From: Neolewinella xylanilytica
Lineage (GTDB): Bacteria; Bacteroidota; Bacteroidia; Chitinophagales; Saprospiraceae
Assembly (NCBI RefSeq): GCF_002934605.1
Contig: NZ_PTJC01000007.1
Span: 248,001-312,000, forward strand
Reading direction: 5' to 3'
Length of the DNA stretch: 64,000 bases
The first letter of the stretch is position 1; every line of letters starts with the position of its first letter. A program made the translations under genes and the position numbers. This document shows, one piece after another, positions 1 to 64,000 of this stretch. Under the pieces are notes generated by a model. That model did no database searches, was not told the DNA's origin, and worked only from the letters and a program-made list of their open reading frames with translations.

Positions 1-1
1 A

Positions 2-808
2 ACAAGAATTGAGGATGAAAGTGGAGATCTACTAACCGCCTTCGATTGGGGCGATGCGATGTCAGCAGTTTCGGAGTTGAGTAATCCTACTAATTTTGAG
101 GCGTTCACAACTGGGTTGACTTATTTGAAAGACAATCAGAAAAAAGCGTTTAAATTGCCAGATAATATTCCAATACTCACTAATCCATATGTAAGTACCG
201 TAGTCAGCTTTATCGGAGCTTTGGCGCCCAAAGGAGATTTAGAAGAGAGAAACAATAAGTTAGGGCGGTTAAATTGTATATTGACATTTGCTATGGAGGC
301 TGACAAGCAAATGAACTTCATAGCGACAGAGCAGGAATATCTCAAAAAGCTTAGTACGGATCTAGCTGATCGGGCAGATAATGTGAAGGAAAACATGTTT
401 GAATTGGTAAATATAGATCCATTATCCATTGATCTTCTTAGCGAATTAAGAGAGGTTATGGATCGAGAGTTTATCGATGACAACATTAAGCAACTGGAGC
501 AGAACATGTATGATGTACTCGATCTATACGAGGACTACCAATTTATGGTAAATTCCGCCGTCGAGTCTCTTCAAAAAGCTGACTATGCCCTTCAAAACAT
601 AAAAGATACTTGCCCGGTAGATACAGATGGTGATCTTGAGGAATTATTAAGTTCTATTGATGACCGTAAGGATGAATTAAGTAATAAGCTGTTATCTGCC
701 AGAGATAATACTGTTCAAAACTTCCAAAATGAACTCCGGAAGTTAAAAGCCTATAATGTCTTGATAACTCCCCTCAAAGCTTCAGTAGTAATTAATGAAA
801 CGCCATAG
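2..808 (+). CDS. Unrecognised helical/coiled-coil protein, 5' end outside the window
   Basis: I do not recognise this protein. The frame is open from base 2, so the gene probably begins before the window; the first internal ATG is at 59, but residues upstream of it read plausibly (ending in DLLTAFDWGDA). No signal peptide or membrane segment is visible in the part seen. The sequence is rich in Asp, Glu, Leu and Lys and looks almost wholly alpha-helical, with long coiled-coil-prone stretches in the second half. The DNA is AT-rich, unlike the GC-rich core of the window but like the next gene, so it probably belongs to an acquired island that also carries the restriction-modification genes. A structural or defence-accessory role is possible, but nothing in the sequence shows it. 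Confidence 0.6.
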   Translation, partial: TRIEDESGDLLTAFDWGDAMSAVSELSNPTNFEAFTTGLTYLKDNQKKAFKLPDNIPILTNPYVSTVVSFIGALAPKGDLEERNNKLGRLNCILTFAMEADKQMNFIATEQEYLKKLSTDLADRADNVKENMFELVNIDPLSIDLLSELREVMDREFIDDNIKQLEQNMYDVLDLYEDYQFMVNSAVESLQKADYALQNIKDTCPVDTDGDLEELLSSIDDRKDELSNKLLSARDNTVQNFQNELRKLKAYNVLITPLKASVVINETP

Positions 809-1446
809 TGGGTGCCGCGTTTAATATAGTGGTTTATTAGATTTGACAATGGCAGTTTGTAGGATTAGGAGATAGTCTGGAATATTAATTCAGGGGCCAT
901 AAGTTAATTGAACTTGTTATTTTGACGTAAGTGCTTTTCTTCTTCCTGTTATTATAAATATTAGAAGCTCTAATGTTAAGTAAGCAGCAGATGGAATATT
1001 GGTATCAAGCTAAGCAGCCTGGCCTACAATCTGGTTCGATTTTGGCGAATAAAAGTGCATGTGGCGAATGTCTAGCACGGAATTTTCGACTTTGTGTTGA
1101 TTTAATCTGATATCATTCCGCAATTACCTCGGACAACCAAGTTGTTGTCCAACAGCGCCTACCCCCCGGCCGGTTAAAAGACTTCATGAAGCGGTTGGAC
1201 TTGGTGATTTTTTGTACTACGGTGCATGATTCTAATCGGCGGGGTTTTTTTTTGGAGGCTAATCGCTGGATAAGTAACTGGACCGTTGATGGAGCAATTG
1301 GTATCGAGGAATAAAGTAGGACTTTGAGCGAACAGTTGAAAATTTGGCGCTCTCCGGATCAGTAGCAAACATCCAAATGGTATTATTGTCATTAGTAACC
1401 GCTGTAGCTAAAATTTTAACATACAATTGGAACTTATACTTGCATT
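809..1446. other. AT-rich intergenic region, 638 bp
   Basis: No convincing gene. The only small open frame I noticed is 973-1110 on the plus strand (45 codons, starting MLSKQQMEYWYQAK and containing two close Cys), which has no recognisable family and could be chance. A reverse-strand open frame at 1174-1392 has no protein-like features. The region separates two AT-rich genes and presumably contains the promoter of the gene at 1447, but I could not identify a clear TAnnTTTG box. Confidence 0.4.
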
Positions 1447-2559
1447 ATGGATGCGAATAAAAAAAGAGAGGAAACTTCTTTTCTAGAAGAAGAATTATCA
1501 AACCTTTCTAAAAGAATGCTTCAGTTGGAAAATAGTCTAGCTGAAAGAAAGTCAAAATCGTCGAGTTCACAATTAAAAAGCAGAGGGGAGGCTCAGGAAG
1601 GTAATTTAACCTCAACTTATAATAAGTCAATTAATGCTCAGGCTATATTGGTACTAGAATTTGTAACCGTTTTAACCGCTATTGCGACGGTCGTTTTCTT
1701 ATATATTCAGAACGGACAGCTGGTTGAATCTAATAGATCTATCGGACAGCAGACTGAGTTATTCAGAAAACAGAACCTTCAACAAGTCGTATCAACAAAT
1801 AGCCAGATGGCCTCGGATTTGATTAGAGATTTATACGAGGCTAAATTGGCAGATCCTAAGGTAGGGCTGTATGATGTTTGGGAAGTCCCGCAGCCGCTCG
1901 TGCATAGGATAGCAACAGTATCTGAGGCTTTGGCGCCTTACGACACCGTTAAATATGAGATGGTGCTAAGCGATACTATTATAACAGGGAAAACTTTTGC
2001 AAGTCGTGAAAGAGGTCAACTGCTTGGAGCTCTTGCGTCACTTTTTGTAAAATTCCCATTACAACCGAATCCTAATTTTGAATACAGTTTTTTAGCCAAT
2101 CAAGACATTTTACTTGCTCAGTTCAGAAAAGGTAATTTAGCGCATTCTTGCTTTGCAAACGCTACCATTCGTTATAGTAATTTTCAAAATTCTGATCTCA
2201 CTAATTGTAACTTTGATTATGCAAATCTTTATACCTCTAAATATTACGATTCTGATTTCACAGGTTCTTCAATGGTTAGGGCGAGATTTTTTAAATTGGA
2301 TACTTCAAGAATAGTCCCAGTAACAGATTTGACATCTAATGAAAGAGACATGCAGTGGGAACGCAGAGTGAAAAAGATCAGAGACCAAATAGCTCTAGAG
2401 CAAAATTTGACTGTGATAGACGAGATGTACAGAGATCGCAATATTGCAAGTTTTCATAACGCTGTATTTGATAGCGTAGATGTAATTAAGCCTATAAACT
2501 TTGACCGTCGTATTATTAGAAGCTTTAAAAGTTCTGTCGGCGCTAACTTCATCTGGTAG
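1447..2559 (+). CDS. Membrane-anchored pentapeptide-repeat protein
   Basis: The protein is 370 residues. Residues 1-50 are charged and coiled-coil-like. One hydrophobic segment lies at about 67-90 (ILVLEFVTVLTAIATVVFLY), followed by a long helical region. At about 225-280 there is a short run of degenerate pentapeptide repeats (for example FANATIRYSNFQNSDLTNCN). There is no cleavable signal peptide, so a single-pass inner-membrane anchor is likely. Pentapeptide repeats form right-handed quadrilateral helices that usually mediate protein contacts; a few act as DNA mimics. The gene is AT-rich and sits just upstream of a type I restriction-modification locus, so a role in a mobile or defence island is possible but not shown. 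The ATG at 1447 is the natural start. Confidence 0.7.
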   Translation: MDANKKREETSFLEEELSNLSKRMLQLENSLAERKSKSSSSQLKSRGEAQEGNLTSTYNKSINAQAILVLEFVTVLTAIATVVFLYIQNGQLVESNRSIGQQTELFRKQNLQQVVSTNSQMASDLIRDLYEAKLADPKVGLYDVWEVPQPLVHRIATVSEALAPYDTVKYEMVLSDTIITGKTFASRERGQLLGALASLFVKFPLQPNPNFEYSFLANQDILLAQFRKGNLAHSCFANATIRYSNFQNSDLTNCNFDYANLYTSKYYDSDFTGSSMVRARFFKLDTSRIVPVTDLTSNERDMQWERRVKKIRDQIALEQNLTVIDEMYRDRNIASFHNAVFDSVDVIKPINFDRRIIRSFKSSVGANFIW

Positions 2560-2630
2560 ATCGTCACATTAAACGCGGGTAAGTTAGGGGGGGTGTCGAT
2601 AGAATATTGAATTTCCCTACCTTACACCCC

Positions 2631-4145
2631 ATGATCACCGGCCCCCTAAAGTCCCAGGTAGACGCCATCTGGAACCACTTCGCCAATGGCGGACTCACCA
2701 ACGCCCTCACCGTCATCGAGCAGTTTACCTACCTGCTGTTTTTGCGGCGGCTGGACGAGCGGCAGGTCAAGGAGGAACGGAAAGCGAACCTGCTCGGCGA
2801 AGAGGTGGAGGATCCGATCTACGGACCGCGCGAGCAAGCCCTGCGGTGGAGCCAATTCGTGCAAATGGACCCGAAGTCGCTGCACGAGGTATTTACGCGG
2901 GGCGTCGACGTCCGTACCGAGGAAGAAATAGCCGCGAAGGAAACGCCCCGCCTGCTCACCGCCTTCGACAAGATGAAAACCGTAGGCAAGGCCGGCGGCG
3001 TCTTCACCGAGTACATGAAGGGCGCCACCTTTATGATCGACAAGCCGCGACTGCTCGACCAGGTCGTGCAGGGCATCGATAAGATCGAGATGGCCGACCG
3101 CGATACGAAGGGCGATCTCTACGAGTATATGCTCTCGAAGATCGCCAGCGCCGGCCGCAACGGACAGTTCCGCACGCCGCGCCACATCATTCGCATGATG
3201 GTGGATATGACCCGACCCACCAAAGACGATACCATCTGTGACCCCGCCTGCGGTACGGCCGGCTTCCTGGTTAGCGCAGGGGAGTACCTGCACGATCAGC
3301 ATCGCGACTGGTTCAACGACCGGGCCTTTCGGGAGCACTATAACACGGAGATGTTCACCGGGGTAGAGAACGACCCCAGTATGCTCCGCATCGCCGCCAT
3401 GAACCTGCAGCTGCACGGCATCGACGAGCCGAACCTCCACAATCGCGACAGCCTCAGCAACGCCAACGCCGATATGCGGGAGCAATTCTCCCTCATCCTC
3501 GCCAACCCGCCCTTCAAGGGGAGCCTCGACTACGACGCCGTGGAGCCCGGCCTGCTGCAGACCGCCAAGACCAAGAAGACCGAACTGCTCTTCCTCTCCC
3601 TTATGCTGCGCATGCTCACCACCGGCGGACGCGCGGCCGTGATCGTGCCGGACGGGGTACTCTTCGGCAGCTCGAAAGCGCACAAGACGATCCGGAAGGA
3701 GATCATCGAGAAGCATAAATTAAAGGCGGTGGTATCCATGCCCGGCGGCGTGTTCAAGCCCTACGCGGGGGTGAGTACGGCCATCCTCTTCTTCACCAAA
3801 ACGGGCACCGGCGGCACCGACGACGTCTGGTTCTACGATATGCAGGCCGATGGCTTCAGTCTGGACGATAAGCGCGCCGCGATCGCCGAGAACGACATCC
3901 CCGATATTGTAGCCCGCTTCCACGACCGTGAAGCCGAAATTGGCCGTAAGCGCACCGACCGGAGCTTCTTCGTCCCGAAGGCTGAAATCGAGGAGCAGGA
4001 CTACGACCTGAGCATCAACCGGTACAAGGAAATCGTGTACGAGGCAGTCGACTACGACCCGCCGGCCACCATCATCGCGCGCATCAAGGCGCTGGAGCAG
4101 GAGCGGTTCGAGGGATTGGAGGAGTTGGAAAGTATGCTAAAATGA
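2631..4145 (+). CDS. hsdM: Type I restriction-modification DNA methyltransferase subunit HsdM
   Basis: This is the N6-adenine methyltransferase subunit, which together with HsdS methylates the recognition site and is also needed by the restriction complex. An N-terminal helical HsdM domain (begins GPLKSQVDAIWNHF) is followed by the catalytic domain. The S-adenosylmethionine motif DPACGTAGF is at about residues 204-212 and the catalytic NPPF motif at about 292-295. At about 504 residues it has the family's usual length. I chose the ATG at 2631, where homologous HsdM proteins normally begin; an in-frame TTG at 2607 would add eight residues and lies closer to a purine-rich run at 2587-2593. The stop overlaps the hsdS start by four bases (ATGA). 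The gene is GC-rich, in sharp contrast to the sequence before 2560. Confidence 0.95.
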   Translation: MITGPLKSQVDAIWNHFANGGLTNALTVIEQFTYLLFLRRLDERQVKEERKANLLGEEVEDPIYGPREQALRWSQFVQMDPKSLHEVFTRGVDVRTEEEIAAKETPRLLTAFDKMKTVGKAGGVFTEYMKGATFMIDKPRLLDQVVQGIDKIEMADRDTKGDLYEYMLSKIASAGRNGQFRTPRHIIRMMVDMTRPTKDDTICDPACGTAGFLVSAGEYLHDQHRDWFNDRAFREHYNTEMFTGVENDPSMLRIAAMNLQLHGIDEPNLHNRDSLSNANADMREQFSLILANPPFKGSLDYDAVEPGLLQTAKTKKTELLFLSLMLRMLTTGGRAAVIVPDGVLFGSSKAHKTIRKEIIEKHKLKAVVSMPGGVFKPYAGVSTAILFFTKTGTGGTDDVWFYDMQADGFSLDDKRAAIAENDIPDIVARFHDREAEIGRKRTDRSFFVPKAEIEEQDYDLSINRYKEIVYEAVDYDPPATIIARIKALEQERFEGLEELESMLK

Positions 4146-5398
4146 AAATGTTGAGCACCGAGTGTATAGGGTGGGAAATCGTAAAAATTCCAAGAGTCCT
4201 TTTCTTTCAGGAAGGTCCAGGGGTCCGAAAGTGGCAATTTACCAACTCTGGAATCAAGCTTTTAAACGGTGGTAATATTAATGATAATCAAGTTGATTTA
4301 AGTACAACAGATAAGTACATCAGTGAAGAAGAAGCTTACGGAAAGTATGCTCATTTTTTGGCCGATGCTGGAGATTTAGTTATAGCATGTTCAGGGATAG
4401 TTGTCGAAAAGTTTTCAAAGAAGATAGCTTTTCTAGGACCGGAACATATTCCGATATGCATGAACACTAGCACAATGAGGTTTAGGCCAAAAAAAGAAGG
4501 CAAAATCACATTAGAATATTTTAAATACTTTTTGCAGACTCGTTTATTCACAAACCAACTACAAAAATTAATTACTGGATCCGCACAATTGAACTTTGGT
4601 CCCAGCCACATAAAAAAGATTCAATTACCCCTACCCCCCCTCCCCGTCCAGCGCCGCATTGCCGCCGCCCTGGACCTGGCCGACCGGCAGCGGCAGCTGC
4701 TGCGCGCCGAGATCGCGGCCTACGGGGAGCTGGGGGAGAGCTTGTTTTTGGAGATGTTTGGGGATGAACTGAGAGGGGGAAGCGATAATTGGAAAGTCTA
4801 TTCAATGAAAGCTGTCGCTACTTCTCGGCTTGGCAAAATGCTAGATAAACGGCGGCAGCACGGAAATAGGCAGAGAATGTACTTGCGTAATGCCAATGTT
4901 CAGTGGTTCAAATTTGACCTCGATTCAATTTATACAATGGACATAGAAGAAGATGAGGAAGAAAAGTACGGACTTCAAAGAGGAGATATTTTAGTTTGCG
5001 AAGGAGGAGAGATAGGTAGGGCTGCAATATGGAAAGGAGAGATAGAAAATTGTTACTATCAAAAGGCCCTGCATAGACTGCGCGTGAACAATATGCTGGT
5101 GAACTCTGAATACTTAGTTAATTGGTTTTATTACCAGTCTAAAAACAATGGCTTTGGAGACTATAGCTCTTCAGTTACTATTGCGCATTTGACCGGGGCT
5201 AAATTGAAAACGATGAAAGTGAAAGTGCCTCCTTTACACCTTCAAAGCAAATTTGCTAAATTATTAAGTCAGAAAGAAATATTAAAAGATAAAGCCGAAA
5301 CCGCCCTCGCCGAGGCTGACGACCTTTTTCAGGCGTTGTTGCAGCGGGCTTTTCGGGGGGAGTTGTTTGGGGCGGAGGTGCCAAGTGTGGAAGTATGA
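4142..5398 (+). CDS. hsdS: Type I restriction-modification specificity subunit HsdS
   Basis: This is the DNA-recognition subunit. The 418 residues have the usual two-half layout: target recognition domain 1 (about 1-160), conserved helical spacer beginning LPPLPVQRRIAAALDLADRQ (about 161-205), target recognition domain 2 (about 215-360), and a second conserved helix beginning VPPLHLQSKFAKLLSQKEIL. Composition is mosaic: the two recognition domains are AT-rich while the spacer and the C-terminal end are GC-rich. That is the expected sign of domain swapping between specificity genes. It is translationally coupled to hsdM upstream and to the GIY-YIG gene downstream, both by ATGA overlaps. The target sequence cannot be read from the protein. 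Confidence 0.93.
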   Translation: MKMLSTECIGWEIVKIPRVLFFQEGPGVRKWQFTNSGIKLLNGGNINDNQVDLSTTDKYISEEEAYGKYAHFLADAGDLVIACSGIVVEKFSKKIAFLGPEHIPICMNTSTMRFRPKKEGKITLEYFKYFLQTRLFTNQLQKLITGSAQLNFGPSHIKKIQLPLPPLPVQRRIAAALDLADRQRQLLRAEIAAYGELGESLFLEMFGDELRGGSDNWKVYSMKAVATSRLGKMLDKRRQHGNRQRMYLRNANVQWFKFDLDSIYTMDIEEDEEEKYGLQRGDILVCEGGEIGRAAIWKGEIENCYYQKALHRLRVNNMLVNSEYLVNWFYYQSKNNGFGDYSSSVTIAHLTGAKLKTMKVKVPPLHLQSKFAKLLSQKEILKDKAETALAEADDLFQALLQRAFRGELFGAEVPSVEV

Positions 5399-6003
5399 CC
5401 CCAGAGGAATTAAAAAAGCTAGTCGACACTTCGGACCGCATTGCAACGGAGTGTTTGGAGCAACTTGCTAAAAAGAAAGCCCCGCAGCTAAAAGACTTTC
5501 ATACATTGGTAAAGTCCTCAGATGGCAAGCTTGTAAAGTCTTTTCAGCCTATTACACTAAGTAGGCTAAAGCATGGTGCTTTTAATGCCAAGAATAACCA
5601 GGATCGAAAAAAGAATAATACCATTAGTGGCATATACGTCTTCGGCGAAAATACGTCTGAAGGTGTCAGGCCGGTCTACGTTGGAAGAAGTCGAGACATC
5701 TTCAGCCGATTCAAGCAGCATGGCCACGGTGGAGATCATTACCAAAGTTCTCTTGCATACTTGATTGCTTTCGATGGGATGTCGGAAGAAGATCATGTCA
5801 ACCTTGCGGAAACGATGAAGGAAACCAATTCGCGAAGTAAGCGGGCGAGTATGTCGGATGAGCGATTGCAGGCGGCAATGGCGGAGGTTCGAGAGTTCAG
5901 AGTGTACATCTATCCAGAGCCAAATGATTATAAGCAGTATTTCTGCGAGGTTGCGGTTGCTGGTTTGCTTCGAGCAAAATGGAATAAGTTTAAGACCCAC
6001 TAA
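5395..6003 (+). CDS. GIY-YIG nuclease-like protein in the hsdM-hsdS operon
   Basis: The 202-residue protein has a GIY-YIG-like core: GIY at residues 79-81, YVG at 95-97, then R98, R100 and a downstream FSRFKQHGHGG stretch, as in small GIY-YIG endonuclease domains. The N-terminal 75 residues are helical and not recognised. The catalytic Glu normally found near the domain end is not obvious, so nuclease activity is not certain. The start codon overlaps the hsdS stop (ATGA), so it is made with HsdM and HsdS. This suggests an accessory nuclease or DNA-binding factor of the type I system rather than a stray gene. It is followed by the first copy of a 96-bp repeat. Confidence 0.7.
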   Translation: MTPEELKKLVDTSDRIATECLEQLAKKKAPQLKDFHTLVKSSDGKLVKSFQPITLSRLKHGAFNAKNNQDRKKNNTISGIYVFGENTSEGVRPVYVGRSRDIFSRFKQHGHGGDHYQSSLAYLIAFDGMSEEDHVNLAETMKETNSRSKRASMSDERLQAAMAEVREFRVYIYPEPNDYKQYFCEVAVAGLLRAKWNKFKTH

Positions 6004-6006
6004 TGA

Positions 6007-6102
6007 CGACCCGTCGACAGACCAGCTGCGCTGGGCGGACGACTGTTGCCAGCTTCGTCCGCCGAACGCAGCGTAGCGGAGTTCGTCTGCCGAAGCGGGT
6101 GG
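6007..6102 (+). repeat. 96-bp dispersed repeat, copy A
   Basis: This stretch is nearly identical, in the same orientation, to 8368-8464. The shared parts include ACCAGCT.CGCTGGGC.GACGACTGTTG and GCGGAG.TCGTCTGCCGAAGCGGGTGG. It contains arms that can pair imperfectly (CTTCG...CGAAC against GTTCG...CGAAG). It starts three bases after the stop of the GIY-YIG gene. A shorter relative with both arms lies at 55451-55499. Confidence 0.85.
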
Positions 6103-6234
6103 GTTTAGATCTTTAACCCTCCATACGCAGCGTGTGGAGCTCGCAAACCATCAGCTGCGGGGACATTAATACAGGACGTTACTTTACAACCCGGGGTGAA
6201 ATAAATTCGTGACGGGCCAGGACCTTCGGGATAC

Positions 6235-6831
6235 TTACCGCGGATGCGTTTTTTTTCGCCCACCCTTCGGCCGGCGGGTGGTGGACTCGCGGCGGACGAC
6301 GGATGTGCCCCGCCCCGACTTTTCAACGAACTCAAGTCGCTTACCCAAACCTACCTCCGCTATTTTCCGGAGGGTTTTATAGCCGATGTCCGATTTTCCC
6401 CCTTCAATCCGACTGATGTAGTGCCGCGTGCTACCTACCTTTTTCGCCAGGGCCGCTTGCGTAAGTCCTGCGGCTTTACGGGCCTGCTTGAGCTGTCTGC
6501 CCAAGATGTGGGCACTATCGCGTTTTTGGTCAACCGTGCTGTTTTCATACAAGACCGCCGGATCGATGTCGAGGGGGACTTCTACTTCCTCCGGTCCCAG
6601 CAGGTGCATACAGGTGGTGATGTTCGGCCAGGTCAGCGTACCGTTTTCTACGGCTACCCCGCTGACTTTTTCCGCATCGTATAATTCCGCGGTCAGGCTC
6701 TCCGGCGTGGGTTTCCATTTGTCCAGCAAGTGGAGTAGATCGATGGTGCGGTACTCCCCGTTGTTGAAGACACAGGATATACGGTGCCCCTTCAGCTCGG
6801 TGATCTGTAGGATGTTGATCGGGCGGTTCAT
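6235..6831 (-). CDS. DUF2442 plus XRE-type helix-turn-helix protein, probable antitoxin
   Basis: The 198-residue protein has an N-terminal DUF2442 domain (about residues 1-80, with the LLHLLDKWKP region) and a C-terminal XRE-like helix-turn-helix at about 108-165 (LKQARKAAGLTQAALAKKVG, followed by RHYISRIEGGKSDIGYKTL). The last 30 residues are basic and unstructured. DUF2442 and DUF4160 genes are commonly adjacent and are treated as toxin-antitoxin-like pairs. Here the upstream DUF4160 gene overlaps this start by four bases. The fused DNA-binding domain suggests that this protein autoregulates the pair. It lies in reverse orientation inside the restriction-modification locus. Confidence 0.8.
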   Translation of the reverse strand: MNRPINILQITELKGHRISCVFNNGEYRTIDLLHLLDKWKPTPESLTAELYDAEKVSGVAVENGTLTWPNITTCMHLLGPEEVEVPLDIDPAVLYENSTVDQKRDSAHILGRQLKQARKAAGLTQAALAKKVGSTRHYISRIEGGKSDIGYKTLRKIAEVGLGKRLEFVEKSGRGTSVVRRESTTRRPKGGRKKTHPR

Positions 6832-7067
6832 CGTTTGATGGGCGGGTTTAATCGGTTGAATAGCGCCAGTAAGTTCTCCTTATTCTCTTTGGCCCAGTCC
6901 CGTACTTTCTTCAACTTATTTTTTGGTAGCGTACCGTGCATAACGGCCTGCGTAGCGATTTCGACCTGTGCTTCGTGTTCACCATAGGCAACGTGAAAGT
7001 GGGGTGGTGGATGATCGTTCATGTACATCAGGACTTTGACACCATCCAAATGGTGAATGAGGGGCAT
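6828..7067 (-). CDS. DUF4160 protein, probable toxin partner
   Basis: This is a small protein of 79 residues with the DUF4160 signature: an LDGVKVLMYMNDHPPPHFHV stretch near the N-terminus, then a region before NKLKKVRDWAKENKENL at the end. I chose the ATG at 7067 because DUF4160 proteins typically begin within a few residues of this position. The frame stays open to an earlier ATG at 7139, which would add 24 residues of non-family sequence. Its stop overlaps the start of the DUF2442-HTH gene (ATGA), so the two are co-translated. Toxic activity is inferred only from the pairing; no catalytic motif is established for the family beyond the conserved DHxPPHFH patch. Confidence 0.8.
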   Translation of the reverse strand: MPLIHHLDGVKVLMYMNDHPPPHFHVAYGEHEAQVEIATQAVMHGTLPKNKLKKVRDWAKENKENLLALFNRLNPPIKR

Positions 7068-7160
7068 CTTGTTATCTGGTTGGATAACAAAGATAAGGGG
7101 TGCGAGTTGTGTTTGCAAGCCGACCGATGAAGGTGGCACCCGAGCTGTTAGCTTGCCCGA

Positions 7161-8279
7161 TCAGATGATCACGAATTCCCGAAAGTTATCCCGGTTGACG
7201 ATGAAGCCGGTAGCCTCGTAGCTGTTGGTGAAGGTCTTTGTGATAGCCGCCTTGCGCTTGGGGTTCCATTTGAATTCGTAGGCGCCGATCCGGCCATTCA
7301 CCACCTCGACGTAGTCGATTTCCTGCTGCTGGGTGGTACGCCAGAAGTAGCCGCGTGCCCCCGTGCCCTTGTACCGATTTTGTTTTAGTCTTTCCGCAAT
7401 CAGGAAGTTTTCCCAGAGCGGACCGACATCGGCGCGGAGGGACAAATCGGTCGTATCGCCGATGACCGTGTTGCGGATACCGGTATCGTAGAAGTACACC
7501 TTCTTTCCCTTCTTGATCTCGTTGCGTACGTTCCGGCTAAAGCTGGGCAGCCGGAACACTACGAAAGCCTTCTCAAGCACGGAGATGTAGTTCTCCACCG
7601 TGATCCGGTCGATACCCACCAGGCCGCTGAGCTCATTGTAGTTGACCTCGCTGCCGATCTGTAGGGCCAGGGCCTGCACTAGCTTGTCGAGGACCTCGGG
7701 TTTGCGGATGCCCGCGAGCGCCAGGACGTCTTTGTACAGATAGCTGCCGACCAGGTTCCGGAGTACTTCGGCCTCCTCACCGGGATGGTTCATTACGTCC
7801 GGGTACATTCCGAAGATCAGGCGACTGGCCAGTTGCTGCTCCGCCTCCAAAAAACCGACGTGGTGCTGGTATTCTTCCCAGCTGATCGGAAATAACTCGT
7901 ACTCCCATTTTCGGCCCGTCAGCGGTTCGTTGAGCTCGTTGAAAAGGGAGAAGGAAGAAGACCCGCTTACCCAGAGCTGCACCTCCGGAAATTGGTCCAC
8001 AATGATCTTGAGCGTGAGGCCGATGTTGTTGATGCGTTGGGCTTCGTCGATGAAGACCACGGGCTTATTGCCGATCAGGTCCCGCAGGCGCGCGGTGTTG
8101 GGGGTGTCCAGTACGGCACGCACCGTCGGATCGTCGCCGTCGAAGAACTGTACATCGCTGCCCCGGAGAAAATCCCGGATCAGCGTGGTCTTGCCTACCT
8201 GCCGCGGACCGATCACCACGATCGCCTTGCCGCGACCGACTTTAGCAGCTATTCGGTGAGTTAGCGTACGCTCAATCAT
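7161..8279 (-). CDS. AAA+ ATPase with C-terminal DUF4143
   Basis: The protein is a predicted P-loop ATPase. Walker A is GPRQVGKTT near residue 25, Walker B is PVVFIDEAQRI near residue 77, and an arginine-containing sensor region (LWVSGSSSFSLF) lies at about 115. The C-terminal half is a DUF4143 domain with the PD-(D/E)XK-like pattern EIDYVE...AYEFKW. I chose ATG 8279 because it begins with the family's typical MIERTLTHRIA; an earlier ATG at 8312 would add an atypical hydrophobic stretch. These ATPases are widespread in Bacteroidota and archaea and their function is not settled. It is encoded opposite to the flanking restriction-modification genes and is preceded by an AT-rich palindrome. Confidence 0.85.
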   Translation of the reverse strand: MIERTLTHRIAAKVGRGKAIVVIGPRQVGKTTLIRDFLRGSDVQFFDGDDPTVRAVLDTPNTARLRDLIGNKPVVFIDEAQRINNIGLTLKIIVDQFPEVQLWVSGSSSFSLFNELNEPLTGRKWEYELFPISWEEYQHHVGFLEAEQQLASRLIFGMYPDVMNHPGEEAEVLRNLVGSYLYKDVLALAGIRKPEVLDKLVQALALQIGSEVNYNELSGLVGIDRITVENYISVLEKAFVVFRLPSFSRNVRNEIKKGKKVYFYDTGIRNTVIGDTTDLSLRADVGPLWENFLIAERLKQNRYKGTGARGYFWRTTQQQEIDYVEVVNGRIGAYEFKWNPKRKAAITKTFTNSYEATGFIVNRDNFREFVII

Positions 8280-8300
8280 GCCCAAAAGATAATAAATCAA

Positions 8301-8342
8301 GATCGTAATCACATATTATTATGATATTTTGATATTACGATC
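8301..8342. promoter_or_regulatory. AT-rich palindrome upstream of the DUF4143 ATPase
   Basis: GATCGTAAT (8301-8309) and ATTACGATC (8334-8342) form a perfect 9-bp inverted repeat around a 24-bp AT-rich centre. The centre itself contains TATTATTATGATA, a partial palindrome. It lies 22 bases upstream of the ATPase start and stands out from the GC-rich surroundings. An operator or promoter for the ATPase gene is the likeliest reading; this is inferred from position and symmetry. Confidence 0.5.
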
Positions 8343-8367
8343 ACAGGATCTGATGTTTTATGCGAGC

Positions 8368-8464
8368 CGACCCGTCGGCGGACCAGCTACGCTGGGCAGA
8401 CGACTGTTGTCAGCTTCGTCCGCCAAACGCAGCGCTAGCGGAGATCGTCTGCCGAAGCGGGTGG
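8368..8464 (+). repeat. 96-bp dispersed repeat, copy B
   Basis: Direct repeat of 6007-6102 with about eight differences and one extra base. The two copies bracket the reverse-strand module of DUF2442-HTH, DUF4160 and DUF4143 genes, consistent with insertion or rearrangement by recombination between copies. No transposase gene is present. Confidence 0.85.
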
Positions 8465-8496
8465 TTATAAGATCGATCGCTTCCCGGAATTGCATT

Positions 8497-8520
8497 TCTC
8501 CTGCGCTCCGCCGCCCAAAT
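8497..8520 (+). repeat. GC-rich 17-22 bp dispersed motif
   Basis: The sequence TCCTGCGCTCCGCCGCCCAA matches the family found at 14495-14520, 18521-18550, 19611-19635, 19738-19763, 29171-29197 and 52387-52410 (consensus core CCTGCGCTCCGGCGCCC). This copy lies just upstream of the hsdR promoter. Confidence 0.6.
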
Positions 8521-8543
8521 CCCCGCCTTAGCCAGTTGCTGCC

Positions 8544-8551
8544 TATATTTG
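8544..8551 (+). promoter_or_regulatory. Bacteroidota -7 promoter box for hsdR
   Basis: TATATTTG matches the Bacteroidota -7 consensus TAnnTTTG and lies 21 bases before the hsdR GTG start. No good -33 TTTG is seen at the usual spacing. It implies that hsdR is transcribed independently of hsdM-hsdS. Confidence 0.5.
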
Positions 8552-8572
8552 AGCACTACGCACCCCCAGTAA

Positions 8573-11500
8573 GTGAGCAACTTCACCTTCCTCCGCGCCG
8601 AATGGCCGGAGCTGTACACCAAGACCCGCCGTGCCGAACTGCGCGCCCACCCGGAGCCGGTCAGCAGCCTGAGCTACTCACGCCTGGCACTGGAGCAGGC
8701 CATCCACGAGCTGTACAAGCTGGAAGTACTGGAGCTGCCCTACAATACCGGCCTGAACAGCCTGCTTACCGAGCCGGAACTGGAGCGGCTGCTGCCCCGG
8801 CAGTTTGTCGACGGGCTCCACATCGTGCGCAAGTACGGCAATACGGCCGCCCACTATGGCCGGCGGGTCACTAGCCGCGACGCCAACATTGCCCTGAAGT
8901 ATCTCTTCCCCTTCCTGAAGTGGGTAGCCGGTAAGTACAGCGCCACCGAACCTGACCTGCCCGGTACCTTCGACGAGGCGCAGCTACCCAAAGAAGGCCC
9001 CACCCGTAAACTCCGCCAGCAACTCTCCGAGGCCGTCGAGATCGGTCTGACGCTGGAGCAACGACTCGCCCGACTGGAGAAGGAGCGCGACGAGGCGCGG
9101 GAGAAAGCCGCCCAAAGCGAGGAAAAGCTGGCCGCGTACCGGAATCAACAACAGGCCCAACGCGCGAAAATCTACCACCGCAAGGAAGGTCGCAGCGTAC
9201 CGGTCGCCACCGAATTTACCGAAGCCCAGACCCGCACCCACCTCATCGATGCCGCCCTGCGCGAAGCCGGCTGGCTCGATCTGCGACCGGGTCGGGAACT
9301 GGAGTACCCGGTGAAGGGGATGCCCGTGACGGCCGATAACCCGCGCGGTAACGGCTTCGTCGACTACGTGCTCTGGGACACCAATGGCCTGCCCCTGGCC
9401 CTCATCGAAGCCAAGCGGACCAGCAAGAACACCGAAGTAGGGGAGCGGCAGGCCCGCCTCTACGCCGACGCCCTGGAAGCGGAAACCGGACAGCGACCCG
9501 TCATTTTCTACACCAATGGCTACCATACGCTGCTGTGGGACGATACCTTCTACGGACAGCCGCGGCGCGTGTATGGCTTCTATAGCCAGGCGGAACTGCA
9601 GTGGCTGGTAGCGCAACGTACCCGTCGCCAAGATATCCGCCTCGCTACGCCCGACCCCGATATTGCCGGACGCGACTACCAGCAGGAGGCCATCCGGCGG
9701 GTGAGTGAGCAATTTCTGGCGAATGCCTCCGGGCTCCGCGGCAACAAGCGCAGTGCCCTCCTCGTCATGGCCACCGGCAGCGGGAAGACTCGTACCGCCG
9801 CCGCCCTCGTCAAGCTCCTGGCGGAAAACGGATGGGTAAAGCGGGTGCTCTTCCTGGCCGACCGTAACGCGCTGGTCACCCAGGCCAAGGAAAGCTTCGC
9901 CGAGCACCTGCCGGACTACAGCTCGGTGGACCTGACGGAAGCGCAGGAAGACGAAGACCCCCGCCTCGTATTCAGCACCTACCCGACGATGATGAATAAG
10001 ATCGACGGGATGCGGGAGGAGGATACCCGCTTCTACGGGGTGGGGCACTTCGACCTGATCGTGGTCGACGAGGCCCACCGCAGCGTGTACAACCGCTACC
10101 GGGCGATCTTCGAATACTTCGACGCGCTGGTGGTGGCCCTGACCGCCACGCCGAAGTCGGCCATCGACCGCAATACCTACGAACTGTTCGGCTGCTCGGA
10201 CGACGACCCGACCTTCGAGTACCCCCTGGAAGCGGCCATTCCGGTGTACCTGAAGGGCTACGACAACTACGACGTCTCCACCCAGTTTCTGCGGGAAGGC
10301 ATTCGCTATGCGGAGTTGAGCGAGCGGGAGAAGGAACGCTACGAGGAGGAGTTCCGCGACAATACTACCGGCCTGTTCCCGGAAGAAATTGCCGCCAATG
10401 CCATGAACAAGTGGCTATTTAACAAGGACACGGTGTACAAAGTCCTCGATGAATTGATGACCCACGGGCTGAAGATCGAGGGGGGCGACAAACTCGGCCG
10501 GACGATCATCTTCGCCGTCAACAAGCGCCACGCGGAGTTCATCACGACCTGTTTTCGCGAGCGGTACCCGGAACTGCCGTCGGACTTCGTCGCTACCGTC
10601 CACAACGGGGTAAGTCACTCCCGGAGCATCATCAAGAACTTCTGCGATAAGTACGTAGAGCGGGAGCCCATGGTGGCCGTATCCGTGGACATGATGGACA
10701 CGGGCGTGGATGCGCCACGGTTGCTGAACCTGGTTTTCTTCAAGGTGGTCCGTTCCTACGCCAAGTTCTGGCAGATGATCGGGCGGGGTACCCGGCTGTG
10801 TCCGGACGTGTACGGCCCCGATCGGCCGAAGGAGCACTTCCGCATCTTCGACGTGTGCCAGAATTTCGAGTTCTTCGACGTGCACCAGAAGGGGAAGGAC
10901 GGCAGCGCGCAGAAGTCCGTCACGCGGCAGATCTTTGAAACGCGGCTGCAGCTCAGTCAGCTACTACTCCAAACGGCGGATGCCGACGATCGAGCGCTGG
11001 CGACGGACCTGCTCGATGGATTACACGCGGAAGTGGAACATCTGAACGGAACGGAGGAGATGAAGCGCTTTCGGGTGTCCATGCAAAAGGAGCACGTCGA
11101 CGCCTTCCAGGACCGCGACCGCTGGAACAACCTGAGTAACGACGATATCCACCGCATCAATACTTACCTGGCCGATCTGCCCCGGCCCGATTCGGTGCAC
11201 GAGTCGGCCCGTCGCTTCGACCTCATGATGCTGAAAATGCAGGTAGCCAAACTGCTGCAAATGAACCGCGACGTCGAGCGGCTCGAAAACCGCCTGGTGG
11301 AAACGGCCAATGCTCTCGGTAAGAAGTTCGGCGTGCCGGAAGTCTACCGGCGGGCGGAGCTGATTGGCGCGCTGCAGGATCCGGACTTTTACCGCGACCT
11401 CAGTCAGCGCAAACTCGACGAGATCCGCACGGAGATCCGCGAGCTGCTCCAGTACCTGGAGCACGAGAAGCAGGCGATCGCCTATACCGATTTCGAAGAC

Positions 11501-12010
11501 ACGGTAGGGGAGATCACGTTGCAGGACCCGATCGCTCCGACCACAGGCGTGCTCTATCGCAAGCGCGTCGAATCCTTCCTGCGGGAGCACCGCCACCACG
11601 TCACCATCCGTAAGCTGTCGACCAACCAACCCATTACGGCCGCGGAGCTGGACGAGCTGGAGCAACTCCTCTTCGACGGCGGCGAGCGGGGCACCCGCGC
11701 GGACTTCCAGGCTGCCTACGGCGATCAGCCCCTGGGCAGGTTCGTCCGGAGTCTGTTAGGTCTCGACGAAGCCGCCGCCCGGGCCGCCTTCGCCGATTTC
11801 CTGCGCACCGCCCCCCTCCGCGCCGACCAGATGACCTTCATCGACAACATCATCCGCTACCTCACGCAAAACGGGACCATCGAGCCGAAGATGCTTTTCG
11901 AGCCGCCGTTTACGGATCAGCACGACGAGGGGGTGCTGGGGCTGTTTGACCAGGCCTCTAGTCGGCGGATCTTAGGGATTTTGCGGGAGGTTAATGGGAA
12001 TGTGGGGTAG
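8573..12010 (+). CDS. hsdR: Type I restriction endonuclease subunit HsdR
   Basis: This is the motor and nuclease subunit of the type I system (EcoEI-like). The start is GTG. Residues 1-120 form a DUF4145-like helical domain with the HIVRKYGNTAAHYG motif. A coiled coil follows at about 155-200. The PD-(D/E)XK nuclease lies at about 260-282 (GFVDYVLWD... then LIEAKR). The helicase core has Walker A MATGSGKT (about 398), DEAH box VVDEAHRS (about 497), LTATP, and C-terminal motifs GVDAPRLLNL (about 710) and QMIGRGTRL (about 733). The EcoEI-type C-terminal domain makes up the rest. At 1145 residues it appears full length and intact. It completes the locus begun by hsdM and hsdS, from which it is separated by a reverse-strand cargo. 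Confidence 0.95.
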   Translation: MSNFTFLRAEWPELYTKTRRAELRAHPEPVSSLSYSRLALEQAIHELYKLEVLELPYNTGLNSLLTEPELERLLPRQFVDGLHIVRKYGNTAAHYGRRVTSRDANIALKYLFPFLKWVAGKYSATEPDLPGTFDEAQLPKEGPTRKLRQQLSEAVEIGLTLEQRLARLEKERDEAREKAAQSEEKLAAYRNQQQAQRAKIYHRKEGRSVPVATEFTEAQTRTHLIDAALREAGWLDLRPGRELEYPVKGMPVTADNPRGNGFVDYVLWDTNGLPLALIEAKRTSKNTEVGERQARLYADALEAETGQRPVIFYTNGYHTLLWDDTFYGQPRRVYGFYSQAELQWLVAQRTRRQDIRLATPDPDIAGRDYQQEAIRRVSEQFLANASGLRGNKRSALLVMATGSGKTRTAAALVKLLAENGWVKRVLFLADRNALVTQAKESFAEHLPDYSSVDLTEAQEDEDPRLVFSTYPTMMNKIDGMREEDTRFYGVGHFDLIVVDEAHRSVYNRYRAIFEYFDALVVALTATPKSAIDRNTYELFGCSDDDPTFEYPLEAAIPVYLKGYDNYDVSTQFLREGIRYAELSEREKERYEEEFRDNTTGLFPEEIAANAMNKWLFNKDTVYKVLDELMTHGLKIEGGDKLGRTIIFAVNKRHAEFITTCFRERYPELPSDFVATVHNGVSHSRSIIKNFCDKYVEREPMVAVSVDMMDTGVDAPRLLNLVFFKVVRSYAKFWQMIGRGTRLCPDVYGPDRPKEHFRIFDVCQNFEFFDVHQKGKDGSAQKSVTRQIFETRLQLSQLLLQTADADDRALATDLLDGLHAEVEHLNGTEEMKRFRVSMQKEHVDAFQDRDRWNNLSNDDIHRINTYLADLPRPDSVHESARRFDLMMLKMQVAKLLQMNRDVERLENRLVETANALGKKFGVPEVYRRAELIGALQDPDFYRDLSQRKLDEIRTEIRELLQYLEHEKQAIAYTDFEDTVGEITLQDPIAPTTGVLYRKRVESFLREHRHHVTIRKLSTNQPITAAELDELEQLLFDGGERGTRADFQAAYGDQPLGRFVRSLLGLDEAAARAAFADFLRTAPLRADQMTFIDNIIRYLTQNGTIEPKMLFEPPFTDQHDEGVLGLFDQASSRRILGILREVNGNVG

Positions 12011-12175
12011 GGGGGGCACTCCAAAGATATTATTGTCCTAAATTGTCGACCCTGCTTGTGTGGAGTTGATGGAAAAATATCATTATACCCTTAAGGAAAT
12101 GGGGAAGTTTGTGACAAAATCAGTTGCCTTTTTGGACATCACGCATGGCAGCGCGGCTCAGTTAAAAAAACCAAA

Positions 12176-13294
12176 TTAATCGGCTAACCGGGCCGGATCA
12201 ATTTGGAAGCCAACCGTAGCTATCTCAAGCTCGGGTACGGAGTCAATTGACAGGTACAGCGGGAAGTTGATAGCCATGCGCAGACTCTTTTTCACTTCGA
12301 ATCCGGCCGTGCCGCGAACGATGGTGAATGCAGAACTAATATCGGGAAGTGAGGCGTAAAATCTGGAATTGCCACTAACGTGCGCAAATTCGGCATTGAA
12401 AAAGAAACTGGTTGAAATTTTGGCTCTCGTATTGGTAAGTGGAATACGGAGATAGGCAGAGGCAAAGAGTTCTCGAAAAAAAATGTTTTCGCTACGTTCT
12501 TCTTCGCTCTTAACAGTGTAATTATTATAGGAAGCTTTGAAGCCAACTGGAAGATAGAAGGACATATATGGGCCAGAGGCAAAGATTACTGGAAAGGTCA
12601 GTTTGCCGTTTAGGAGCCCGCCATAAAGAATATTATCGAAACTAGCCTCTTTAGTAGTGTCACTGTTCTGGGCTACGGCGGTAGATATGTCGGCCCGAAG
12701 CATAAGTAAATTGCCGCTTATAATATCTGATTTGGATGCTGTTTGGTCAATGTTGGTTTGTAGAATGACATTTGAAATGAAGTCTATGTTCGAGGTGTCA
12801 GGTTCATTGTAGAAGAATCTGGCTTGCCGTGGAGTCATTACGGGAAAGAAATTATCCCCACCCCTAGGTTTGGGACTCATTCGGTTGATTTTGGTGAATA
12901 GGGTCATTAAGGAATCAAAGTATAACTCCTTTCTCTTTAATTCCAGGGTTCGGTTGGCTTGTTCTGACAAAAGATCGCTGAGAGCCGGCCGCTGATACAG
13001 TCGCCTGTCTCTGCTCATCCTTCTTGCTTGGTTCCGCCGTGCTTTCGCTTCCTTGTATAAAGTGTAAGCGTAAGTCGTTTCGACATATTCGGTATCGATA
13101 GTTATTGCTGAGTCTTCTCTTCTCCAATCAGCCAGTAATGCTGACTCAACCGTATCTAGTTTGTAAATGTCAACGGGGTCGTAATTGTAGAAATCTGGAA
13201 ATTGCGCGCTTAATGTATAGGGGATAAGTGCCAGTGCCAAAGAGCAAATCGTGAGTTTAGCGCAAATCCAAAGGGGGGCTATAAAAAGTTTCAT
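12176..13294 (-). CDS. Exported protein of unknown function, probable outer-membrane barrel
   Basis: The 372-residue protein starts with a clear signal peptide (about residues 1-30, ending TLSAQ). A basic helical segment follows at about 80-130 (RRNQARRMSRDRRLYQRPAL). The remaining 200 residues are rich in alternating polar and hydrophobic strands (NLLMLRADISTA, PYMSFYLPVGFKASY, SSAFTIVRGTAGFEV), which fits an outer-membrane beta-barrel. I recognise no family. The DNA is more AT-rich than its neighbours, like the start of the window, which suggests it also came in with the island. Confidence 0.65.
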   Translation of the reverse strand: MKLFIAPLWICAKLTICSLALALIPYTLSAQFPDFYNYDPVDIYKLDTVESALLADWRREDSAITIDTEYVETTYAYTLYKEAKARRNQARRMSRDRRLYQRPALSDLLSEQANRTLELKRKELYFDSLMTLFTKINRMSPKPRGGDNFFPVMTPRQARFFYNEPDTSNIDFISNVILQTNIDQTASKSDIISGNLLMLRADISTAVAQNSDTTKEASFDNILYGGLLNGKLTFPVIFASGPYMSFYLPVGFKASYNNYTVKSEEERSENIFFRELFASAYLRIPLTNTRAKISTSFFFNAEFAHVSGNSRFYASLPDISSAFTIVRGTAGFEVKKSLRMAINFPLYLSIDSVPELEIATVGFQIDPARLAD

Positions 13295-13585
13295 GGATAG
13301 ATAGGTTGTGTCTACAGAAGACAGGGTGAGCAGATAAGAGAATATCTACTAAGGGGCTAGTAAAAAATGAGTGTAAGGCAGAGCCTTAATCGGTCGGCGC
13401 TGCTATCAATAATAGTATAGTTGACATCGTTTTGGGGGTACGCGTACAGGTCATGTAGTAGCATAACCGGTTATTTGGTTGTGTCGCAAGACTATGATTA
13501 AAGTAAAAGTCGACACTTCAAATTTCCGTGACAATCGCTTGTGCTAGCTATTCTTGCATATACTAATCAAAGTATCATCCAACCC

Positions 13586-14353
13586 CTAAACCAACCCCAC
13601 CAACCGCCCATACCCCACCAATTCCACCGGCCCCTTCACCCCCGCCTTATGCAGCAGGTTCTTCCGGTGGGTACACACCGTATGGTAGCTGATGAATAGC
13701 CGCCGCGCGATTTCGTGGCTTTCCACGCCCTCGGCCACCAGGCGGAGGATCTCGATCTCCCGTTTGGAGAAGGTGACGGCGCCGTGGCGGGCGAAGAGGA
13801 GCGTCTTGCGGGTGGCGGGGTCGGTGGCGGGGCCCTTGTGCACCTCTAGCTGACAGACCTGCGGTACCCTGAGCGACGTGATGTCCGATACCAGGGCAAA
13901 GTCGGCGAGGGGCTTACCGTAGCGGTCGATATTGGGGAAGGTGAGGTGGTGGCTCAGGTGGAGGTAGTGCCCCGGCTGCGCGCGTACACGACAGGTGAAA
14001 ACGAAGTTCAGTTCTGCGCGGTCTTCCATGGAATGCCGTAGTAGCTCGCGGTTCATCTCGGCGTAGATGTCGGTTACGCAACTGCGGTCGTCCGGGTGTA
14101 CGTGCTCGAAGGCCGCCTGCGGACCACCCATTTGCCACGCCGCCCGGTCGTAGCCCAGCAGCCGGTGGATACCCGGACTCACGTAGCGGAAACGACCGGT
14201 CTGGTAATCCACCGAATAGCAATACGCATTGGTGCGGGTGAGCAATTGTTCGAAAGCCGGATCGGGCTGGAAGGGGGGAAGAAGCTGGGCGGGAAGCCGC
14301 CGGGTCATCGGTGCGGATGGCCGCCGCTCCTGGGAGGACGACTGGGGGTGCAT
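13586..14353 (-). CDS. PAS-domain LuxR-type transcriptional regulator
   Basis: The 255-residue protein has an N-terminal PAS domain (about residues 40-150; FRYVSPGIHRLLGYDRAAW, then FEHVHPDDR). A LuxR/GerE helix-turn-helix is at about 190-250 (FSKREIEILRLVAEGVESHE, then IARRLFISYHTVCTHRKNLL). There is no receiver domain, so the signal is probably a small ligand or a redox state sensed by the PAS fold. The protein is cytosolic and probably a DNA-binding activator. The target genes are unknown; the nearest convincing neighbours are the exported proteins on either side. The first ATG was taken; another Met at residue 16 is possible. Confidence 0.85.
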   Translation of the reverse strand: MHPQSSSQERRPSAPMTRRLPAQLLPPFQPDPAFEQLLTRTNAYCYSVDYQTGRFRYVSPGIHRLLGYDRAAWQMGGPQAAFEHVHPDDRSCVTDIYAEMNRELLRHSMEDRAELNFVFTCRVRAQPGHYLHLSHHLTFPNIDRYGKPLADFALVSDITSLRVPQVCQLEVHKGPATDPATRKTLLFARHGAVTFSKREIEILRLVAEGVESHEIARRLFISYHTVCTHRKNLLHKAGVKGPVELVGYGRLVGLV

Positions 14354-14982
14354 AGGCTAATGGGCTTAGAATACCGGATTAATGCCGGGCCAGATAGGTG
14401 GTAACCTGTATCCGCTCAGACAATTTACACCCTCCGTTCCGGTCCCGATCCGGGGGCGTAAATAAATATTTTCTCCCCCGGGCGGAAGGGCAGCTTGGCG
14501 CCGGAGCGCAGGAAGAAAAACAAGGGGCCAGGGCATCTTTCGCCCCGCCAACGAGACGACCCAGGCGCAGACCTTATCCCCTGCCTCGTCCCGAAGGGCG
14601 GCATCGAACCAAATAAGGTCTTCGAGCCTCCTGCTCTGAATCGACATAACGAACGGGGGGGCGTATATGGGGGCCGGCCGGCGGGTGGTTGGGCGTTTGC
14701 GGCAGGTTAACGGGAATGCGGCGTAGGAGGGTTACATTTCACCTATCTTCGGTATGTACAATTCGAAAGCAGGTCTGCTCCGTCCCCCGCTGATCGGAAG
14801 TCAGGGATGAGTAGCATTGCCAGTTTGTGCGTTGGGTGATAATCTCTAGTATCAGCCTAGCCTGCGTCACGAGTTGGTGTGTGGGCCATGCTTACCTATG
14901 TTAACTTCCCTGACCGACGAGGGGAAAGAGCAGCTGCCTCGATATATCCGCCATTTTATCAATTGAATCAAACTGTTTGCCC
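14354..14982. other. Intergenic region of about 630 bp
   Basis: No gene is convincing here; open frames on both strands read as low-complexity Arg/Pro/Gly-rich sequence. It contains one reverse copy of the GC-rich dispersed motif (14495-14520). A promoter-like TATCTTCG lies at about 14752-14759, too far from the next start to be assigned with confidence. Confidence 0.4.
14495..14520 (-). repeat. GC-rich dispersed motif, reverse orientation
   Basis: GGCGCCGGAGCGCAGGAAGA is the reverse complement of the motif seen at 18521-18550, including the flanking TCTTCC. It lies in an otherwise empty intergenic region. Confidence 0.6.
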
Positions 14983-15843
14983 ATGGCTTTGCAAAATTTG
15001 ACCCTCACACGGATCGAGTCCATCGCGAACGTTGATCGCGAATGTTTTTTCGTATTCAAATCTAGCGAGGGAGACTATTATTTTACATTTAAGCCGGACT
15101 CCACAAGCCGTGAGCCGGTCACGAGCGAGCCCCCCGTGCCATATGACGCATTTCGTCGATTCAACTGCCGCGTCCATGACCTGGTCATTCCGCCGTTTAC
15201 ACGTCGGGTACCGTCGCTATTACACAGTGATCCGGGCGATGTCGGCCCGTACGGAGAAGAAGTTGTGGTGTCCAACGGCTTACCGCAACGGTTAAAGGTG
15301 ATCACGCATTTCACAGTAATCGAGCCGGAGAATTACCGGGACATCGAGCATCCGAAAGAGGTAGGGTCGGTAGATTTTTCTTTCGAGCACTTTCACCTGA
15401 TCGGCAAAACCGCCGACGGTAGTAATTCAGCAGACTCGGGGGTAGCTGTCGCAGCGCACCGGCCGGAGCAATCTTGTCCAAGGGCCGTTCATCCCTTCGG
15501 TCAACCTAACGAGGTCATCACCTTCTCTTTTTCTAGAGATCGCTTTCTACTGGCCTACGAGAAAGAAGTAACTACGCAGTGGATGGACTACATCCGGCCC
15601 GAATCGCCGATGTACTTCATATTGTTACGCCTGTCGAGCGACGATCTGGTGTACGGCTATTATCCAATGAATACCGCCCGCATTAACGGTAATGAATTGG
15701 GCGGTATAGACAACTTCAGGAAAGACTTTACGGACGCTGCCGGCGTCGTATACGGAATGCCTTTCGCCAGGAATATTGATTTGCTGGACATTTGGTTGAT
15801 CCCGGTGGTCCTGGACGAGCCCATCACCAAGCCCCCCCGTTAA
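14983..15843 (+). CDS. Unrecognised cytosolic protein paired with a CHAT protease gene
   Basis: The product is about 286 residues with no signal peptide or membrane segment. The N-terminal region is beta-rich (LTLTRIESIANVDRECFFVF). Later segments include VVVSNGLPQRLKVITHFTVI and the PMYFILLRLSSDDLVYGYYP stretch near 215. I recognise no family. The ATG at 14983 was preferred over a TTG two codons upstream. The gene converges on the CHAT lipoprotein gene and their 3' ends overlap by four bases, so antisense transcription between them is likely. Any functional tie to CHAT is inference from proximity. Confidence 0.6.
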   Translation: MALQNLTLTRIESIANVDRECFFVFKSSEGDYYFTFKPDSTSREPVTSEPPVPYDAFRRFNCRVHDLVIPPFTRRVPSLLHSDPGDVGPYGEEVVVSNGLPQRLKVITHFTVIEPENYRDIEHPKEVGSVDFSFEHFHLIGKTADGSNSADSGVAVAAHRPEQSCPRAVHPFGQPNEVITFSFSRDRFLLAYEKEVTTQWMDYIRPESPMYFILLRLSSDDLVYGYYPMNTARINGNELGGIDNFRKDFTDAAGVVYGMPFARNIDLLDIWLIPVVLDEPITKPPR

Positions 15844-18389
15844 CCGATGATCAAGCCGGCCCAGTAACCGGGCATGGTATAGCGTGCGCCATTTTCTCCG
15901 CTCCTCATGGACACTCTGGCCGTTTGTAGGGCCGACTCGACCGCTTTACCCGCAAACAACTCCCGGTAAAACACCTTCAGCATCGCGGCCGTAGCCCCGG
16001 CCGGAATGTCATACACCGATGACACTACGTCCGGTACCCCCGCGACGTGGAAGCTGCGTTGCAGACTGAAGGTGCCCTCCCCGGGGTTGGCATACCCGCG
16101 CGCGGTCGAGCAGGCGGCCAGCACGACGAGCCGGGCCCCGAGGGGCTGTTGACCGATCGCTATGCCGTTCAGGCTGTCGCTCGGGGAAAAGTACAGGTAG
16201 TTATCGTGCAGCCGGGCGGAATTCCCGCGCGCGTGTACCGACAGATGGATGATATCGGCCCCGGCGGCCTCCGCTAGGTCCGTGGAGGGAGGGAGGAAGT
16301 CTGCACGCCCCCGGGTGCCGAGATAATCGTTGAGTCCGAAAAAGTAGTGGGTCAGTTGCGGATGCGTCCAGACCGCCAGGCGCGGGGAGGCCCCTCCGGC
16401 AAATTGTCGCCGTCGTTCCTCGTGTTGTAGCTCCACCCGCCAACTCGGTATGTACCGGATCATCAGCCGGTCGAGAAGGTACCGGTCGGGGCCATCCATT
16501 AAGGCCGACAGGGGTAGGTCCTGCAGCAGGGGACTTCCCGCTATCAGTAATTCTTCGCGTTTCCGAACCGCACCGGCGATCGGACCCAGCAGGGTACGGT
16601 GAAGATCGCTGGCTACGGCATAGTAGCCTGCGGTATCGGCCGAGTGTACCACCGACATACGCAGGGCGGCTGTATACCGGCGAGCGAGCGAGTCTACCCG
16701 TCTGCTATCTACTCGGTAGCTCATCACCGTATCCGCATCTACGTAAAGACCGAGAATCGAGCTGCCGGATTCGGCAAATTCCAGCAGCGCCCGCCGGTCG
16801 CCCAGTTTACTTTGCACCTGGTCTACCGTTGGGTAATGGTCGTCGCTCCTGGCGTAGCGGGTCAGCAGGCTCCCGGCTTCCGGGGCCAAACTCGCGGACA
16901 AGCGTTCGTATTCCCCGCTGACTTGCTGGTAGCCTGCCAGGTCCGTCAGGGGAAGTCGGCCCTCGCGCAGATAACGATCCTTGAGTTCCTGCATTTCGGT
17001 GCGGCGTTCCCGCAGGTCCCGGACTATACGGGCATTGGCGGCGTCCGCCAGTCCTTCCCGCAGGTCCAACTCCAGCAGTAGCGCTTTCCCCCTTTCCATC
17101 GTGCGAAACAGCGCGTCGTGCCGCGGGGGGGCGGGGTCGCGTACCGCCGTGGCGTAGGCGGCCTCCAGCGAGGTGTTCAACATGCGCTGTCCGAGTACTT
17201 GGAGAACATTCAGGGCAGATTCTTCCTGCTCGTTGCGGAAATTCAGTTCGTACTGGTCCAGCGCCCACTGACTGAGCAGGAAGGCGGTATCCAGATCGCG
17301 GGCATCGTGTTCTGCGGCATAGCGTTGCATCCGCACGTTCGCGTGGCCGGTCATATAATTGGCACACCCGCGGGGACTGGGGCAAGGACGTTTCGTGCCC
17401 AGTAATTGGTCAACGGGGCAACAGCCGAAATGCCCGGCGCTGGCCTTACTGTCCCGTACGGCGATGTCGTAATTCCCCATTTGCAGGGCTGCCTGATACC
17501 GAATGTAGTCGGCGCCCGAGGTGTAACCGTAATTAAAGTGCGGTCCACCGTCGGCTAATTCGGTTGCTAGGGTATAGGCGAGTTCCGGTCGGTCGCCGTA
17601 AAAGTGGTAATAAGCGAGTACGTACAGACTGTCGGCGCTGGACGCAGTAGGGTCCAGCGCGCCGATCGTATCGACCGTTTGCCGGATTACGGCTTGGGGC
17701 TCGTCCATCCGCATGGCCAGAAAGCCAAGCTCGACCCAGGCATACCTTTGCCAGGCACGGTTGATTCCCGCACTGACATCGACGGCCCGGCGGACAAACT
17801 CGATACTTTTTCCGTACTGCTCCTGTCTGTCCACCGCGCTCGGGAGATCGTCGGCGTGTTTCTTCCCTCCTATGCCCCGCGCGATTAACAGCTTACCGTA
17901 CAGCAAACGGTCGGTTAGTGCGTGTTCCTCCAGTAATTGCAGCCCGTGATCCGCCGTCATCATTACATCGACCCAGGTGCGATCGTAGGCGGTCCGACCC
18001 AATGATCTTACGTACAGTTGCCGGGCCCGCAGCAACACCGGTGCGTCGGTCGGAATAAGCTCTTCGGCCGAGCGCGTGAAAAAGGTAATGGAATCAAAGT
18101 GGGCGGAGTGCAGCGTATGCAGCTCGGCTAAATACTGGTACAGGCGGGCTCGCAGGGTGTCGGGCAGGCTGTCCGCGCGGGCTTCCACCCGGGGCCGTAT
18201 GCGCCGCGCCGTACGCAGGGCTTCTTCCAAGCGGAAGGCGTCAATGGCAGCTCCTACGGAGTCAAGTGATCGTATGGCGCCGAGCGCAGGAGAATTACGT
18301 TTCGTAACGGGAAAGCGCTCCGGTTCCACCCCGCACGCCAACAGCAATAGGCAGTAACCAATAATAGTAACGGCTAAAGGATAGCGCAT
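15840..18389 (-). CDS. TPR-CHAT domain lipoprotein (caspase-like protease)
   Basis: The protein is 849 residues with a lipoprotein signal peptide (LLLLAC, lipidated Cys about residue 19). A long helical tetratricopeptide-like solenoid fills roughly 40-650. The C-terminal CHAT domain (about 660-849) keeps the catalytic pair: His719 in HLSVHAR and Cys760 in LAACSTARG. CHAT proteases are caspase relatives, and TPR-CHAT proteins act in bacterial defence and programmed cell-death pathways. A lipidated, exported version would act in the periplasm or at the outer membrane, which is less usual. The start is well supported by the signal peptide. Substrate unknown. Confidence 0.88.
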   Translation of the reverse strand: MRYPLAVTIIGYCLLLLACGVEPERFPVTKRNSPALGAIRSLDSVGAAIDAFRLEEALRTARRIRPRVEARADSLPDTLRARLYQYLAELHTLHSAHFDSITFFTRSAEELIPTDAPVLLRARQLYVRSLGRTAYDRTWVDVMMTADHGLQLLEEHALTDRLLYGKLLIARGIGGKKHADDLPSAVDRQEQYGKSIEFVRRAVDVSAGINRAWQRYAWVELGFLAMRMDEPQAVIRQTVDTIGALDPTASSADSLYVLAYYHFYGDRPELAYTLATELADGGPHFNYGYTSGADYIRYQAALQMGNYDIAVRDSKASAGHFGCCPVDQLLGTKRPCPSPRGCANYMTGHANVRMQRYAAEHDARDLDTAFLLSQWALDQYELNFRNEQEESALNVLQVLGQRMLNTSLEAAYATAVRDPAPPRHDALFRTMERGKALLLELDLREGLADAANARIVRDLRERRTEMQELKDRYLREGRLPLTDLAGYQQVSGEYERLSASLAPEAGSLLTRYARSDDHYPTVDQVQSKLGDRRALLEFAESGSSILGLYVDADTVMSYRVDSRRVDSLARRYTAALRMSVVHSADTAGYYAVASDLHRTLLGPIAGAVRKREELLIAGSPLLQDLPLSALMDGPDRYLLDRLMIRYIPSWRVELQHEERRRQFAGGASPRLAVWTHPQLTHYFFGLNDYLGTRGRADFLPPSTDLAEAAGADIIHLSVHARGNSARLHDNYLYFSPSDSLNGIAIGQQPLGARLVVLAACSTARGYANPGEGTFSLQRSFHVAGVPDVVSSVYDIPAGATAAMLKVFYRELFAGKAVESALQTARVSMRSGENGARYTMPGYWAGLIIG

Positions 18390-18520
18390 CCCGGTGACTT
18401 GGGCGGCTAACTTACGTATTAAGCAAAATATAGACAGGCGTTTGCTAATCTACTTATGTTGAAGAACATCTTCGCAGCCAGCTAAGCCGCGCACGACGGG
18501 ACCAAATTTTAAGGGTTGGC

Positions 18521-18550
18521 TATCTTCCTGCGCTCCGGCGCCCACCTCCA
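18521..18550 (+). repeat. GC-rich dispersed motif
   Basis: TCTTCCTGCGCTCCGGCGCC followed by CACCTCC. This is the fullest copy of the family. It sits between the CHAT gene start and the remnant reading frame at 18597. Confidence 0.6.
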
Positions 18551-18596
18551 CTTACCGTTATCATAACTGTATTTTAGCCACAAGCACGGCTCCCCG

Positions 18597-18800
18597 TTGC
18601 ACTTCCTGCAGAAAGCCATCGGTGGACGTTACCGGCTAGTGGGTCTGTCTATCCTCTGCCTCTCCTGCTTGGCCCCGCTCCTCAGCCAAACAGTGTTTCG
18701 TTCCTACGCCACCGGCCTGCACGCCTATCCCTGCCTCGGCGAGGCAATTCGTACCGTCCACGATACGCTGCCCGAACTGGTCCCGCGGTCGTCGGGGGCG
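18597..18800 (+). pseudogene. Remnant of an exported-protein gene (5' fragment)
   Basis: From a TTG at 18597 the frame encodes a good signal peptide (RLVGLSILCLSCLAPLLSQT) and about 35 more plausible residues. From roughly 18800 it becomes low-complexity Arg/Gly-rich sequence, because the DNA there belongs to a gene fragment on the other strand. The frame stays open to 18962. It reads as the first 65-70 codons of a gene that lost its remainder at a recombination junction. The exact break point is uncertain. Confidence 0.35.
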
Positions 18801-19277
18801 GTATTTCTGGTTTACCGCGTCGATCAATCCGGGGCTGCTTCCTCGCGCCGCGCCGCTGCGGGGGGCCACCGACCAGCCCGAAACGATGGTGGCGGATGTG
18901 GAACGGTTGCCGTAGAGGCTTTCCCGCCGGAACCGTTTGGCGGAGGCCGTGGCGGTAGGTAGGGTATTCGCTAACGGTTGCAGGCAGATTGTCCATTCCT
19001 GGTTCTGGGCAGGTTCGGGTGGTGGCACGGTCATGGTCCGGTAGCCAACCGATGAAACGCATAAGCTGTCTCCCGCACCTTCGTCAGGCCAAATAAATCG
19101 CCCCAGTGAATCGGCCGTAACCCCTGCTCCCGATAGGGAAGTATAGACATTCGCATAGGGCACCTGCCGCCGGCTATCGCAATCGAGGACCTGACCGCCC
19201 CGGGTAGTCCGGGCGAAGAGGGCGCCGTTGCCGGCAACGAGCAACGAAATGATCCCGGTTATGCATTTGCGAATCAA
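18790..19277 (-). pseudogene. Truncated exported protein with carboxypeptidase regulatory-like domain
   Basis: The likely start is TTG 19277, giving a signal peptide (IRKCITGIISLLVAGNGALF). It is followed by a CarboxypepD_reg-like beta-sandwich (GGQVLDCDSRRQVPYANVYT, then SVGYRTMTV). Such domains are common in Bacteroidota surface proteins. After about residue 130 the reading loses family-like character and runs into the opposite-strand remnant, so the C-terminus seems lost. The same frame stays open upstream to 19424 without a signal-like start. A 33-codon frame at 19454-19555 (reverse, MKKKEELSNYLGIGP...) ends just upstream in another frame and may be part of the same decayed locus. Confidence 0.4.
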
Positions 19278-19610
19278 CGCGTGCTGGTATTGGTCAGCCG
19301 CCCTTCCAGGGGATCCGGGGTGCGCCTGGTGCCATTTCGGACTATTCCCAGGTAAGTGGCGGGAAGGCGATACCCGGAGTTGAAACCGGTGTCCATCGGT
19401 TGAAGGTTGGGTGGTGAATACCATACCGGAAAGCCACAGCCATAAACTCCCCGTTAGAGGAAACTTTTCAATTCCTTTCCAAGCCGGGTAAAGCGATAGT
19501 CGCTTGCTGCGGGACCTATGCCAAGGTAGTTACTTAATTCCTCTTTTTTCTTCATGTATGACTTCGCTTATCCGCACCTGTACGCCCCCTATCCCCGGAC
19601 CAGGACAGCA

Positions 19611-19635
19611 GGGCGCCGGAGCGCAGGACAAGACG
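19611..19635 (-). repeat. GC-rich dispersed motif, reverse orientation (left arm)
   Basis: GGGCGCCGGAGCGCAGG is the exact reverse complement of CCTGCGCTCCGGCGCCC at 19745-19761. The two copies could form a long-loop stem. Confidence 0.65.
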
Positions 19636-19737
19636 TTTCCATCCTCTGTGTATCCCTTCCCTCGCTGGGGACTTCGGTGATTCGATGGCGCTCTTCGCAG
19701 CCGGAAGCTGCTTCGAACTTCGCTGTCGGAAGACGTC

Positions 19738-19763
19738 ATTTTACCTGCGCTCCGGCGCCCAAA
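19738..19763 (+). repeat. GC-rich dispersed motif (right arm)
   Basis: Forward copy CCTGCGCTCCGGCGCCCAAA, pairing with 19611-19635. Confidence 0.65.
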
Positions 19764-19919
19764 GCTTCCGCCTTCGATTATTGAGTAGACTCCATTTACA
19801 GGAGCATTCCGGCACCCTTACGTTTCATTAACTACGGTTAAATAAGCATTAAGCAGGACCGACACACGCATAGGCTATGCGGGCTCAGCCTACCTTTTGG
19901 GGAACCAAGTTCCTATCCC

Positions 19920-20159
19920 ATAAAAGCATTTTTACTTTGCCTACTGTGCGCCGCCACCTTTTCCGCCTGTATGGAATGCGAAACGTATACCCGGGTATCT
20001 ACGATTACCCGCGACGGCGTACTCGAATCCACCACCACCCAAGAGCCCTATGAGGTATGTGGTCGTTTGGAAATCGAGCAGGAAGAGTTTACCAACCGGA
20101 CGACCACCACGAATAGCCTGGGCACCACGGTGTTTACGATCCGGACTACCTGTAACTAG
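19920..20159 (+). CDS. Small lipoprotein, apparent ATA start
   Basis: Read from the ATA at 19920, the frame gives a textbook lipoprotein signal (KAFLLCLLCAATFSAC, lipidated Cys in the FSAC lipobox). A 60-residue mature part rich in Thr, Glu and Ser follows, with a Cys pair (MECETYTR, later YEVCGR) and C-terminal TTCN. The first standard start is ATG 19971, immediately after the lipobox Cys, which would remove the signal entirely. No ATG, GTG or TTG lies upstream in frame. Either translation starts at ATA, or an ATG has mutated (or been misread) to ATA. The mature sequence belongs to no family I recognise. Confidence 0.5.
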   Translation: MKAFLLCLLCAATFSACMECETYTRVSTITRDGVLESTTTQEPYEVCGRLEIEQEEFTNRTTTTNSLGTTVFTIRTTCN

Positions 20160-20233
20160 GTTCGGTGCTCGCCGGCCCATCCCCGATCGGCGGGTCTGCG
20201 CCAATCACCCGATGCTTCATCATATATAAGATT

Positions 20234-20264
20234 GTGACGTATGTGCCGTTATCACATATGTCAC
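20234..20264. promoter_or_regulatory. 12-bp inverted repeat upstream of a secreted LamG protein gene
   Basis: GTGACGTATGTG (20234-20245) and CACATATGTCAC (20253-20264) form an inverted repeat with one mismatch and a 7-base spacer, ending 17 bases before the ATG at 20282. It may be a dimeric-repressor operator or an mRNA hairpin near the ribosome site. The symmetry is clear; the role is inferred. Confidence 0.5.
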
Positions 20265-20281
20265 GTTGAACTTATACTAAA

Positions 20282-22114
20282 ATGAAGATGCTTGGCCGAT
20301 CCATCCGGGGTAGCCGCATACGCTACGGGGCCCTAAGCTGGCTGGCGCTGCTGCATTTGTCCTGCGTGGCGGCGCAGACCGGACCCGGCGGGGTAGGGCG
20401 TAGCGACGGTACGTCGGCCCTGGAGTTCTGGTACGTCGCCACCGGAGCCGACTTCCTTGACGGCGAACGGGTTAATGCCCTCCCCGATCGGTCCGGCAAC
20501 GGCTGGGACCTCTTTGCCAGCGGCACCGAACGGCCCCGATTCGAACTGGCCAACACGGGGGCCAATCAGCAGTCCACCCTGGCTTTTTTCGCTAACGAGG
20601 AACTGGAATCCGCCTACCAGGGGAATTCCAACGAGACGATGACCTTCGGGATCGTGCTTTCCTACGTTCCCAACCCGGGGCTCAAGATCGCCATTCAGCA
20701 CGGGGGCCGAAATACGATATCGGTAGACCCCAACGGCTTTTACCGGGACTACATCGGCGGATCCAACCACGTAAGCACTTCCGCTCCGGCCACCGCCGGC
20801 TTTTCGCTGGTGACGCGCCGCATCAGTAATTCGGGTGCGGATCGACTCCGGTATTACACCAACGGCATACTCACCGACGTCTTTACCCATACGATCGAAA
20901 ATCGGGTCAGTAACACCTGGATCGGCGGCCACGGCGACGGCGGCGGTACGGGGTATTCCGGTAGTATTGCCGAAGTCTATAAGTTCTCGCGCCTAATCAA
21001 CGAAGCGGAACGCATCATCATCGCGAACTACCTGTCGGCGAAGTACGCGATCACCCTGGACGACTATGATCTCTACGTTGGGGACGAGATCAGCAGGGGC
21101 AATTACGATTTCGACGTAGCCGGCATCGGTCGCATCGATGCGGCCACTCTACAGCAGGACGCGCGCGGAACGGGTATCGTCCGTTTTCGCAATCCGACCG
21201 ACCTCGACGACGGCGAATTTCTCTTTTGGGGCCACGACGGTGCCGACCCCGGCGCCTACGAAACCGCCGACGTGCCCGCCGGGGTGGAGGCCCGCATGGT
21301 CCGCACCTGGCGCATCAGCGAACGCGATCTCTCGAACGCCCCCACCGACGTGGGAAACCTGGATATGGAATGGGATCTTTCCGGTCTCGGACCTGTCACG
21401 GCCGGCGACTTGCTACTGCTCATCGACACGGATAACGACGGCAACTTTTCCGATGAGGTAGGCATAGCCGGGGCGGTGGCCTTAGGTGGAAACACTTACG
21501 CCTTTTTCGACGTGGATGGAGGAGCAACGGGGCTCAGCGACGACCGGCGGTTTACGCTTGCCACGGTCGATCGGGTACAAACTCCGCTGCCGGTGGTGCT
21601 CACTTCCTTTCGGGCGGACGCAATTGCCAAGGGCGAAGTAGAACTGACGTGGGAAACGGCCTCCGAGCCCGAACACCGGAAGTTCGTGCTGGAAAGAGCG
21701 TTGAAGGCGCGGGATTGGCTGCCCATTTACGAAGTACTGGCTGCCGGGTCCATCATGACTGGTGCGCGCTACCGCTACCTCGACCCGGACGTTGCGCCCG
21801 GCCCTGCTTACTACCGGCTCCGCCAGGTCGATTTCGATGGTACCGTGACCTATTCGGAGGTCGTAGCCATAGATACCCCGACGTCCGCCCTGGTGGTCGC
21901 GCCGAATCCCGTGCACGATTGGCTGACGGTCTTTTGCTCCCGCGCGGACCTGGGCGCCATAACCCTTAGCGATGCTTTCGGCCGAGTTGTCCGACGCCTT
22001 CCCGAACCGACGGCCACCGATCCCCCCTTGCTGCATCTCGACCTCTCCGATCTTCCCGGTGGTATCTATTATTTCCGCTCACGGGCCGGTAATGTTCGGG
22101 TAGTCAAGCACTGA
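20282..22114 (+). CDS. Secreted LamG-like protein with type IX sorting domain
   Basis: The 610-residue protein is exported: a signal peptide (about 1-31, ending VAAQ) precedes a concanavalin A-like LamG domain (about 45-250; LEFWYVATGADF, NYLSAKYAITLDD). A DUF8202-like region common in type IX cargo follows (ISRGNYDFDVAGIGRID and the DTDNDGNFSDE calcium-like loop near 390). A fibronectin-like segment (VELTWETASEPEHRKFVLER) comes next. It ends with a type IX C-terminal sorting domain (APNPVHDW...LPGGIYYFRS). It is probably a cell-surface or released adhesive protein. The ligand is unknown. The upstream palindrome at 20234-20264 may regulate it. Confidence 0.82.
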   Translation: MKMLGRSIRGSRIRYGALSWLALLHLSCVAAQTGPGGVGRSDGTSALEFWYVATGADFLDGERVNALPDRSGNGWDLFASGTERPRFELANTGANQQSTLAFFANEELESAYQGNSNETMTFGIVLSYVPNPGLKIAIQHGGRNTISVDPNGFYRDYIGGSNHVSTSAPATAGFSLVTRRISNSGADRLRYYTNGILTDVFTHTIENRVSNTWIGGHGDGGGTGYSGSIAEVYKFSRLINEAERIIIANYLSAKYAITLDDYDLYVGDEISRGNYDFDVAGIGRIDAATLQQDARGTGIVRFRNPTDLDDGEFLFWGHDGADPGAYETADVPAGVEARMVRTWRISERDLSNAPTDVGNLDMEWDLSGLGPVTAGDLLLLIDTDNDGNFSDEVGIAGAVALGGNTYAFFDVDGGATGLSDDRRFTLATVDRVQTPLPVVLTSFRADAIAKGEVELTWETASEPEHRKFVLERALKARDWLPIYEVLAAGSIMTGARYRYLDPDVAPGPAYYRLRQVDFDGTVTYSEVVAIDTPTSALVVAPNPVHDWLTVFCSRADLGAITLSDAFGRVVRRLPEPTATDPPLLHLDLSDLPGGIYYFRSRAGNVRVVKH

Positions 22115-22261
22115 GTAAGGAACCGACGGGAAGTAGGTGCAATAGCCGAAGAAAGGGTGGCGACGGTCCGGGTGGCCGAATTAGAGACGCCATTGCTATT
22201 TTAGGTCGTCGATACGTAACGCCCCCTCACCCGTGGATATCAACGGTCAAATACACTCCCT

Positions 22262-25200
22262 ATGTCCCGACGGTTACCCGTTCTGCAAGGCATGGCCATT
22301 TTATTTGGTCTGTGCTTATCCCCCAAATTAGTAAGCCAAGATATTCAGCGCATCGACCACTATCTGGTCGGTACCCGCATAAGTTACTTCACGGGCCAGT
22401 GCGGGGAAGACCTGCCCGAGGGCGAAGACCGCCTGACGTTCTGCGACGGGGCCGGCAACCTCGGCGTAGTGACGGAAAGCCTGGGCCTCAGCGGACGGGG
22501 CGTGCTGCGGATGCTGCCGAACTACTTCAACGACAGCGAGATATACGTCACCCGCGGGGGCATCAGCATCTACCATCCCGACGGCAGCTGGGAGAACCTC
22601 CCCAACATTGCCGTGGGCGTCCGCGACTCGCGGGATGACATCACCAACGAAGGGCAAATCGAAACCGGCCTGGTAGACCCCGGCGGGGTACTCCACTTCA
22701 ACATCACCAGCACCGCCCGCCGGTTATACTATACCTACGATCTGACTACCAAGGTCATCACGGAAGTACTTCCCGAAATCAACCAGGGCATCGTCGCCTT
22801 CGCCTACGACCCGGACGATAACTACGTGTACGCCCTTGGCGAATCCTTTCTCGATACCCGCCTGTACCGCAACGACCGGAATACGGGCGTCGCCAGCTTC
22901 ATCAACCCCCTCGACGACATTCCCGAATCGGTTGCCTCTAACATCAACAATACCTCCTTTGTCTTCCACGACGGACGGCTGTGGCTGGGCACCAACCTGG
23001 GACTCTACCTCATCGACCCGGCGGACGGCTTCTCCGCCGTCACCCTCGACGCGACGGGCGGCCAACTCCCCCTTGACGCCGTTAACGACATTGAATTCGC
23101 CCCCGACGGCACCGTCTGGCTCGCCCAGCGCGCTACGAACCGCGGCGCGCTCGTCGCCCTTGAGATCGGCGAGACAGATACGACCTACACGGAGTACACC
23201 CTGCCGCTCCCCGACAACGCCAACGTAGAGGTGTCGTTCCAGGACTTGGCCATCCTGGACGACGGGCGCATCACGGCGGTAGCCAACAACTTCTTCGGAT
23301 ACCTCGACCTGGACCCCTCCGGCGTCACCCCCTCCTGGACCCTGGTCGACCGCGACAGCCTGGAGGCACTCGGGCTGCCCATCACGTACACGCCGACTTC
23401 GGTCGAACGCCACGCCGGCCGCACCTTTTACCTCACGAATGACTTCTCAACCGGTAACACGGACCGGTCCGAGGTACTCATTCGCGATTCCGGTGACAAT
23501 TTCGACACCCGCAACGACGACGTCCCGGCCAACTATAGTTTCTGGGAAACGGACCGCTTCAATTACCTGCTGCCCGACCACCGCGGAGGCCTGTATTTCT
23601 ACAGCCACTTTGACAACATCATCTCCTACCTGAGTCCTTCGGACGGACTGGGGTCGCGTACCTTCGAAAATTTGCCGTCCGTAGTTCCGGCGGTAGATCA
23701 GGAGGGCCGCCTGGCGTACAGCGGGCGGGACCAAAATAACCGTCCCGCCTGGGATTTGCTCGACTGGCCCTTCGACCGGACTCTCACGGGCGTACCGACC
23801 AGCACCATCGTGACTGCCTACGGCAATACCCTGGCCTTTTTCAGCCAATCGAACGGAGAACTCATCCGTACCGTCAATGGGGTAGTGGTAGCCCGGGATA
23901 CCCTGCCCGACCCGACTACCTACAGCAGTTACTTTACGATCGGCGCGGGCGACGACGGCCGCCTCTGGCTGGCCGGCCAGGACCGCGGACAGGGTATCCC
24001 GATCCTCAGCTACGACCCGGCTACCGGGGATACCACGCGGTTTACGCCCGGTCGGACCACGGGCAACCCGGTGCGTATCCTGGCCGGCCCGGACGGGGAA
24101 ATGTATTTCCTCGCGCAGCGCGGCCTGGTCTACTTCGACGGGGCGGACTACTACGTGCACACCCAGCAGGACTTCAGCGAACTGTCCGGTATCCGCGACG
24201 GGGTAGTCGATACCCTGGGGCGCATGTTTCTGCTGGCTAACGGCGACGGGGCCCTCCACCAGGTGACGGACCTGGACGCGACACCTGCTTTTGCTACGCG
24301 TCGCCTCACCGAACTGCTCCCCTTCATCGACTCCCGGGGCGGCGACAAACTGGCCCTGGACGCGGATGGCGACCTCTGGATCGCGGGCGTGGCCGGCATT
24401 TTCCAACTCACGGACGAACTGACCGCCCCCGCCTTCCGCCCGCGCGGTACGGACTACGTGCTGCGTGGCCGCGTCTACGCCGACGTGAACGACAACGGGC
24501 GATACGACGCCGGGGAGGGCGTGCCCGGTCAGCCAGTGGCCATTACCGTCAACGGAGTAACCCGGTTGCGGCTGACGGATGATGCCGGGACCTATGCCTC
24601 CCTGGTCCGCGAGGAAAACACGGAGTACCGGGTTACCCTGACCTCGCTGAATCGCATCTACTATGCCTCCGACCGGCAGAAAGCGGTGACCGTGGGCGGG
24701 GCCGACCGGGACTATACCGTGCCGGATTTCCGCCTCGAGGTCAAGGACTACAGTAGCCTGTACTTCCAGACGGCAAACAAGCTGGGTGCCTGGGGCTTCC
24801 AGCGCCGGGGATTCGACAACGTCTTCACCACGGCGGTGACCAATCTGTCGACGACCAAGACCTTCCGCGACCTGGAGATCGGTTTCGTGTACTTCAACCA
24901 GCAGCCGGGTACGGATAACCCCCTGCCGGACGTACTCGGCGTACGCCTTACTCGCCTGACCCCTACCGGCGTGCCGCTGCTGGTGAATAACGTCGTTATA
25001 CAGCCCCGCGATCACAGCTGGTTCGTGAGCGGCATCTCCCCTACGCAGTACGACCAGGAGTCCGTGTCCGTGCAGCCCGATATCGTTGCCGTCCCAGACT
25101 CGGTGACCACCTCGGTGACCCTGGATGCCCTCGCCCCCCGCGAAACGCTCATCATCGAAATCGAAACCGACCTGTTCCAGGCTTCCTCCAACGGGGTGGT

Positions 25201-26134
25201 CATCGGCTACACGCCGAGCCGGACGGAAAGCCCCGATCTGGACGGGGGCGGCAACGTGAATGAGAACGTCGTCATCATCTACCCGATAGACGACGACGGC
25301 GGCCCAAGCCCCGTCGACCTCTTCGGTGACCCCAACTCACCCTACATTTCTCCGGAGGACATCTACGAAGACCCTCCCTATCGGGACCCAACGGAGGTCT
25401 ATGCCCCGGCGCCGTATCAAACGCCCATCTTAAGCAGCTACGACCCCAACGACAAGCTGGTGGACGGCGGCATCGCCACGGAGGTCAACGACACCGAAGC
25501 GGACCGGCGCTGGCTCACTTACACCATCCGCTTCGAAAACACCGGCAACTTCTCCGCCAAGGACGTCTGGATCGTCGACACCCTGGACGGCCGCTTCCTG
25601 CCGGGATCTTTCACCTTCCTCGGTGCCAGCCACGCCGCGGAGGCCGACTATTACAGCGCCGAAGGCGACAGTCTGACCGTCATCCGCTTCAGCCTGGAAG
25701 ACATTTATCTGCCGTTCCAGGACAGCATCAACGACGGCTACGTCCGCTTCGCCCTTCGCGTGCGGGAGGACGTGTCTATCGGCGACACCGTGAGCAACCG
25801 GGCGGCCATCTACTTCGACCAGAATCCGCCGATCATTACCAACGTCGTGCGCAATCGCTACATCGAAGTGGAGGAGCCGAATAGCGTGGGCGGCGGAGCG
25901 CAGGAGCAGACCTGGCTGGACGTCTTCCCGAATCCCGCGACCGAGCAGCTTAGCCTACGGACCGAACGACCGGTGCGCGGCGTCCAACTCTTCGACCTCG
26001 GCGGCCGGCTGCTGGCGAATTATGGTCCCGGTACCACCACCGTCCCCCTGTACGATATACCGACCGGCGTTTACCTGCTGCGGGTGACCACCGACACGGG
26101 CGGGGTAGGCGTGAAGCGAATCGTGGTGCGGTAG
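22262..26134 (+). CDS. Large secreted beta-propeller/SdrD-like protein with type IX sorting domain
   Basis: The protein is 1290 residues with a signal peptide at about 1-26. Residues 30-740 hold repeated propeller-like blades of the kind seen in two-component regulator propellers (LWLGTNLGLYLIDPADG, TVWLAQRATN, DGDLWIAGVAGIFQL). An SdrD-B-like domain follows (VYADVNDNGRYDAGEGVPGQ). Then there is a DUF7619-like domain (SYDPNDKLVDGG, LTYTIRFENTGN, RAAIYFDQNPPI). It ends with a type IX sorting domain (VFPNPATEQLSL...IPTGVYLLRV). It is a probable surface protein. No enzyme motif is seen. It follows the LamG protein by about 150 bp and may share its control. Confidence 0.85.
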   Translation: MSRRLPVLQGMAILFGLCLSPKLVSQDIQRIDHYLVGTRISYFTGQCGEDLPEGEDRLTFCDGAGNLGVVTESLGLSGRGVLRMLPNYFNDSEIYVTRGGISIYHPDGSWENLPNIAVGVRDSRDDITNEGQIETGLVDPGGVLHFNITSTARRLYYTYDLTTKVITEVLPEINQGIVAFAYDPDDNYVYALGESFLDTRLYRNDRNTGVASFINPLDDIPESVASNINNTSFVFHDGRLWLGTNLGLYLIDPADGFSAVTLDATGGQLPLDAVNDIEFAPDGTVWLAQRATNRGALVALEIGETDTTYTEYTLPLPDNANVEVSFQDLAILDDGRITAVANNFFGYLDLDPSGVTPSWTLVDRDSLEALGLPITYTPTSVERHAGRTFYLTNDFSTGNTDRSEVLIRDSGDNFDTRNDDVPANYSFWETDRFNYLLPDHRGGLYFYSHFDNIISYLSPSDGLGSRTFENLPSVVPAVDQEGRLAYSGRDQNNRPAWDLLDWPFDRTLTGVPTSTIVTAYGNTLAFFSQSNGELIRTVNGVVVARDTLPDPTTYSSYFTIGAGDDGRLWLAGQDRGQGIPILSYDPATGDTTRFTPGRTTGNPVRILAGPDGEMYFLAQRGLVYFDGADYYVHTQQDFSELSGIRDGVVDTLGRMFLLANGDGALHQVTDLDATPAFATRRLTELLPFIDSRGGDKLALDADGDLWIAGVAGIFQLTDELTAPAFRPRGTDYVLRGRVYADVNDNGRYDAGEGVPGQPVAITVNGVTRLRLTDDAGTYASLVREENTEYRVTLTSLNRIYYASDRQKAVTVGGADRDYTVPDFRLEVKDYSSLYFQTANKLGAWGFQRRGFDNVFTTAVTNLSTTKTFRDLEIGFVYFNQQPGTDNPLPDVLGVRLTRLTPTGVPLLVNNVVIQPRDHSWFVSGISPTQYDQESVSVQPDIVAVPDSVTTSVTLDALAPRETLIIEIETDLFQASSNGVVIGYTPSRTESPDLDGGGNVNENVVIIYPIDDDGGPSPVDLFGDPNSPYISPEDIYEDPPYRDPTEVYAPAPYQTPILSSYDPNDKLVDGGIATEVNDTEADRRWLTYTIRFENTGNFSAKDVWIVDTLDGRFLPGSFTFLGASHAAEADYYSAEGDSLTVIRFSLEDIYLPFQDSINDGYVRFALRVREDVSIGDTVSNRAAIYFDQNPPIITNVVRNRYIEVEEPNSVGGGAQEQTWLDVFPNPATEQLSLRTERPVRGVQLFDLGGRLLANYGPGTTTVPLYDIPTGVYLLRVTTDTGGVGVKRIVVR

Positions 26135-26159
26135 CCGCTGCCGGCGGGTTTTGGAACTC

Positions 26160-26254
26160 GCTGCTGGAAGCAGCGTTTTTCCTGCGCTGCCGGAGACAGC
26201 TTTTTACTATCGCTGCCGGAGGCAGCGTTGTACTATCGCTGCCGAGAGACAGCG
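26160..26254. repeat. Four tandem hairpins at a convergent gene end
   Basis: Four short palindromes at a period of about 25 bases lie between the convergent genes ending at 26134 and 26233: GCTGCTGGAAGCAGC (about 26160), GCTGCCGGAGACAGC (about 26186), CGCTGCCGGAGGCAGCG (26211-26227) and CGCTGCCGAGAGACAGCG (about 26237). The first two are followed by T runs. The last one extends into the end of the reverse-strand gene. They probably act as a bidirectional terminator or RNA-stability element; the repetition suggests recent duplication. Confidence 0.65.
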
Positions 26255-27600
26255 TCGTACTGGATCACCAGCACCCAATCGTTGCCCCGGGCCGGTTCGA
26301 AGGGCGGGTCGTAAACGTAGGCGTCGCCCACCGATTCCGGCGTTATGGAGATGGTTTCGCCCGAACGCGGATTGAACCATTCCGTTACGGCCCCGTCGCC
26401 GATGCGACCGGCGGGTAACCGCAATACGTCACCGTAGGGGGTGTAGGCGATTAATAGGGAATAATCTTCGTTACGGGCCAGTACCACCTCCCGGCCGCTG
26501 CTGTTGGGGGCATCGCGGAGCAGGTCAGGGTCGGGCCGGAGATCGTAGTAGGGTAGGGACTGCATGAGTCGTCCGAGGTGCCCGATCTGCGCGGCACCGG
26601 GGTAGTCGAGCGCCTCCGGCCAGGGGGTGCGGGAATGGCTGATGGGGTCGCGACCGGGGAGCCACATCTGCCAGATGTTGTGGTTGCCGAAGGTGTGACC
26701 GGCGGTACCCGAGAGCACGCTCCACCAGGCGGCCTGTCGCGCGTCGAAGTCGTCGAACCACCCGTTGGCCGGCCGCCAGTTGATGGGATGGTCCTCGTAG
26801 AGGGGCTCGCCGTTGATGACGGGTTTCCCCGGATCGGCGGCGCGCACCCGGGGCGGGAAGTCGTAGTTCTGCTTGTCTTCGCGGCGCCCGTGGCCGCTCT
26901 GGAACAGGTGGAAATCGATCCAGTCTTCGCCGGCGAAGAAATCGCTGGACCGGCCGCTGCCCTGGGGGTGGTACGTGATCAGCTGTCGGTCGCCGACGGC
27001 CTCCCGCAGCCCCGCCGCCATCGCCCGTACGATGGCCAGGTCCTCGGGGTTTTCCGGATTGCGGTCACCGCCGAGGATCCAGATTACATTGTGGTCGCCG
27101 TAGCGCTCCCCGAGCATCCGGCCGTAGGTGCGGGCATTCGCCGGGGTGAAGATCTCGGGGCCCACGCCCCATTTTTTATTGAATTTGTCGCCCCAGGTCG
27201 GGAGCAGACCCAGGAAGATCCCGAGGCTGTCGGCCATTTTCGCTACCCGGTCGACGTAGGTGAAGTAGGCTTCGTTCCAGCGGGTGGGGTCCAGCTCCTG
27301 CAGCGGTAGATCCCCGTAGCTGTTCGGTACGGTCAGTCCCTCCAACTCGGCGAGTACGACCGTCTGGATGACGTTGAAGCCTTTTTCGGCCCGGTCTTCC
27401 AGGTAGTTCCTTGCCTCGTCTTCCGTGCTACGGTGCAGCAATTCCCAGGCGGTATCGCCGAGGTAAAAGAAGGGCTCGCCGGTGGTGCGTTCGAGGTGGG
27501 TACCGCTTTTGCTGATGCCGAGGCCCGTCTGGGCGGATAAGGTGCCAGTGGCGGCACTCGCGATGGCGAGTATGAGACAGGTGATCGAAGCGATGCGCAT
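26233..27600 (-). CDS. Apiosidase-like glycoside hydrolase (DUF4038 family)
   Basis: The 455-residue protein has a signal peptide (MRIASITCLILAIASAATG, ending LSAQ). A TIM-barrel of the DUF4038/apiosidase-like type follows (GEPFFYLGDTAWELLHRSTE, HNVIWILGGDRNPE, PVINGEPLYEDHPINW, AGHTFGNHNIWQMW). A C-terminal beta-sandwich completes the architecture (LLIAYTPYGDVLRLP, VTEWFNPRSGE). The acidic residues in GGDRN and NGEP are the likely catalytic site. The family cleaves apiose or related sugars from plant rhamnogalacturonan, but this substrate is not fixed for all members. The ATG at 27600 was chosen because it begins the signal peptide; the frame is open to 27741. Confidence 0.85.
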   Translation of the reverse strand: MRIASITCLILAIASAATGTLSAQTGLGISKSGTHLERTTGEPFFYLGDTAWELLHRSTEDEARNYLEDRAEKGFNVIQTVVLAELEGLTVPNSYGDLPLQELDPTRWNEAYFTYVDRVAKMADSLGIFLGLLPTWGDKFNKKWGVGPEIFTPANARTYGRMLGERYGDHNVIWILGGDRNPENPEDLAIVRAMAAGLREAVGDRQLITYHPQGSGRSSDFFAGEDWIDFHLFQSGHGRREDKQNYDFPPRVRAADPGKPVINGEPLYEDHPINWRPANGWFDDFDARQAAWWSVLSGTAGHTFGNHNIWQMWLPGRDPISHSRTPWPEALDYPGAAQIGHLGRLMQSLPYYDLRPDPDLLRDAPNSSGREVVLARNEDYSLLIAYTPYGDVLRLPAGRIGDGAVTEWFNPRSGETISITPESVGDAYVYDPPFEPARGNDWVLVIQYDAVSRQR

Positions 27601-27828
27601 AGGCCACCTAATATACGCCACGGGGCTGCACGGTGGTCGTTCCCGTGGCCCATTTCGTCCGCATACCCGCTCGTGTAGAATGGTCGAAAATGCAGGAGAA
27701 CTGGTCGGTACACTGAAGCATTCAAGCGGATACCGCAACACGACGTCAGGCGGTCAAATATCTTTATTAACCATTCCGCAAAACTGTCCGGAAGACCTTC
27801 CGCGGTATGGTTTTTAAATATATACCTT

Positions 27829-28593
27829 ATGCACACCAAACCCATTTTTATTTATTTATCGGCCGTGCTTCTTCTCCTGGGGATGGCTTGTGCCCCCCGG
27901 CAGTTGGAAAAGCCGTATCCCGCGCCCCGTACCGAGCGCCAATACACGAAGGCGGTGGCCGACGCCGCCAATCCGCGACCCGAAAAGGTTTACCGATCGT
28001 TGCTGCCGATCGTTCCCGATAATGGTGCACTTGTCCGCCGGGTGATTGCCGGGGAGGAGTATGTCCTGGTTTCATCCTGGAAGGACGACACCACCTTTTA
28101 CCGCAACGACTCGGTAAGCGGATTCTACCATACCGGCAGCTACCCGATTTGGGTGACCGCCGCCCCCCAGTTGCGGGATATTTGCTCGCCTAAGCATTTC
28201 GGCCGCCGGGAGGGCGTCGATCTCCGACTTAAGCAGTTGTTCGGAATGCCGCCTACGGTCAGCAAGCGCTACTTCGTGGAATTCTGGGTGAGGCCGGCCG
28301 ATCTCTACCGACCCTGCCCCGACCCGGAAGTGGAGGACGGCGAGTGCGGCCTCGCCTTTACCGACCGGTCGACGCCGGAACACCAAGAATGGATCAATAC
28401 CCAGCGACTTGCGTCTTATTCCCATACTGATCGCTACGCCAATTACCCGTGGACGCAGTTGGGGTACACCTACGATTGGAGCCCGCGCAAACGGTCGACG
28501 GTCGGACTGAGCGAGTTCGTGATCGGCCGCAACAAACGAGTTGTAGTCAACGGAATTTATACCACGGCGGAATACTGTCAGGTAGCGCAGTAA
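27829..28593 (+). CDS. Lipoprotein of unknown function
   Basis: The 254-residue protein has a lipoprotein signal (LLLLGMAC, lipidated Cys about residue 21). I recognise no family. The central part contains a conserved-looking block (FWVRPADLYRPCPDPEVEDG, ending ECGL) and an aromatic block (LASYSHTDRYANYPWTQLGY, followed by TYDWSP), which suggests a beta-rich periplasmic or outer-membrane-attached protein. It is divergent from the glycosidase gene, with about 230 bases between the two starts. A TATCTTTA sequence near 27759 resembles a weak -7 box for this gene. Confidence 0.75.
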   Translation: MHTKPIFIYLSAVLLLLGMACAPRQLEKPYPAPRTERQYTKAVADAANPRPEKVYRSLLPIVPDNGALVRRVIAGEEYVLVSSWKDDTTFYRNDSVSGFYHTGSYPIWVTAAPQLRDICSPKHFGRREGVDLRLKQLFGMPPTVSKRYFVEFWVRPADLYRPCPDPEVEDGECGLAFTDRSTPEHQEWINTQRLASYSHTDRYANYPWTQLGYTYDWSPRKRSTVGLSEFVIGRNKRVVVNGIYTTAEYCQVAQ

Positions 28594-28601
28594 TACCTTC
28601 G

Positions 28602-29072
28602 TCAGTGGTGTTCCGCCCGGTGCAGCTCCCCGCCCACGATCGCCGTGGCGTAGGCCGTCCAGACGATGACGGGGGCCGTCAGGTAGGCCGCGACGGCGTT
28701 GACCGGCAGGAGCACGGTGACCACCAGCGTGGCGAAGGCAATGACGGTAAAATTGCCCCACAGGCCGTACCATAGGGCCGATACCCCCGTTAGTTTCTCC
28801 AATCCGAGGGTGTAATAGGCATAGCTGGCACACAAGACCGCCAGCGCAACCAGCCAGCCCTGCGCTCCGTCGGGTCCTTCAAGGCCCAGTCGGTAATGGG
28901 CTACCCCCAGCAAGGTGAAGAGCACGAACCAGGCCACGGGAATCAGAAAGCCGGGCGGCGCGTACCAAAGCCGGTGGCCGTCGTCCTGGTCGAATTTCAG
29001 TCCGAGGAAGGGGGCCGGCAGATTGACGCCGACCAGGATCAGGTAAAAGAGGGCGATGTGGAGGAGGAGCAT
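28602..29072 (-). CDS. TspO/MBR-family tryptophan-rich membrane protein
   Basis: The 156-residue protein has five membrane segments, the count and length expected for TspO. Diagnostic features are the PPGFLIPVAWFVLF segment and the fourth helix ALWYGLWGNFTVIAFATLVV. TspO proteins bind porphyrins and related ligands and are linked to stress and tetrapyrrole handling. I chose ATG 29072, since upstream residues to 29240 do not look like TspO. It lies eight bases from the lipoprotein stop at 28593 and is convergent with it. Confidence 0.75.
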   Translation of the reverse strand: MLLLHIALFYLILVGVNLPAPFLGLKFDQDDGHRLWYAPPGFLIPVAWFVLFTLLGVAHYRLGLEGPDGAQGWLVALAVLCASYAYYTLGLEKLTGVSALWYGLWGNFTVIAFATLVVTVLLPVNAVAAYLTAPVIVWTAYATAIVGGELHRAEHH

Positions 29073-29170
29073 GGCGATGGGAAGGGTTGGGTGGGAAGGG
29101 GCAAGCACCGACGGGTGCATTGGGGCGGTTGACCCAAGCTTGAGGAAATTACGGGAATTCTTGGACAGAT

Positions 29171-29197
29171 TCTTCTCCCGCGCCCCGGCGCCCAAAA
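29171..29197 (+). repeat. GC-rich dispersed motif (variant)
   Basis: TCTTCTCCCGCGCCCCGGCG followed by CCCAAAA. It differs from the consensus by a few bases but keeps its length and the TCTTC and GCGCCCAAA flanks. It lies in the divergent region between tspO and the ABC-F gene. Confidence 0.5.
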
Positions 29198-29300
29198 AAA
29201 ATTCGGAGCTGAAGATCGGGCTGCGGCGATGCCCACGCATTCAGTCATTCACGAATTCAGCTTCTCGCCCATACAACTATTCTCCCGTTCACCAATTGAT

Positions 29301-29308
29301 TACCTTTG
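29301..29308 (+). promoter_or_regulatory. -7 promoter box for the ABC-F gene
   Basis: TACCTTTG matches TAnnTTTG and lies 22 bases before the ATG at 29330. No clear -33 element is seen. Confidence 0.45.
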
Positions 29309-29329
29309 CGCCCTTAAAATCAGCCATCT

Positions 29330-30964
29330 ATGCTCTCCGTCCAAGACCTGCTCGTCCAATTCGGCAAACGCGTCCTATTCAATGAGGTGAACCTGAATTT
29401 CGTACGCGGCAATTGCTACGGGATCATCGGTGCCAACGGCGCCGGAAAGTCGACCTTTTTGAAGGTGCTGTCGGGCGAGCTGGTGCCCAACCGCGGCTCC
29501 GCCAGCCTGGAGCCCGGCAACCGGATGGCCGTGCTGAGCCAGAATCACTTCGGTTTCGAGGATAAGGTCGTGCTCGACGTGGTCAAAATGGGTCACGAAG
29601 AGCTCTACGCCATCGAGCAGGAGAAGAACGCCATCTACATGGATCCCGAGGCAAGCGACGCCGACGGAATGCGTGCCGCCGAGCTCGAGAACAAGTACGG
29701 CGAAATGGGCGGCTGGACGGCCGACTCCGACGCCGCCGAACTGCTCTCCAATATGGGCATCACCGAAGATCTCCACTACAAAATGATGGAGGAGCTCAAC
29801 GGTTCGGAAAAGGTGAAGGTGCTGCTGGCTCAGGCGCTGTTCGGTAACCCCGACATCCTGCTGCTGGACGAACCGACGAACGACCTCGACGCCCACACCG
29901 TCCACTGGCTGGCCGACTTCCTCGCCGATTTCCCCAACACGGTGATCGTCGTGAGCCACGACCGCTACTTCCTCGACATGGTGTGCACCCACATCGTCGA
30001 CATCGACCGTCAGCAAGCATCCATCTACACCGGTAACTATAGTTTCTGGTACCAGTCGAGCCAGCTCGCCGCCCAGCAACTGCAGAATAAGAACAAGAAG
30101 ATGGAGCAGAAAAAGGCCGAGATGATGGAGTTCATCCAGCGCTTCTCCGCCAACGCCTCGAAGTCGAAGCAGGCCACCAGCCGCAAGAAGGCGCTCGAAA
30201 AGCTCGACTTCACCGAGATCAAGCCCTCCAGCCGGCGCTACCCCTTCATCGCCTTCCAGCCCGAACGGGAGCCCGGCGACCAGATCCTGAAGGTAACCAA
30301 CCTGAGCAAGACCTCGCCCGATGGCACCGTACTGTTCAAGAACGTCAGCTTTACGATGAACAGTCCCGACAAGATTGCCCTACTCAGTAAGGACGCCGCG
30401 GCCCTCACCGCCTTCTACGAGGTGCTGGCCGGCATCGAAAAGCCCGACAGCGGCACGATGGAATGGGGGCAAACCATCACCCCTCAGTACCTGCCCAACG
30501 AGAACAACGGCTTCTTTACCGAGGAAGTCGGCCGCCTGGACCTGGTTGAATGGCTCCGCCAGTACAGCCAAAACAAGGACGAGCAATTCATCCGCGGCTT
30601 CCTGGGCCGGATGCTCTTCGGCGGGGAAGAAGTACACAAGCAGGTGAAAGTCCTCAGTGGGGGCGAGAAGGTGCGCTGCATGATGTCGAAAGCCATGCTC
30701 AACCACCCGAATTTCCTACTCCTGGACGAGCCCACCAACCACCTCGACCTCGAATCCATTACCGCCCTCAACAACGCACTGAAGGATTTCAAGGGCAACC
30801 TCATCATGAGCAGCCACGACCACGAGCTCACCAACACCGTCTGTAATCGTATCATCGAGGTCGGGCCCAAGGGCATGATCGATTCGCTGATGACTTACGA
30901 TGAGTTTCTGGAATCGGACGTGATCGAGCAGAAGCGGGAGGGAGTTTATGCGTTAGTGGGGTAG
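29330..30964 (+). CDS. ABC-F family ATPase, YbiT-like, with degenerate second ATP site
   Basis: The 544-residue cytosolic protein has two ABC domains and no membrane segment, as in ABC-F ribosome-associated translation factors. Domain 1 has Walker A GANGAGKST (about 36-44), a non-standard signature LNGSEK, and Walker B LLLDEPTNDLD. The linker carries the family region FSANASKSKQATSRKKALEK. Domain 2 keeps LSGGEK and LLLDEPTNHLDLES, but its Walker A is replaced by LLSKDAAALTAF, without the GK(S/T) lysine. Length and order match YbiT. It probably acts on the ribosome rather than as a transporter. The missing second P-loop suggests that only one composite site hydrolyses ATP. Confidence 0.88.
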   Translation: MLSVQDLLVQFGKRVLFNEVNLNFVRGNCYGIIGANGAGKSTFLKVLSGELVPNRGSASLEPGNRMAVLSQNHFGFEDKVVLDVVKMGHEELYAIEQEKNAIYMDPEASDADGMRAAELENKYGEMGGWTADSDAAELLSNMGITEDLHYKMMEELNGSEKVKVLLAQALFGNPDILLLDEPTNDLDAHTVHWLADFLADFPNTVIVVSHDRYFLDMVCTHIVDIDRQQASIYTGNYSFWYQSSQLAAQQLQNKNKKMEQKKAEMMEFIQRFSANASKSKQATSRKKALEKLDFTEIKPSSRRYPFIAFQPEREPGDQILKVTNLSKTSPDGTVLFKNVSFTMNSPDKIALLSKDAAALTAFYEVLAGIEKPDSGTMEWGQTITPQYLPNENNGFFTEEVGRLDLVEWLRQYSQNKDEQFIRGFLGRMLFGGEEVHKQVKVLSGGEKVRCMMSKAMLNHPNFLLLDEPTNHLDLESITALNNALKDFKGNLIMSSHDHELTNTVCNRIIEVGPKGMIDSLMTYDEFLESDVIEQKREGVYALVG

Positions 30965-30970
30965 GGGGGG

Positions 30971-31330
30971 CTCCCTTCGGTCGCGGTTAGTCTTTTAGTG
31001 GCTTCCTGCGGTCGCCTTTAGTCACTCCCTTCGGTCGTGGTTAGTCTTTTAGTGGCTCCCTGCGGTCGCCTTTAGTCGCTCCCTGCGGTCGTGGTTAGTC
31101 TTTTAGTGGCTCCCTGCGGTCGCGGTTAGTCTTTTAGTGGCTCCCTGCGGTCGCCTTTAGTCGCTCCCTGCGGTCGTGGTTAGTCTTTTAGTGGCTCCCT
31201 GCGGTCGCGGTTAGTCTTTTAGTGGCTCCCTGCGGTCGCCTTTAGTCGCTCCCTGCGGTCGTGGTTAGTCTTTTAGTGGCTCCCTGCGGTCGCGGTTAGT
31301 CTTTAAGTGGCTTCATGTGGTCGCGGTTAG
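30971..31330. repeat. Tandem array with 85-bp higher-order period
   Basis: The 360-bp array is built from variants of CTCCCTGCGGTCGCGGTTAG plus TCTTTTAGTGG. Three sub-units alternate (GTCGCCTTTAGTC, GTCGTGGTTAGTCTTTTAGTG, GTCGCGGTTAGTCTTTTAGTG, each joined by GCTCCCTGCG) to give an exact 85-bp period: the GTCGCC boundary falls at 31065, 31150 and 31235. The edges are degenerate. It starts just after the ABC-F stop. A related piece lies inverted at 39313-39428. There are no unique spacers, so this is not a CRISPR array. Confidence 0.9.
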
Positions 31331-31544
31331 TGGGTGTGGGCGACGACTGAAGCCGGACACTACGAGGTCTATCAACACGCGCAGGTCCTCTGCCACCGGT
31401 ACCGGAAAAGCGTACGACCTCGAAGTGTCGCCGACGTCAGGAGGTACCTTCGAGTGTCGGGACGGGTCGGGTCAAAGCAACCCTGGCCCCGTGACCCCGT
31501 TTTCCCCTTAGCTTCCTTAGCCCCTTGTTGAGTACCTTTCCCCG

Positions 31545-32450
31545 ATGCCCCCCTTCGACTACTTCGTGGCCATAGACTGGAGTGCCCGTAACAAACCCAG
31601 TCCGGCGAAACCGACCAAAGACGCCATCTGGATAGGCGAAGCGACGGCGACCGGGCCCGTGCGTACCCGATACTTTCGTACCCGGCAGGCGTGCTGCGAT
31701 TACCTGGAAGAGAAACTGCTGCGGTACCGAAAGAAGCGGGTGCTGGTAGGATGGGATTTCGCCTTCGGTTATCCAAAGGGTTTAGCCAAGGCGCTACGGT
31801 TAGCGGACAAACCCGGCTGGCGGGCCGTCTGGGATCATTTGGCGGAGTACATCGAGGACGACGCCCGAAATGACAACAATCGCTTCCGGGTAGGCGCCCT
31901 CCTCAACGAACGCATCATGGCACTTAGCGGGCCGTTCTGGGGCGTTCCGATAGGACAGAGCGGTATCTTCCTGGGCAGCAAACGGGACTTCGAATACCCG
32001 GTGCGCACCAGAAAGGGCTTTTTGCGGGAGCGGCGCTACGTCGAGATGCTCAATTTGCGGCTGCAACCCGCGTGGAAGCTGGCGTACGCCGGCAGCGTAG
32101 GCAGCCAGGCGCTACTGGGTATCCCCCGGGTGCGGGCCCTGCGCGACCACGAAAAATTGCGGGACGTCTCCCGGATCTGGCCGTTCGAAACGGCTGCGGA
32201 AGGGGCAAACGCGGGCGCCGGAAGCGCGGGTGCGGCGATCGTCCACGCGGAAATCTATCCCAGCCTGTTAGCCGTTCCCCGCCGAAAGGGGCAGATCCTC
32301 GACCGGGAGCAGGTAAAAACGTTCGTGGAATGGCTACAGGAACAACAGCGCGCCGGCACCCTTCCCACCCTGCTGGACCGTCCGTGGGGGGAGGACCCGA
32401 AGCTGCACCGACGGGTGGTGAAGCACGAGGGTTGGGTGCTGGGGTTGTAG
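31545..32450 (+). CDS. Predicted RNase H-fold protein, DUF429-like
   Basis: The protein is 301 residues, cytosolic, with no signal. It opens with YFVAIDWSARNKPSPAKPTK, an Asp-containing first strand of the kind used by RNase H-like nucleases such as DUF429 proteins. A second strand is KRVLVGWDFAFGYP, and a later acidic strand is AAIVHAEIYPSLLAV. Similar proteins are sometimes annotated as cobalamin or molybdopterin biosynthesis proteins without evidence. The fold call is by pattern; the function is unknown. It stands alone between the tandem array and purH. Confidence 0.6.
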   Translation: MPPFDYFVAIDWSARNKPSPAKPTKDAIWIGEATATGPVRTRYFRTRQACCDYLEEKLLRYRKKRVLVGWDFAFGYPKGLAKALRLADKPGWRAVWDHLAEYIEDDARNDNNRFRVGALLNERIMALSGPFWGVPIGQSGIFLGSKRDFEYPVRTRKGFLRERRYVEMLNLRLQPAWKLAYAGSVGSQALLGIPRVRALRDHEKLRDVSRIWPFETAAEGANAGAGSAGAAIVHAEIYPSLLAVPRRKGQILDREQVKTFVEWLQEQQRAGTLPTLLDRPWGEDPKLHRRVVKHEGWVLGL

Positions 32451-32672
32451 TGGTTCGTCAGCTCCGGCTCCGGAAGTGTTCCGTGGTATACGGTTTTGTA
32501 TACGCCGCGCGCCGGAGCCCACGAGCCATAAGCTCCACTTAGCGATGCCAGCGTCCTTTTGATGTGGTTCCCCCGGTTCCCAAGCTCCGGCCCGGGAAGG
32601 CTCCAATCCGTTACTTCACCCATCGCCAACCGGAGCGCGGCAACCCGCAAAAGAAACCATAGAAATCCTTCG

Positions 32673-32680
32673 TATCTTTG
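32673..32680 (+). promoter_or_regulatory. -7 promoter box for purH
   Basis: TATCTTTG matches TAnnTTTG exactly, 54 bases before the purH ATG. A -33 TTTG at the ideal spacing is not obvious. Confidence 0.5.
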
Positions 32681-32734
32681 CGGCCCCAAACCAACAGGTG
32701 TTCCACGCTAGGTGGAATTCACGAAAACGTGCCT

Positions 32735-34261
32735 ATGACAACACGTAAGATAAAATCCGCCCTTATTTCCGTGTACCATAAGGAAGGCCTCGGACCCATC
32801 ATCGATGGCCTGGCCAAGCTCGGCGTAACGATTTACAGCACGGGCGGAACGGAGACCTTCATTCGCGACCGCGGGGTGGAGGTCATTCCGGTCGAAGAGT
32901 TGACGGGTTACCCCTCGATCCTCGACGGTCGCGTAAAAACCCTCCACCCGAAAGTACACGGTGGCATCCTGGCCCGGCGGGAAGAGGATCACCTCAAGCA
33001 GCTGGCCCAGTTCGAGATCCCCGAGATCGACCTGGTGGTGGTGGACCTGTATCCCTTCGAGGAGACCGTGGCGAATACCGAGGAAGAAGACCTCATCATC
33101 GAGAAGATCGATATCGGCGGTATTGCCCTGATTCGGGCCGCCGCCAAGAATTACCGTGACGTGCTTATCGTACCCAGCCGGGAAGACTACGGCACGCTCC
33201 AGCAGATTATCGACGGTAAAGAAGGCGTCTCCGAGTTGGAAGACCGCCGGAAACTTGCCCGTCGCGCCTTTGCCGTCAGTAGCCACTACGATACGGCCAT
33301 CTTCACCTACTTCAACGCCGACGGCGCGCTGCCCGTCTTTAAACGGAGCGAGATGAAGGCAAAGGAATTGCGCTACGGTGAAAACCCCCATCAGCAAGCC
33401 ATCTTCTACGGACGGCTCAACGAGATGTTTACCAAGCTGAACGGCAAAGAGCTTAGCTTCAACAACCTGGTAGATATCGACGCCGCCGTTGGTATCATGA
33501 AGGAGTTCGAGGATGCCGACCCGTCCTTCGTCATCCTGAAGCACACCAACGCCTGCGGCGTCGCGGTGCGGCCCACCCAGCTCGAGGCCTGGCACGCTGC
33601 CCTGGCCGGCGATCCGGTGTCGGCCTTCGGCGGCATCCTGATCACCAACAGTCCGCTGGAACTCTCCACCGCCCAGGAGATCGATAAGCTGTTCTATGAA
33701 GTGCTTATCGCTCCCGACTTCACCGACTCGGCCCTGCAGCTGCTCAGTAAGAAGAAGAACCGCGTCTTGCTGCAGTACCACCACCTCCAGCAACAACCGC
33801 TCAGTTTCCGGAGCCTGCTGAACGGGGTGATCGTACAGGACACCGACCGGCAAACCGAAAGCGCCGACCAGTTCACGGTCGTCACCGAACGCCAGCCCAC
33901 CGGACGGGAAACCGCCGACCTCGTTTTCGCCAACAAGTGCGCCAAGCACCTCAAGTCGAATACCATCGCCCTGGTGCGGGATAACCAACTCATTGGAATG
34001 GGCTGCGGGCAGACCAGCCGCGTAGACGCCCTGAAGCAAGCCGTTACCAAAGCCAAGAATTTCGGTTTCGAACTCCAGGATGCCGTCATGGCCAGCGACG
34101 CTTTTTTCCCCTTCGGTGACTGCGTGGAGATCGCCGCGGAAGCAGGCATTACCGCCGTCGTACAGCCCGGGGGGTCTATTCGCGATCAAGACTCCATCGA
34201 CGCAGCAAATACGGCAAAGGTGGCGATGGTCACTACCGGCGTTCGGCATTTCAAGCACTAA
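32735..34261 (+). CDS. purH: Bifunctional AICAR transformylase/IMP cyclohydrolase
   Basis: This enzyme catalyses the last two steps of de novo purine synthesis: formyl transfer from 10-formyl-tetrahydrofolate to AICAR and closure to IMP. The N-terminal IMP cyclohydrolase (MGS-like) domain begins KIKSALISVYHKEGL with ISTGGTET-like YSTGGTET. The transformylase domain has the RYGENPHQ motif, LKHTNACGVA and the C-terminal GGSIRDQDSI segment. The length of 508 residues is normal. ATG 32735 was chosen because it aligns with the family start; an upstream in-frame TTG at 32678 lies within the promoter box. Confidence 0.97.
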   Translation: MTTRKIKSALISVYHKEGLGPIIDGLAKLGVTIYSTGGTETFIRDRGVEVIPVEELTGYPSILDGRVKTLHPKVHGGILARREEDHLKQLAQFEIPEIDLVVVDLYPFEETVANTEEEDLIIEKIDIGGIALIRAAAKNYRDVLIVPSREDYGTLQQIIDGKEGVSELEDRRKLARRAFAVSSHYDTAIFTYFNADGALPVFKRSEMKAKELRYGENPHQQAIFYGRLNEMFTKLNGKELSFNNLVDIDAAVGIMKEFEDADPSFVILKHTNACGVAVRPTQLEAWHAALAGDPVSAFGGILITNSPLELSTAQEIDKLFYEVLIAPDFTDSALQLLSKKKNRVLLQYHHLQQQPLSFRSLLNGVIVQDTDRQTESADQFTVVTERQPTGRETADLVFANKCAKHLKSNTIALVRDNQLIGMGCGQTSRVDALKQAVTKAKNFGFELQDAVMASDAFFPFGDCVEIAAEAGITAVVQPGGSIRDQDSIDAANTAKVAMVTTGVRHFKH

Positions 34262-34341
34262 GCCAAACGATCCACTCCGGAATTTAACTTCCGCTTAAGA
34301 ACCGATTGCCCCCGAATCCGCGTCTTATAGCCGACTTTACG

Positions 34342-35094
34342 TTGAACCTCAGCACCCGTCAACTCGTCATCGACATCGGAAATTCCGGCATCAAGGCCGC
34401 GATCTTCGTCGAAGATGAATTGGAGTCTCCCGTCCACCGGCTCGACCGCGACGATTGGGCGGCAATCGACGGGCTGGCGACCAACCCTGGAGTGAAAAAC
34501 ATCATCTATTCCACCGTGGCAAACGTGCCACCCGACCGGTGGATCGATAAATGGAAAAACAGCGGTCGCGGTGTGTACACCCTGGACCGGCGGCGGAATT
34601 TACCCTTCGCCTCCGAGTACCGGAGCCCCGAAACCCTCGGTCAGGATCGTATAGCCGTTGTGGCCGGTACGCTCGGACGTTTCACCACGGCCCGCCTGAT
34701 AGTCGATGCCGGAAGCTGCGTTACCCTGGATCTGGTAGATGCCGACGGCCGCTACCTGGGGGGCAATATCAGCCCCGGAGTAGGGATGCGCCTGCGTGCC
34801 ATGCACGAGGGTACCGCCCGGCTTCCCCTAATACCGCCCGGCGTGGTGGAGGGGGAGGTAGGCCTGACGACCGAAACGGCGCTCCGGCACGGCGGATTGC
34901 TCGGGGTAGTTTACGAAATCGAAGGGCTCTTCCTGCGGCTACGGGAACGCCATCCCGAACTGCAGCTCGTGCTCACCGGTGGTGACGCCCCTTTGTTATC
35001 GCCCCACTTTTCCATTCCGTTTCACCACTCACCCCAGTTGGTCCTGCGCGGGCTCAATCAAATATTGTCATCTTATGTCAACGAAGCGTTTTAA
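34342..35094 (+). CDS. coaX: Type III pantothenate kinase
   Basis: The enzyme phosphorylates pantothenate in the first step of coenzyme A synthesis and belongs to the ASKHA superfamily. Motifs are VIDIGNSGIK at the N-terminus, LGQDRIAVVAGTLG, IVDAGSCVTLDLVDADGRYL, GGNISPGVGMRLRAMHEGTA and LTGGDAPLL. The start is uncertain: no ATG precedes the first motif, and TTG codons at 34342 and 34306 are both possible; 34342 gives the usual short lead. It follows purH by about 80 bases, and its 3' end overlaps the next start by 20 bases, so an operon is likely. Confidence 0.92.
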   Translation: MNLSTRQLVIDIGNSGIKAAIFVEDELESPVHRLDRDDWAAIDGLATNPGVKNIIYSTVANVPPDRWIDKWKNSGRGVYTLDRRRNLPFASEYRSPETLGQDRIAVVAGTLGRFTTARLIVDAGSCVTLDLVDADGRYLGGNISPGVGMRLRAMHEGTARLPLIPPGVVEGEVGLTTETALRHGGLLGVVYEIEGLFLRLRERHPELQLVLTGGDAPLLSPHFSIPFHHSPQLVLRGLNQILSSYVNEAF

Positions 35095-36460
35095 ATCAAG
35101 TCTGCCCCCGTTTGCCCTGCTGCTCGGCCTGCTGTTCGTCAGCGGCCAGGCGCTCGCACAGGTTGCTGCCACGGAATTCGTTGACATTCGCCCGAAACAA
35201 AACAGCCCCCTCAGTCGCTTCGGCCTCGGCGATCCCCTGGATCAGGTGCACGCGGCTCAGGCCGGTATGGGTGCGCTGCAATCTACCTTCCAGGATGCCT
35301 ACCACCTCAATCTGCTCAACCCCGCCAGCCTGGCCAGCCTGCAGGCCACCAGTTTCGAGATCGGACTTTACGGGCGGTATTCCAATCTGGCCGACCGCAC
35401 GACCACGGCAACGGCCTACCAGGGAAACCTGCGGTACCTCGCCCTGGGCTTCCCCCTGCGTAACCCCATCAACCTCAGTCTGGAACAGCAACAGAACTCC
35501 TGGAACGCCGGCATGGCGTTTTCCCTCGCACCCACCACCCTCGTTGGCTACGATCTGGAGTTGAACGCCGACGATCCCGAGGCCGGTCCTACCTCGAATA
35601 ACCTCAAGGGAAATGGCGGCGCATACCGCGTGAGCTGGTCCACCGCCCTGCGGTTCCGCGGCCTCTCCGGGGGGGTGAACGTCAATTATAACTTCGGTAA
35701 ACTGACCAATAGCCGCATCTTGGTGTTCGACAGCATTCCGGAAGCCCTGGCTACGGAATCCTTGGATGAGCTTAGCATTAGCGGTTTCTCCCTCGGCTAC
35801 GGCGTACAGTACGCCTTCAACTTTAAGGACCTGAATGAGGAAGGACTACCGGTAGCCAACGGAAAACGCATTATCGTAGCGGCGAACGGTCAGTTGGGTG
35901 CTTCGGTGGACTCCGAGAGCAGCCTGCTTTTCCGGAAGTTCAGTCCCCTGGGTAACGTATCCATTCGCGACACCATCAGCTTCGAGGACAATATCGGCGG
36001 CACGGTGGACCTGCCGGCCAGCTACACCTTCGGGATTGCCTACGACGATTTCAATCGTTTCTTCGTGGGCGCCGAGTACGGTCGTACGGCCTACGGCAGT
36101 TATCGCAACACCGAACAGCCCGAACAATTAGCCGATGTCAACCGGTTCGCCCTAGGGTTACAGTTTATTCCCAACGCCACCTCTTACAATAACTACTGGG
36201 CCCGCGTTCGCTACCGGCTCGGTGCCCGCCTGGAAGACGATCCGCGGGTGATCGAGGGAGTGCAGGCTCGCCGAAATGCCGTTACTTTAGGGTTCGGATT
36301 GCCCATTCAATTGCCACGACAGCAGATCTCCTTCCTTGATCTTGCCGTCGAATATGGTAAATTTGGGGTGCCGGATATTCTTGATGAAAGCTATGTACAA
36401 CTTACACTGGGTTTCAGTCTGAACGACAACTCCTGGTTCTTTAAACGCAAACTCAATTAA
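35075..36460 (+). CDS. Outer-membrane beta-barrel protein
   Basis: The 461-residue protein has a clear signal peptide (LLLGLLFVSGQALAQ). A FadL-like leading region (NSPLSRFGLGDPLDQVHAAQ, NLLNPASLASLQ) precedes alternating amphipathic strands ending in an aromatic C-terminus typical of barrels (VQLTLGFSLNDNSWFFKRKL). It overlaps coaX by 20 bases, and the next gene starts six bases after its stop, so coaX, this gene and the TPR gene look like one transcript. A similar order occurs elsewhere in Bacteroidota, to my recollection. Hydrophobic-compound transport is possible by analogy with FadL. Confidence 0.8.
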   Translation: MSTKRFKSSLPPFALLLGLLFVSGQALAQVAATEFVDIRPKQNSPLSRFGLGDPLDQVHAAQAGMGALQSTFQDAYHLNLLNPASLASLQATSFEIGLYGRYSNLADRTTTATAYQGNLRYLALGFPLRNPINLSLEQQQNSWNAGMAFSLAPTTLVGYDLELNADDPEAGPTSNNLKGNGGAYRVSWSTALRFRGLSGGVNVNYNFGKLTNSRILVFDSIPEALATESLDELSISGFSLGYGVQYAFNFKDLNEEGLPVANGKRIIVAANGQLGASVDSESSLLFRKFSPLGNVSIRDTISFEDNIGGTVDLPASYTFGIAYDDFNRFFVGAEYGRTAYGSYRNTEQPEQLADVNRFALGLQFIPNATSYNNYWARVRYRLGARLEDDPRVIEGVQARRNAVTLGFGLPIQLPRQQISFLDLAVEYGKFGVPDILDESYVQLTLGFSLNDNSWFFKRKLN

Positions 36461-36466
36461 ACCAAT

Positions 36467-37861
36467 ATGCAAACTCTAATCCGCACCTTCGCGCTGTTGC
36501 TGGTTTTCTGCGGCTCCGCTTCCGTAGTCAACGGTCAGTGCGAAACCTGGGTGGACTCGCCCCAAAAGGAGCAGGCGGAAAATGCGCACGTCGCATACCG
36601 CAACCTAGTCCGCAATAAAACCGCCGAAGACCTGGCCGCCCTGGGCGAAGAGGAATTCAATGCCGCCTTTAGCAACTGGCAACAAGCCTACGAGATCGCT
36701 CCCGCGGCCGACGGTCAGCGGGCCTTCCACTACCAGGACGGTCGCATGTTCTACAAGGCCCTGCGCCAGAAAACCGAAGATTCCGCTAAGAAGCAGGAAT
36801 ACACGGATATGATCTTTACCCTCTACGACCAGCAGGCGCAATGCTATCCTAAGGATGAAGCTTTTCTCCTAGGTCGCAAAGGCTCGGATATGTTCTACCT
36901 CGCCGGCTACAGTGAAGAGGCCATCGAAGTGCTGGAAGACGCCATCGATCAGGCCGGTAACGACACGGAATACGTCGTACTCGCCCCCCTGGGGAAGTTG
37001 CTCAACTACTACTTCAAGGAAGAGGTTATCGACAACGCCCGCGTCCGGGAGCTGTACGACAAAGCGGTAAAAGTAGCCGATTACAACATCGAAAAGGAGA
37101 ACTACGCCGAGTACTACCAGGCCGGTAAGGACAACCTCGAAGCCGACGTGCTGGAGTTCGCTGACGAGATTTTCGACTGCGCATATTTCAAGGATATGCT
37201 CATCCCGAAAGCCCAGGAGAACAAGGACAGCCTTGACATCCTCCGCTACATTGTCACCAAACTCAAAGCGCAGGGTTGCGACAGCACCGACGCCGACGTA
37301 GTGATGGTACAGAATATGTACGACGAACTCTACGCCGAGAAAGCCGAGGAGTACGAGGCCGAACGGATCCGCTTGAACCCCGCCTACGCCGCTTCGGTAG
37401 CGTACGAAGAAGAGCGCTTCAGCGATGCCGTCGACCTCTACGAAGCTGCCGTTGAGAAGACCGACGACAACGAGAAGAAAGCACAGTACGTGTACCAAAT
37501 CGCTCAGATCCAGTTGGGTAAGCTCGGCCAGTACAGCAGTGCCCGCTCTAACGCCAACCGGGCCGCCGAACTGAACCCCGGATGGGGCAAGCCCTACATC
37601 CTCATCGGTGACCTTTACGCCCGCATGAGCAGCGGTTGTGGTGACGCCTGGGACCAGCGCCTCGCCGTCCTCGCTGCCATCGATAAGTATAGCTACGCCA
37701 AGAGTGTCGATTCGGAAGTAGCCGGCGACGCTAACCGGCGCATCGCGAACTACAGCAGTTCGATGCCTATCCGAGCGGACGCATTCTCCCGTGGCCTCGA
37801 AGAAGGTGCCCGCCTCAAGGTGGGGTGCGGTATCGGAGAAACCGTTACCCTGCGCTTCTAG
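36467..37861 (+). CDS. Exported TPR-repeat protein
   Basis: The 464-residue protein has a signal peptide (LIRTFALLLVFCGSASVVNG). The rest is an alpha-solenoid with tetratricopeptide-like units (for example FYLAGYSEEAIEVLEDAIDQ, YEEERFSDAVDLYEAAVEKT, YSSARSNANRAAELNPGWGK). It is therefore a periplasmic scaffold for protein-protein contacts. It is six bases downstream of the outer-membrane protein gene, and transcription probably ends at the hairpin at 37883. Partners are unknown; the barrel upstream is the obvious candidate. Confidence 0.82.
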   Translation: MQTLIRTFALLLVFCGSASVVNGQCETWVDSPQKEQAENAHVAYRNLVRNKTAEDLAALGEEEFNAAFSNWQQAYEIAPAADGQRAFHYQDGRMFYKALRQKTEDSAKKQEYTDMIFTLYDQQAQCYPKDEAFLLGRKGSDMFYLAGYSEEAIEVLEDAIDQAGNDTEYVVLAPLGKLLNYYFKEEVIDNARVRELYDKAVKVADYNIEKENYAEYYQAGKDNLEADVLEFADEIFDCAYFKDMLIPKAQENKDSLDILRYIVTKLKAQGCDSTDADVVMVQNMYDELYAEKAEEYEAERIRLNPAYAASVAYEEERFSDAVDLYEAAVEKTDDNEKKAQYVYQIAQIQLGKLGQYSSARSNANRAAELNPGWGKPYILIGDLYARMSSGCGDAWDQRLAVLAAIDKYSYAKSVDSEVAGDANRRIANYSSSMPIRADAFSRGLEEGARLKVGCGIGETVTLRF

Positions 37862-37882
37862 TCCCGTTCGACGACGCTTTAC

Positions 37883-37919
37883 AAATCCCCTCCGGCAACT
37901 CCGCCGGAGGGGATTTTCT
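37883..37919 (+). terminator. Rho-independent terminator after the coaX-TPR operon
   Basis: A long GC stem (AATCCCCTCCGGC / GCCGGAGGGGATT) with a short loop is followed by a T run at 37914-37917. It lies 22 bases after the TPR stop. Confidence 0.85.
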
Positions 37920-38147
37920 ATTAGCGGCGGCCCGCCAGCTCCTCCCGGATCGCGGGGCGGCCTGATTTGCTTTGTCCGGCACGAATCGCTTAACGGGAAA
38001 CCACGGGCACCGGACCGGTCACCAGGCCCGCCAACTTTTCCGGGAATGTGGCTGCACCTGCGCCCCGACGCCCTGGTGCATTTCGCAAATAGTCGATAAA
38101 TTTCCCAGACTCGTCGAGGCGCGCAAACTAAGCGGGGGTTGCGGACC

Positions 38148-38179
38148 TTTTGTACACCACATGGGGATCGTTATCTTTG
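38148..38179 (+). promoter_or_regulatory. Full Bacteroidota promoter (TTTTG, 19 bp, TATCTTTG)
   Basis: A -33 TTTTG (38148-38152) is separated by 19 bases from TATCTTTG (38172-38179). This is the best textbook promoter in the window. Transcription should start near 38186 and supports the ATG at 38205. Confidence 0.75.
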
Positions 38180-38204
38180 GCGAGTGCCCCTTAAACATAG
38201 AAAG

Positions 38205-39230
38205 ATGGAAGCACCACAAATGAAACCGAAGTCATTCTGGAAACGGCCCGAGGGCGTAACGGGGCTGCTGTTCCTGGTAGCGATCTTTGCCGTGCTGGGC
38301 TTCGTGGTGGTCAATTTCGGAGCCGCGATCCTGAGCTTCATCAGTACCACGATCGGACTGGTGGTGGCGGGGTTGATCGTAGCCGGTCTGCTCTACATGG
38401 TTTTCGATCCGCGGATGCGCAACCTCGTATTTTACATGTACAAGAGCATCATGCGGGCCATCACCGGCGTCTTCGTACAGATCGATCCCATCGGCATCCT
38501 GAAGACCTACGTCGAGGAGCTCCAGGGCAATCTGCGGAAGATGAACAAGCAGATCAGCCAGCTGCGGGCCCAGATGCACAAGCTTAAGGAACAGATCGTG
38601 AACAACGAGCGCGATATCCGCAGCAATTTGCAGATCGCCGGTAAGGCCAAAGAAACCAACAAGCGCAACGTGATGATCCTGAAGAGCCGGCGCGCCGGCC
38701 GCCTCAAGGACAGCAACATCAAGCTGGAGGAACTCTACAAAAAAATGGAGGTGCTCTACCGGGTGCTTACCAAAATGTACGAGAACAGCCAGATTCTCGC
38801 CGAGGACATCACCGACCAAGTAGCCGTTAAGGAACAGGAGCGAAAAGCCATCCACGCCAGCCACGGGGCCATGAACTCCGCCATGAGCGTCATTCAGGGC
38901 GACCCCGACCAGCGCGCTATGTTCGATATGGCCATGGAGAACATCACCGAGGACGTAGCCAACAAAGTGGGCGAAATGGAACGTTTCATGGAAGTTTCCG
39001 CCAACTTCATGGATTCCGTCGACCTCCAGAACGGCGTTTTCGAGGAAGAGGGCCTTAACATGCTCGAAAAGTGGGAAAAGGAGTCCAACTCCCTGCTGTT
39101 GGGTGAAGAGAAGTCAGCGCTCCTCCTGCAGGCGAACAACGATAGCGAAGTCCTCGACCTGGATGCCCCCGTACCCGAACGCGCCCGCAAAACTGGCGAA
39201 AGCAATCAGTACGACTCGTTTTTCAATTGA
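38205..39230 (+). CDS. PspA/IM30-like coiled-coil membrane protein
   Basis: The 341-residue protein has two adjacent membrane segments (about 17-65; LLFLVAIFAVLGFVVVNFGA, then TTIGLVVAGLIVAGLLYMVF). A long coiled coil follows (IDPIGILKTYVEELQGNLRK, QISQLRAQMHKLKEQI) and resembles the DPxxxLxxYxxEL start of PspA/IM30. PspA proteins guard membrane integrity under stress, but true PspA lacks transmembrane segments, so this is a membrane-tethered relative at best. The start at ATG 38205 follows from the promoter; an earlier ATG at 38139 would lie upstream of the predicted transcription start. Confidence 0.65.
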   Translation: MEAPQMKPKSFWKRPEGVTGLLFLVAIFAVLGFVVVNFGAAILSFISTTIGLVVAGLIVAGLLYMVFDPRMRNLVFYMYKSIMRAITGVFVQIDPIGILKTYVEELQGNLRKMNKQISQLRAQMHKLKEQIVNNERDIRSNLQIAGKAKETNKRNVMILKSRRAGRLKDSNIKLEELYKKMEVLYRVLTKMYENSQILAEDITDQVAVKEQERKAIHASHGAMNSAMSVIQGDPDQRAMFDMAMENITEDVANKVGEMERFMEVSANFMDSVDLQNGVFEEEGLNMLEKWEKESNSLLLGEEKSALLLQANNDSEVLDLDAPVPERARKTGESNQYDSFFN

Positions 39231-39233
39231 TGG

Positions 39234-39276
39234 TCGGTTGTCGGTTGTCGGTTGTCGGTTGTCGGGTGTTGGGTTG
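39234..39276. repeat. Heptamer tandem repeat TCGGTTG
   Basis: Four perfect TCGGTTG units (39234-39261) are followed by degenerate copies. It lies immediately after the PspA-like gene stop. Confidence 0.85.
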
Positions 39277-39312
39277 TCCGCTATACGATCAATGAATCAC
39301 TAATTAGCGTAG

Positions 39313-39428
39313 TTAGCTGACTAAAACTAACCGCGACTGCAAGGAGCGACTAACGAACTAACCAGATGGCGAAGCCAGCTGACTAAAAGACTAAAAGACT
39401 AAAAGACTAAAAGACTAAAAGACTAATT
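39313..39428 (-). repeat. Inverted relative of the 31-kb array plus octamer tandem
   Basis: The left part contains CTAACCGCGACTGCAAGGAG, the reverse complement of the 30971-31330 unit (CTCCxTGCxGTCGCGGTTAG). The right part is five perfect GACTAAAA octamers plus a partial one (39381-39428), equivalent to repeated TTTTAGTC. It ends at the start codon of the histidine kinase. Confidence 0.85.
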
Positions 39429-40419
39429 GCGCAAGCTCCCCCTAATCAGCTACGCCATCATCGCCTACATGCTGCTCGCGTTCGGCTGGTGGTCCATCCT
39501 ACTGCTGCGGAAGAACGAGGAAGCACATAATGCACGGGTCGATAAGCTGGCCATCGAGCTCGCGGTACAGAAGCGCATCGAACGCGCCAGTGATTTTCGG
39601 TTGACCGAGAATTACCAACGGTTGACCGACCAGTTCGAGCGGCAGCAGCGGATGATCCTTGGTGAGGCCCTGCTGCTGGTTGTCAGTCTGGCCGGAGGGC
39701 TCTACCTACTCTTTCGTAACCTGAAGAAGGAAATCAGTGCGGCCGAACAACAGCGCAACTTCTTGCTGAGCATCACCCACGAGCTGAAGTCGCCCCTCGC
39801 CGGAATTCGCCTGATCCTGGAAACCTTTCAGCGTCGCCGGGAACTCAAGCCGGAAATCCAACATAAGCTGAGCACCAACGCCCTGGCCGAAACCGATCGC
39901 CTTACCGCCCTCGTCAACGACCTCCTGCTGAGCGCGAAGCTGGAAAACGTGTATCAGCTCAACCGGGAGCCCATCGACTTCGGCCAGCTGGTGCAGGACG
40001 CCGCCGACCGGGTGGTGATGAAATACCGGGGAGCTAACGTCCACGTCGACATCGAGCCGGATATTCCGACCATCTTTGGCGATATGCCCGGACTGACCAG
40101 CGTCGTCGTTAATTTGTTGGAAAACGCGGCCAAGTACAGTCAGCCGGACCCGGTGATCCACACGGCCCTGGCCCGGGGCGGAGACAGCGAAATCGTGTGG
40201 ACGGTGCAGGACAACGGCGTCGGGATCCCCGACCGGGAAAAGCGACGGGTGTGGACGAAATTTTACCGCGTCGGCAACGAGGATACCCGCAGCACCAAGG
40301 GCACCGGCCTCGGTCTTTTCATCGTACGGCAGATCGTGGAAAAACACGGCGGGCAGATTGAGCTGAAGGACAACCAGCCGAGGGGTACCGTGTTCCGGGT
40401 GTACCTTCCCGTCAAATAA
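39427..40419 (+). CDS. Sensor histidine kinase
   Basis: The 330-residue protein has two membrane segments (about 7-27 and 79-97) around a short periplasmic helical loop. The HisKA dimerisation domain has phospho-acceptor His118 in SITHELKSPLAGIRL. The HATPase_c domain has the N box NLLENAAKYS, G1 DNGVGIP and G2 GTGLGLFIVR. The start is TTG, directly after the octamer repeat, so repeat-length change could alter expression or the leader. No response regulator is adjacent; gcvT follows after five bases. The signal is unknown. Confidence 0.92.
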   Translation: MRKLPLISYAIIAYMLLAFGWWSILLLRKNEEAHNARVDKLAIELAVQKRIERASDFRLTENYQRLTDQFERQQRMILGEALLLVVSLAGGLYLLFRNLKKEISAAEQQRNFLLSITHELKSPLAGIRLILETFQRRRELKPEIQHKLSTNALAETDRLTALVNDLLLSAKLENVYQLNREPIDFGQLVQDAADRVVMKYRGANVHVDIEPDIPTIFGDMPGLTSVVVNLLENAAKYSQPDPVIHTALARGGDSEIVWTVQDNGVGIPDREKRRVWTKFYRVGNEDTRSTKGTGLGLFIVRQIVEKHGGQIELKDNQPRGTVFRVYLPVK

Positions 40420-40424
40420 ATGCT

Positions 40425-41525
40425 ATGCAAACCACTCCGCTCAATGATACCCACCGCCACCTGGAGGCGAAACTGGTAAACTTTGCCGGCTTTGAAATGC
40501 CGCTCGTGTATAGCTCCCTGAAGGAAGAGCACCACGCCGTGCGAGAGGCGGCCGGGATCTTCGATGTATCCCACATGGGGGAGTTCATTGTACGGGGCGC
40601 CGGAGCGCAGGAACTAGTGCAATACGTAACCAGTAACGACGTCCGAAAACTAGCCGAGGGCCAGGCCCAGTACAGTTGCCTCCCCCGGCCCGAGGGGGGT
40701 ATCGTCGACGACCTGCTGGTTTATCGACTCCCGCATAACCCCCGCATGGGTAAAGGCAGCGAGCACCCCACTTACATGCTGGTAGTCAATGCCAGCAACA
40801 TTCAGAAGGACTGGGACTGGATCGCCAGCCACAATACCTTCGGTGCGGAGATGCTGGACATCAGCGACCACACCGCCCTACTGGCCGTCCAGGGCCCGAA
40901 GGCCACCGAAATACTGGAGCCGCTGACCGACGTGGATCTCGCCGCCATACCCTATTACCACTTCGTGCGGGGTAGCCTGGCCGGGGTCGACAATGTCCTC
41001 ATTTCCGCCACCGGATACACCGGCGCGGGCGGTTTCGAACTGTACCTGGATGCAGACCATGCCAAGACGGTCTGGAATGCCGTCATGGACGCCGGCAAAC
41101 CCCACGGACTCCTCCCCGCCGGCCTCGGTGCCCGCGATACCCTGCGGCTGGAAAAGGGGTACTGCCTGTATGGCAACGACATCAACGATACGACTTCTCC
41201 CCTGGAGGCCGGGCTGGGGTGGATCACCAAACTCAGTGGTGACGATTTCGTAGGGAAAGACTTCCTGCTCCGGCAAAAAGAAGCGGGCATTCAGCGGAGG
41301 CTCGTCGCGTTTCGGGTGCACGACCGCCGTGCCCCCCGTCAGGGATATCCGATTCTAAGCCAGGCCGGAGAACGAATTGGCGAAGTGACCAGCGGTACCC
41401 ACGCCCCGAGCCTGGATTACCCCCTGGGATTGGGCTACGTAGCTTCCGGTCACCACCAGGTAGGCACGAAAATTCAAATCGACCTCGGACGTAAAACGAT
41501 GCAGGCGGAGATTGTGAAGCTATAA
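40425..41525 (+). CDS. gcvT: Aminomethyltransferase of the glycine cleavage system
   Basis: This is the T protein, which transfers the methylene group of aminomethyl-lipoyl GcvH to tetrahydrofolate and releases ammonia. Family motifs include HHAVREAAGIFDVSHMGEF, the folate-binding TGYTGAGGFELYLDAD segment, GARDTLRLEKGYCLYGND and the C-terminal GTHAPSLDYPLGLGYV. The length of 366 residues is normal. It is five bases after the histidine kinase gene, so co-transcribed; gcvH and gcvP are not in the window. Confidence 0.96.
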   Translation: MQTTPLNDTHRHLEAKLVNFAGFEMPLVYSSLKEEHHAVREAAGIFDVSHMGEFIVRGAGAQELVQYVTSNDVRKLAEGQAQYSCLPRPEGGIVDDLLVYRLPHNPRMGKGSEHPTYMLVVNASNIQKDWDWIASHNTFGAEMLDISDHTALLAVQGPKATEILEPLTDVDLAAIPYYHFVRGSLAGVDNVLISATGYTGAGGFELYLDADHAKTVWNAVMDAGKPHGLLPAGLGARDTLRLEKGYCLYGNDINDTTSPLEAGLGWITKLSGDDFVGKDFLLRQKEAGIQRRLVAFRVHDRRAPRQGYPILSQAGERIGEVTSGTHAPSLDYPLGLGYVASGHHQVGTKIQIDLGRKTMQAEIVKL

Positions 41526-41535
41526 ACGCGCGAAG

Positions 41536-42462
41536 ATGATCGTCTACAAATCCAACGGTAGCTGGTTCGGCCACGTAGGTCACCTCACGACGAGCTACAC
41601 CATGAAGCGCATCCTTATCGCTACGATGGTGATGGGGGCCTATGCCATGCTGACCGTAGGATCGATCAAATACTTCGATTTGCACCGTTACCTGCAGGTC
41701 GATAGCACCATCTTCTCCCTGCTCGCGGTCATCCTCTCCATTTTCCTGGGCTTCCGCACGACCACCGCCTACGACCGGTGGTGGGAAGGCCGCAAACAGT
41801 GGGGCGCTTTGGTCAATAACTGTCGCAACCTCGCCCTCTACGTGGATAGCGTATGGCCGCCTTCGGACCATGAGATCAGGCGCTTCATGGCCAAACACAT
41901 CGCCAATTTCTGCCTTGCCCTCTCCGAGCACCTGCGCGACGGCACGAAGCTGGACAAGCTCGTCTACCTGGCGGAGGAAGAGATCGCCTACTATGAAACC
42001 AAGGACCACGTCCCCAATTTCATCGCTCTGCGCATCTACCAGCGCATCGCGGAGGCGCACCGCAACGGCGACATCAACGAAGGCGATTACATCAATATCA
42101 AACCCCAACACCAAAGCCTGCTGGATATCCTGGGTGCCTGCGAGCGGATCAAGAAGACGCCGATCGCGTTCAGCTACGCCGTTTACCTGAAAGTGTTGGT
42201 CACGGCCTACGCGGCGCTGCTGCCCTTTGGCTTGTCGGAGCAGTTCGGGTGGGGCGCCATTCCCCTCAGCATGCTGATCGTGTTCGCGCTCATCGGGGTG
42301 GAGTTGATGGGGGAGGAGATCGAGGATCCCTTCGGGCTCGATTGCAACGACCTTCCCACCGGTGACATCGCGCACACCATCAAGCGCAACGTTTTCGAAA
42401 TTCTGGAAGACCGCTCGCCCGCGAAGGAGCACCAGAAGGAACTGTACGAAAAGGTCTTTTGA
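41536..42462 (+). CDS. Bestrophin-family membrane channel protein
   Basis: The 308-residue protein starts near the bestrophin signature (LGFRTTTAYDRWWEGRKQWG, then ALVNNCRNLA) and ends with the EIEDPFGLDCNDLPT stretch that marks the family. Membrane helices lie at about 26-48, 54-74 and in the last third (LVTAYAALLPFGL, SMLIVFALIGVELMG). Bacterial bestrophins form pentameric ion channels in the inner membrane; some conduct sodium rather than chloride. It is ten bases after gcvT and may be co-transcribed. Confidence 0.92.
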   Translation: MIVYKSNGSWFGHVGHLTTSYTMKRILIATMVMGAYAMLTVGSIKYFDLHRYLQVDSTIFSLLAVILSIFLGFRTTTAYDRWWEGRKQWGALVNNCRNLALYVDSVWPPSDHEIRRFMAKHIANFCLALSEHLRDGTKLDKLVYLAEEEIAYYETKDHVPNFIALRIYQRIAEAHRNGDINEGDYINIKPQHQSLLDILGACERIKKTPIAFSYAVYLKVLVTAYAALLPFGLSEQFGWGAIPLSMLIVFALIGVELMGEEIEDPFGLDCNDLPTGDIAHTIKRNVFEILEDRSPAKEHQKELYEKVF

Positions 42463-43085
42463 CCTGGAAGCTAGGAGGAACCTCCTCATTGGCCGTACTT
42501 GGCCCCGCTCACCAACCACCTTCCTGCCCGCGCGGAGGCAGCCGGATGGTGGTACGGTGGCTATAGAATGGGAAAAAGTAGAAAGCGATCCTGGTAGCAC
42601 GTTGCGCGACTACGGAAGGCGCCATGCCCCTGGCCGCACATGCGTAGGCCATCGATCCGATTAGTCTTCCCGCCGATTGTTCTTCGACCAGCCGAAAACG
42701 GCCGTCGAGCCCCCAACTGCCGCGGAGTGGCCCGGCCCTGAAAGGGGTATTCCGCACACGGAGGTCTGCCCCAAGCACAGCGGAGGGGAGAGCCTGGCGG
42801 GCAAAACAACTATAGCGTCGTAACCATCTGCCAATACCGGAGTAAGCCCACTCAAGGGTCCCCTTCAGCGGCATCCCCCGCCATTCGTCGATGAAAATCG
42901 CCACCGATCGCCGATTCCTAGCATTGGTCGATGCGTTCCTAGGGCTGCTCGAACGGATTTGCGGTTGGCCGGGGCGCGGACGACATTTGGTTCATAAGCG
43001 TTGAGGAACAGATAAATAGCTGGGAATCAACGTGCAACCCGGGGAATTTCCCCCCGTCTTTTCCACACCATCCGATTCCGCCACT
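42463..43085. other. Intergenic region of about 620 bp
   Basis: No gene is supported. Open frames on the minus strand (for example 42509-42904) read as Arg-rich sequence without a signal or motif. A short AGGAGG/CCTCCT palindrome with a two-base loop lies near 42473 and is not a convincing terminator. Confidence 0.45.
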
Positions 43086-44057
43086 ATGTTACGCTTCACG
43101 ATCCTTTTCCTCTCTTTGCTCTTCGCTTCGGCCACTGTTTCCGCGAAAAAGGGGGAGAGCATCTTCGACCGCTGGAGCCGTACAGCGGAAAAAACCATTG
43201 AAATTCATCTGAACTTCGATACGCTGCTGGCCAACCGTAAAACCGAACGGGAAATGCGTGGGGTGGTCATTGATAACGGTCAGGCCTTCGGGGTCGATAT
43301 ATCCGTTCGTGGCCGTTACCGCCGCCGCACCTGCGTGATGCCGCCCATCAAGTTACAGTTTGACAAAGATCTCCTGCGCACCGCCGGACTAAACACCCAC
43401 AACGACTACAAACTGGTCACCCACTGTACCGTCGGGGAGCGGGGGCAGGATGCCCTGGTCCGGGAAGCACTGATCTACGAACTCTACCGTACCCTCGAGC
43501 CGGAAGCCAGTTTTCGTACCCAGCTGCTCACCATCAACTACGTCAATACGGCCGACGGGTCGACCTTTACCAGCTACGCGATCCTCATTGAGGATACCGA
43601 CGAGCTGAAGGATCGCCTCGACCGCGACAACTGCAAAGATTGCTACAACGCACCCTACGCCACCTTCACGAATATTGAGAAGGTTACCCTCTTTCAGTAC
43701 ATGATTGGCAACCTCGACTACAGTACCAAGCTAGGCCGTAACCTCAAGCTTATGCAAGACGAGCAAGGCCGGATCACCGCCGTACCCTACGACTTCGACT
43801 TCAGCGGACTGGTCAGCCCCGAATACGGCCGCCTGATGCATCCCGATCAGCAGGCAATGACCGACCGCATCCTGGTCTGGGAGTTTCCCCACGATCCCGA
43901 ATTCGACCGGGCCGCTGACGAGATGTTGTTGCTGGAAACAGATCTGTTACAGATGGTAGCGACGTACCCCGAGCTAAACAGTCAAAGCAAACGCGAGATT
44001 ACCCGCTACCTCAAGTCGTTTTACAAGGAACTCCACCGCGGCAAGATTGGGCGATAA
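43086..44057 (+). CDS. Exported protein resembling CotH-like kinases
   Basis: The 323-residue protein has a signal peptide (MLRFTILFLSLLFASATVSA). The C-terminal half carries a CotH-like pattern: FQYMIGNLDYSTKLGRNLKL followed by ITAVPYDFDFSGLV, where the Asp-rich segment would bind metal. The N-terminal half has VDISVRGRYRRRTCVMPPIK, like the sugar- or protein-binding part of the family. CotH kinases phosphorylate proteins using an atypical fold. The match is partial, so the activity is not certain. ATG 43086 begins the signal peptide; the frame is open to 43032. Confidence 0.6.
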   Translation: MLRFTILFLSLLFASATVSAKKGESIFDRWSRTAEKTIEIHLNFDTLLANRKTEREMRGVVIDNGQAFGVDISVRGRYRRRTCVMPPIKLQFDKDLLRTAGLNTHNDYKLVTHCTVGERGQDALVREALIYELYRTLEPEASFRTQLLTINYVNTADGSTFTSYAILIEDTDELKDRLDRDNCKDCYNAPYATFTNIEKVTLFQYMIGNLDYSTKLGRNLKLMQDEQGRITAVPYDFDFSGLVSPEYGRLMHPDQQAMTDRILVWEFPHDPEFDRAADEMLLLETDLLQMVATYPELNSQSKREITRYLKSFYKELHRGKIGR

Positions 44058-44074
44058 TCGGGTACCTTCGTCCC

Positions 44075-44848
44075 ATGAGCACGACCCGGCTGTTGTTCTT
44101 TTATCTGCCGATCGGCCTGATGGCCGCCAGTACCCTGGCGGCCATTGCCATTGGTGGGCTCTTTTTCCTGAAAAGCAGTGGCGACCGGCGCGCCAACGGC
44201 CTTTACGGAGGCCTGCTCATCGCCGGTGGGCTCACCCAGTTGCACTTCCTGATGCTTTTCACCGGGATGTTCGATCAGCGTCCGGCCCTCGAATTTTTAC
44301 CTATTTACTTTACCCTCTGGCTGCCGGTGCTGCTCTTTCTGCACGTCAAGATCAGCCTATACCCGAGTTACCGCTTCCGCATCGGCGATCTGAAACACTT
44401 CATTTTTCCGGTTGCCCAACTGTTGTTCTTCGTTTCCATCTGGCTGATGCCTTCCTTCCGCCGGCCGGAGGGGCGTTACTTCTACAGTCCGTTTTATGGT
44501 GGGTTGGAGCAGGCCCTATACCTAATCGTGTGGCCCGCCTACATCGTGTTCAGTTATCAGTATCTTCGACGTAAACGCCGTCAGCTCGGGCGCCGCACCC
44601 TTCCCCGCCTCCTGTGGTACATCCGGAAGTTGCTGAAGGGGAGCATGCTTTTCGTCATTGCCTACGCGATTCTGGCCATCAGCGATTTTATCGGCTTTAA
44701 CTACTTCTTCGTGGACATGCGCAGCCAGGAGTGGTACGCTGGGGCGCAGTCGCTGTCGTATACCGTACTCCTGATGTGGCTGACCACCTACGGCTTCCAG
44801 GTGCTGTTGTGGGGCAGGCGATTGCTGCGGGCCGGGCACGAAAACTGA
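44075..44848 (+). CDS. Seven-helix membrane protein of unknown function
   Basis: The 257-residue protein has about seven membrane segments and short basic loops. This layout resembles the membrane half of Bacteroidota 7TM sensor-regulators, but here there is no attached DNA-binding or kinase domain. It starts 17 bases after the CotH-like gene, and the Gfo/Idh/MocA gene starts 40 bases after it, so the three may form a transcript. A weak TACCTTCG box lies at 44063-44070. No signature residues are recognised. Confidence 0.7.
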   Translation: MSTTRLLFFYLPIGLMAASTLAAIAIGGLFFLKSSGDRRANGLYGGLLIAGGLTQLHFLMLFTGMFDQRPALEFLPIYFTLWLPVLLFLHVKISLYPSYRFRIGDLKHFIFPVAQLLFFVSIWLMPSFRRPEGRYFYSPFYGGLEQALYLIVWPAYIVFSYQYLRRKRRQLGRRTLPRLLWYIRKLLKGSMLFVIAYAILAISDFIGFNYFFVDMRSQEWYAGAQSLSYTVLLMWLTTYGFQVLLWGRRLLRAGHEN

Positions 44849-44888
44849 ACTTTCGTTATTTTGGGGAATATCCGCAACTTCTCCGCCA

Positions 44889-46241
44889 ATGCCCCTCGAT
44901 CGCCGCAGATTTTTTCAGACTTCCCTCGGTACGTTAGCCGCCAGCGTGGTTCCCGGGGCGGCGAGCGCAGGTGCAACGAATTTTCGGGAGGGAGAATTAC
45001 GGGTTGGTATCCTCGGCAGCGGTTTCCGGGGCCAAAGCCATATTCGGGAGCTGTTTTCCCAACCGGAGGTCCGCGTAACCGCCATTGCGGACATCGATCC
45101 ACGCATGGTCGAACTAACCCAGGCCCTTTTCGACGAGCGTAAACTCGACCGACCGGAAGTGTACGACCGCGGGCCGGAAGATTACCTGCGGTTGCTAGCG
45201 GAGGCCCCCGTCGACGCGATCATCATTGCCACTCCCTGGCGGTGGCATACGGTGATGGCCGTCGCCGCCATGCGGGCGGGTAAGTATACCGGCCTGGAAG
45301 TCGGCGGAGCCTTTAGCCTTGAGGAGTGCTGGGAACTCGTGCAGGCACACGAAGCAACCGGTACCCATCTCTTCTTCCTGGAAAACGTCTGCTACCGACG
45401 CGACGTCATGGCCGTGCTCAATATGGTGCGCCAGGGACTGTTCGGGGAGCTGGTGTACCTCGAGGGTGGCTACCAGCACGATCTCCGGGCAGTGAAGTTC
45501 AACGACGGGAAATCCGCCTACGGTAACGGGGTGGAATTCGGAGATAATGCCTTCCACGAAGCCCGCTGGCGTACCCGACATAGCCAGCACCGAAACGGAG
45601 ATTTGTATCCGACCCACGGGCTCGGACCGGTTGCCACCATGATCGACATCAACCGGGGCAATCGATTTGTAGGTCTCACCTCGACGGCTACCAAGTCACG
45701 GGGCCTGCATAAGTACATCGTCGACCAAGCCGGTCCCGATCATCCGAATGCCTCGGTCGCCTTTAAGCTGGGGGACGTGGTCACCACCATGTTAACGACC
45801 GCTAATGGGGAAGTGATTGTACTTCACCACGATACCAACCTTCCCCGCCCCTACAGCCTCGGGTTTCGCGTACAGGGTACGGAAGGCTTGTGGATGGACG
45901 TGAACGAAAGCATTCACCTGGAGGGTAAATCACCGGCCCACCAGTGGGAGAAAGCCGCCCCTTACCTCGAGCGGTACGATCACCCCTACTGGCAGCAGGA
46001 CGGGGAGGTGGCAGCCGGTGCCGGCCACGGCGGGATGGATTATTTTCTGATCCGGGATTTCGTGCGGTTCGCGAAGGCCGGCACCCGACCACCCCTCGAC
46101 GTTTATGATGGGGCTACGTGGCTGGCGGTTACCCCGCTATCGGAACAGAGCATCGTGGCCGGGGGTACCCTGCAACAGTTTCCGGACTTCACCCGGGGGA
46201 GGTGGATGGATCGACCGGACGATTTCGCTACCGCAGGATAG
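44889..46241 (+). CDS. Gfo/Idh/MocA-family protein, GH109-like
   Basis: The 450-residue protein begins with a twin-arginine-type signal (DRRRFFQTSLGTLAASVVPG). A Rossmann fold follows (LRVGILGSGFRGQSHI, NAD-binding GxGxxG-like). A C-terminal alpha/beta domain contains ENVCYRRDVMAVLNMVRQGL, YPTHGLGPVA and AAGAGHGGMDYFLIRDF, features shared with GH109 NAD-dependent alpha-N-acetylgalactosaminidases. Tat export is consistent with a protein folded around a bound cofactor in the cytoplasm. The substrate is probably a surface or host glycan, but that is inference. It converges with and overlaps the next gene by 14 bases. Confidence 0.85.
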   Translation: MPLDRRRFFQTSLGTLAASVVPGAASAGATNFREGELRVGILGSGFRGQSHIRELFSQPEVRVTAIADIDPRMVELTQALFDERKLDRPEVYDRGPEDYLRLLAEAPVDAIIIATPWRWHTVMAVAAMRAGKYTGLEVGGAFSLEECWELVQAHEATGTHLFFLENVCYRRDVMAVLNMVRQGLFGELVYLEGGYQHDLRAVKFNDGKSAYGNGVEFGDNAFHEARWRTRHSQHRNGDLYPTHGLGPVATMIDINRGNRFVGLTSTATKSRGLHKYIVDQAGPDHPNASVAFKLGDVVTTMLTTANGEVIVLHHDTNLPRPYSLGFRVQGTEGLWMDVNESIHLEGKSPAHQWEKAAPYLERYDHPYWQQDGEVAAGAGHGGMDYFLIRDFVRFAKAGTRPPLDVYDGATWLAVTPLSEQSIVAGGTLQQFPDFTRGRWMDRPDDFATAG

Positions 46242-47463
46242 TCACGCTGCCGGTGCGGACAATCTCCTGTCCCTCGCAGCGGTAGACGACCCGCCAGAGC
46301 ATTACCCCGGGGCTCACGGGCTCGTTGCGGAAGCTTCCATCCCAGCGTTCGAAGGCATCCGCCGTCGAGAATACGGTTCCGCCGTAACGATCGAATATTT
46401 CCAGGCTGACGAGCTCGCCGACCGCGAAAGGATTGGATATACCGAAGGTTTCGTTTTGTGCCGGGCCAATGCCATTCGGTGTGAAGGCGCGGGGAAAGTA
46501 TACCTTATCGCAACTCAGGGAGTTGGGATCGATAACCTGAATTTCGATGCTGTCGGTGGCGATGCAGGCGTACTGGTTGTCGGCAATACTTACCCGGTAA
46601 ATCCTCCGGCCGGCCTGGGTAGGCGTGATTAGGGGGTCGGGAACATCGCGGGGCGTTACGTCAGCGGCGGGCGTCCAGCTGAAGTCCGTGCCACAATTGC
46701 TGTTCAGTTCGATCTGCACGCTCTCACCCAGGAAGATGCGGGTATCGGGAGTTAGGATCTGGTCGGGCCTCCCGTACAGGCTAGCTACGACGTCGTCATC
46801 CAGGGCAACCCCGTAAAACTGTAGCTCATCGATCAAGCCGGTAAAGTTCTCCTCCGCCGCCGAGCGACATTCGCTCCCACCGATGAGCAGATCGCCGTCG
46901 TTGTCGACGTCGATGCGGCCGGGGGTGGTTTCGGACGCCACGGATTCTCCGTTCAGGAATAGCCGAAGTTCCCGGTCCCGGCGGCGTACCGTCACGTACT
47001 GCCAGCAGCTGGCATTTTCGATGGTATATTCCAGTGCGATCTCCGCGTTTCCCTGCTTAAGCACCGCGCGGAGGGTGCGGGAGCCACCGGCGTAGCTGAT
47101 CTGGAAGTACTGCTCGGAGGTACAGTCCGTCGACCGCTTCGAGAGAAGATATTGCGTTGGGTTGGTGCCGATGGGCTTGAAATAGAAGCTGACCGTAAAG
47201 TCCAGATCGGCGAAGATGCGATTGACGTTCGTGGTGGCGCCTCCGGGTATGCGAACCAGGTCCGGAGCGGTAGCCAAGTAGAGGGCTTCCCCGTTAACGC
47301 CGCAATCAAAATCGATCGCGCCCTCGCCAACCCCCAGATTTTCCGAGCCACCCCCGGCGTCGCCCAGGTTGCTCTCGAAGGGATAATAGGCCACGAGCCC
47401 ATCGGCCGTTTGTCCGAGCAGGTAAACGGGAAAAACGAAAAGGGCAAGGAGCGATGTACGCAT
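46228..47463 (-). CDS. Secreted LamG protein with gliding-associated (type B) C-terminus
   Basis: The 411-residue protein has a signal peptide (MRTSLLALFVFPVYLLGQ). A LamG/concanavalin-like domain follows at about 20-230 (GLVAYYPFESNLGDAGGG, FTGLIDELQFYGVALDDD). A short immunoglobulin-like segment (RIFLGESVQIELNSNCG) leads into a type B sorting domain (FPRAFTPNGIGPAQNETFGI, LEIFDRYGGTVFSTADAFER, WDGSFRNEPVSPGVMLWRV), which directs export by the type IX system. It is a probable surface adhesin. The neighbour it converges on is a sugar-active protein, which hints at glycan work but does not show it. Confidence 0.88.
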   Translation of the reverse strand: MRTSLLALFVFPVYLLGQTADGLVAYYPFESNLGDAGGGSENLGVGEGAIDFDCGVNGEALYLATAPDLVRIPGGATTNVNRIFADLDFTVSFYFKPIGTNPTQYLLSKRSTDCTSEQYFQISYAGGSRTLRAVLKQGNAEIALEYTIENASCWQYVTVRRRDRELRLFLNGESVASETTPGRIDVDNDGDLLIGGSECRSAAEENFTGLIDELQFYGVALDDDVVASLYGRPDQILTPDTRIFLGESVQIELNSNCGTDFSWTPAADVTPRDVPDPLITPTQAGRRIYRVSIADNQYACIATDSIEIQVIDPNSLSCDKVYFPRAFTPNGIGPAQNETFGISNPFAVGELVSLEIFDRYGGTVFSTADAFERWDGSFRNEPVSPGVMLWRVVYRCEGQEIVRTGSVTILR

Positions 47464-47612
47464 GGTTTGGGGGCTATACGAAACTGCGAAGGTAATGGAA
47501 CGGTAGGTAGGCGGGTGGTTGCGACGATTTTGACACTTAACTGACGTGTAGCGAACATTTCGTCATTTTTCGGGCTCTAGTAGAGAATCATTAAAACACA
47601 AACACACACCAC

Positions 47613-47858
47613 ATGGGTATTCTTATCTGGATTCTTCTCGGCCTAGTAGCCGGCGCGCTTGCTAAATGGATTATGCCAGGCCCCGACCCCGGCGGTTGGA
47701 TCGTTACGATTCTGATCGGTATCGTAGGCGCCGTTATCGGCGGATTTATCAGCAGCGCACTCGGTTTCGGAGCGGTTGATGGCTTCAATATCGGCTCTAT
47801 CCTGATCGCCGTTCTCGGTGCTATTATCCTGCTATTCCTTTACCGGAAGCTGGCGTAG
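47613..47858 (+). CDS. GlsB/YeaQ/YmgE-type small membrane protein
   Basis: The 81-residue protein is almost wholly hydrophobic, with three Gly-rich membrane helices (ILIWILLGLVAGALAKWIMP, GGWIVTILIGIVGAVIGGFI, GSILIAVLGAIILLFLYRKL). It matches the transglycosylase-associated/YeaQ family. Members are stress-induced inner-membrane proteins without a proven biochemical role. It is monocistronic: the LamG gene diverges upstream and a hairpin lies just downstream. Confidence 0.9.
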   Translation: MGILIWILLGLVAGALAKWIMPGPDPGGWIVTILIGIVGAVIGGFISSALGFGAVDGFNIGSILIAVLGAIILLFLYRKLA

Positions 47859-47877
47859 GTATCACCTCCAAAAGTCA

Positions 47878-47909
47878 ATCGGCCTTCCCGCACTAGCGGG
47901 AGGGCCGAT
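47878..47909. terminator. Hairpin after the YeaQ-like gene
   Basis: ATCGGCC...GGCCGAT with an inner CCCGC/GCGGG stem and a short loop. It is followed by GTTGTTATATT rather than a clean T run, so termination may be modest. Confidence 0.6.
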
Positions 47910-47940
47910 GTTGTTATATTGACTACCTATCCTGACTTTC

Positions 47941-48678
47941 GTGGCTTTACGCATTGTACAAATTACCGATCCTCATCTGTTGACCCCGGGGGAGCTCCTA
48001 ATGGGCCTCGACGTCGAAAGACGGTTCGCTGCCGTACTGGAGGATGCCCGAAAGATGGCCCCGGATGCCTACTTTATGACCGGTGATTTTTGCGCGCATG
48101 ACCCTGTAGCAGCCGTCTACCGTCGGCTGAAAGCGATGTTGGACCGACTGGACGCTCCCTACCACATCATCGCGGGCAATCACGATGATCGGGAAATGCT
48201 GCGAACCACCTTCGGATTAAGTGGTGCAGGGGCATCTCCGATCTACTATCGGCAATCGATTGGCGGGCAGCCTTTCCTCTTCCTCGATACCAGCCCCGGC
48301 CTGCTCGAACCGATCCAGCTAGCGTGGTTGGCGCGGCAGCTGCGCCGGCATCCCGGGGCCGACCTCATCATGCACCATCCGCCGGTGCCGCTAGGGGTAA
48401 AGTTTATGGACACGAAGTACCCGCTCCGCGAAACGGATCAGCTGTACGACTTACTCACCGGAGACGGCCGGCGTCGACGCATCTACTGTGGGCACTATCA
48501 TTCCGCCCGGGTAGTGACTCACCGTAACTTGGAGGTTTACCTCTGTCCTCCGACTAGCTTTTTCATCGATCCCGCGGCGGATGAATTCACCTTGCGCGAG
48601 CGAAACCCCGGTTACCAGTACCTGGAATGGACGGAAGCGGGTGATTTTCGCTGCGCTACCGTAGAGGTCAATCCATGA
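47941..48678 (+). CDS. cpdA: Metallophosphoesterase, probable 3',5'-cyclic-AMP phosphodiesterase
   Basis: The 245-residue protein is a calcineurin-like phosphoesterase with all metal-binding blocks: TDPHL (Asp10 and His12), TGDF, GNHDD, HHPP and CGHYHS. The spacing and length match CpdA, which hydrolyses cAMP, although other cyclic nucleotides or phosphodiesters are possible. The start is GTG at 47941. No signal is present, so it is cytosolic. It stands alone between a hairpin upstream and the tRNA gene downstream. Confidence 0.85.
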   Translation: MALRIVQITDPHLLTPGELLMGLDVERRFAAVLEDARKMAPDAYFMTGDFCAHDPVAAVYRRLKAMLDRLDAPYHIIAGNHDDREMLRTTFGLSGAGASPIYYRQSIGGQPFLFLDTSPGLLEPIQLAWLARQLRRHPGADLIMHHPPVPLGVKFMDTKYPLRETDQLYDLLTGDGRRRRIYCGHYHSARVVTHRNLEVYLCPPTSFFIDPAADEFTLRERNPGYQYLEWTEAGDFRCATVEVNP

Positions 48679-48727
48679 GGCGAGGCAACTTCTGGCCGGG
48701 AGAAAGAGTTACAAAATTATCCCGCTG

Positions 48728-48759
48728 CTTGTGGGATTATCGGCTCTGATGTATATTTG
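48728..48759 (+). promoter_or_regulatory. Promoter of the tRNA-Gln gene
   Basis: CTTG (48728-48731), a 20-base spacer, then TATATTTG (48752-48759), matching TAnnTTTG. It lies 18 bases upstream of the mature tRNA 5' end. Confidence 0.6.
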
Positions 48760-48777
48760 CGGCCGCTAAGGACATTC

Positions 48778-48849
48778 AGACCCATGGTGTAATTGGCAAC
48801 ACAACAGATTTTGGTTCTGTCGTTCAAGGTTCGAGTCCTTGTGGGTCTA
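48778..48849 (+). tRNA. tRNA-Gln (anticodon TTG)
   Basis: A 72-nt cloverleaf: acceptor stem AGACCCA/TGGGTCT, anticodon stem ACAGA/TCTGT around TTTTGGT (anticodon TTG, reading CAA and probably CAG), and T stem CAAGG/CCTTG with TTCGAGT. The discriminator is A. A CCA is not encoded directly after it: the DNA reads CACCA, so CCA is added post-transcriptionally or after trimming. Confidence 0.95.
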
Positions 48850-48860
48850 CACCAACTTTT

Positions 48861-48895
48861 AAAAAGGCCCGAAGCATGCGCTTCGGGCCTTTTTC
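48861..48895 (+). terminator. Rho-independent terminator after tRNA-Gln
   Basis: AAAAAGGCCCGAAG / CTTCGGGCCTTTTT with a loop around CATGCG. It is a strong perfect stem with flanking A and T runs. Confidence 0.92.
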
Positions 48896-49360
48896 TTTGT
48901 TCCGGTACCGTCCGATCGTTAACTCCACGCGCTGGAAGCGGTGCAGTCCACGGGTATAGCATATCCCACGTCGTACCAGTTCCCCGATACCCACCTCGAA
49001 TCCTAATGTAAGGTACGCCAACCGGCCACCCGGTGGGCGTTCAGCTCGGTACCCACGAAGCGGAGACATACTTCCCTACCGGAATCTCCGGAGAAGGGGG
49101 TGGGGCGGACGTGCGGCGTCGGTTCTTCCTTGGCGGCCAGGCCGGAGATGCACGAATTATTGTGTTCCGACTTGCATAATTTGTCATACCTGCTGCCTCA
49201 CCCGGAAAATTTTCGTTTTCTTGTCCCTGAAGTGCAATCTTGACGAGCGTGCACGACCAGTCCTCGTGGTTACCAATCAGGATGCGGCTGGACCGAGCCC
49301 GTGGGCAACCGATTTCCAGGACTTACCCGGGCTACCTGACCAACAATTCAAAAATTCGCT
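48896..49360. other. Intergenic region of 465 bp
   Basis: No gene is supported; the open frames here read as low-complexity sequence. A TAATTTG at about 49179 is promoter-like but lacks a clear partner box. Nothing else stands out. Confidence 0.4.
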
Positions 49361-52300
49361 ATGCCAAAACTTTTACTTTCTTTCGGCCTGCTGCTCGTGG
49401 CTATTGCTTCCCAAGCACAGGTGATTTACGTAGATGCCGATGCCGGGGGCACCAATGATGGTAGCAGCTGGGCGAACGCCTACACTGACCTGAGTGTCGC
49501 CATTGACAGTGCCGAGGCCGGTAGCGACCTCTGGATTGCCGCCGGCACCTACGTCACGCCGGAAACGTCACCCTTCTTCATCGATCGGGAGCTATCGCTG
49601 TACGGCGGGTTCGCGGGAACCGAAACCAGCGCCGGGGAAGCCGATCCGAGCACGAATGTCACTGTCCTCAGTGGCGACGTAAGTGGCAACGACGTAGTGG
49701 GCAGCTACGACAGTTTGCTAGCAGTGGATAATAACCGGGTACTGGTAATTATCGATACCAACGAAACCAGTCAATTTACCGTGACCATTGACGGATTGAC
49801 CATCAGCCACGGCGTGATCGCTCCAAACTTTCCCGGGTCCGTACCCCTGTTTCCGTATGCGGGTGGTGGAATTTACTCCGAAGCCAAAACGATGGTGAGC
49901 CGCGTGACTTTTTCCGACAACCGCGCCCCTTTTGGTTCCGCAGCCGCCTACATCTTTACTACGGCTTCCGGATCGACCTTCGACGACATAAGCCTGATCA
50001 ATAATCCCACGTCGGTGGCTAATGCGATGTATTTCAATTTAGCGGATTCCATTTCGATACGGAACAGCTCCTTTACCGAGGGCACCACTTCAATGGAAAC
50101 GGGGATGATTTTTGCAGCCAACTTGACCGGACTGACTATACAGAACTCAATCTTCGACACCATTTCCATCGCGGGGAGCGCCGCTGCCCTGGAAACGGCT
50201 AACGTGCTGGATATCGACGTGCGGGGTAGCGAGTTTACCGACCTTTCCGCAGGTGGCTTTGGCGGAGCGATGTATATTTTTAATGACCCCAACTTCATGT
50301 CGGATCGGGAAATCGACCCGACGGAACTGACCATCGATAACTGTAGTTTTACGAATAACTCCAGCGCAGGACGCGGTGGCTCCCTTGCCCTGTTCAATCT
50401 AAGCAATACGGTCAGTAATTCCTCCTTTGTTGATGGCGTAGGTCAGTTGGGAGGAGCCATATATTATGTGACGTTCGATACACTGGAGTACCGCCAGGTG
50501 GTAACCAATAATTTGTTCAACCGAAATGTCGGAGCAACCGGTGGGGCGATTTGCTACCTTACGGATTATGCCGACCTCGATATTATAGGCAATACCTTCA
50601 CCGCCAATATCGACGATACGGAATTTGGCGGCGGCGCGATTTATTTGCAGGCGACCCCCGACCTTGACCGAAATGCGCGGTTAGAGAACAACATTTTTCG
50701 GGGCAATCAGTCCCTAAATGGCCCCGGCGCCGCGCTTCGGATCAGGCGCATCAACAGCGTGCTTCGCGGCAATTCATTCTCGGGCAACTTGGGGCAGGAT
50801 GGTACCGCGGAGTTTGACGGTGCGGGAGTAAGTACCCGGATCGTATCGTCTTCCTTCATCGATAACGGCAACGCCGAGAACCCCTTCTTCCGCGGTGCGG
50901 GTATCGCGCTATTTTACAACGAGGTGGATCAGCCGACTTCCTTGGTCGTGGATAGTTGCACTTTCCGGAACAATTACACAGTAAATCAGTCGCAACGCCT
51001 TAGTGGCGGAAGCGGAATTTATCTGGAAGCGGTAGCCGATTCTACTTTTACGCTTTCCGTGCTGAATTCGCGCTTCGAGGGTAACCGAGTAGTGGGTGCC
51101 GCCGGAGGTGCCGTGCGGGTGATCGAGAATGTCGACCTGATCGTAGACAACTGTGATTTCTTTTCTAACTTTTCCTCGTCGGGTGGAGCCATTGACGCTA
51201 CCCGGTATTTAGTGCGCGATACCCTCGGGGACGTGATTGAGCCCAGGCGGTACGATAGTCTGATTGCGCCTTCCCTGGATCTTGGCCGCAGCATCTTCGT
51301 AAACAATGGTGCGCAACCCGCCACCGATCGTGACTTTAGTCAGGGCGGGGCCATCAATCTGGGAGATTTTAGCCTGCGATCCACCAATTCCCTGTTTGTC
51401 AATAACCGGGTTCAAAGCGGCGGAAGCGGCGGCGCGATCATCATCAATGGATCCTCGGCCAGGAATTCGGTCCTGGATAACTACCTCATCAATAATACCT
51501 TTTTCAATAACAGCGATGGCAACCGTCCGGAAAATGCGGCAGACAGTATCCCCGGCAGCGTAGGCAACGCGGTGGCTATCTTTCAACCCGGGAATACCGA
51601 TCCGTTGGTAAACGCCGTCACGCTTACGATCCAGAACAACGCGCTGTTTATGGAGGCGACTGATGAAGAAAGTATTGGACTCGAAAGGAACGTCGGATAC
51701 CTGGAAGATCCGACCGGATTCGGTGAGATCAGCCTGATTTCCCTCGGCGGAAATTACTTCAACAGCACCTCGGACGTTGCCGCCGAATTCACCGACGACG
51801 AAGCCGATATCCTGGACGTCAATGCGGATCTCGAAAGCATTTTCATCGATCCTTTTGAAGCTGATCGCGCTTCGGAATTTCCTAACTTAGGTCTGGCCGG
51901 TGATGCATCCACGAATCCGTTGGTTGATGCCGGTACCACCGGACCATTGGTGCCGGAAGTAGACTTGTACGGCACCGAGCGCGACGACATGCCCGACATC
52001 GGCGCTCTCGAGCTAGGGAGTATCGCCCCCGTAGGCATAGCCGAACCGATCGAGGAAAGCGGACTGTCCTTCGAGTTCTATCCGAACCCCGCCGTGGACG
52101 CCCTCAACATTATCAACAACGACGCCGGGGTACGGGACTTTACCGTCCTGCTTTCCGATGCCCAGGGCCGGCTGATCAGCGGTCAGCAGTACAGTGCCGA
52201 ACGCAATACCCTGCAGGTGAGCCGGCTACCGGCCGGCGTGTACCATTTAACACTGATCGTAAACGACAAGCTCTACAGCAAGCAGTTCCTGAAGCGGTAA
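49361..52300 (+). CDS. Secreted parallel beta-helix protein with type IX sorting domain
   Basis: The 979-residue protein has a signal peptide (KLLLSFGLLLVAIASQAQ). It then shows VIYVDADAGGTNDGSSWANA and DLWIAAGTYV, the start of a right-handed beta-helix. Repeated short Asn/Ser-rich coils follow (SSFTEGT, NSIFDTI, SEFTDLS, NNIFRGNQ, NSRFEGN). A choice-of-anchor Q segment (NPLVDAGTTGPLVPEVDLYG, then DIGALELG) and a type IX sorting domain (FYPNPAVDALNI...LPAGVYHLTL) complete it. Such proteins are surface or released; some are polysaccharide lyases, but no catalytic motif is seen here. Confidence 0.9.
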   Translation: MPKLLLSFGLLLVAIASQAQVIYVDADAGGTNDGSSWANAYTDLSVAIDSAEAGSDLWIAAGTYVTPETSPFFIDRELSLYGGFAGTETSAGEADPSTNVTVLSGDVSGNDVVGSYDSLLAVDNNRVLVIIDTNETSQFTVTIDGLTISHGVIAPNFPGSVPLFPYAGGGIYSEAKTMVSRVTFSDNRAPFGSAAAYIFTTASGSTFDDISLINNPTSVANAMYFNLADSISIRNSSFTEGTTSMETGMIFAANLTGLTIQNSIFDTISIAGSAAALETANVLDIDVRGSEFTDLSAGGFGGAMYIFNDPNFMSDREIDPTELTIDNCSFTNNSSAGRGGSLALFNLSNTVSNSSFVDGVGQLGGAIYYVTFDTLEYRQVVTNNLFNRNVGATGGAICYLTDYADLDIIGNTFTANIDDTEFGGGAIYLQATPDLDRNARLENNIFRGNQSLNGPGAALRIRRINSVLRGNSFSGNLGQDGTAEFDGAGVSTRIVSSSFIDNGNAENPFFRGAGIALFYNEVDQPTSLVVDSCTFRNNYTVNQSQRLSGGSGIYLEAVADSTFTLSVLNSRFEGNRVVGAAGGAVRVIENVDLIVDNCDFFSNFSSSGGAIDATRYLVRDTLGDVIEPRRYDSLIAPSLDLGRSIFVNNGAQPATDRDFSQGGAINLGDFSLRSTNSLFVNNRVQSGGSGGAIIINGSSARNSVLDNYLINNTFFNNSDGNRPENAADSIPGSVGNAVAIFQPGNTDPLVNAVTLTIQNNALFMEATDEESIGLERNVGYLEDPTGFGEISLISLGGNYFNSTSDVAAEFTDDEADILDVNADLESIFIDPFEADRASEFPNLGLAGDASTNPLVDAGTTGPLVPEVDLYGTERDDMPDIGALELGSIAPVGIAEPIEESGLSFEFYPNPAVDALNIINNDAGVRDFTVLLSDAQGRLISGQQYSAERNTLQVSRLPAGVYHLTLIVNDKLYSKQFLKR

Positions 52301-52325
52301 TGCACCTAGGCAGTCCGTCGCCCCG

Positions 52326-52360
52326 AAACCGGGCCGTCCAGGGTGGGCGGCCCGGTTTTT
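52326..52360 (+). terminator. Rho-independent terminator after the beta-helix gene
   Basis: AAACCGGGCC(G) / (C)GGCCCGGTTTTT with an interrupting loop, ending in a T run. It lies 26 bases after the stop. Confidence 0.88.
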
Positions 52361-52386
52361 ATTTACGGTCGCTAACGATGGCCTCC

Positions 52387-52410
52387 TGCTCCTGCGCTCC
52401 GCCGCAAAAT
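52387..52410 (+). repeat. GC-rich dispersed motif (partial)
   Basis: GCTCCTGCGCTCCGCCGCAA is like the copy at 8497-8520 but diverges at the 3' end. It lies between the beta-helix terminator and the arginine operon promoter. Confidence 0.5.
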
Positions 52411-52444
52411 GAACTTTGGCGTGCGCGAATCGTATTAATTCCCC

Positions 52445-52452
52445 TAACTTTG
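52445..52452 (+). promoter_or_regulatory. -7 promoter box of the arginine operon
   Basis: TAACTTTG matches TAnnTTTG. It lies five bases before the leader peptide ATG, so transcription would start at or near the peptide start. A TTTG 26 bases upstream is further than the usual 19-21. Confidence 0.55.
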
Positions 52453-52456
52453 CAGC

Positions 52457-52504
52457 ATGTCTCAGGTATCCAATCGCATCCGCCTGCTTAGGCGAAGGAT
52501 ATAG
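52457..52504 (+). CDS. Arginine-rich leader peptide of the arginine operon
   Basis: A 15-codon frame encodes MSQVSNRIRLLRRRI and stops at TAG. Five of fifteen residues are Arg (CGC, CGC, AGG, CGA, AGG), including three in a row. It sits 130 bases before a GNAT gene that heads an arginine biosynthetic operon. A CGCCT/AGGCG hairpin (52481-52494) overlaps the Arg codons. This matches the logic of leader-peptide attenuation: ribosomes stalled by low charged tRNA-Arg would alter downstream RNA folding. I see the peptide and hairpins directly; the regulatory role is inferred. Some of the Arg density could be chance, but position and the RRR run argue against it. Confidence 0.7.
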   Translation: MSQVSNRIRLLRRRI

Positions 52505-52633
52505 TACGCTTCCCGTCCCGATCGTTCTCGGGACCCGGAGGCCCCGGCATGCGTTGCCGCCCCTCTCCCGATACCCCCACTTAATAACTCCCTTCGACCC
52601 GCCACCCCACCGGTCGTCCTTTTTCCTTTCCCT
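52505..52633 (+). promoter_or_regulatory. Putative attenuator leader RNA of the arginine operon
   Basis: The segment contains a perfect 7-bp stem GTCCCGA/TCGGGAC (52515-52534). A stem CGGCA/TGCCG is at 52545-52559. A weaker CGACC/GGTCG stem (52595-52616) is followed by TCCTTTTT just before the GNAT ATG. The TCGGGA arm could alternatively pair with TCCCGA at 52566-52571, giving mutually exclusive folds. No very strong terminator is seen, so control could act on transcription or on translation initiation. Confidence 0.5.
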
Positions 52634-53212
52634 ATGCAAATTAAGATACTGGTCGCCCAGCCGGAACATACCGTATTCGCCCGGGCAATTTGTGATTTGA
52701 TTGAAGAATCAGCGCGTGCACGCGGTACGGGTATTGCTAAGCGAAAACCGGAATACGTAGAGGAGAAAATGCTTACCGGCAAGGCGATCATTGCGCTGGT
52801 GGACGGTGAGATCGGCGGCTTCAGCTACATCGAAACCTGGGAGCACGGCAAGTACGTGGCCAACTCCGGCCTGATCGTTAATCCCGCGTTCCGCCGGCAC
52901 GGACTGGCGCGGCGAATCAAGGCGGCCATCTTCAAGCTATCCCGCACCAAGTACCCGGAGGCAAAGATATTCGGCATCACCACCAGCCTGCCGGTCATGA
53001 AGATCAACAGCGACCTGGGATACCGTCCGGTCACCTTCAGCGAGCTCACCCAGGACGATGCCTTCTGGGGTGGTTGCAAAACCTGTCCGAATTACGATAT
53101 CCTGGAGCGCAACCAGCGCCGGATGTGCCTCTGCACCGCCATGATGGCCCCCAGCGCCCTACAGGCGAAGAAGATGGAGGTAGACCTGACCGATATGATC
53201 GTGGAAGGGTAG
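52634..53212 (+). CDS. GNAT acyltransferase, first gene of the arginine operon (probable N-acylglutamate synthase)
   Basis: The 192-residue GNAT-fold protein contains YIETWEHGKYVANSGLIVNP and the acyl-CoA motif FRRHGLARRIKAAIFKLSRT. Three Cys in GGCKTCPNYDI and MCLC near the C-terminus are notable. As the leading gene of an argG-argC-argD-argF' operon it most likely makes N-acetyl- or N-succinylglutamate, the first step of acylated arginine synthesis, replacing a classical ArgA. The transcarbamylase's Ala89 points to the succinyl version. The ATG follows the leader directly, without a strong ribosome site. Confidence 0.8.
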   Translation: MQIKILVAQPEHTVFARAICDLIEESARARGTGIAKRKPEYVEEKMLTGKAIIALVDGEIGGFSYIETWEHGKYVANSGLIVNPAFRRHGLARRIKAAIFKLSRTKYPEAKIFGITTSLPVMKINSDLGYRPVTFSELTQDDAFWGGCKTCPNYDILERNQRRMCLCTAMMAPSALQAKKMEVDLTDMIVEG

Positions 53213-53294
53213 GGGAAGGACGATGCCTGAAGTTTAACCTACGAAGTATTCAGGTCCCGGAGTGATCTGCGGACCGCCATAAAACCAGCTTATT

Positions 53295-54482
53295 TTGAAG
53301 AAGATCGTTCTGGCTTACTCCGGTGGCCTCGATACCAGTTTTTGCGTCAAGCACCTCACCGAAAAAGGATACGAGGTGCACGCCCTGACCGTCGATACCG
53401 GTGGGTTTTCTCCATCGGAGCTGAAAGAAATGGAACAGCGCGCCTTGAAACTCGGGGCCGCTTCCTACAAAAGCGTCGATGTAACCGGCGAATATTACGA
53501 TGAGTGCCTGCGCTTTCTGGTTTACGGCAACTGCCTCCGCTACCAAACCTACCCGATGTCCGTAAGTGCCGAGCGGATGTTCCAGGCCATGACCACCGCC
53601 CGCTACGCCGTGGAGATCGGAGCCGACGGCGTGGCCCACGGTAGTACCGGCGCCGGCAACGATCAGGTGCGCTTCGACCTGGCCTTCGAACTGAGCGGAC
53701 GAGAATTGGAGATCATCACGCCCATCCGCGACCTGAAGTTGTCGCGGCAGGAGGAAGTCGATTACCTCGCCAAGCACGGGCTGCAGTGGCCTGAAAAGAA
53801 GGGAACTTACAGCATCAACGCCGGACTGTGGGGAACCTCGGTCGGAGGAGCGGAAACGCTGACGAGCGATAAATCACTTCCGGAAGACGCCTGGCCCGTC
53901 CAGGTTACGGAAACCGAGCCCCGCAAACTGGACCTCCACTTTACCGAGGGCCAATTCACCGGCTTCGACGATCAGGAATTCGACGGACCGGTAGCCGCCA
54001 TCAAGGCGCTCGAAAAACTGGCCGCCCCCTTTGGCATCGGACGGGACATCCACGTCGGGGATACGATTATCGGTATCAAGGGGCGGGTAGGCTTCGCCGC
54101 CGCCGCCGCCGTGCTCATCATCAAGGGCCACCACCTCCTGGAGAAGCATACCCTGGGTAAATGGCAGCTTTTTTGGAAGGAGCAACTGAGCAATTGGTAC
54201 GGTATGATGCTCCACGAAGGGCAGTTCCTGGACCCGGTGATGCGGGACGTAGAGGCCTTCCTGGAAAGTTCGCAGACGACCGTCAACGGAACGGTTCACG
54301 TCACGCTACACCCCTACCGCTATGTGCTCGACGGCATCAACTCCAGCGACGACCTGCTGGGCGGTGGCTTCGGCTCCTACGGGGAAATGAATAATGGCTG
54401 GTCGGGCGAAGACGTCCGCGGCTTCACCAAGATCCTGAGCGTCCCGGGGCGCATTCGGAACGCCGTACAACAGAACAAATGA
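53295..54482 (+). CDS. argG: Argininosuccinate synthase
   Basis: This enzyme joins citrulline and aspartate with ATP. The ATP-pyrophosphatase loop AYSGGLDTS is at residues 7-15; other blocks are HGSTGAGNDQVRFDL and the DGINSSDDLL region near the C-terminus. The 395 residues are typical. The start codon is TTG: the frame begins exactly at the family N-terminus (KKIVLAYSGG). It lies 82 bases after the GNAT gene and overlaps argC by four bases (ATGA). Its position second in the operon is usual in Bacteroidota. Confidence 0.96.
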   Translation: MKKIVLAYSGGLDTSFCVKHLTEKGYEVHALTVDTGGFSPSELKEMEQRALKLGAASYKSVDVTGEYYDECLRFLVYGNCLRYQTYPMSVSAERMFQAMTTARYAVEIGADGVAHGSTGAGNDQVRFDLAFELSGRELEIITPIRDLKLSRQEEVDYLAKHGLQWPEKKGTYSINAGLWGTSVGGAETLTSDKSLPEDAWPVQVTETEPRKLDLHFTEGQFTGFDDQEFDGPVAAIKALEKLAAPFGIGRDIHVGDTIIGIKGRVGFAAAAAVLIIKGHHLLEKHTLGKWQLFWKEQLSNWYGMMLHEGQFLDPVMRDVEAFLESSQTTVNGTVHVTLHPYRYVLDGINSSDDLLGGGFGSYGEMNNGWSGEDVRGFTKILSVPGRIRNAVQQNK

Positions 54483-55444
54483 AACGCATAGGCATCATCG
54501 GCGGGGGCGGATATACGGCCGGGGAGTTGCTGCGCATCCTGGTGCACCACCCGGAGGTGGAGATCGCCTTCGTGGAGAGCGGCAGCCAGTCCGGAAAGGC
54601 CATCACCGAAGTGCATTCCGACCTGGTGGGCGAAACGGAGCTGACCTTCACGGGCTCGGCGGGGACCGCCCTCGGCGACGTAGACGCCATTTTTCTCTGT
54701 ATGGGCCACGGCAAGTCACGTGGCTGGGTAGAAGCCCATCGCCCCCGGCAGAGCCAGTTGGTTGTAGATTTAAGCACCGACTACCGGATTGACGAGAGCT
54801 GGGTCTATGGACTCCCCGAGATCAACCGGGAAGCCATTACCACGGCGAAACGTATCGCCAACCCCGGGTGCTTCGCTACGGCCATCCAGCTGGCGCTGCT
54901 CCCCCTGGCGGCGGCCGGGCTCGCGGAAGGGGAGGTGCACGTGAACGGCATCACCGGCAGTACCGGGGCGGGACAGAGCCCCTCACCCACGACCCACTTC
55001 AGCTGGCGTAACGCCAACGTGAGCGTGTACAAACCCTTCGGGCATCAGCACCTCGCGGAGATCGGTCGCAGCGCCGGACAAGTAGGCCGAACAGCCACCG
55101 AAAATATTCATTTCCTGCCGGTACGCGGCCCCTTCGCCCGCGGCATCCTGGTGACCTGCTACCTCGACACGGACCGGTCGGAAACCGAGCTACGGCAAAT
55201 CTTCCGCGACTTCTACCACGGTGCCGCCTTCACCCACGTCACCGACGACACGATCAACCTCAAGCAGGTGGTCAATACCAATAAGGGACTCGTACAGGTA
55301 GAAAAGCACGGCGACAAGGTGCTGGTCACCTCCGCCATCGACAACCTGCTCAAGGGGGCCAGCGGCCAGGCGGTACAGAATATGAACCTGGCTCTCGGCC
55401 TGCCGGAAGACCTGGGACTTAGACTTAAGGCCTCCATGTTTTAG
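54479..55444 (+). CDS. argC: N-acyl-gamma-glutamyl-phosphate reductase
   Basis: The enzyme reduces N-acylglutamyl phosphate to the semialdehyde with NADPH. The Rossmann start is GIIGGGGYTAGELLRIL. The catalytic Cys is in IANPGCFATAIQLALLPL, and a second conserved block is GSTGAGQSPSPTTHFSWRN. At 321 residues it has the length of the short ArgC type. Its ATG overlaps the argG stop. It is followed by a short palindromic repeat and then argD. Confidence 0.95.
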   Translation: MKRIGIIGGGGYTAGELLRILVHHPEVEIAFVESGSQSGKAITEVHSDLVGETELTFTGSAGTALGDVDAIFLCMGHGKSRGWVEAHRPRQSQLVVDLSTDYRIDESWVYGLPEINREAITTAKRIANPGCFATAIQLALLPLAAAGLAEGEVHVNGITGSTGAGQSPSPTTHFSWRNANVSVYKPFGHQHLAEIGRSAGQVGRTATENIHFLPVRGPFARGILVTCYLDTDRSETELRQIFRDFYHGAAFTHVTDDTINLKQVVNTNKGLVQVEKHGDKVLVTSAIDNLLKGASGQAVQNMNLALGLPEDLGLRLKASMF

Positions 55445-55450
55445 TCACAC

Positions 55451-55499
55451 CGAACTCGGCGGACGAAGCCGCGAAGCGCGCTTCGGCAGACGAGTTCGG
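55451..55499. repeat. Palindromic repeat between argC and argD, related to the 96-bp element
   Basis: CGAACTCGGCGGACGAAGC and GCTTCGGCAGACGAGTTCG are imperfect inverted arms around GCGAAGC-like sequence. The same arm words (GGCGGACGAAGC, GCTTCGGCAGACGA, on either strand) occur in the copies at 6007-6102 and 8368-8464. It could terminate, stabilise or simply interrupt the operon transcript. Confidence 0.65.
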
Positions 55500-55551
55500 A
55501 TGACGACCGCAAATTCAGTCCCTCAATAATTCACCCATTCACCATTCCCCC

Positions 55552-56694
55552 ATGCAACTCTTCGACGTCTACTCCCTCTACCCCATAGAGCCCGTCCGCG
55601 GCGAGGGCGCTTACGTATTCACCGAGGATGGGACGAGGTACCTCGATTGTTACGGCGGCCACGCGGTGATCAGCATCGGACACGCCCATCCCCACTACGT
55701 GAAGCTGATTTCGGAGCAGGTGGCTAAGCTGGGCTTTTACAGCAACAGCGTGGAAAACCCCCTGCAGCGGGAACTGGCCGATAAACTCGGGCGGCTTTCC
55801 GGTTTGGACGATTACCAGCTCTTTTTGGTGAGCAGCGGAGCGGAAGCGAACGAAAACGCGCTGAAGCTGGCCAGCTTCGAGACCGGGCGCAGCCGGATCA
55901 TCGCTTTCAAAGGCGGTTTTCACGGCCGTACCTCGGCCGCGGTCAACGCCACGGATAACGAGGCTATCAAGGCACCGATCAACAAGAACTACCCGGTTAC
56001 CTTTCTCGAAATAAACGATTTGGGCGCCGTAGCGCGGGAGCTGCAGAAGGGCGACGTGGCGGCCGTCATCATCGAGGGTATTCAGGGTATCGGTGGCATT
56101 CACGTACCGGACGCCGACTACCTGGAGGCCCTGCCCGATCTCTGCCACGAGAATGGCGCGCTGCTGATCCTGGACGAGGTCCAGTCGGGATACGGGCGGA
56201 GCGGTAAGTTCTTCGCCTTCCAACATAGCAAGGTGCGCCCCGATATCATCACCATGGCCAAGGGAATGGGCAACGGCTTTCCGATCGGGGGGGTACTCAT
56301 CGCTCCGGAGATCGAAGCGAAGTCCGGCATGTTGGGCACCACCTTCGGGGGCAGCCACCTCGCCTGCGCGGCGGGCATCGCCGTACTGGACGTGATCGAA
56401 CGCGAGGGCTTGCTCGAAAATGCCGTGGAGCAGGGCAATTACCTAATGGAAGCCATGCGCGCAACCGGCTCCTTCCAGGAAGTCCGGGGCCTTGGCCTGA
56501 TGATCGGCCTACAGATGGAGGAGCCGATCGGGGAACTCCGTAAAAAATTATTATTCGAGGAAAGCGTCTTTACCGGTTCGGCGAAGGATCCGAATACGAT
56601 CCGCCTGTTGCCGCCCCTAAACTTTACCCAGGAACAGTGCGACCGGGTGGTGGAAGCGTTTGCATCGGTGTCTGCGCTCCGTACCGTCAAATAA
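55552..56694 (+). CDS. argD: Acetylornithine/succinylornithine aminotransferase
   Basis: This PLP-dependent class III aminotransferase converts the N-acyl glutamate semialdehyde to N-acylornithine. Features are CYGGHAVISIGHAHPHYV, the cofactor loop VSSGAEANENALKLA, ILDEVQSGYGRSGKFFAF and the PLP lysine in ITMAKGMGNGFPIGG. The 380 residues are typical. It is in the same orientation as its neighbours and separated from argC by 107 bases holding a palindromic repeat. Whether acetyl or succinyl substrates are preferred cannot be read from this sequence. Confidence 0.95.
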   Translation: MQLFDVYSLYPIEPVRGEGAYVFTEDGTRYLDCYGGHAVISIGHAHPHYVKLISEQVAKLGFYSNSVENPLQRELADKLGRLSGLDDYQLFLVSSGAEANENALKLASFETGRSRIIAFKGGFHGRTSAAVNATDNEAIKAPINKNYPVTFLEINDLGAVARELQKGDVAAVIIEGIQGIGGIHVPDADYLEALPDLCHENGALLILDEVQSGYGRSGKFFAFQHSKVRPDIITMAKGMGNGFPIGGVLIAPEIEAKSGMLGTTFGGSHLACAAGIAVLDVIEREGLLENAVEQGNYLMEAMRATGSFQEVRGLGLMIGLQMEEPIGELRKKLLFEESVFTGSAKDPNTIRLLPPLNFTQEQCDRVVEAFASVSALRTVK

Positions 56695-56787
56695 GCATTC
56701 GCCCGGGCCTGGGGATGGCCGCCGGTCGTGCTTCAGAAACTCCCGGATTTTCAGATTTAACCCAGACAGCCCGATACGCTACAAGCC

Positions 56788-57729
56788 ATGAACAACTTCC
56801 TTTCCGTTAAGGACGCCACCGACATCAACCACCTCATCGAGCGGGCACGCTACTTCAAGACCCACCCGCACGAGAACGCTTACATCGGTCAGCACAAAAC
56901 GCTCATCAACCTCTTCTTCAACCCCAGTCTGCGCACCCGCCTCAGCACGGAAAAGGCCGGGACTACCCTAGGTTTCCAGGTAATCACCATGGATATGGCC
57001 GGTGGCTGGAAGCTGGAATTCGAAGACGGCGTCGTGATGAACTTGGACCGCGCCGAGCACGTAAAGGAAGCCGCCGGCGTACTGAGCCAGTACTGCGACA
57101 TCCTGGCCGTACGCTCCTTCCCCGGCCTGGAAGACCGGAATGCCGACTACGAGGATCGCATCATCCACGCCTTCCGGAAGTACGCTACGGTACCGGTGGT
57201 TAGCCTGGAATCGGCCACCCGTCACCCCCTGCAGAGTCTGGCCGACTGCATCACCATCGCCGAACACCGCAAGACGGAACGCCCGAAGGTTGTACTCACC
57301 TGGGCCCCCCACCCCCGCCAATTGCCCCAGGCCGTGCCGAATAGCTTCGCGGAATGGATGACCGGCTGGGACGAGGTGGATCTCGTGATCGCGAACCCGG
57401 AAGGCTTCGACCTGGCACCGGAATTTACGGCCGGGGCGGAGGTCCTGCACGATCAGGCGGAAGCCCTGCGGGGCGCCGACTTCGTCTACGCCAAGAACTG
57501 GTCGGCCTATGAACCGTACGGCGCCACCACCGATCGGACTGACTGGCTCGTCGACACCGACAAAATGGCCCTGACCAACGATGCCTACTTCATGCACTGC
57601 CTGCCCGTGCGGCGCAACGTAGTCGTCTCGGACGGGGTGCTGGATAGCCCGCGATCCTTGGTGTTGCAGCAGGCGAATAACCGGACGTGGTCGGCGGCGG
57701 CGGTGTTGGAGGCGTTGCTGGTGAGGTAG
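56788..57729 (+). CDS. argF': N-acylornithine carbamoyltransferase (argF'), predicted succinylornithine type
   Basis: The 313-residue protein is a transcarbamylase of the AOTCase/SOTCase branch. The carbamoyl-phosphate loop is FFNPSLRTRLS; other blocks are ATRHPLQSLADCITI and FMHCLPVRRNVVVSD. The position that separates acetyl- from succinylornithine enzymes (Glu92 in Xanthomonas, Pro90 in Bacteroides fragilis) aligns with Ala89 here (NLDRAEHVKEA). Mutating that Glu to Ala turned the Xanthomonas enzyme into a succinylornithine enzyme, so N-succinylornithine is the predicted substrate. It is the last arginine gene here. Confidence 0.92.
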   Translation: MNNFLSVKDATDINHLIERARYFKTHPHENAYIGQHKTLINLFFNPSLRTRLSTEKAGTTLGFQVITMDMAGGWKLEFEDGVVMNLDRAEHVKEAAGVLSQYCDILAVRSFPGLEDRNADYEDRIIHAFRKYATVPVVSLESATRHPLQSLADCITIAEHRKTERPKVVLTWAPHPRQLPQAVPNSFAEWMTGWDEVDLVIANPEGFDLAPEFTAGAEVLHDQAEALRGADFVYAKNWSAYEPYGATTDRTDWLVDTDKMALTNDAYFMHCLPVRRNVVVSDGVLDSPRSLVLQQANNRTWSAAAVLEALLVR

Positions 57730-57950
57730 CAAGATCATTATAGGCGAAGTCCTATGTTTTCAGTCTATCGAATAGTAACACAAGATTGCCGGGATCAGGT
57801 ATTTTCAGGGCTATCGTAGCTTGCCTTTTCAATATTTGCGAACAAAATGTTGCCTGGCTTTTTTTGCCGGGAATCCTGGATGTGGCATGTTGATTGAAAA
57901 GGTTTGGCTGAGGTATTTTATGGTGAATATGCCATCTAAATACCCAATGA

Positions 57951-58793
57951 ATGAGAAGCATTTCGACTGCCCTGAAGATCCTGTTCGTCGCCTTGCTTTT
58001 CGGGGCGATTAGCTGTAAACGGCTGCCTGCTAGAGTGTCCGTCGACACCGGTGACTTTTACACTTTCGGCCAGGCCAGCAAAGCGAACGCGAATATCATC
58101 CAGGATACGTCGGTCTACGAAAAGCAAGCGTTTCGCGAGATGCGACAGAAATTCGGCATGTTGCCGGAAGGGCTGCGGGAAAAAATTGCCGAAATGCAGT
58201 CGGGGATCGAAAAGGAATTTCCTGCTGCATCGATTGAAAAAGCCCTTGGCGTAGGTCTCCCCGTCTGGGAGCGGTCACGCGCTCAGGCGGATCACGAAAA
58301 GGGTGAGCTACTCTTAGTTCCCCTAGTCACCAAAAATAGCAAACTGTTGACCGGACTGCTGGTTTTTCGCCTGCGCGACGAGCACCTGGATACCTGGCAC
58401 CTCATGGAGAGGGCGGGCCTGCTGCATCCGCTCCTGGAAGACCGTCCGGTGGAATCCCGATCGGAATACGTCAATCTTTTACTAACGGCTGCTTTTGATC
58501 ATTACCTCTTCGATTACCAATTTTTGCCCGACCGGTATACGATCAATCCGAATCGGGGCGAGTACGAACCGCTGTTTTCGTCAACCAACAATGATCCGGC
58601 TACGCTTTCGACCGGCATTCACTTTATGCAGGGTTGCTTTGAACAGTACAGGCATGATGTGGAGGGTAACAGAAGCTCTACCAGCAAATTTATCTGCGAG
58701 CCATATTATTTGGTGGATTATAACCCGACTGTACTCCTAGACCAGGGTCCGACCCGTTCCCCTGCTGCTGACCCCGAACAGGGAGGGGGCTGA
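57951..58793 (+). CDS. Lipoprotein of unknown function
   Basis: The 280-residue protein has a lipoprotein signal (KILFVALLFGAISC, lipidated Cys about residue 22). The body is helical and mixed (MRQKFGMLPEGLREKIAEMQ, GELLLVPLVTKNSKLLTGLL). No family is recognised. It starts about 220 bases after argF', in a region somewhat richer in AT, so it probably has its own promoter; no clear one is seen. The C-terminus is Pro/Gly-rich and poorly structured. Confidence 0.75.
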   Translation: MRSISTALKILFVALLFGAISCKRLPARVSVDTGDFYTFGQASKANANIIQDTSVYEKQAFREMRQKFGMLPEGLREKIAEMQSGIEKEFPAASIEKALGVGLPVWERSRAQADHEKGELLLVPLVTKNSKLLTGLLVFRLRDEHLDTWHLMERAGLLHPLLEDRPVESRSEYVNLLLTAAFDHYLFDYQFLPDRYTINPNRGEYEPLFSSTNNDPATLSTGIHFMQGCFEQYRHDVEGNRSSTSKFICEPYYLVDYNPTVLLDQGPTRSPAADPEQGGG

Positions 58794-58920
58794 TAGCGGG
58801 TACCTAATCGAACGATTAAACGTTTGGATACCTTTGACGGGTAGGGATAAAATTGCCAGACGTCCGGGAAGCACGGGCAATTCGCATATCGTACCTTGAA
58901 ATTCGTAAATTGTCTATCCT

Positions 58921-60339
58921 ATGGCCCGCCAACTCCTAGAAACCGAACAGAAAGCCCTGGAAATCAACCTCGATCCCAAGATTTACGGCACCTTCGCCGA
59001 GATCGGCGCCGGGCAGGAGGTGGCCCGTCATTTCTTCCAGGTGGGGGCCGCGGCCGGTACCATCGCCAAGACGATGAGCGCCTACGATAAGGTGTATTCC
59101 GACCAGATTTACGGCACGGAGCCCAGTGGGCGCTACGTTTGCGAGAGCCGGATCCACAAAATGATGGACCACGAGTACGACCTGATGGTGGACCGGCTAC
59201 GGCACGACCGCCCGGAAACCAACTTCTTCGTTTTCGCCGATACCGTGGCCGCCATCAACTATACCCGCACGATACGCGGGAATGGCTGGCTGGGCCTGCG
59301 CTTCGAACTCACCCCCAATGGGGGTGCCAATGACATACTCCTCCATGCCCGCATGCTGGATAATGACAACCAATTGCAACAGCAGGCCATCGGCATCCTG
59401 GGCGTGAACATGATTTACGGGGTCTATCACTTCCCCGACGACCCGGAATCGTTGGTGGAGAGTTTACTCGACGGACTGAAGGGGCGCATCGCTATCGATA
59501 TGATCGTACTCAGCGGACCGGATTTCCAGGTCGATAACCGGCTACTAAGCCTATGGCTGGTGAAGCACGGCCTGACGGACATCACGATGTTCGACCCCCG
59601 GGGACGGAGCATTCACCCCAGCGAATTCCTGTACCGCAAGGCCGTGATGGTGGTGCGCGGCAGTTTCCGACCCACTACCCTGGTCAACGCCGATATGCTG
59701 GAGGCGGGGTACCGGCAGTTCCGCTCCGAGGAGGGCATAGACCCTTCCCACAGTTTTCTCCTGACGGAGTTGACCCTCGATAACCTGCAACATAGCGCCG
59801 AGATGAACGAGCGCGATTTTCTGCACCGGGCTACCCTGTTGAACGCCATGGGACAGACGGTCATCATCAGCAATTACAACCGCTACGGCGACCTGATCGA
59901 ATACCTTTCCCTCTATAAGGTGTCCCAGTTGGGTATCGTGGTGGGCGTCAACGACTTGCTTACCCTCATCAGCGACAAGTACTACGCCAATCAGGACGGC
60001 CGGCTACTGGCTGCCTTCGGTGAGATCTTCACCCGCAACGTTAAACTCTACGTTTATCCAGCTCAGCAGGAAGGAAGCGCCGATCTGATGACGGCCGAGA
60101 ATGTGCCGATTCCGGAAGGCGTAAAATTCCTTTACCGTCACTTAATCGACAGCGGTCAGATCGTCGATATCGACCACTTCAAGGCGGACAACCTGCATAT
60201 CTATTCCCGCGACGTCCTGGAGATGATCCGCGCCGGGGAAGACGGTTGGGAAAAGATGGTACCCGACCGGGTGGCCAAACTGGTGAAGGAAGACTGCCTC
60301 TTCGGCTATCCGAGCGAGAAGCTGGAATTTGAGTACTAG
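58921..60339 (+). CDS. Conserved uncharacterised cytosolic protein
   Basis: The 472-residue protein is strongly conserved-looking: it begins LLETEQKALEINLDPKIYG, then TFAEIGAGQEVARHFFQVGA. A middle block reads YGVYHFPDDPESLVESLLDG, and there is the MFDPRGRSIHPSEFLYRKAV stretch. Close relatives occur in Bacteroidota, cyanobacteria and planctomycetes, to my recollection, and carry conflicting labels such as nicotinate-nucleotide adenylyltransferase or TonB-dependent receptor, neither supported by motifs here. There is no signal peptide or transmembrane segment, which excludes a receptor. The function is unknown; an enzyme is likely given its length and conservation. Confidence 0.75.
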   Translation: MARQLLETEQKALEINLDPKIYGTFAEIGAGQEVARHFFQVGAAAGTIAKTMSAYDKVYSDQIYGTEPSGRYVCESRIHKMMDHEYDLMVDRLRHDRPETNFFVFADTVAAINYTRTIRGNGWLGLRFELTPNGGANDILLHARMLDNDNQLQQQAIGILGVNMIYGVYHFPDDPESLVESLLDGLKGRIAIDMIVLSGPDFQVDNRLLSLWLVKHGLTDITMFDPRGRSIHPSEFLYRKAVMVVRGSFRPTTLVNADMLEAGYRQFRSEEGIDPSHSFLLTELTLDNLQHSAEMNERDFLHRATLLNAMGQTVIISNYNRYGDLIEYLSLYKVSQLGIVVGVNDLLTLISDKYYANQDGRLLAAFGEIFTRNVKLYVYPAQQEGSADLMTAENVPIPEGVKFLYRHLIDSGQIVDIDHFKADNLHIYSRDVLEMIRAGEDGWEKMVPDRVAKLVKEDCLFGYPSEKLEFEY

Positions 60340-60493
60340 TAGCGACGACTTTCGTTGTCTGGCTGCTTTGCCCGCTTTCAACCCTCACCGCAAGCCACTC
60401 CACTGCAGTGGACGCTACTCGCTTACCACAACCAAAGCAAGTCCCTAGTTGTAGATACAAAAGTCTCCATCAACAACAAGAAAAGAAGCATCT

Positions 60494-60910
60494 ATGTATC
60501 CAGTCGAGCTAACCACGCCGATGTCCAAAGATCTGACCAACTTTGGATTTGAGTCACTGACCACCCCCGAGGAAGTCGATAATGCCCTTGGCCAGGAAGA
60601 AGGCACCGCCCTGATCGTCGTCAATTCCGTCTGCGGTTGCGCGGCGGCTAACGCTCGCCCCGGCGCGAAAATGGCCGTACGCAACGAGGCGAAGCCCGAT
60701 CGCCTCTACACCGTCTTTGCCGGTGTCGACCGCGACGCTACGGCCCAGGCCCGCGAGCATCTACTGCCTTACCCTCCCAGCAGCCCGAGTATCGGTCTCT
60801 TTAAAGACGGTAAGCTCGTTCACTTCCTGGAGCGTCACCACATCGAGGGACGGCCCGCCGAGGTAATTGCCCAAAACCTGAAGATGGCCTTCGATCGCTA
60901 CTGCAAGTAG
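60494..60910 (+). CDS. Bacilliredoxin (BrxA/BrxB, YphP/YqiW family)
   Basis: The 138-residue thioredoxin-fold protein has the family CGC motif at Cys47-Gly48-Cys49 (NSVCGCAAANARPG). Bacilliredoxins remove bacillithiol or other low-molecular-weight thiols from oxidised proteins. Bacillithiol is made by many Bacteroidota. It begins about 150 bases after the previous gene and is followed by a strong terminator, so it is probably monocistronic. Confidence 0.93.
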   Translation: MYPVELTTPMSKDLTNFGFESLTTPEEVDNALGQEEGTALIVVNSVCGCAAANARPGAKMAVRNEAKPDRLYTVFAGVDRDATAQAREHLLPYPPSSPSIGLFKDGKLVHFLERHHIEGRPAEVIAQNLKMAFDRYCK

Positions 60911-60930
60911 CACCACAATAAGATAGGTTT

Positions 60931-60966
60931 AACGCCCCGGGGAACACATCTCCGGGGCGTTTTTTG
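60931..60966 (+). terminator. Rho-independent terminator after the bacilliredoxin gene
   Basis: AACGCCCCGGGGA / TCCGGGGCGTT with a 7-base loop, followed by TTTTTT. It lies 20 bases after the stop. Confidence 0.92.
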
Positions 60967-61002
60967 TTAAACCCGTATCGTCGAAACTTAACCCACTTTA
61001 TC

Positions 61003-61425
61003 TTGATTAGCCTTTACGCCCTGCTGCTCACCCTACTGAATTGTGCTGCCCCGCAAACCCTGAACGTGGAGGTACTCGTACCCGCCACGGGGGGAGCGAT
61101 TTACCTGGCCGCCTACGATACGCCGGAGGCTTTCGATGAAAAGGAGGAAGTTTCCCGCATCATCCGTCCGGCAACCGCCGCGTCGCAGCGGGCGGAATTG
61201 AGCCTGGAGGTTCCCGCCGCGGGGGAGTACGTCATAGCGGCCTTTCAGGACCTCAACGGCAATGGTAAACTGGATACCAATTTATTCGGGGTACCCACCG
61301 AACCCTACGGATTTGCTAAAACGCCTCCCACCAAATGGCGGGCTCCTTCCTTCGAAGAGATTGCTACCCAGGTAGCCGAAGGCGACCAACTTAAAATAGA
61401 ATTGAAAAGCTGGGACCAGTACTGA
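61003..61425 (+). CDS. DUF2141 lipoprotein
   Basis: The protein is about 140 residues with a lipoprotein-like signal (ISLYALLLTLLNC). A DUF2141 domain follows (GGAIYLAAYDTPEAF, YVIAAFQDLNGNGKLDTNLF, PTEPYGFAKTP), whose DLNGNGKLDTN loop looks calcium-binding. I chose TTG 61003; an upstream TTG at 60964 lies inside the terminator T run and adds polar residues before the signal. DUF2141 proteins are small periplasmic beta-sandwiches without a known role. The sulfurtransferase gene starts 15 bases after its stop. Confidence 0.85.
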   Translation: MISLYALLLTLLNCAAPQTLNVEVLVPATGGAIYLAAYDTPEAFDEKEEVSRIIRPATAASQRAELSLEVPAAGEYVIAAFQDLNGNGKLDTNLFGVPTEPYGFAKTPPTKWRAPSFEEIATQVAEGDQLKIELKSWDQY

Positions 61426-61440
61426 TCGTACCTTAGACGT

Positions 61441-62259
61441 ATGAACACACCCATTCTTTCCGCCGAGGAGCTCGACGATCTTCTCCCCGAGAAGCCCCTT
61501 CTTCTCGACTGCCGTTTCGATCTCTTTCACCCCGATCGGGGCTATGAGCAATACCTCGCCGGGCACATTCCGGGTGCGTACTACGTGCACCTGGACCGGG
61601 ATCTCTCCGGTACGAAGGTGGAAGGAAAAACGGGGCGTCACCCCCTACCGGACCGCAATGCCTTTGCCGCGAAGATGGGCGCCCTCGGTCTTACCCCGCA
61701 CCGACCGGTGGTCGCCTACGACGATAAAGGCGGCGGTATTGCCGCCCGCGGCTGGTGGTTACTTCGCTATCTGGGGCACGAGCGGGTATCCGTGCTGGAC
61801 GGGGGGTACCCGGCCTGGTTGGACGCGGGGCTTCCAACCGAAACGGAAGCGCCGGAACCCCGGCCCACCGATCCGTATCCGGTGGCTCCGACCCAGCTTG
61901 CGGTACCCGATTTAGCGGATATACACCGGATGCTCGACGATGAGGATTACCGGCTGATCGATTCCCGCACCGCGGAGCGCTACCGCGGCGAGGTCGAGCC
62001 CATCGACCCCGTGGCCGGTCACATCCCGGGTGCCATCAATTTGCCCTGGCCCGACAATCTGGGGAAGGGAGACAAATTCAAGTCGCGGGAGGAACTGCAG
62101 AAGCGCTTCGCCGGACTAAAGAAAGAGCCGCAGCAGAACGTGTTCTACTGCGGCTCCGGCGTGACGGCCTGTCACAATATCCTGGCGTATAATTACGCCT
62201 TCGGCGAGCTGCCGGCGCTGTATCCGGGCAGTTGGAGTGAGTACCTGTTAACTAAATAA
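61441..62259 (+). CDS. Thiosulfate/3-mercaptopyruvate sulfurtransferase
   Basis: The 272-residue protein contains two rhodanese domains. The active-site loop is CGSGVTAC with Cys237, the form typical of mercaptopyruvate/thiosulfate sulfurtransferases, and the C-terminal SWSEY motif is present. The N-terminal half is the inactive rhodanese domain (AEELDDLLPEKPLLLDCRFD, then GHIPGAYYVHLDRDL). No signal, so cytosolic; it transfers sulfur to cyanide or thiol acceptors. It follows the DUF2141 gene by 15 bases and converges with the next gene, overlapping by 12 bases. Confidence 0.92.
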   Translation: MNTPILSAEELDDLLPEKPLLLDCRFDLFHPDRGYEQYLAGHIPGAYYVHLDRDLSGTKVEGKTGRHPLPDRNAFAAKMGALGLTPHRPVVAYDDKGGGIAARGWWLLRYLGHERVSVLDGGYPAWLDAGLPTETEAPEPRPTDPYPVAPTQLAVPDLADIHRMLDDEDYRLIDSRTAERYRGEVEPIDPVAGHIPGAINLPWPDNLGKGDKFKSREELQKRFAGLKKEPQQNVFYCGSGVTACHNILAYNYAFGELPALYPGSWSEYLLTK

Positions 62260-63159
62260 CGGAGTAGGGTAGGTATTCTCCGCTACCAGCATGGAGAAAG
62301 CCTCCTGCACCTTGGGCTTATCCTCCTGATAGGTTACGCCGTACCACTTGTCTTCGCTGACGAGTACCTTGACCGTAGCGCTGCCATCCTTGATCATACC
62401 GTCGACGAGCTCGGGGATGAGGTATTCCGCGCGCGGGTTTTCCTTGTTGTCGCGGGCGAATTCCTGAAATCCTTTTTCCAACCGGTCGAAGATGGAGGGA
62501 TGGAAACCCCAGAAGTTCATGGACACTACGGCGTTGTCGGCCAGTTCGTAGCGGTGGCCGTCCTCTCCAAGGTAGGTGACTTTGCTATCGGTGCCCCGCT
62601 GGATCTTGAGGCGCTCGTTGACGTCGCGTAGCAGGTAATCTTCGGCAACGACGGTTACGCCCCGGTTTACGGTACCGTGATCGGAGAGCGTCCGGTGGAG
62701 TACGTAACCGACCATGGCGAAGGTTTCCGCGTCGGCTTCGGCAACCAGGAAGGAAGCCATCTTCTGAAAGGCTTCGACTCCGTAGTAGTCGTCGGCATTG
62801 ATGACGGCGAAGGGTTCCTGCACGACATCCTTCGCCACGAGCATGGCGTGGGAAGTTCCCCAGGGCTTTTCCCGTTTCGCGGGGTCGATGCCCTCCGGAA
62901 CGAAACTGTCCATACCCTGGAAAGCGTACGCTACCTCGATATCGTCCTTAAATTTACCGTCGAATTTCTCCCGGAAAGGGGCTTCGATGTCCTTACGGAT
63001 CACGAAGACTACCTTGCCGAAGCCGGCCCGGATGGCGTCGTAGATAGAATATTCGATGATGCCCTCTTCGCTGGGGCCTACACCGTCGATTTGCTTCAGA
63101 CCGCCGTAGCGGCTGCCCATTCCGGCGGCCAGAATGACTAAGGTGGGTTTGTTTGCCAT
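62248..63159 (-). CDS. Sugar-phosphate nucleotidyltransferase family protein
   Basis: The 303-residue protein has the NTP-transferase start LVILAAGMGSRYGGLKQIDG. It also has the metal-binding NADDYYG motif, GYVLHRTLSDHGTVNRGV, and a C-terminal KWYGVTYQEDKPKVQEAF. Family members activate sugar phosphates as nucleotide sugars; the closest relatives resemble UTP-glucose-1-phosphate enzymes, but substrate is not fixed by these motifs. A 28-base gap separates it from the membrane protein gene upstream, in the same orientation, so the two are probably co-transcribed. Confidence 0.88.
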   Translation of the reverse strand: MANKPTLVILAAGMGSRYGGLKQIDGVGPSEEGIIEYSIYDAIRAGFGKVVFVIRKDIEAPFREKFDGKFKDDIEVAYAFQGMDSFVPEGIDPAKREKPWGTSHAMLVAKDVVQEPFAVINADDYYGVEAFQKMASFLVAEADAETFAMVGYVLHRTLSDHGTVNRGVTVVAEDYLLRDVNERLKIQRGTDSKVTYLGEDGHRYELADNAVVSMNFWGFHPSIFDRLEKGFQEFARDNKENPRAEYLIPELVDGMIKDGSATVKVLVSEDKWYGVTYQEDKPKVQEAFSMLVAENTYPTPLFS

Positions 63160-63187
63160 GTAATGTGTGGTTTTTCCTGTATAGCGG

Positions 63188-63853
63188 CTAGTCGCGCCGT
63201 TTGTTTAAGCGGGCGGCGCGAAATTGACTGGCCGTTCGCCAGGAAAGGTAGTAAGCATAACCGTATGCCGCAAATAGCGCCAGTAAGCCGATCACGAATA
63301 TGTCCAGGCTGATCCAGGTCGTGGCCGGCGCGTGCTCGGGGTAAAAGTTTTTCACTACCAACAGGTTGACCGTGACCACCAGGGCGGTCAGCAGCATGCA
63401 AAAGATGCAGGCGGCCCGGCCGAATTGCAACACCTTCGTCTGCCGCCGGAAGAGGGTCGTACGCAAAAAACGGAAGTACACTTCCTTGCCGGGTCGCATG
63501 GCTACCAGCTCGCGCAGGACGTGCTCGGCCGTGGCGTGATCCTGGATCCGGAAAGCACTGGCCGCCTTCCGGAAGAGTTGGTATTCGAAGATCTCCTCCT
63601 TTCGGCCGGGTACCCGTCGGATGTCGTGACGGATACTTGCGTGGATCACCAGATCCACCATCAGCTGGTGCTCCCGGTAAGCTCCCGTCTCGAAGAGCGC
63701 ATCCACGTACCAGACCGTCAGTTCGAAGTTTTCCACTACGTCAAGCCGGCCGATCTCCTGCTCCCGCTCCTCGTACGTCCGGATGATGCGGTGGTAGTCC
63801 GTAGGGTCGACGGCCCGGAGTTCGCGGTACAACTGGGAGTAGTGGCGGGGCAT
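63188..63853 (-). CDS. Two-helix membrane protein of unknown function
   Basis: The 221-residue protein has a soluble N-terminal helical part (about 1-145; SQLYRELRAVDPTDYHRIIR, FELTVWYVDALFETGAYREH). Two membrane helices follow at about 146-168 and 180-203 (ACIFCMLLTALVVTVNLLVV, ISLDIFVIGLLALFAAYGYA), ending in a basic tail. The helical part may contain degenerate TPR-like units. The start lies 15 bases after the upstream reverse-strand frame, and the nucleotidyltransferase follows 28 bases later, so an operon is likely. Confidence 0.75.
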   Translation of the reverse strand: MPRHYSQLYRELRAVDPTDYHRIIRTYEEREQEIGRLDVVENFELTVWYVDALFETGAYREHQLMVDLVIHASIRHDIRRVPGRKEEIFEYQLFRKAASAFRIQDHATAEHVLRELVAMRPGKEVYFRFLRTTLFRRQTKVLQFGRAACIFCMLLTALVVTVNLLVVKNFYPEHAPATTWISLDIFVIGLLALFAAYGYAYYLSWRTASQFRAARLNKRRD

Positions 63854-63867
63854 GTAGGAGGTACGAT

Positions 63868-63999
63868 TTACTGCGATGTTTCAGTAGCGGAACCCCCGCC
63901 GGAGGAGAAGGGTTCTCGATTTTCTTCGTCGTGTTGGGTAGGGGAAGACACATCGACACTTTTGACCGCCAGCCGTTGCGTCGTCTGGCACCGCGCATC
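63868..63999 (-). CDS. C-terminal end of a gene entering from the right edge
   Basis: On the reverse strand the frame is open from the window edge to a TAA at 63868-63870 and encodes about 43 residues. It begins DARCQTTQRLAVKSVDVSSP and ends GGGSATETSQ. It has the composition of an unstructured protein tail. It ends 14 bases before the start of the membrane protein gene, as expected for an operon. The rest of the gene is outside the window; no family can be named. Confidence 0.4.
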   Translation of the reverse strand, partial: DARCQTTQRLAVKSVDVSSPTQHDEENREPFSSGGGSATETSQ

Positions 64000-64000
64000 A

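Follow-up and report, generated by a model that had tools for sequence, protein, structure and literature searches.

A conserved Arg-rich leader, probably leaderless, as a candidate attenuator of the arginine biosynthesis operon in Neolewinella xylanilytica

The arginine biosynthesis operon of Neolewinella xylanilytica is preceded by a short Arg-rich reading frame, which is probably part of a ribosome-mediated attenuator that senses charged tRNA-Arg and controls the operon, most likely from a leaderless transcript. We assign this reading a probability of roughly 0.78. The frame, its Arg codons and its spacing from the promoter box are conserved, and three helices of the leader RNA, designated P1, P0 and P2, carry compensatory base changes. 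The locus is situated within a 64,000-nt stretch of contig NZ_PTJC01000007.1 (positions 248,001 to 312,000; assembly GCF_002934605.1), referred to below as the window; all coordinates are counted from its first letter.

The leader and the arginine operon

Inspection of the nucleotide sequence revealed TAACTTTG at positions 52445-52452, followed after a 4-base gap by the ATG (52457) of a short frame, MSQVSNRIRLLRRRI plus stop codon (52457-52504). An earlier note on this DNA had described here a promoter box and a 15-codon frame with five Arg codons, three of them consecutive, and all of these are indeed present at 52445-52504. The Arg codons are, in order, CGC, CGC, AGG, CGA and AGG, the final three being adjacent. 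The genes located 3′ of the leader are arranged in the order GNAT-argG-argC-argD-argF′, and the gap between the leader stop and the GNAT gene exceeds 100 nt in the window. The arginine operon placed here by the earlier note is confirmed for argC and argF′, whose matches lie over the cut-offs, while argG and argD are strong matches below them. The predicted features are as follows:

52445-52452, plus strand: -7 box TAACTTTG of the Bacteroidota sigma-A type (consensus TAnnTTTG), assigned from the sequence, the box position reported in PMC9723704 and the spacing in the genus
52457-52504, plus strand: leader-peptide frame MSQVSNRIRLLRRRI plus stop, 15 codons, five for Arg, predicted leaderless (sequence; genus scan)
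52634-53212, plus strand: GNAT-like acetyltransferase, first gene of the operon, named by eye from the sequence and not from a family search
53295-54482, plus strand: argG, argininosuccinate synthase (best E 3e-79, every match under the curated cut-offs)
54479-55444, plus strand: argC, N-acetyl-gamma-glutamyl-phosphate reductase (TIGR01850, above cut-off)
55552-56694, plus strand: argD, acetylornithine transaminase (best E 9e-106, under the curated cut-offs)
56788-57729, plus strand: argF′, N-acetylornithine carbamoyltransferase (NF003384, above cut-off)

No NCBIfam model matched the GNAT gene (52634-53212) at E 0.001. The encoded protein is 98% identical to that of the best named relative, Lewinella sp. 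IMCC34191, and has a Cys-rich end (GGCKTCPNY...MCLCTAMM). As a guess, these bacteria may use it as their acetylglutamate synthase. A strong terminator-like sequence, GGGCCGTCC...GGGCGGCCCGG followed by TTTTT, was recognized by eye at 52329-52364, between the upstream gene for a T9SS-sorted protein and the leader promoter.

The TAnnTTTG box spans positions -12 to -5 in F. psychrophilum (PMC9723704). With the same spacing, +1 is predicted at 52457, i.e. the A of the leader AUG. From this position of the box, the leader mRNA is probably leaderless, with the peptide read from the first base. The box precedes the leader ATG by 4-6 nt in 20 leaders of the genus, and Bacteroidota have been described as being without Shine-Dalgarno signals (PMC6847099, PMC3155529).

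Conservation of the leader in the genus and family

The regions upstream of the GNAT gene were screened with a strict scan, requiring an ATG 3-10 nt past a TAnnTTTG-like box and a frame of 8-45 codons with at least 4 Arg; dinucleotide shuffles and reverse complements of the same regions served as chance controls. This analysis revealed the leader in 20/21 genomes of the genus (vs 0/21 reverse complements and 2/420 shuffles), at 51 of 85 loci in other Saprospiraceae (0/85 and 6/1700, respectively) and at 14 of 81 loci in other families of the phylum (1/81 and 6/1620). The 85 loci are all places in the family, outside the genus, that carry this GNAT, two of them with less than 250 nt upstream; the GNAT search matched 89 of 199 family genomes, and genomes without this GNAT stand outside the leader counts. 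The 81 loci were picked by hand from the GNAT places of the phylum so as to cover many genera. Because the leader is found in 20/21 genomes and at 51/85 loci, and the shuffle rate of the strict scan is ~0.4%, the presence of an Arg-rich leader upstream of GNAT is not due to chance.

In the single genus genome missed by the strict scan (G206), the leader starts with GTG, belongs to the wider Saprospiraceae type and ends in an Arg-rich stretch; the genus count therefore becomes 21/21 once this start codon is allowed. Some Arg-rich short frame is also present at 18 of the 34 strict-negative loci of other Saprospiraceae, in a count made without shuffle control, with GTG and TTG starts allowed and no box needed.

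The frame and its Arg run are kept in all 20 genus leaders while the sequence drifts: the longest run is three Arg in 19 leaders and four in one, and Arg codons are swapped synonymously (e.g. AGG to CGA). The earlier note had set non-conservation in close relatives as a refutation of its idea; the opposite was found, as both the frame and the Arg codons are retained throughout the genus. The alignment it had proposed as a check likewise shows Arg codons kept with synonymous switches, and it shows compensatory changes in P1, P0 and P2, not in the stems that the note had named.

RNA structure of the leader

Folding of the region 52457-52633 with RNAfold gave -49.1 kcal/mol (z -2.40), and 2/200 shuffles were equally good. 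The elements of the leader RNA are:

52465-52470, plus strand: 5′ arm of P1, GGTATC (from the last base of codon 3 to the second base of codon 5)
52481-52494, plus strand: hairpin P0, CGCCT-GCTT-AGGCG, within the Arg codons (double changes at 3 of 5 pairs)
52508-52542, plus strand: hairpin P2, past the stop codon, with a conserved outer stem (52508-52513 with 52537-52542)
52545-52559, plus strand: hairpin P3, of variable sequence in the genus (single-sequence folds only)
52570-52575, plus strand: 3′ arm of P1, GATACC (covariation in 20 leaders; MFE in 17/20)
52576-52633, plus strand: C/U-rich, G-poor tract reaching the GNAT start (48% C, 9% G), a possible Rho-loading stretch
52595-52616, plus strand: weak hairpin P4, CGACC/GGTCG, resembling a terminator, with TCCTTTTTCC behind it (from the fold)

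The long-range helix P1 is part of the single-sequence MFE structure of 17 of the 20 genus leaders, and is absent from that of L114, L119 and L124. With the 7-nt arms placed by hand in a fixed register, which favours structure, 120 of 140 cells are paired in the 20 leaders, with 12 double-change cells at 5 positions; the RNAfold, MFE and RNAalifold results are independent of this placement. Shuffling of the 3′ arm never reproduced the paired total or the double-change total (0/20000 each), and matched the number of positions in 155/20000 cases and the number of pair types in 48/20000. When identical arm pairs were counted once (15 left), 1/20000 shuffles matched the double-change total. No more than 55 cells were paired after the arm was shifted by 1 to 3 bases. 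The outermost and innermost pairs of P1 are poorly conserved.

RNAalifold, run on alignment A2 (in which L122 is out of register at P1), found P1, P0 and P2 unprompted, with 17 pairs, 9 of them showing double changes. Over the counted structure, 90.3% of 400 cells are paired and 24 are double-change cells, and none of 500 shuffles scored as high. A looser test of own versus permuted pairing gave 3/20000 for the genus and 62/20000 for its 12 divergent members.

The stems named in the earlier note were located at 52515-52521 (GTCCCGA), 52528-52534 (TCGGGAC) and 52566-52571 (TCCCGA). Their proposed role as a switch, GTCCCGA/TCGGGAC against TCGGGA/TCCCGA, was not supported, as the exact strings occur in only one of the 20 genus leaders, that of the window. 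The first pair forms the inner stem of P2, which is a local extension, and the helices with covariation are others, i.e. P1, P0 and P2. In the folds that were run, the long-range helix can coexist with the hairpin closest to the gene.

A P1-like helix is clear outside the genus in a family of another class (f43): the best leader-downstream helices of nine leaders summed to 175.5, compared with a maximum of 173.5 and a mean of 126.6 in 20000 permutations, ten leaders having been scored and L258, with ambiguous bases and the weakest helix, dropped beforehand. The evidence for such a helix in Christiangramia is suggestive. No clear P1 was found in other Saprospiraceae, which show two overlapping stems after the stop codon instead.

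A search for further copies with the genus RNA model was abandoned as a finder: it matched 4/199 family genomes, all four being genus members, under stricter filters that lose weak matches. Its single match per genome in 20/21 genus genomes corresponds to its own training sequences. Since the model matched only genus members, the RNA form looks genus-specific, and the leader idea is wider. A search of the whole window against Rfam gave one tRNA only, and for 52380-52660 a single match on the other strand (E 1.4), far under the gathering score.

Ribosome-blocked folds and the region preceding the GNAT gene

The presence of a ribosome was mimicked by blocking bases in four leaders (the window and three relatives), giving 28 states. 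A ribosome placed at the AUG or the first Arg codon covers the arm of P1 and excludes the helix by construction, and at the second Arg codon P1 is lost in 3/4 leaders. With the ribosome at R12 and R14 the helix is kept in 4/4 leaders (P1 being allowed over R12-R14), and at the stop codon it forms in 3/4, L002 being the exception. As modelled, P1 lies where it can respond to the ribosome. A stall at the RRR run leaves P1 free, so that gating would fall to the first Arg codons only. One genus leader (L114) has Ser in place of the first of these early Arg codons.

Hairpin P4 was considered as the partner of P1 in a switch and rejected, because it forms in 27/28 blocked states regardless of P1 (the exception is L113 blocked at the AUG); P1 and P4 are not mutually exclusive in the folds of the window and the three relatives. 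A P4-type hairpin followed by four or more T within 10 nt is present in 10/20 genus leaders, under a loop limit of 14 that excludes L115. A consensus terminator scan revealed no terminator on the plus strand. The C minus G fraction of the C/U-rich tract is equalled by 0.08% of the 56-mers of the window, both strands included. In five genus leaders (L004, L118, L120, L121 and L123), P1 and GNAT are separated by nothing but 33-37 nt of C/U-rich sequence with 0-3% G.

Forms of the leader across Bacteroidota

Versions of the Arg leader also occur in other families, including one in another class. They were sought under a loose rule that accepts ATG frames of 5-60 codons with four or more Arg among the last 14 residues and requires no box; 34 of the 81 non-Saprospiraceae loci satisfied it vs 103/1620 shuffles. 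Family f43, from the other class, gave 12/12 (6/240 shuffles) under this rule and 4/12 under the strict scan; the corresponding values for f24 were 8/15 (0/300 shuffles) and 9/15. The loose rule gave 5/7 in f22 (4/140 shuffles), only 2/11 in f20 (8/220) and 0/15 in f23, f28, f29 and f42. Over the phylum sample 67/81 loci fail the strict scan and 47/81 the loose rule, many of them from genomes without ArgR.

Visual inspection of the other Saprospiraceae leaders showed that (i) many end with RRRxxRRP directly before the stop, (ii) the stop lies in or beside the loop of a CGCCC...GGGCG hairpin, and (iii) three segments, A, B and C, come after a CATAT motif, with overlapping A:B and B:C stems. A scripted search detected this overlap above a fixed score in 23/38 segments vs 201/1900 shuffles; the segment was obtained from 38 of 86 loci, and some that were anchored at the wrong motif copy were kept in the count. 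The sequence CATAT(C/T)A appears twice in leaders such as L009, L014 and L026, once among the early codons and once past the stop, ahead of segment A.

Loci of f24 and Christiangramia (L220, L235, L237, L253, L086 and L236) share a post-leader hairpin whose loop is conserved around AGGTGAGTCC while the stems vary; no Rfam family matched L086, L220, L235 or L237. Behind the first leader, a second Arg-rich short frame (MRRRFPRRT or similar) is present at L069, L086, L091 and L097 (at about -120) and at L236 (about -117). From their sequences, the two short Arg frames of these five loci look as if they were tandem arginine leaders.

ArgR and leaders of other amino-acid operons

A search for ArgR (PF02863) gave 0/60 in the genomes of the window and its relatives, with 8/14 controls positive; the completeness of the window's own genome is 97.86%. 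Among 395 genomes of the phylum sample, ArgR is present in 138, this GNAT in 159 and both in 6, an overlap counted by eye that includes one weak case (E 8e-5). This pattern may rest on few evolutionary events. Many genomes of the sample have neither ArgR nor a leader under the scan rules.

Leaders rich in the cognate residues were also identified upstream of other amino-acid genes in the genus, using patterns chosen after a first look at the sequences: WW at trpE in 20/21 genomes (17/420 shuffles) and WWW in 13/21 (0/420), Phe-rich leaders at pheA in 20/21 (24/420), HHH at hisG in 18/21 (1/420), and a run of seven Val/Leu/Ile at ilvD in 9/21 (0/420). Examples, at loci including L302, L349 and L278, are WWW (trpE), FYFWFSFY (pheA) and HHHH (hisG). 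Under the strict box rule, 7/21 trpE, 10/21 pheA and no hisG leaders lie directly behind a box. In the window's own genome, strong hairpins that look like terminators and have T runs (by eye) stand behind the trp, phe and his leaders, unlike at the arg leader, which suggests that transcription attenuation is the local habit.

Proposed mechanism and alternatives

For the transcription start, the translation and stalling of the ribosome, the assignment of the ON and OFF states and the termination step, we infer the following scheme. Transcription would start at the A of the leader AUG and the peptide would be translated from this leaderless 5′ end. With ample arginine, the ribosome would clear the Arg codons and depart; codons 3-5 would then pair with 52570-52575 to form P1, closing a compact fold with P0, P2 and P3 (OFF), and transcription would stop in the C/U-rich stretch ahead of GNAT, at the weak P4 and/or via Rho. 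When arginine is short, a ribosome stalled at the first Arg codons would cover the 5′ arm of P1, open this helix and melt P0, and with P1 open and P0 melted the operon would be transcribed (ON). The arginine leader-peptide attenuator suggested in the earlier note thus gains from the conserved leader, the cognate trp, phe, his and ilv leaders and the failure to find ArgR, and loses the stems named as its switch.

The best surviving alternative, which we nevertheless consider unlikely, retains the same arginine-sensing leader and places its output in the initiation of GNAT translation or in mRNA decay, not in transcription termination. It draws on the lack of a strong terminator, on the five genus leaders with only a C/U-rich tract, and on rbfL of S. 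aureus and, partly, orf34-speF of Salmonella, both of which sense Arg codons and have been reported with such an output (PMC13009471, PMC6386406). Nevertheless, the 3′ arm of P1 ends 33-62 nt ahead of the GNAT start and does not lie over it, and the terminator-like hairpins behind the trp, phe and his leaders of the same genome (by eye) also argue against this output. It is very improbable that the region acts as a structured cis-RNA, either like a riboswitch or by binding a protein, and contains the short frame only incidentally: the strong covariation of several helices would suit it, but Arg-rich leaders persist in Saprospiraceae whose RNA fails the genus model (the 4/199 matches under stricter filters), and the trp, phe, his and ilv leaders contain cognate residues. 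Finally, a frame that is only a helper of reinitiation or upstream translation, a role proposed for leader genes in PMC4833913, or that arose by chance, can practically be dismissed in view of the low shuffle rates, the distance between the leader stop and GNAT, and the cognate amino acids at five pathways.

If the attenuator sensing charged tRNA-Arg is extended beyond this locus, a broader proposal can be made, which we offer tentatively and do not favour at present: a deep class of leaderless arginine attenuators may exist in several Bacteroidota families and be used where ArgR is missing. Bases adjacent to the AUG would pair ~100 nt downstream, and the folding would read ribosome loading, or its hold at the first Arg codons, and not a choice between two neighbouring hairpins. 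If this is true, the architecture would be ancient, given the P1-like helices of a second class of the phylum. The finding suggests a mode of arginine-synthesis control for lineages that lack ArgR, and points to leader-peptide attenuation as a general means of controlling the arg, trp, phe, his and ilv genes in the genus. With its predicted leaderless start and its long-range helix, the design departs from the textbook one and is directly testable.

Comparison with known systems

The earlier note was not aware of a described arginine version in Bacteroidota, and among the top-ranked results of an open-access literature search we likewise found no arginine-operon leader or attenuator described in this phylum. 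The principle is known, but the signal is new in this setting, the start is predicted to be leaderless and the long-range helix is unusual. Ribosome-mediated attenuators of the proteobacterial type govern his, trp, leu, ilv, thr and phe operons. The leader of the window resembles them in having a short frame rich in cognate codons before the cognate operon, and helices placed, as modelled, to feel the ribosome; it differs in its arginine signal, its predicted leaderless start, the long-range helix formed from codons 3-5 and the lack of a strong terminator. The fungal arginine attenuator peptide, which is eukaryotic, acts via the nascent peptide and free arginine. It shares with the window leader the control by arginine through an upstream peptide.

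Two bacterial leaders have been described that sense arginine through Arg codons. Salmonella orf34-speF shares the consecutive Arg codons in the leader and long-range RNA pairing, and Rho is involved there; it differs in serving putrescine synthesis, in a leader starting at +32 with a Shine-Dalgarno sequence, and in its output (PMC6386406). The leader peptide of S. aureus rbfL also senses arginine via Arg codons, but low arginine is repressive there, as pausing prevents a biofilm regulator from being translated (PMC13009471). Neither speF nor rbf is an arginine biosynthesis operon.

Closer to the present host, leader-peptide-like short frames have been mentioned for Bacteroides (PMC7366714). 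For F. psychrophilum, the regions ahead of amino-acid operons have been reported to give strong clues to leader-peptide attenuation, and conserved 5′ elements preceding pheA and hisG are named (PMC9723704). The main-text section of that work does not name arginine, and the system it describes shares with the leader of the window both the phylum and the promoter type.
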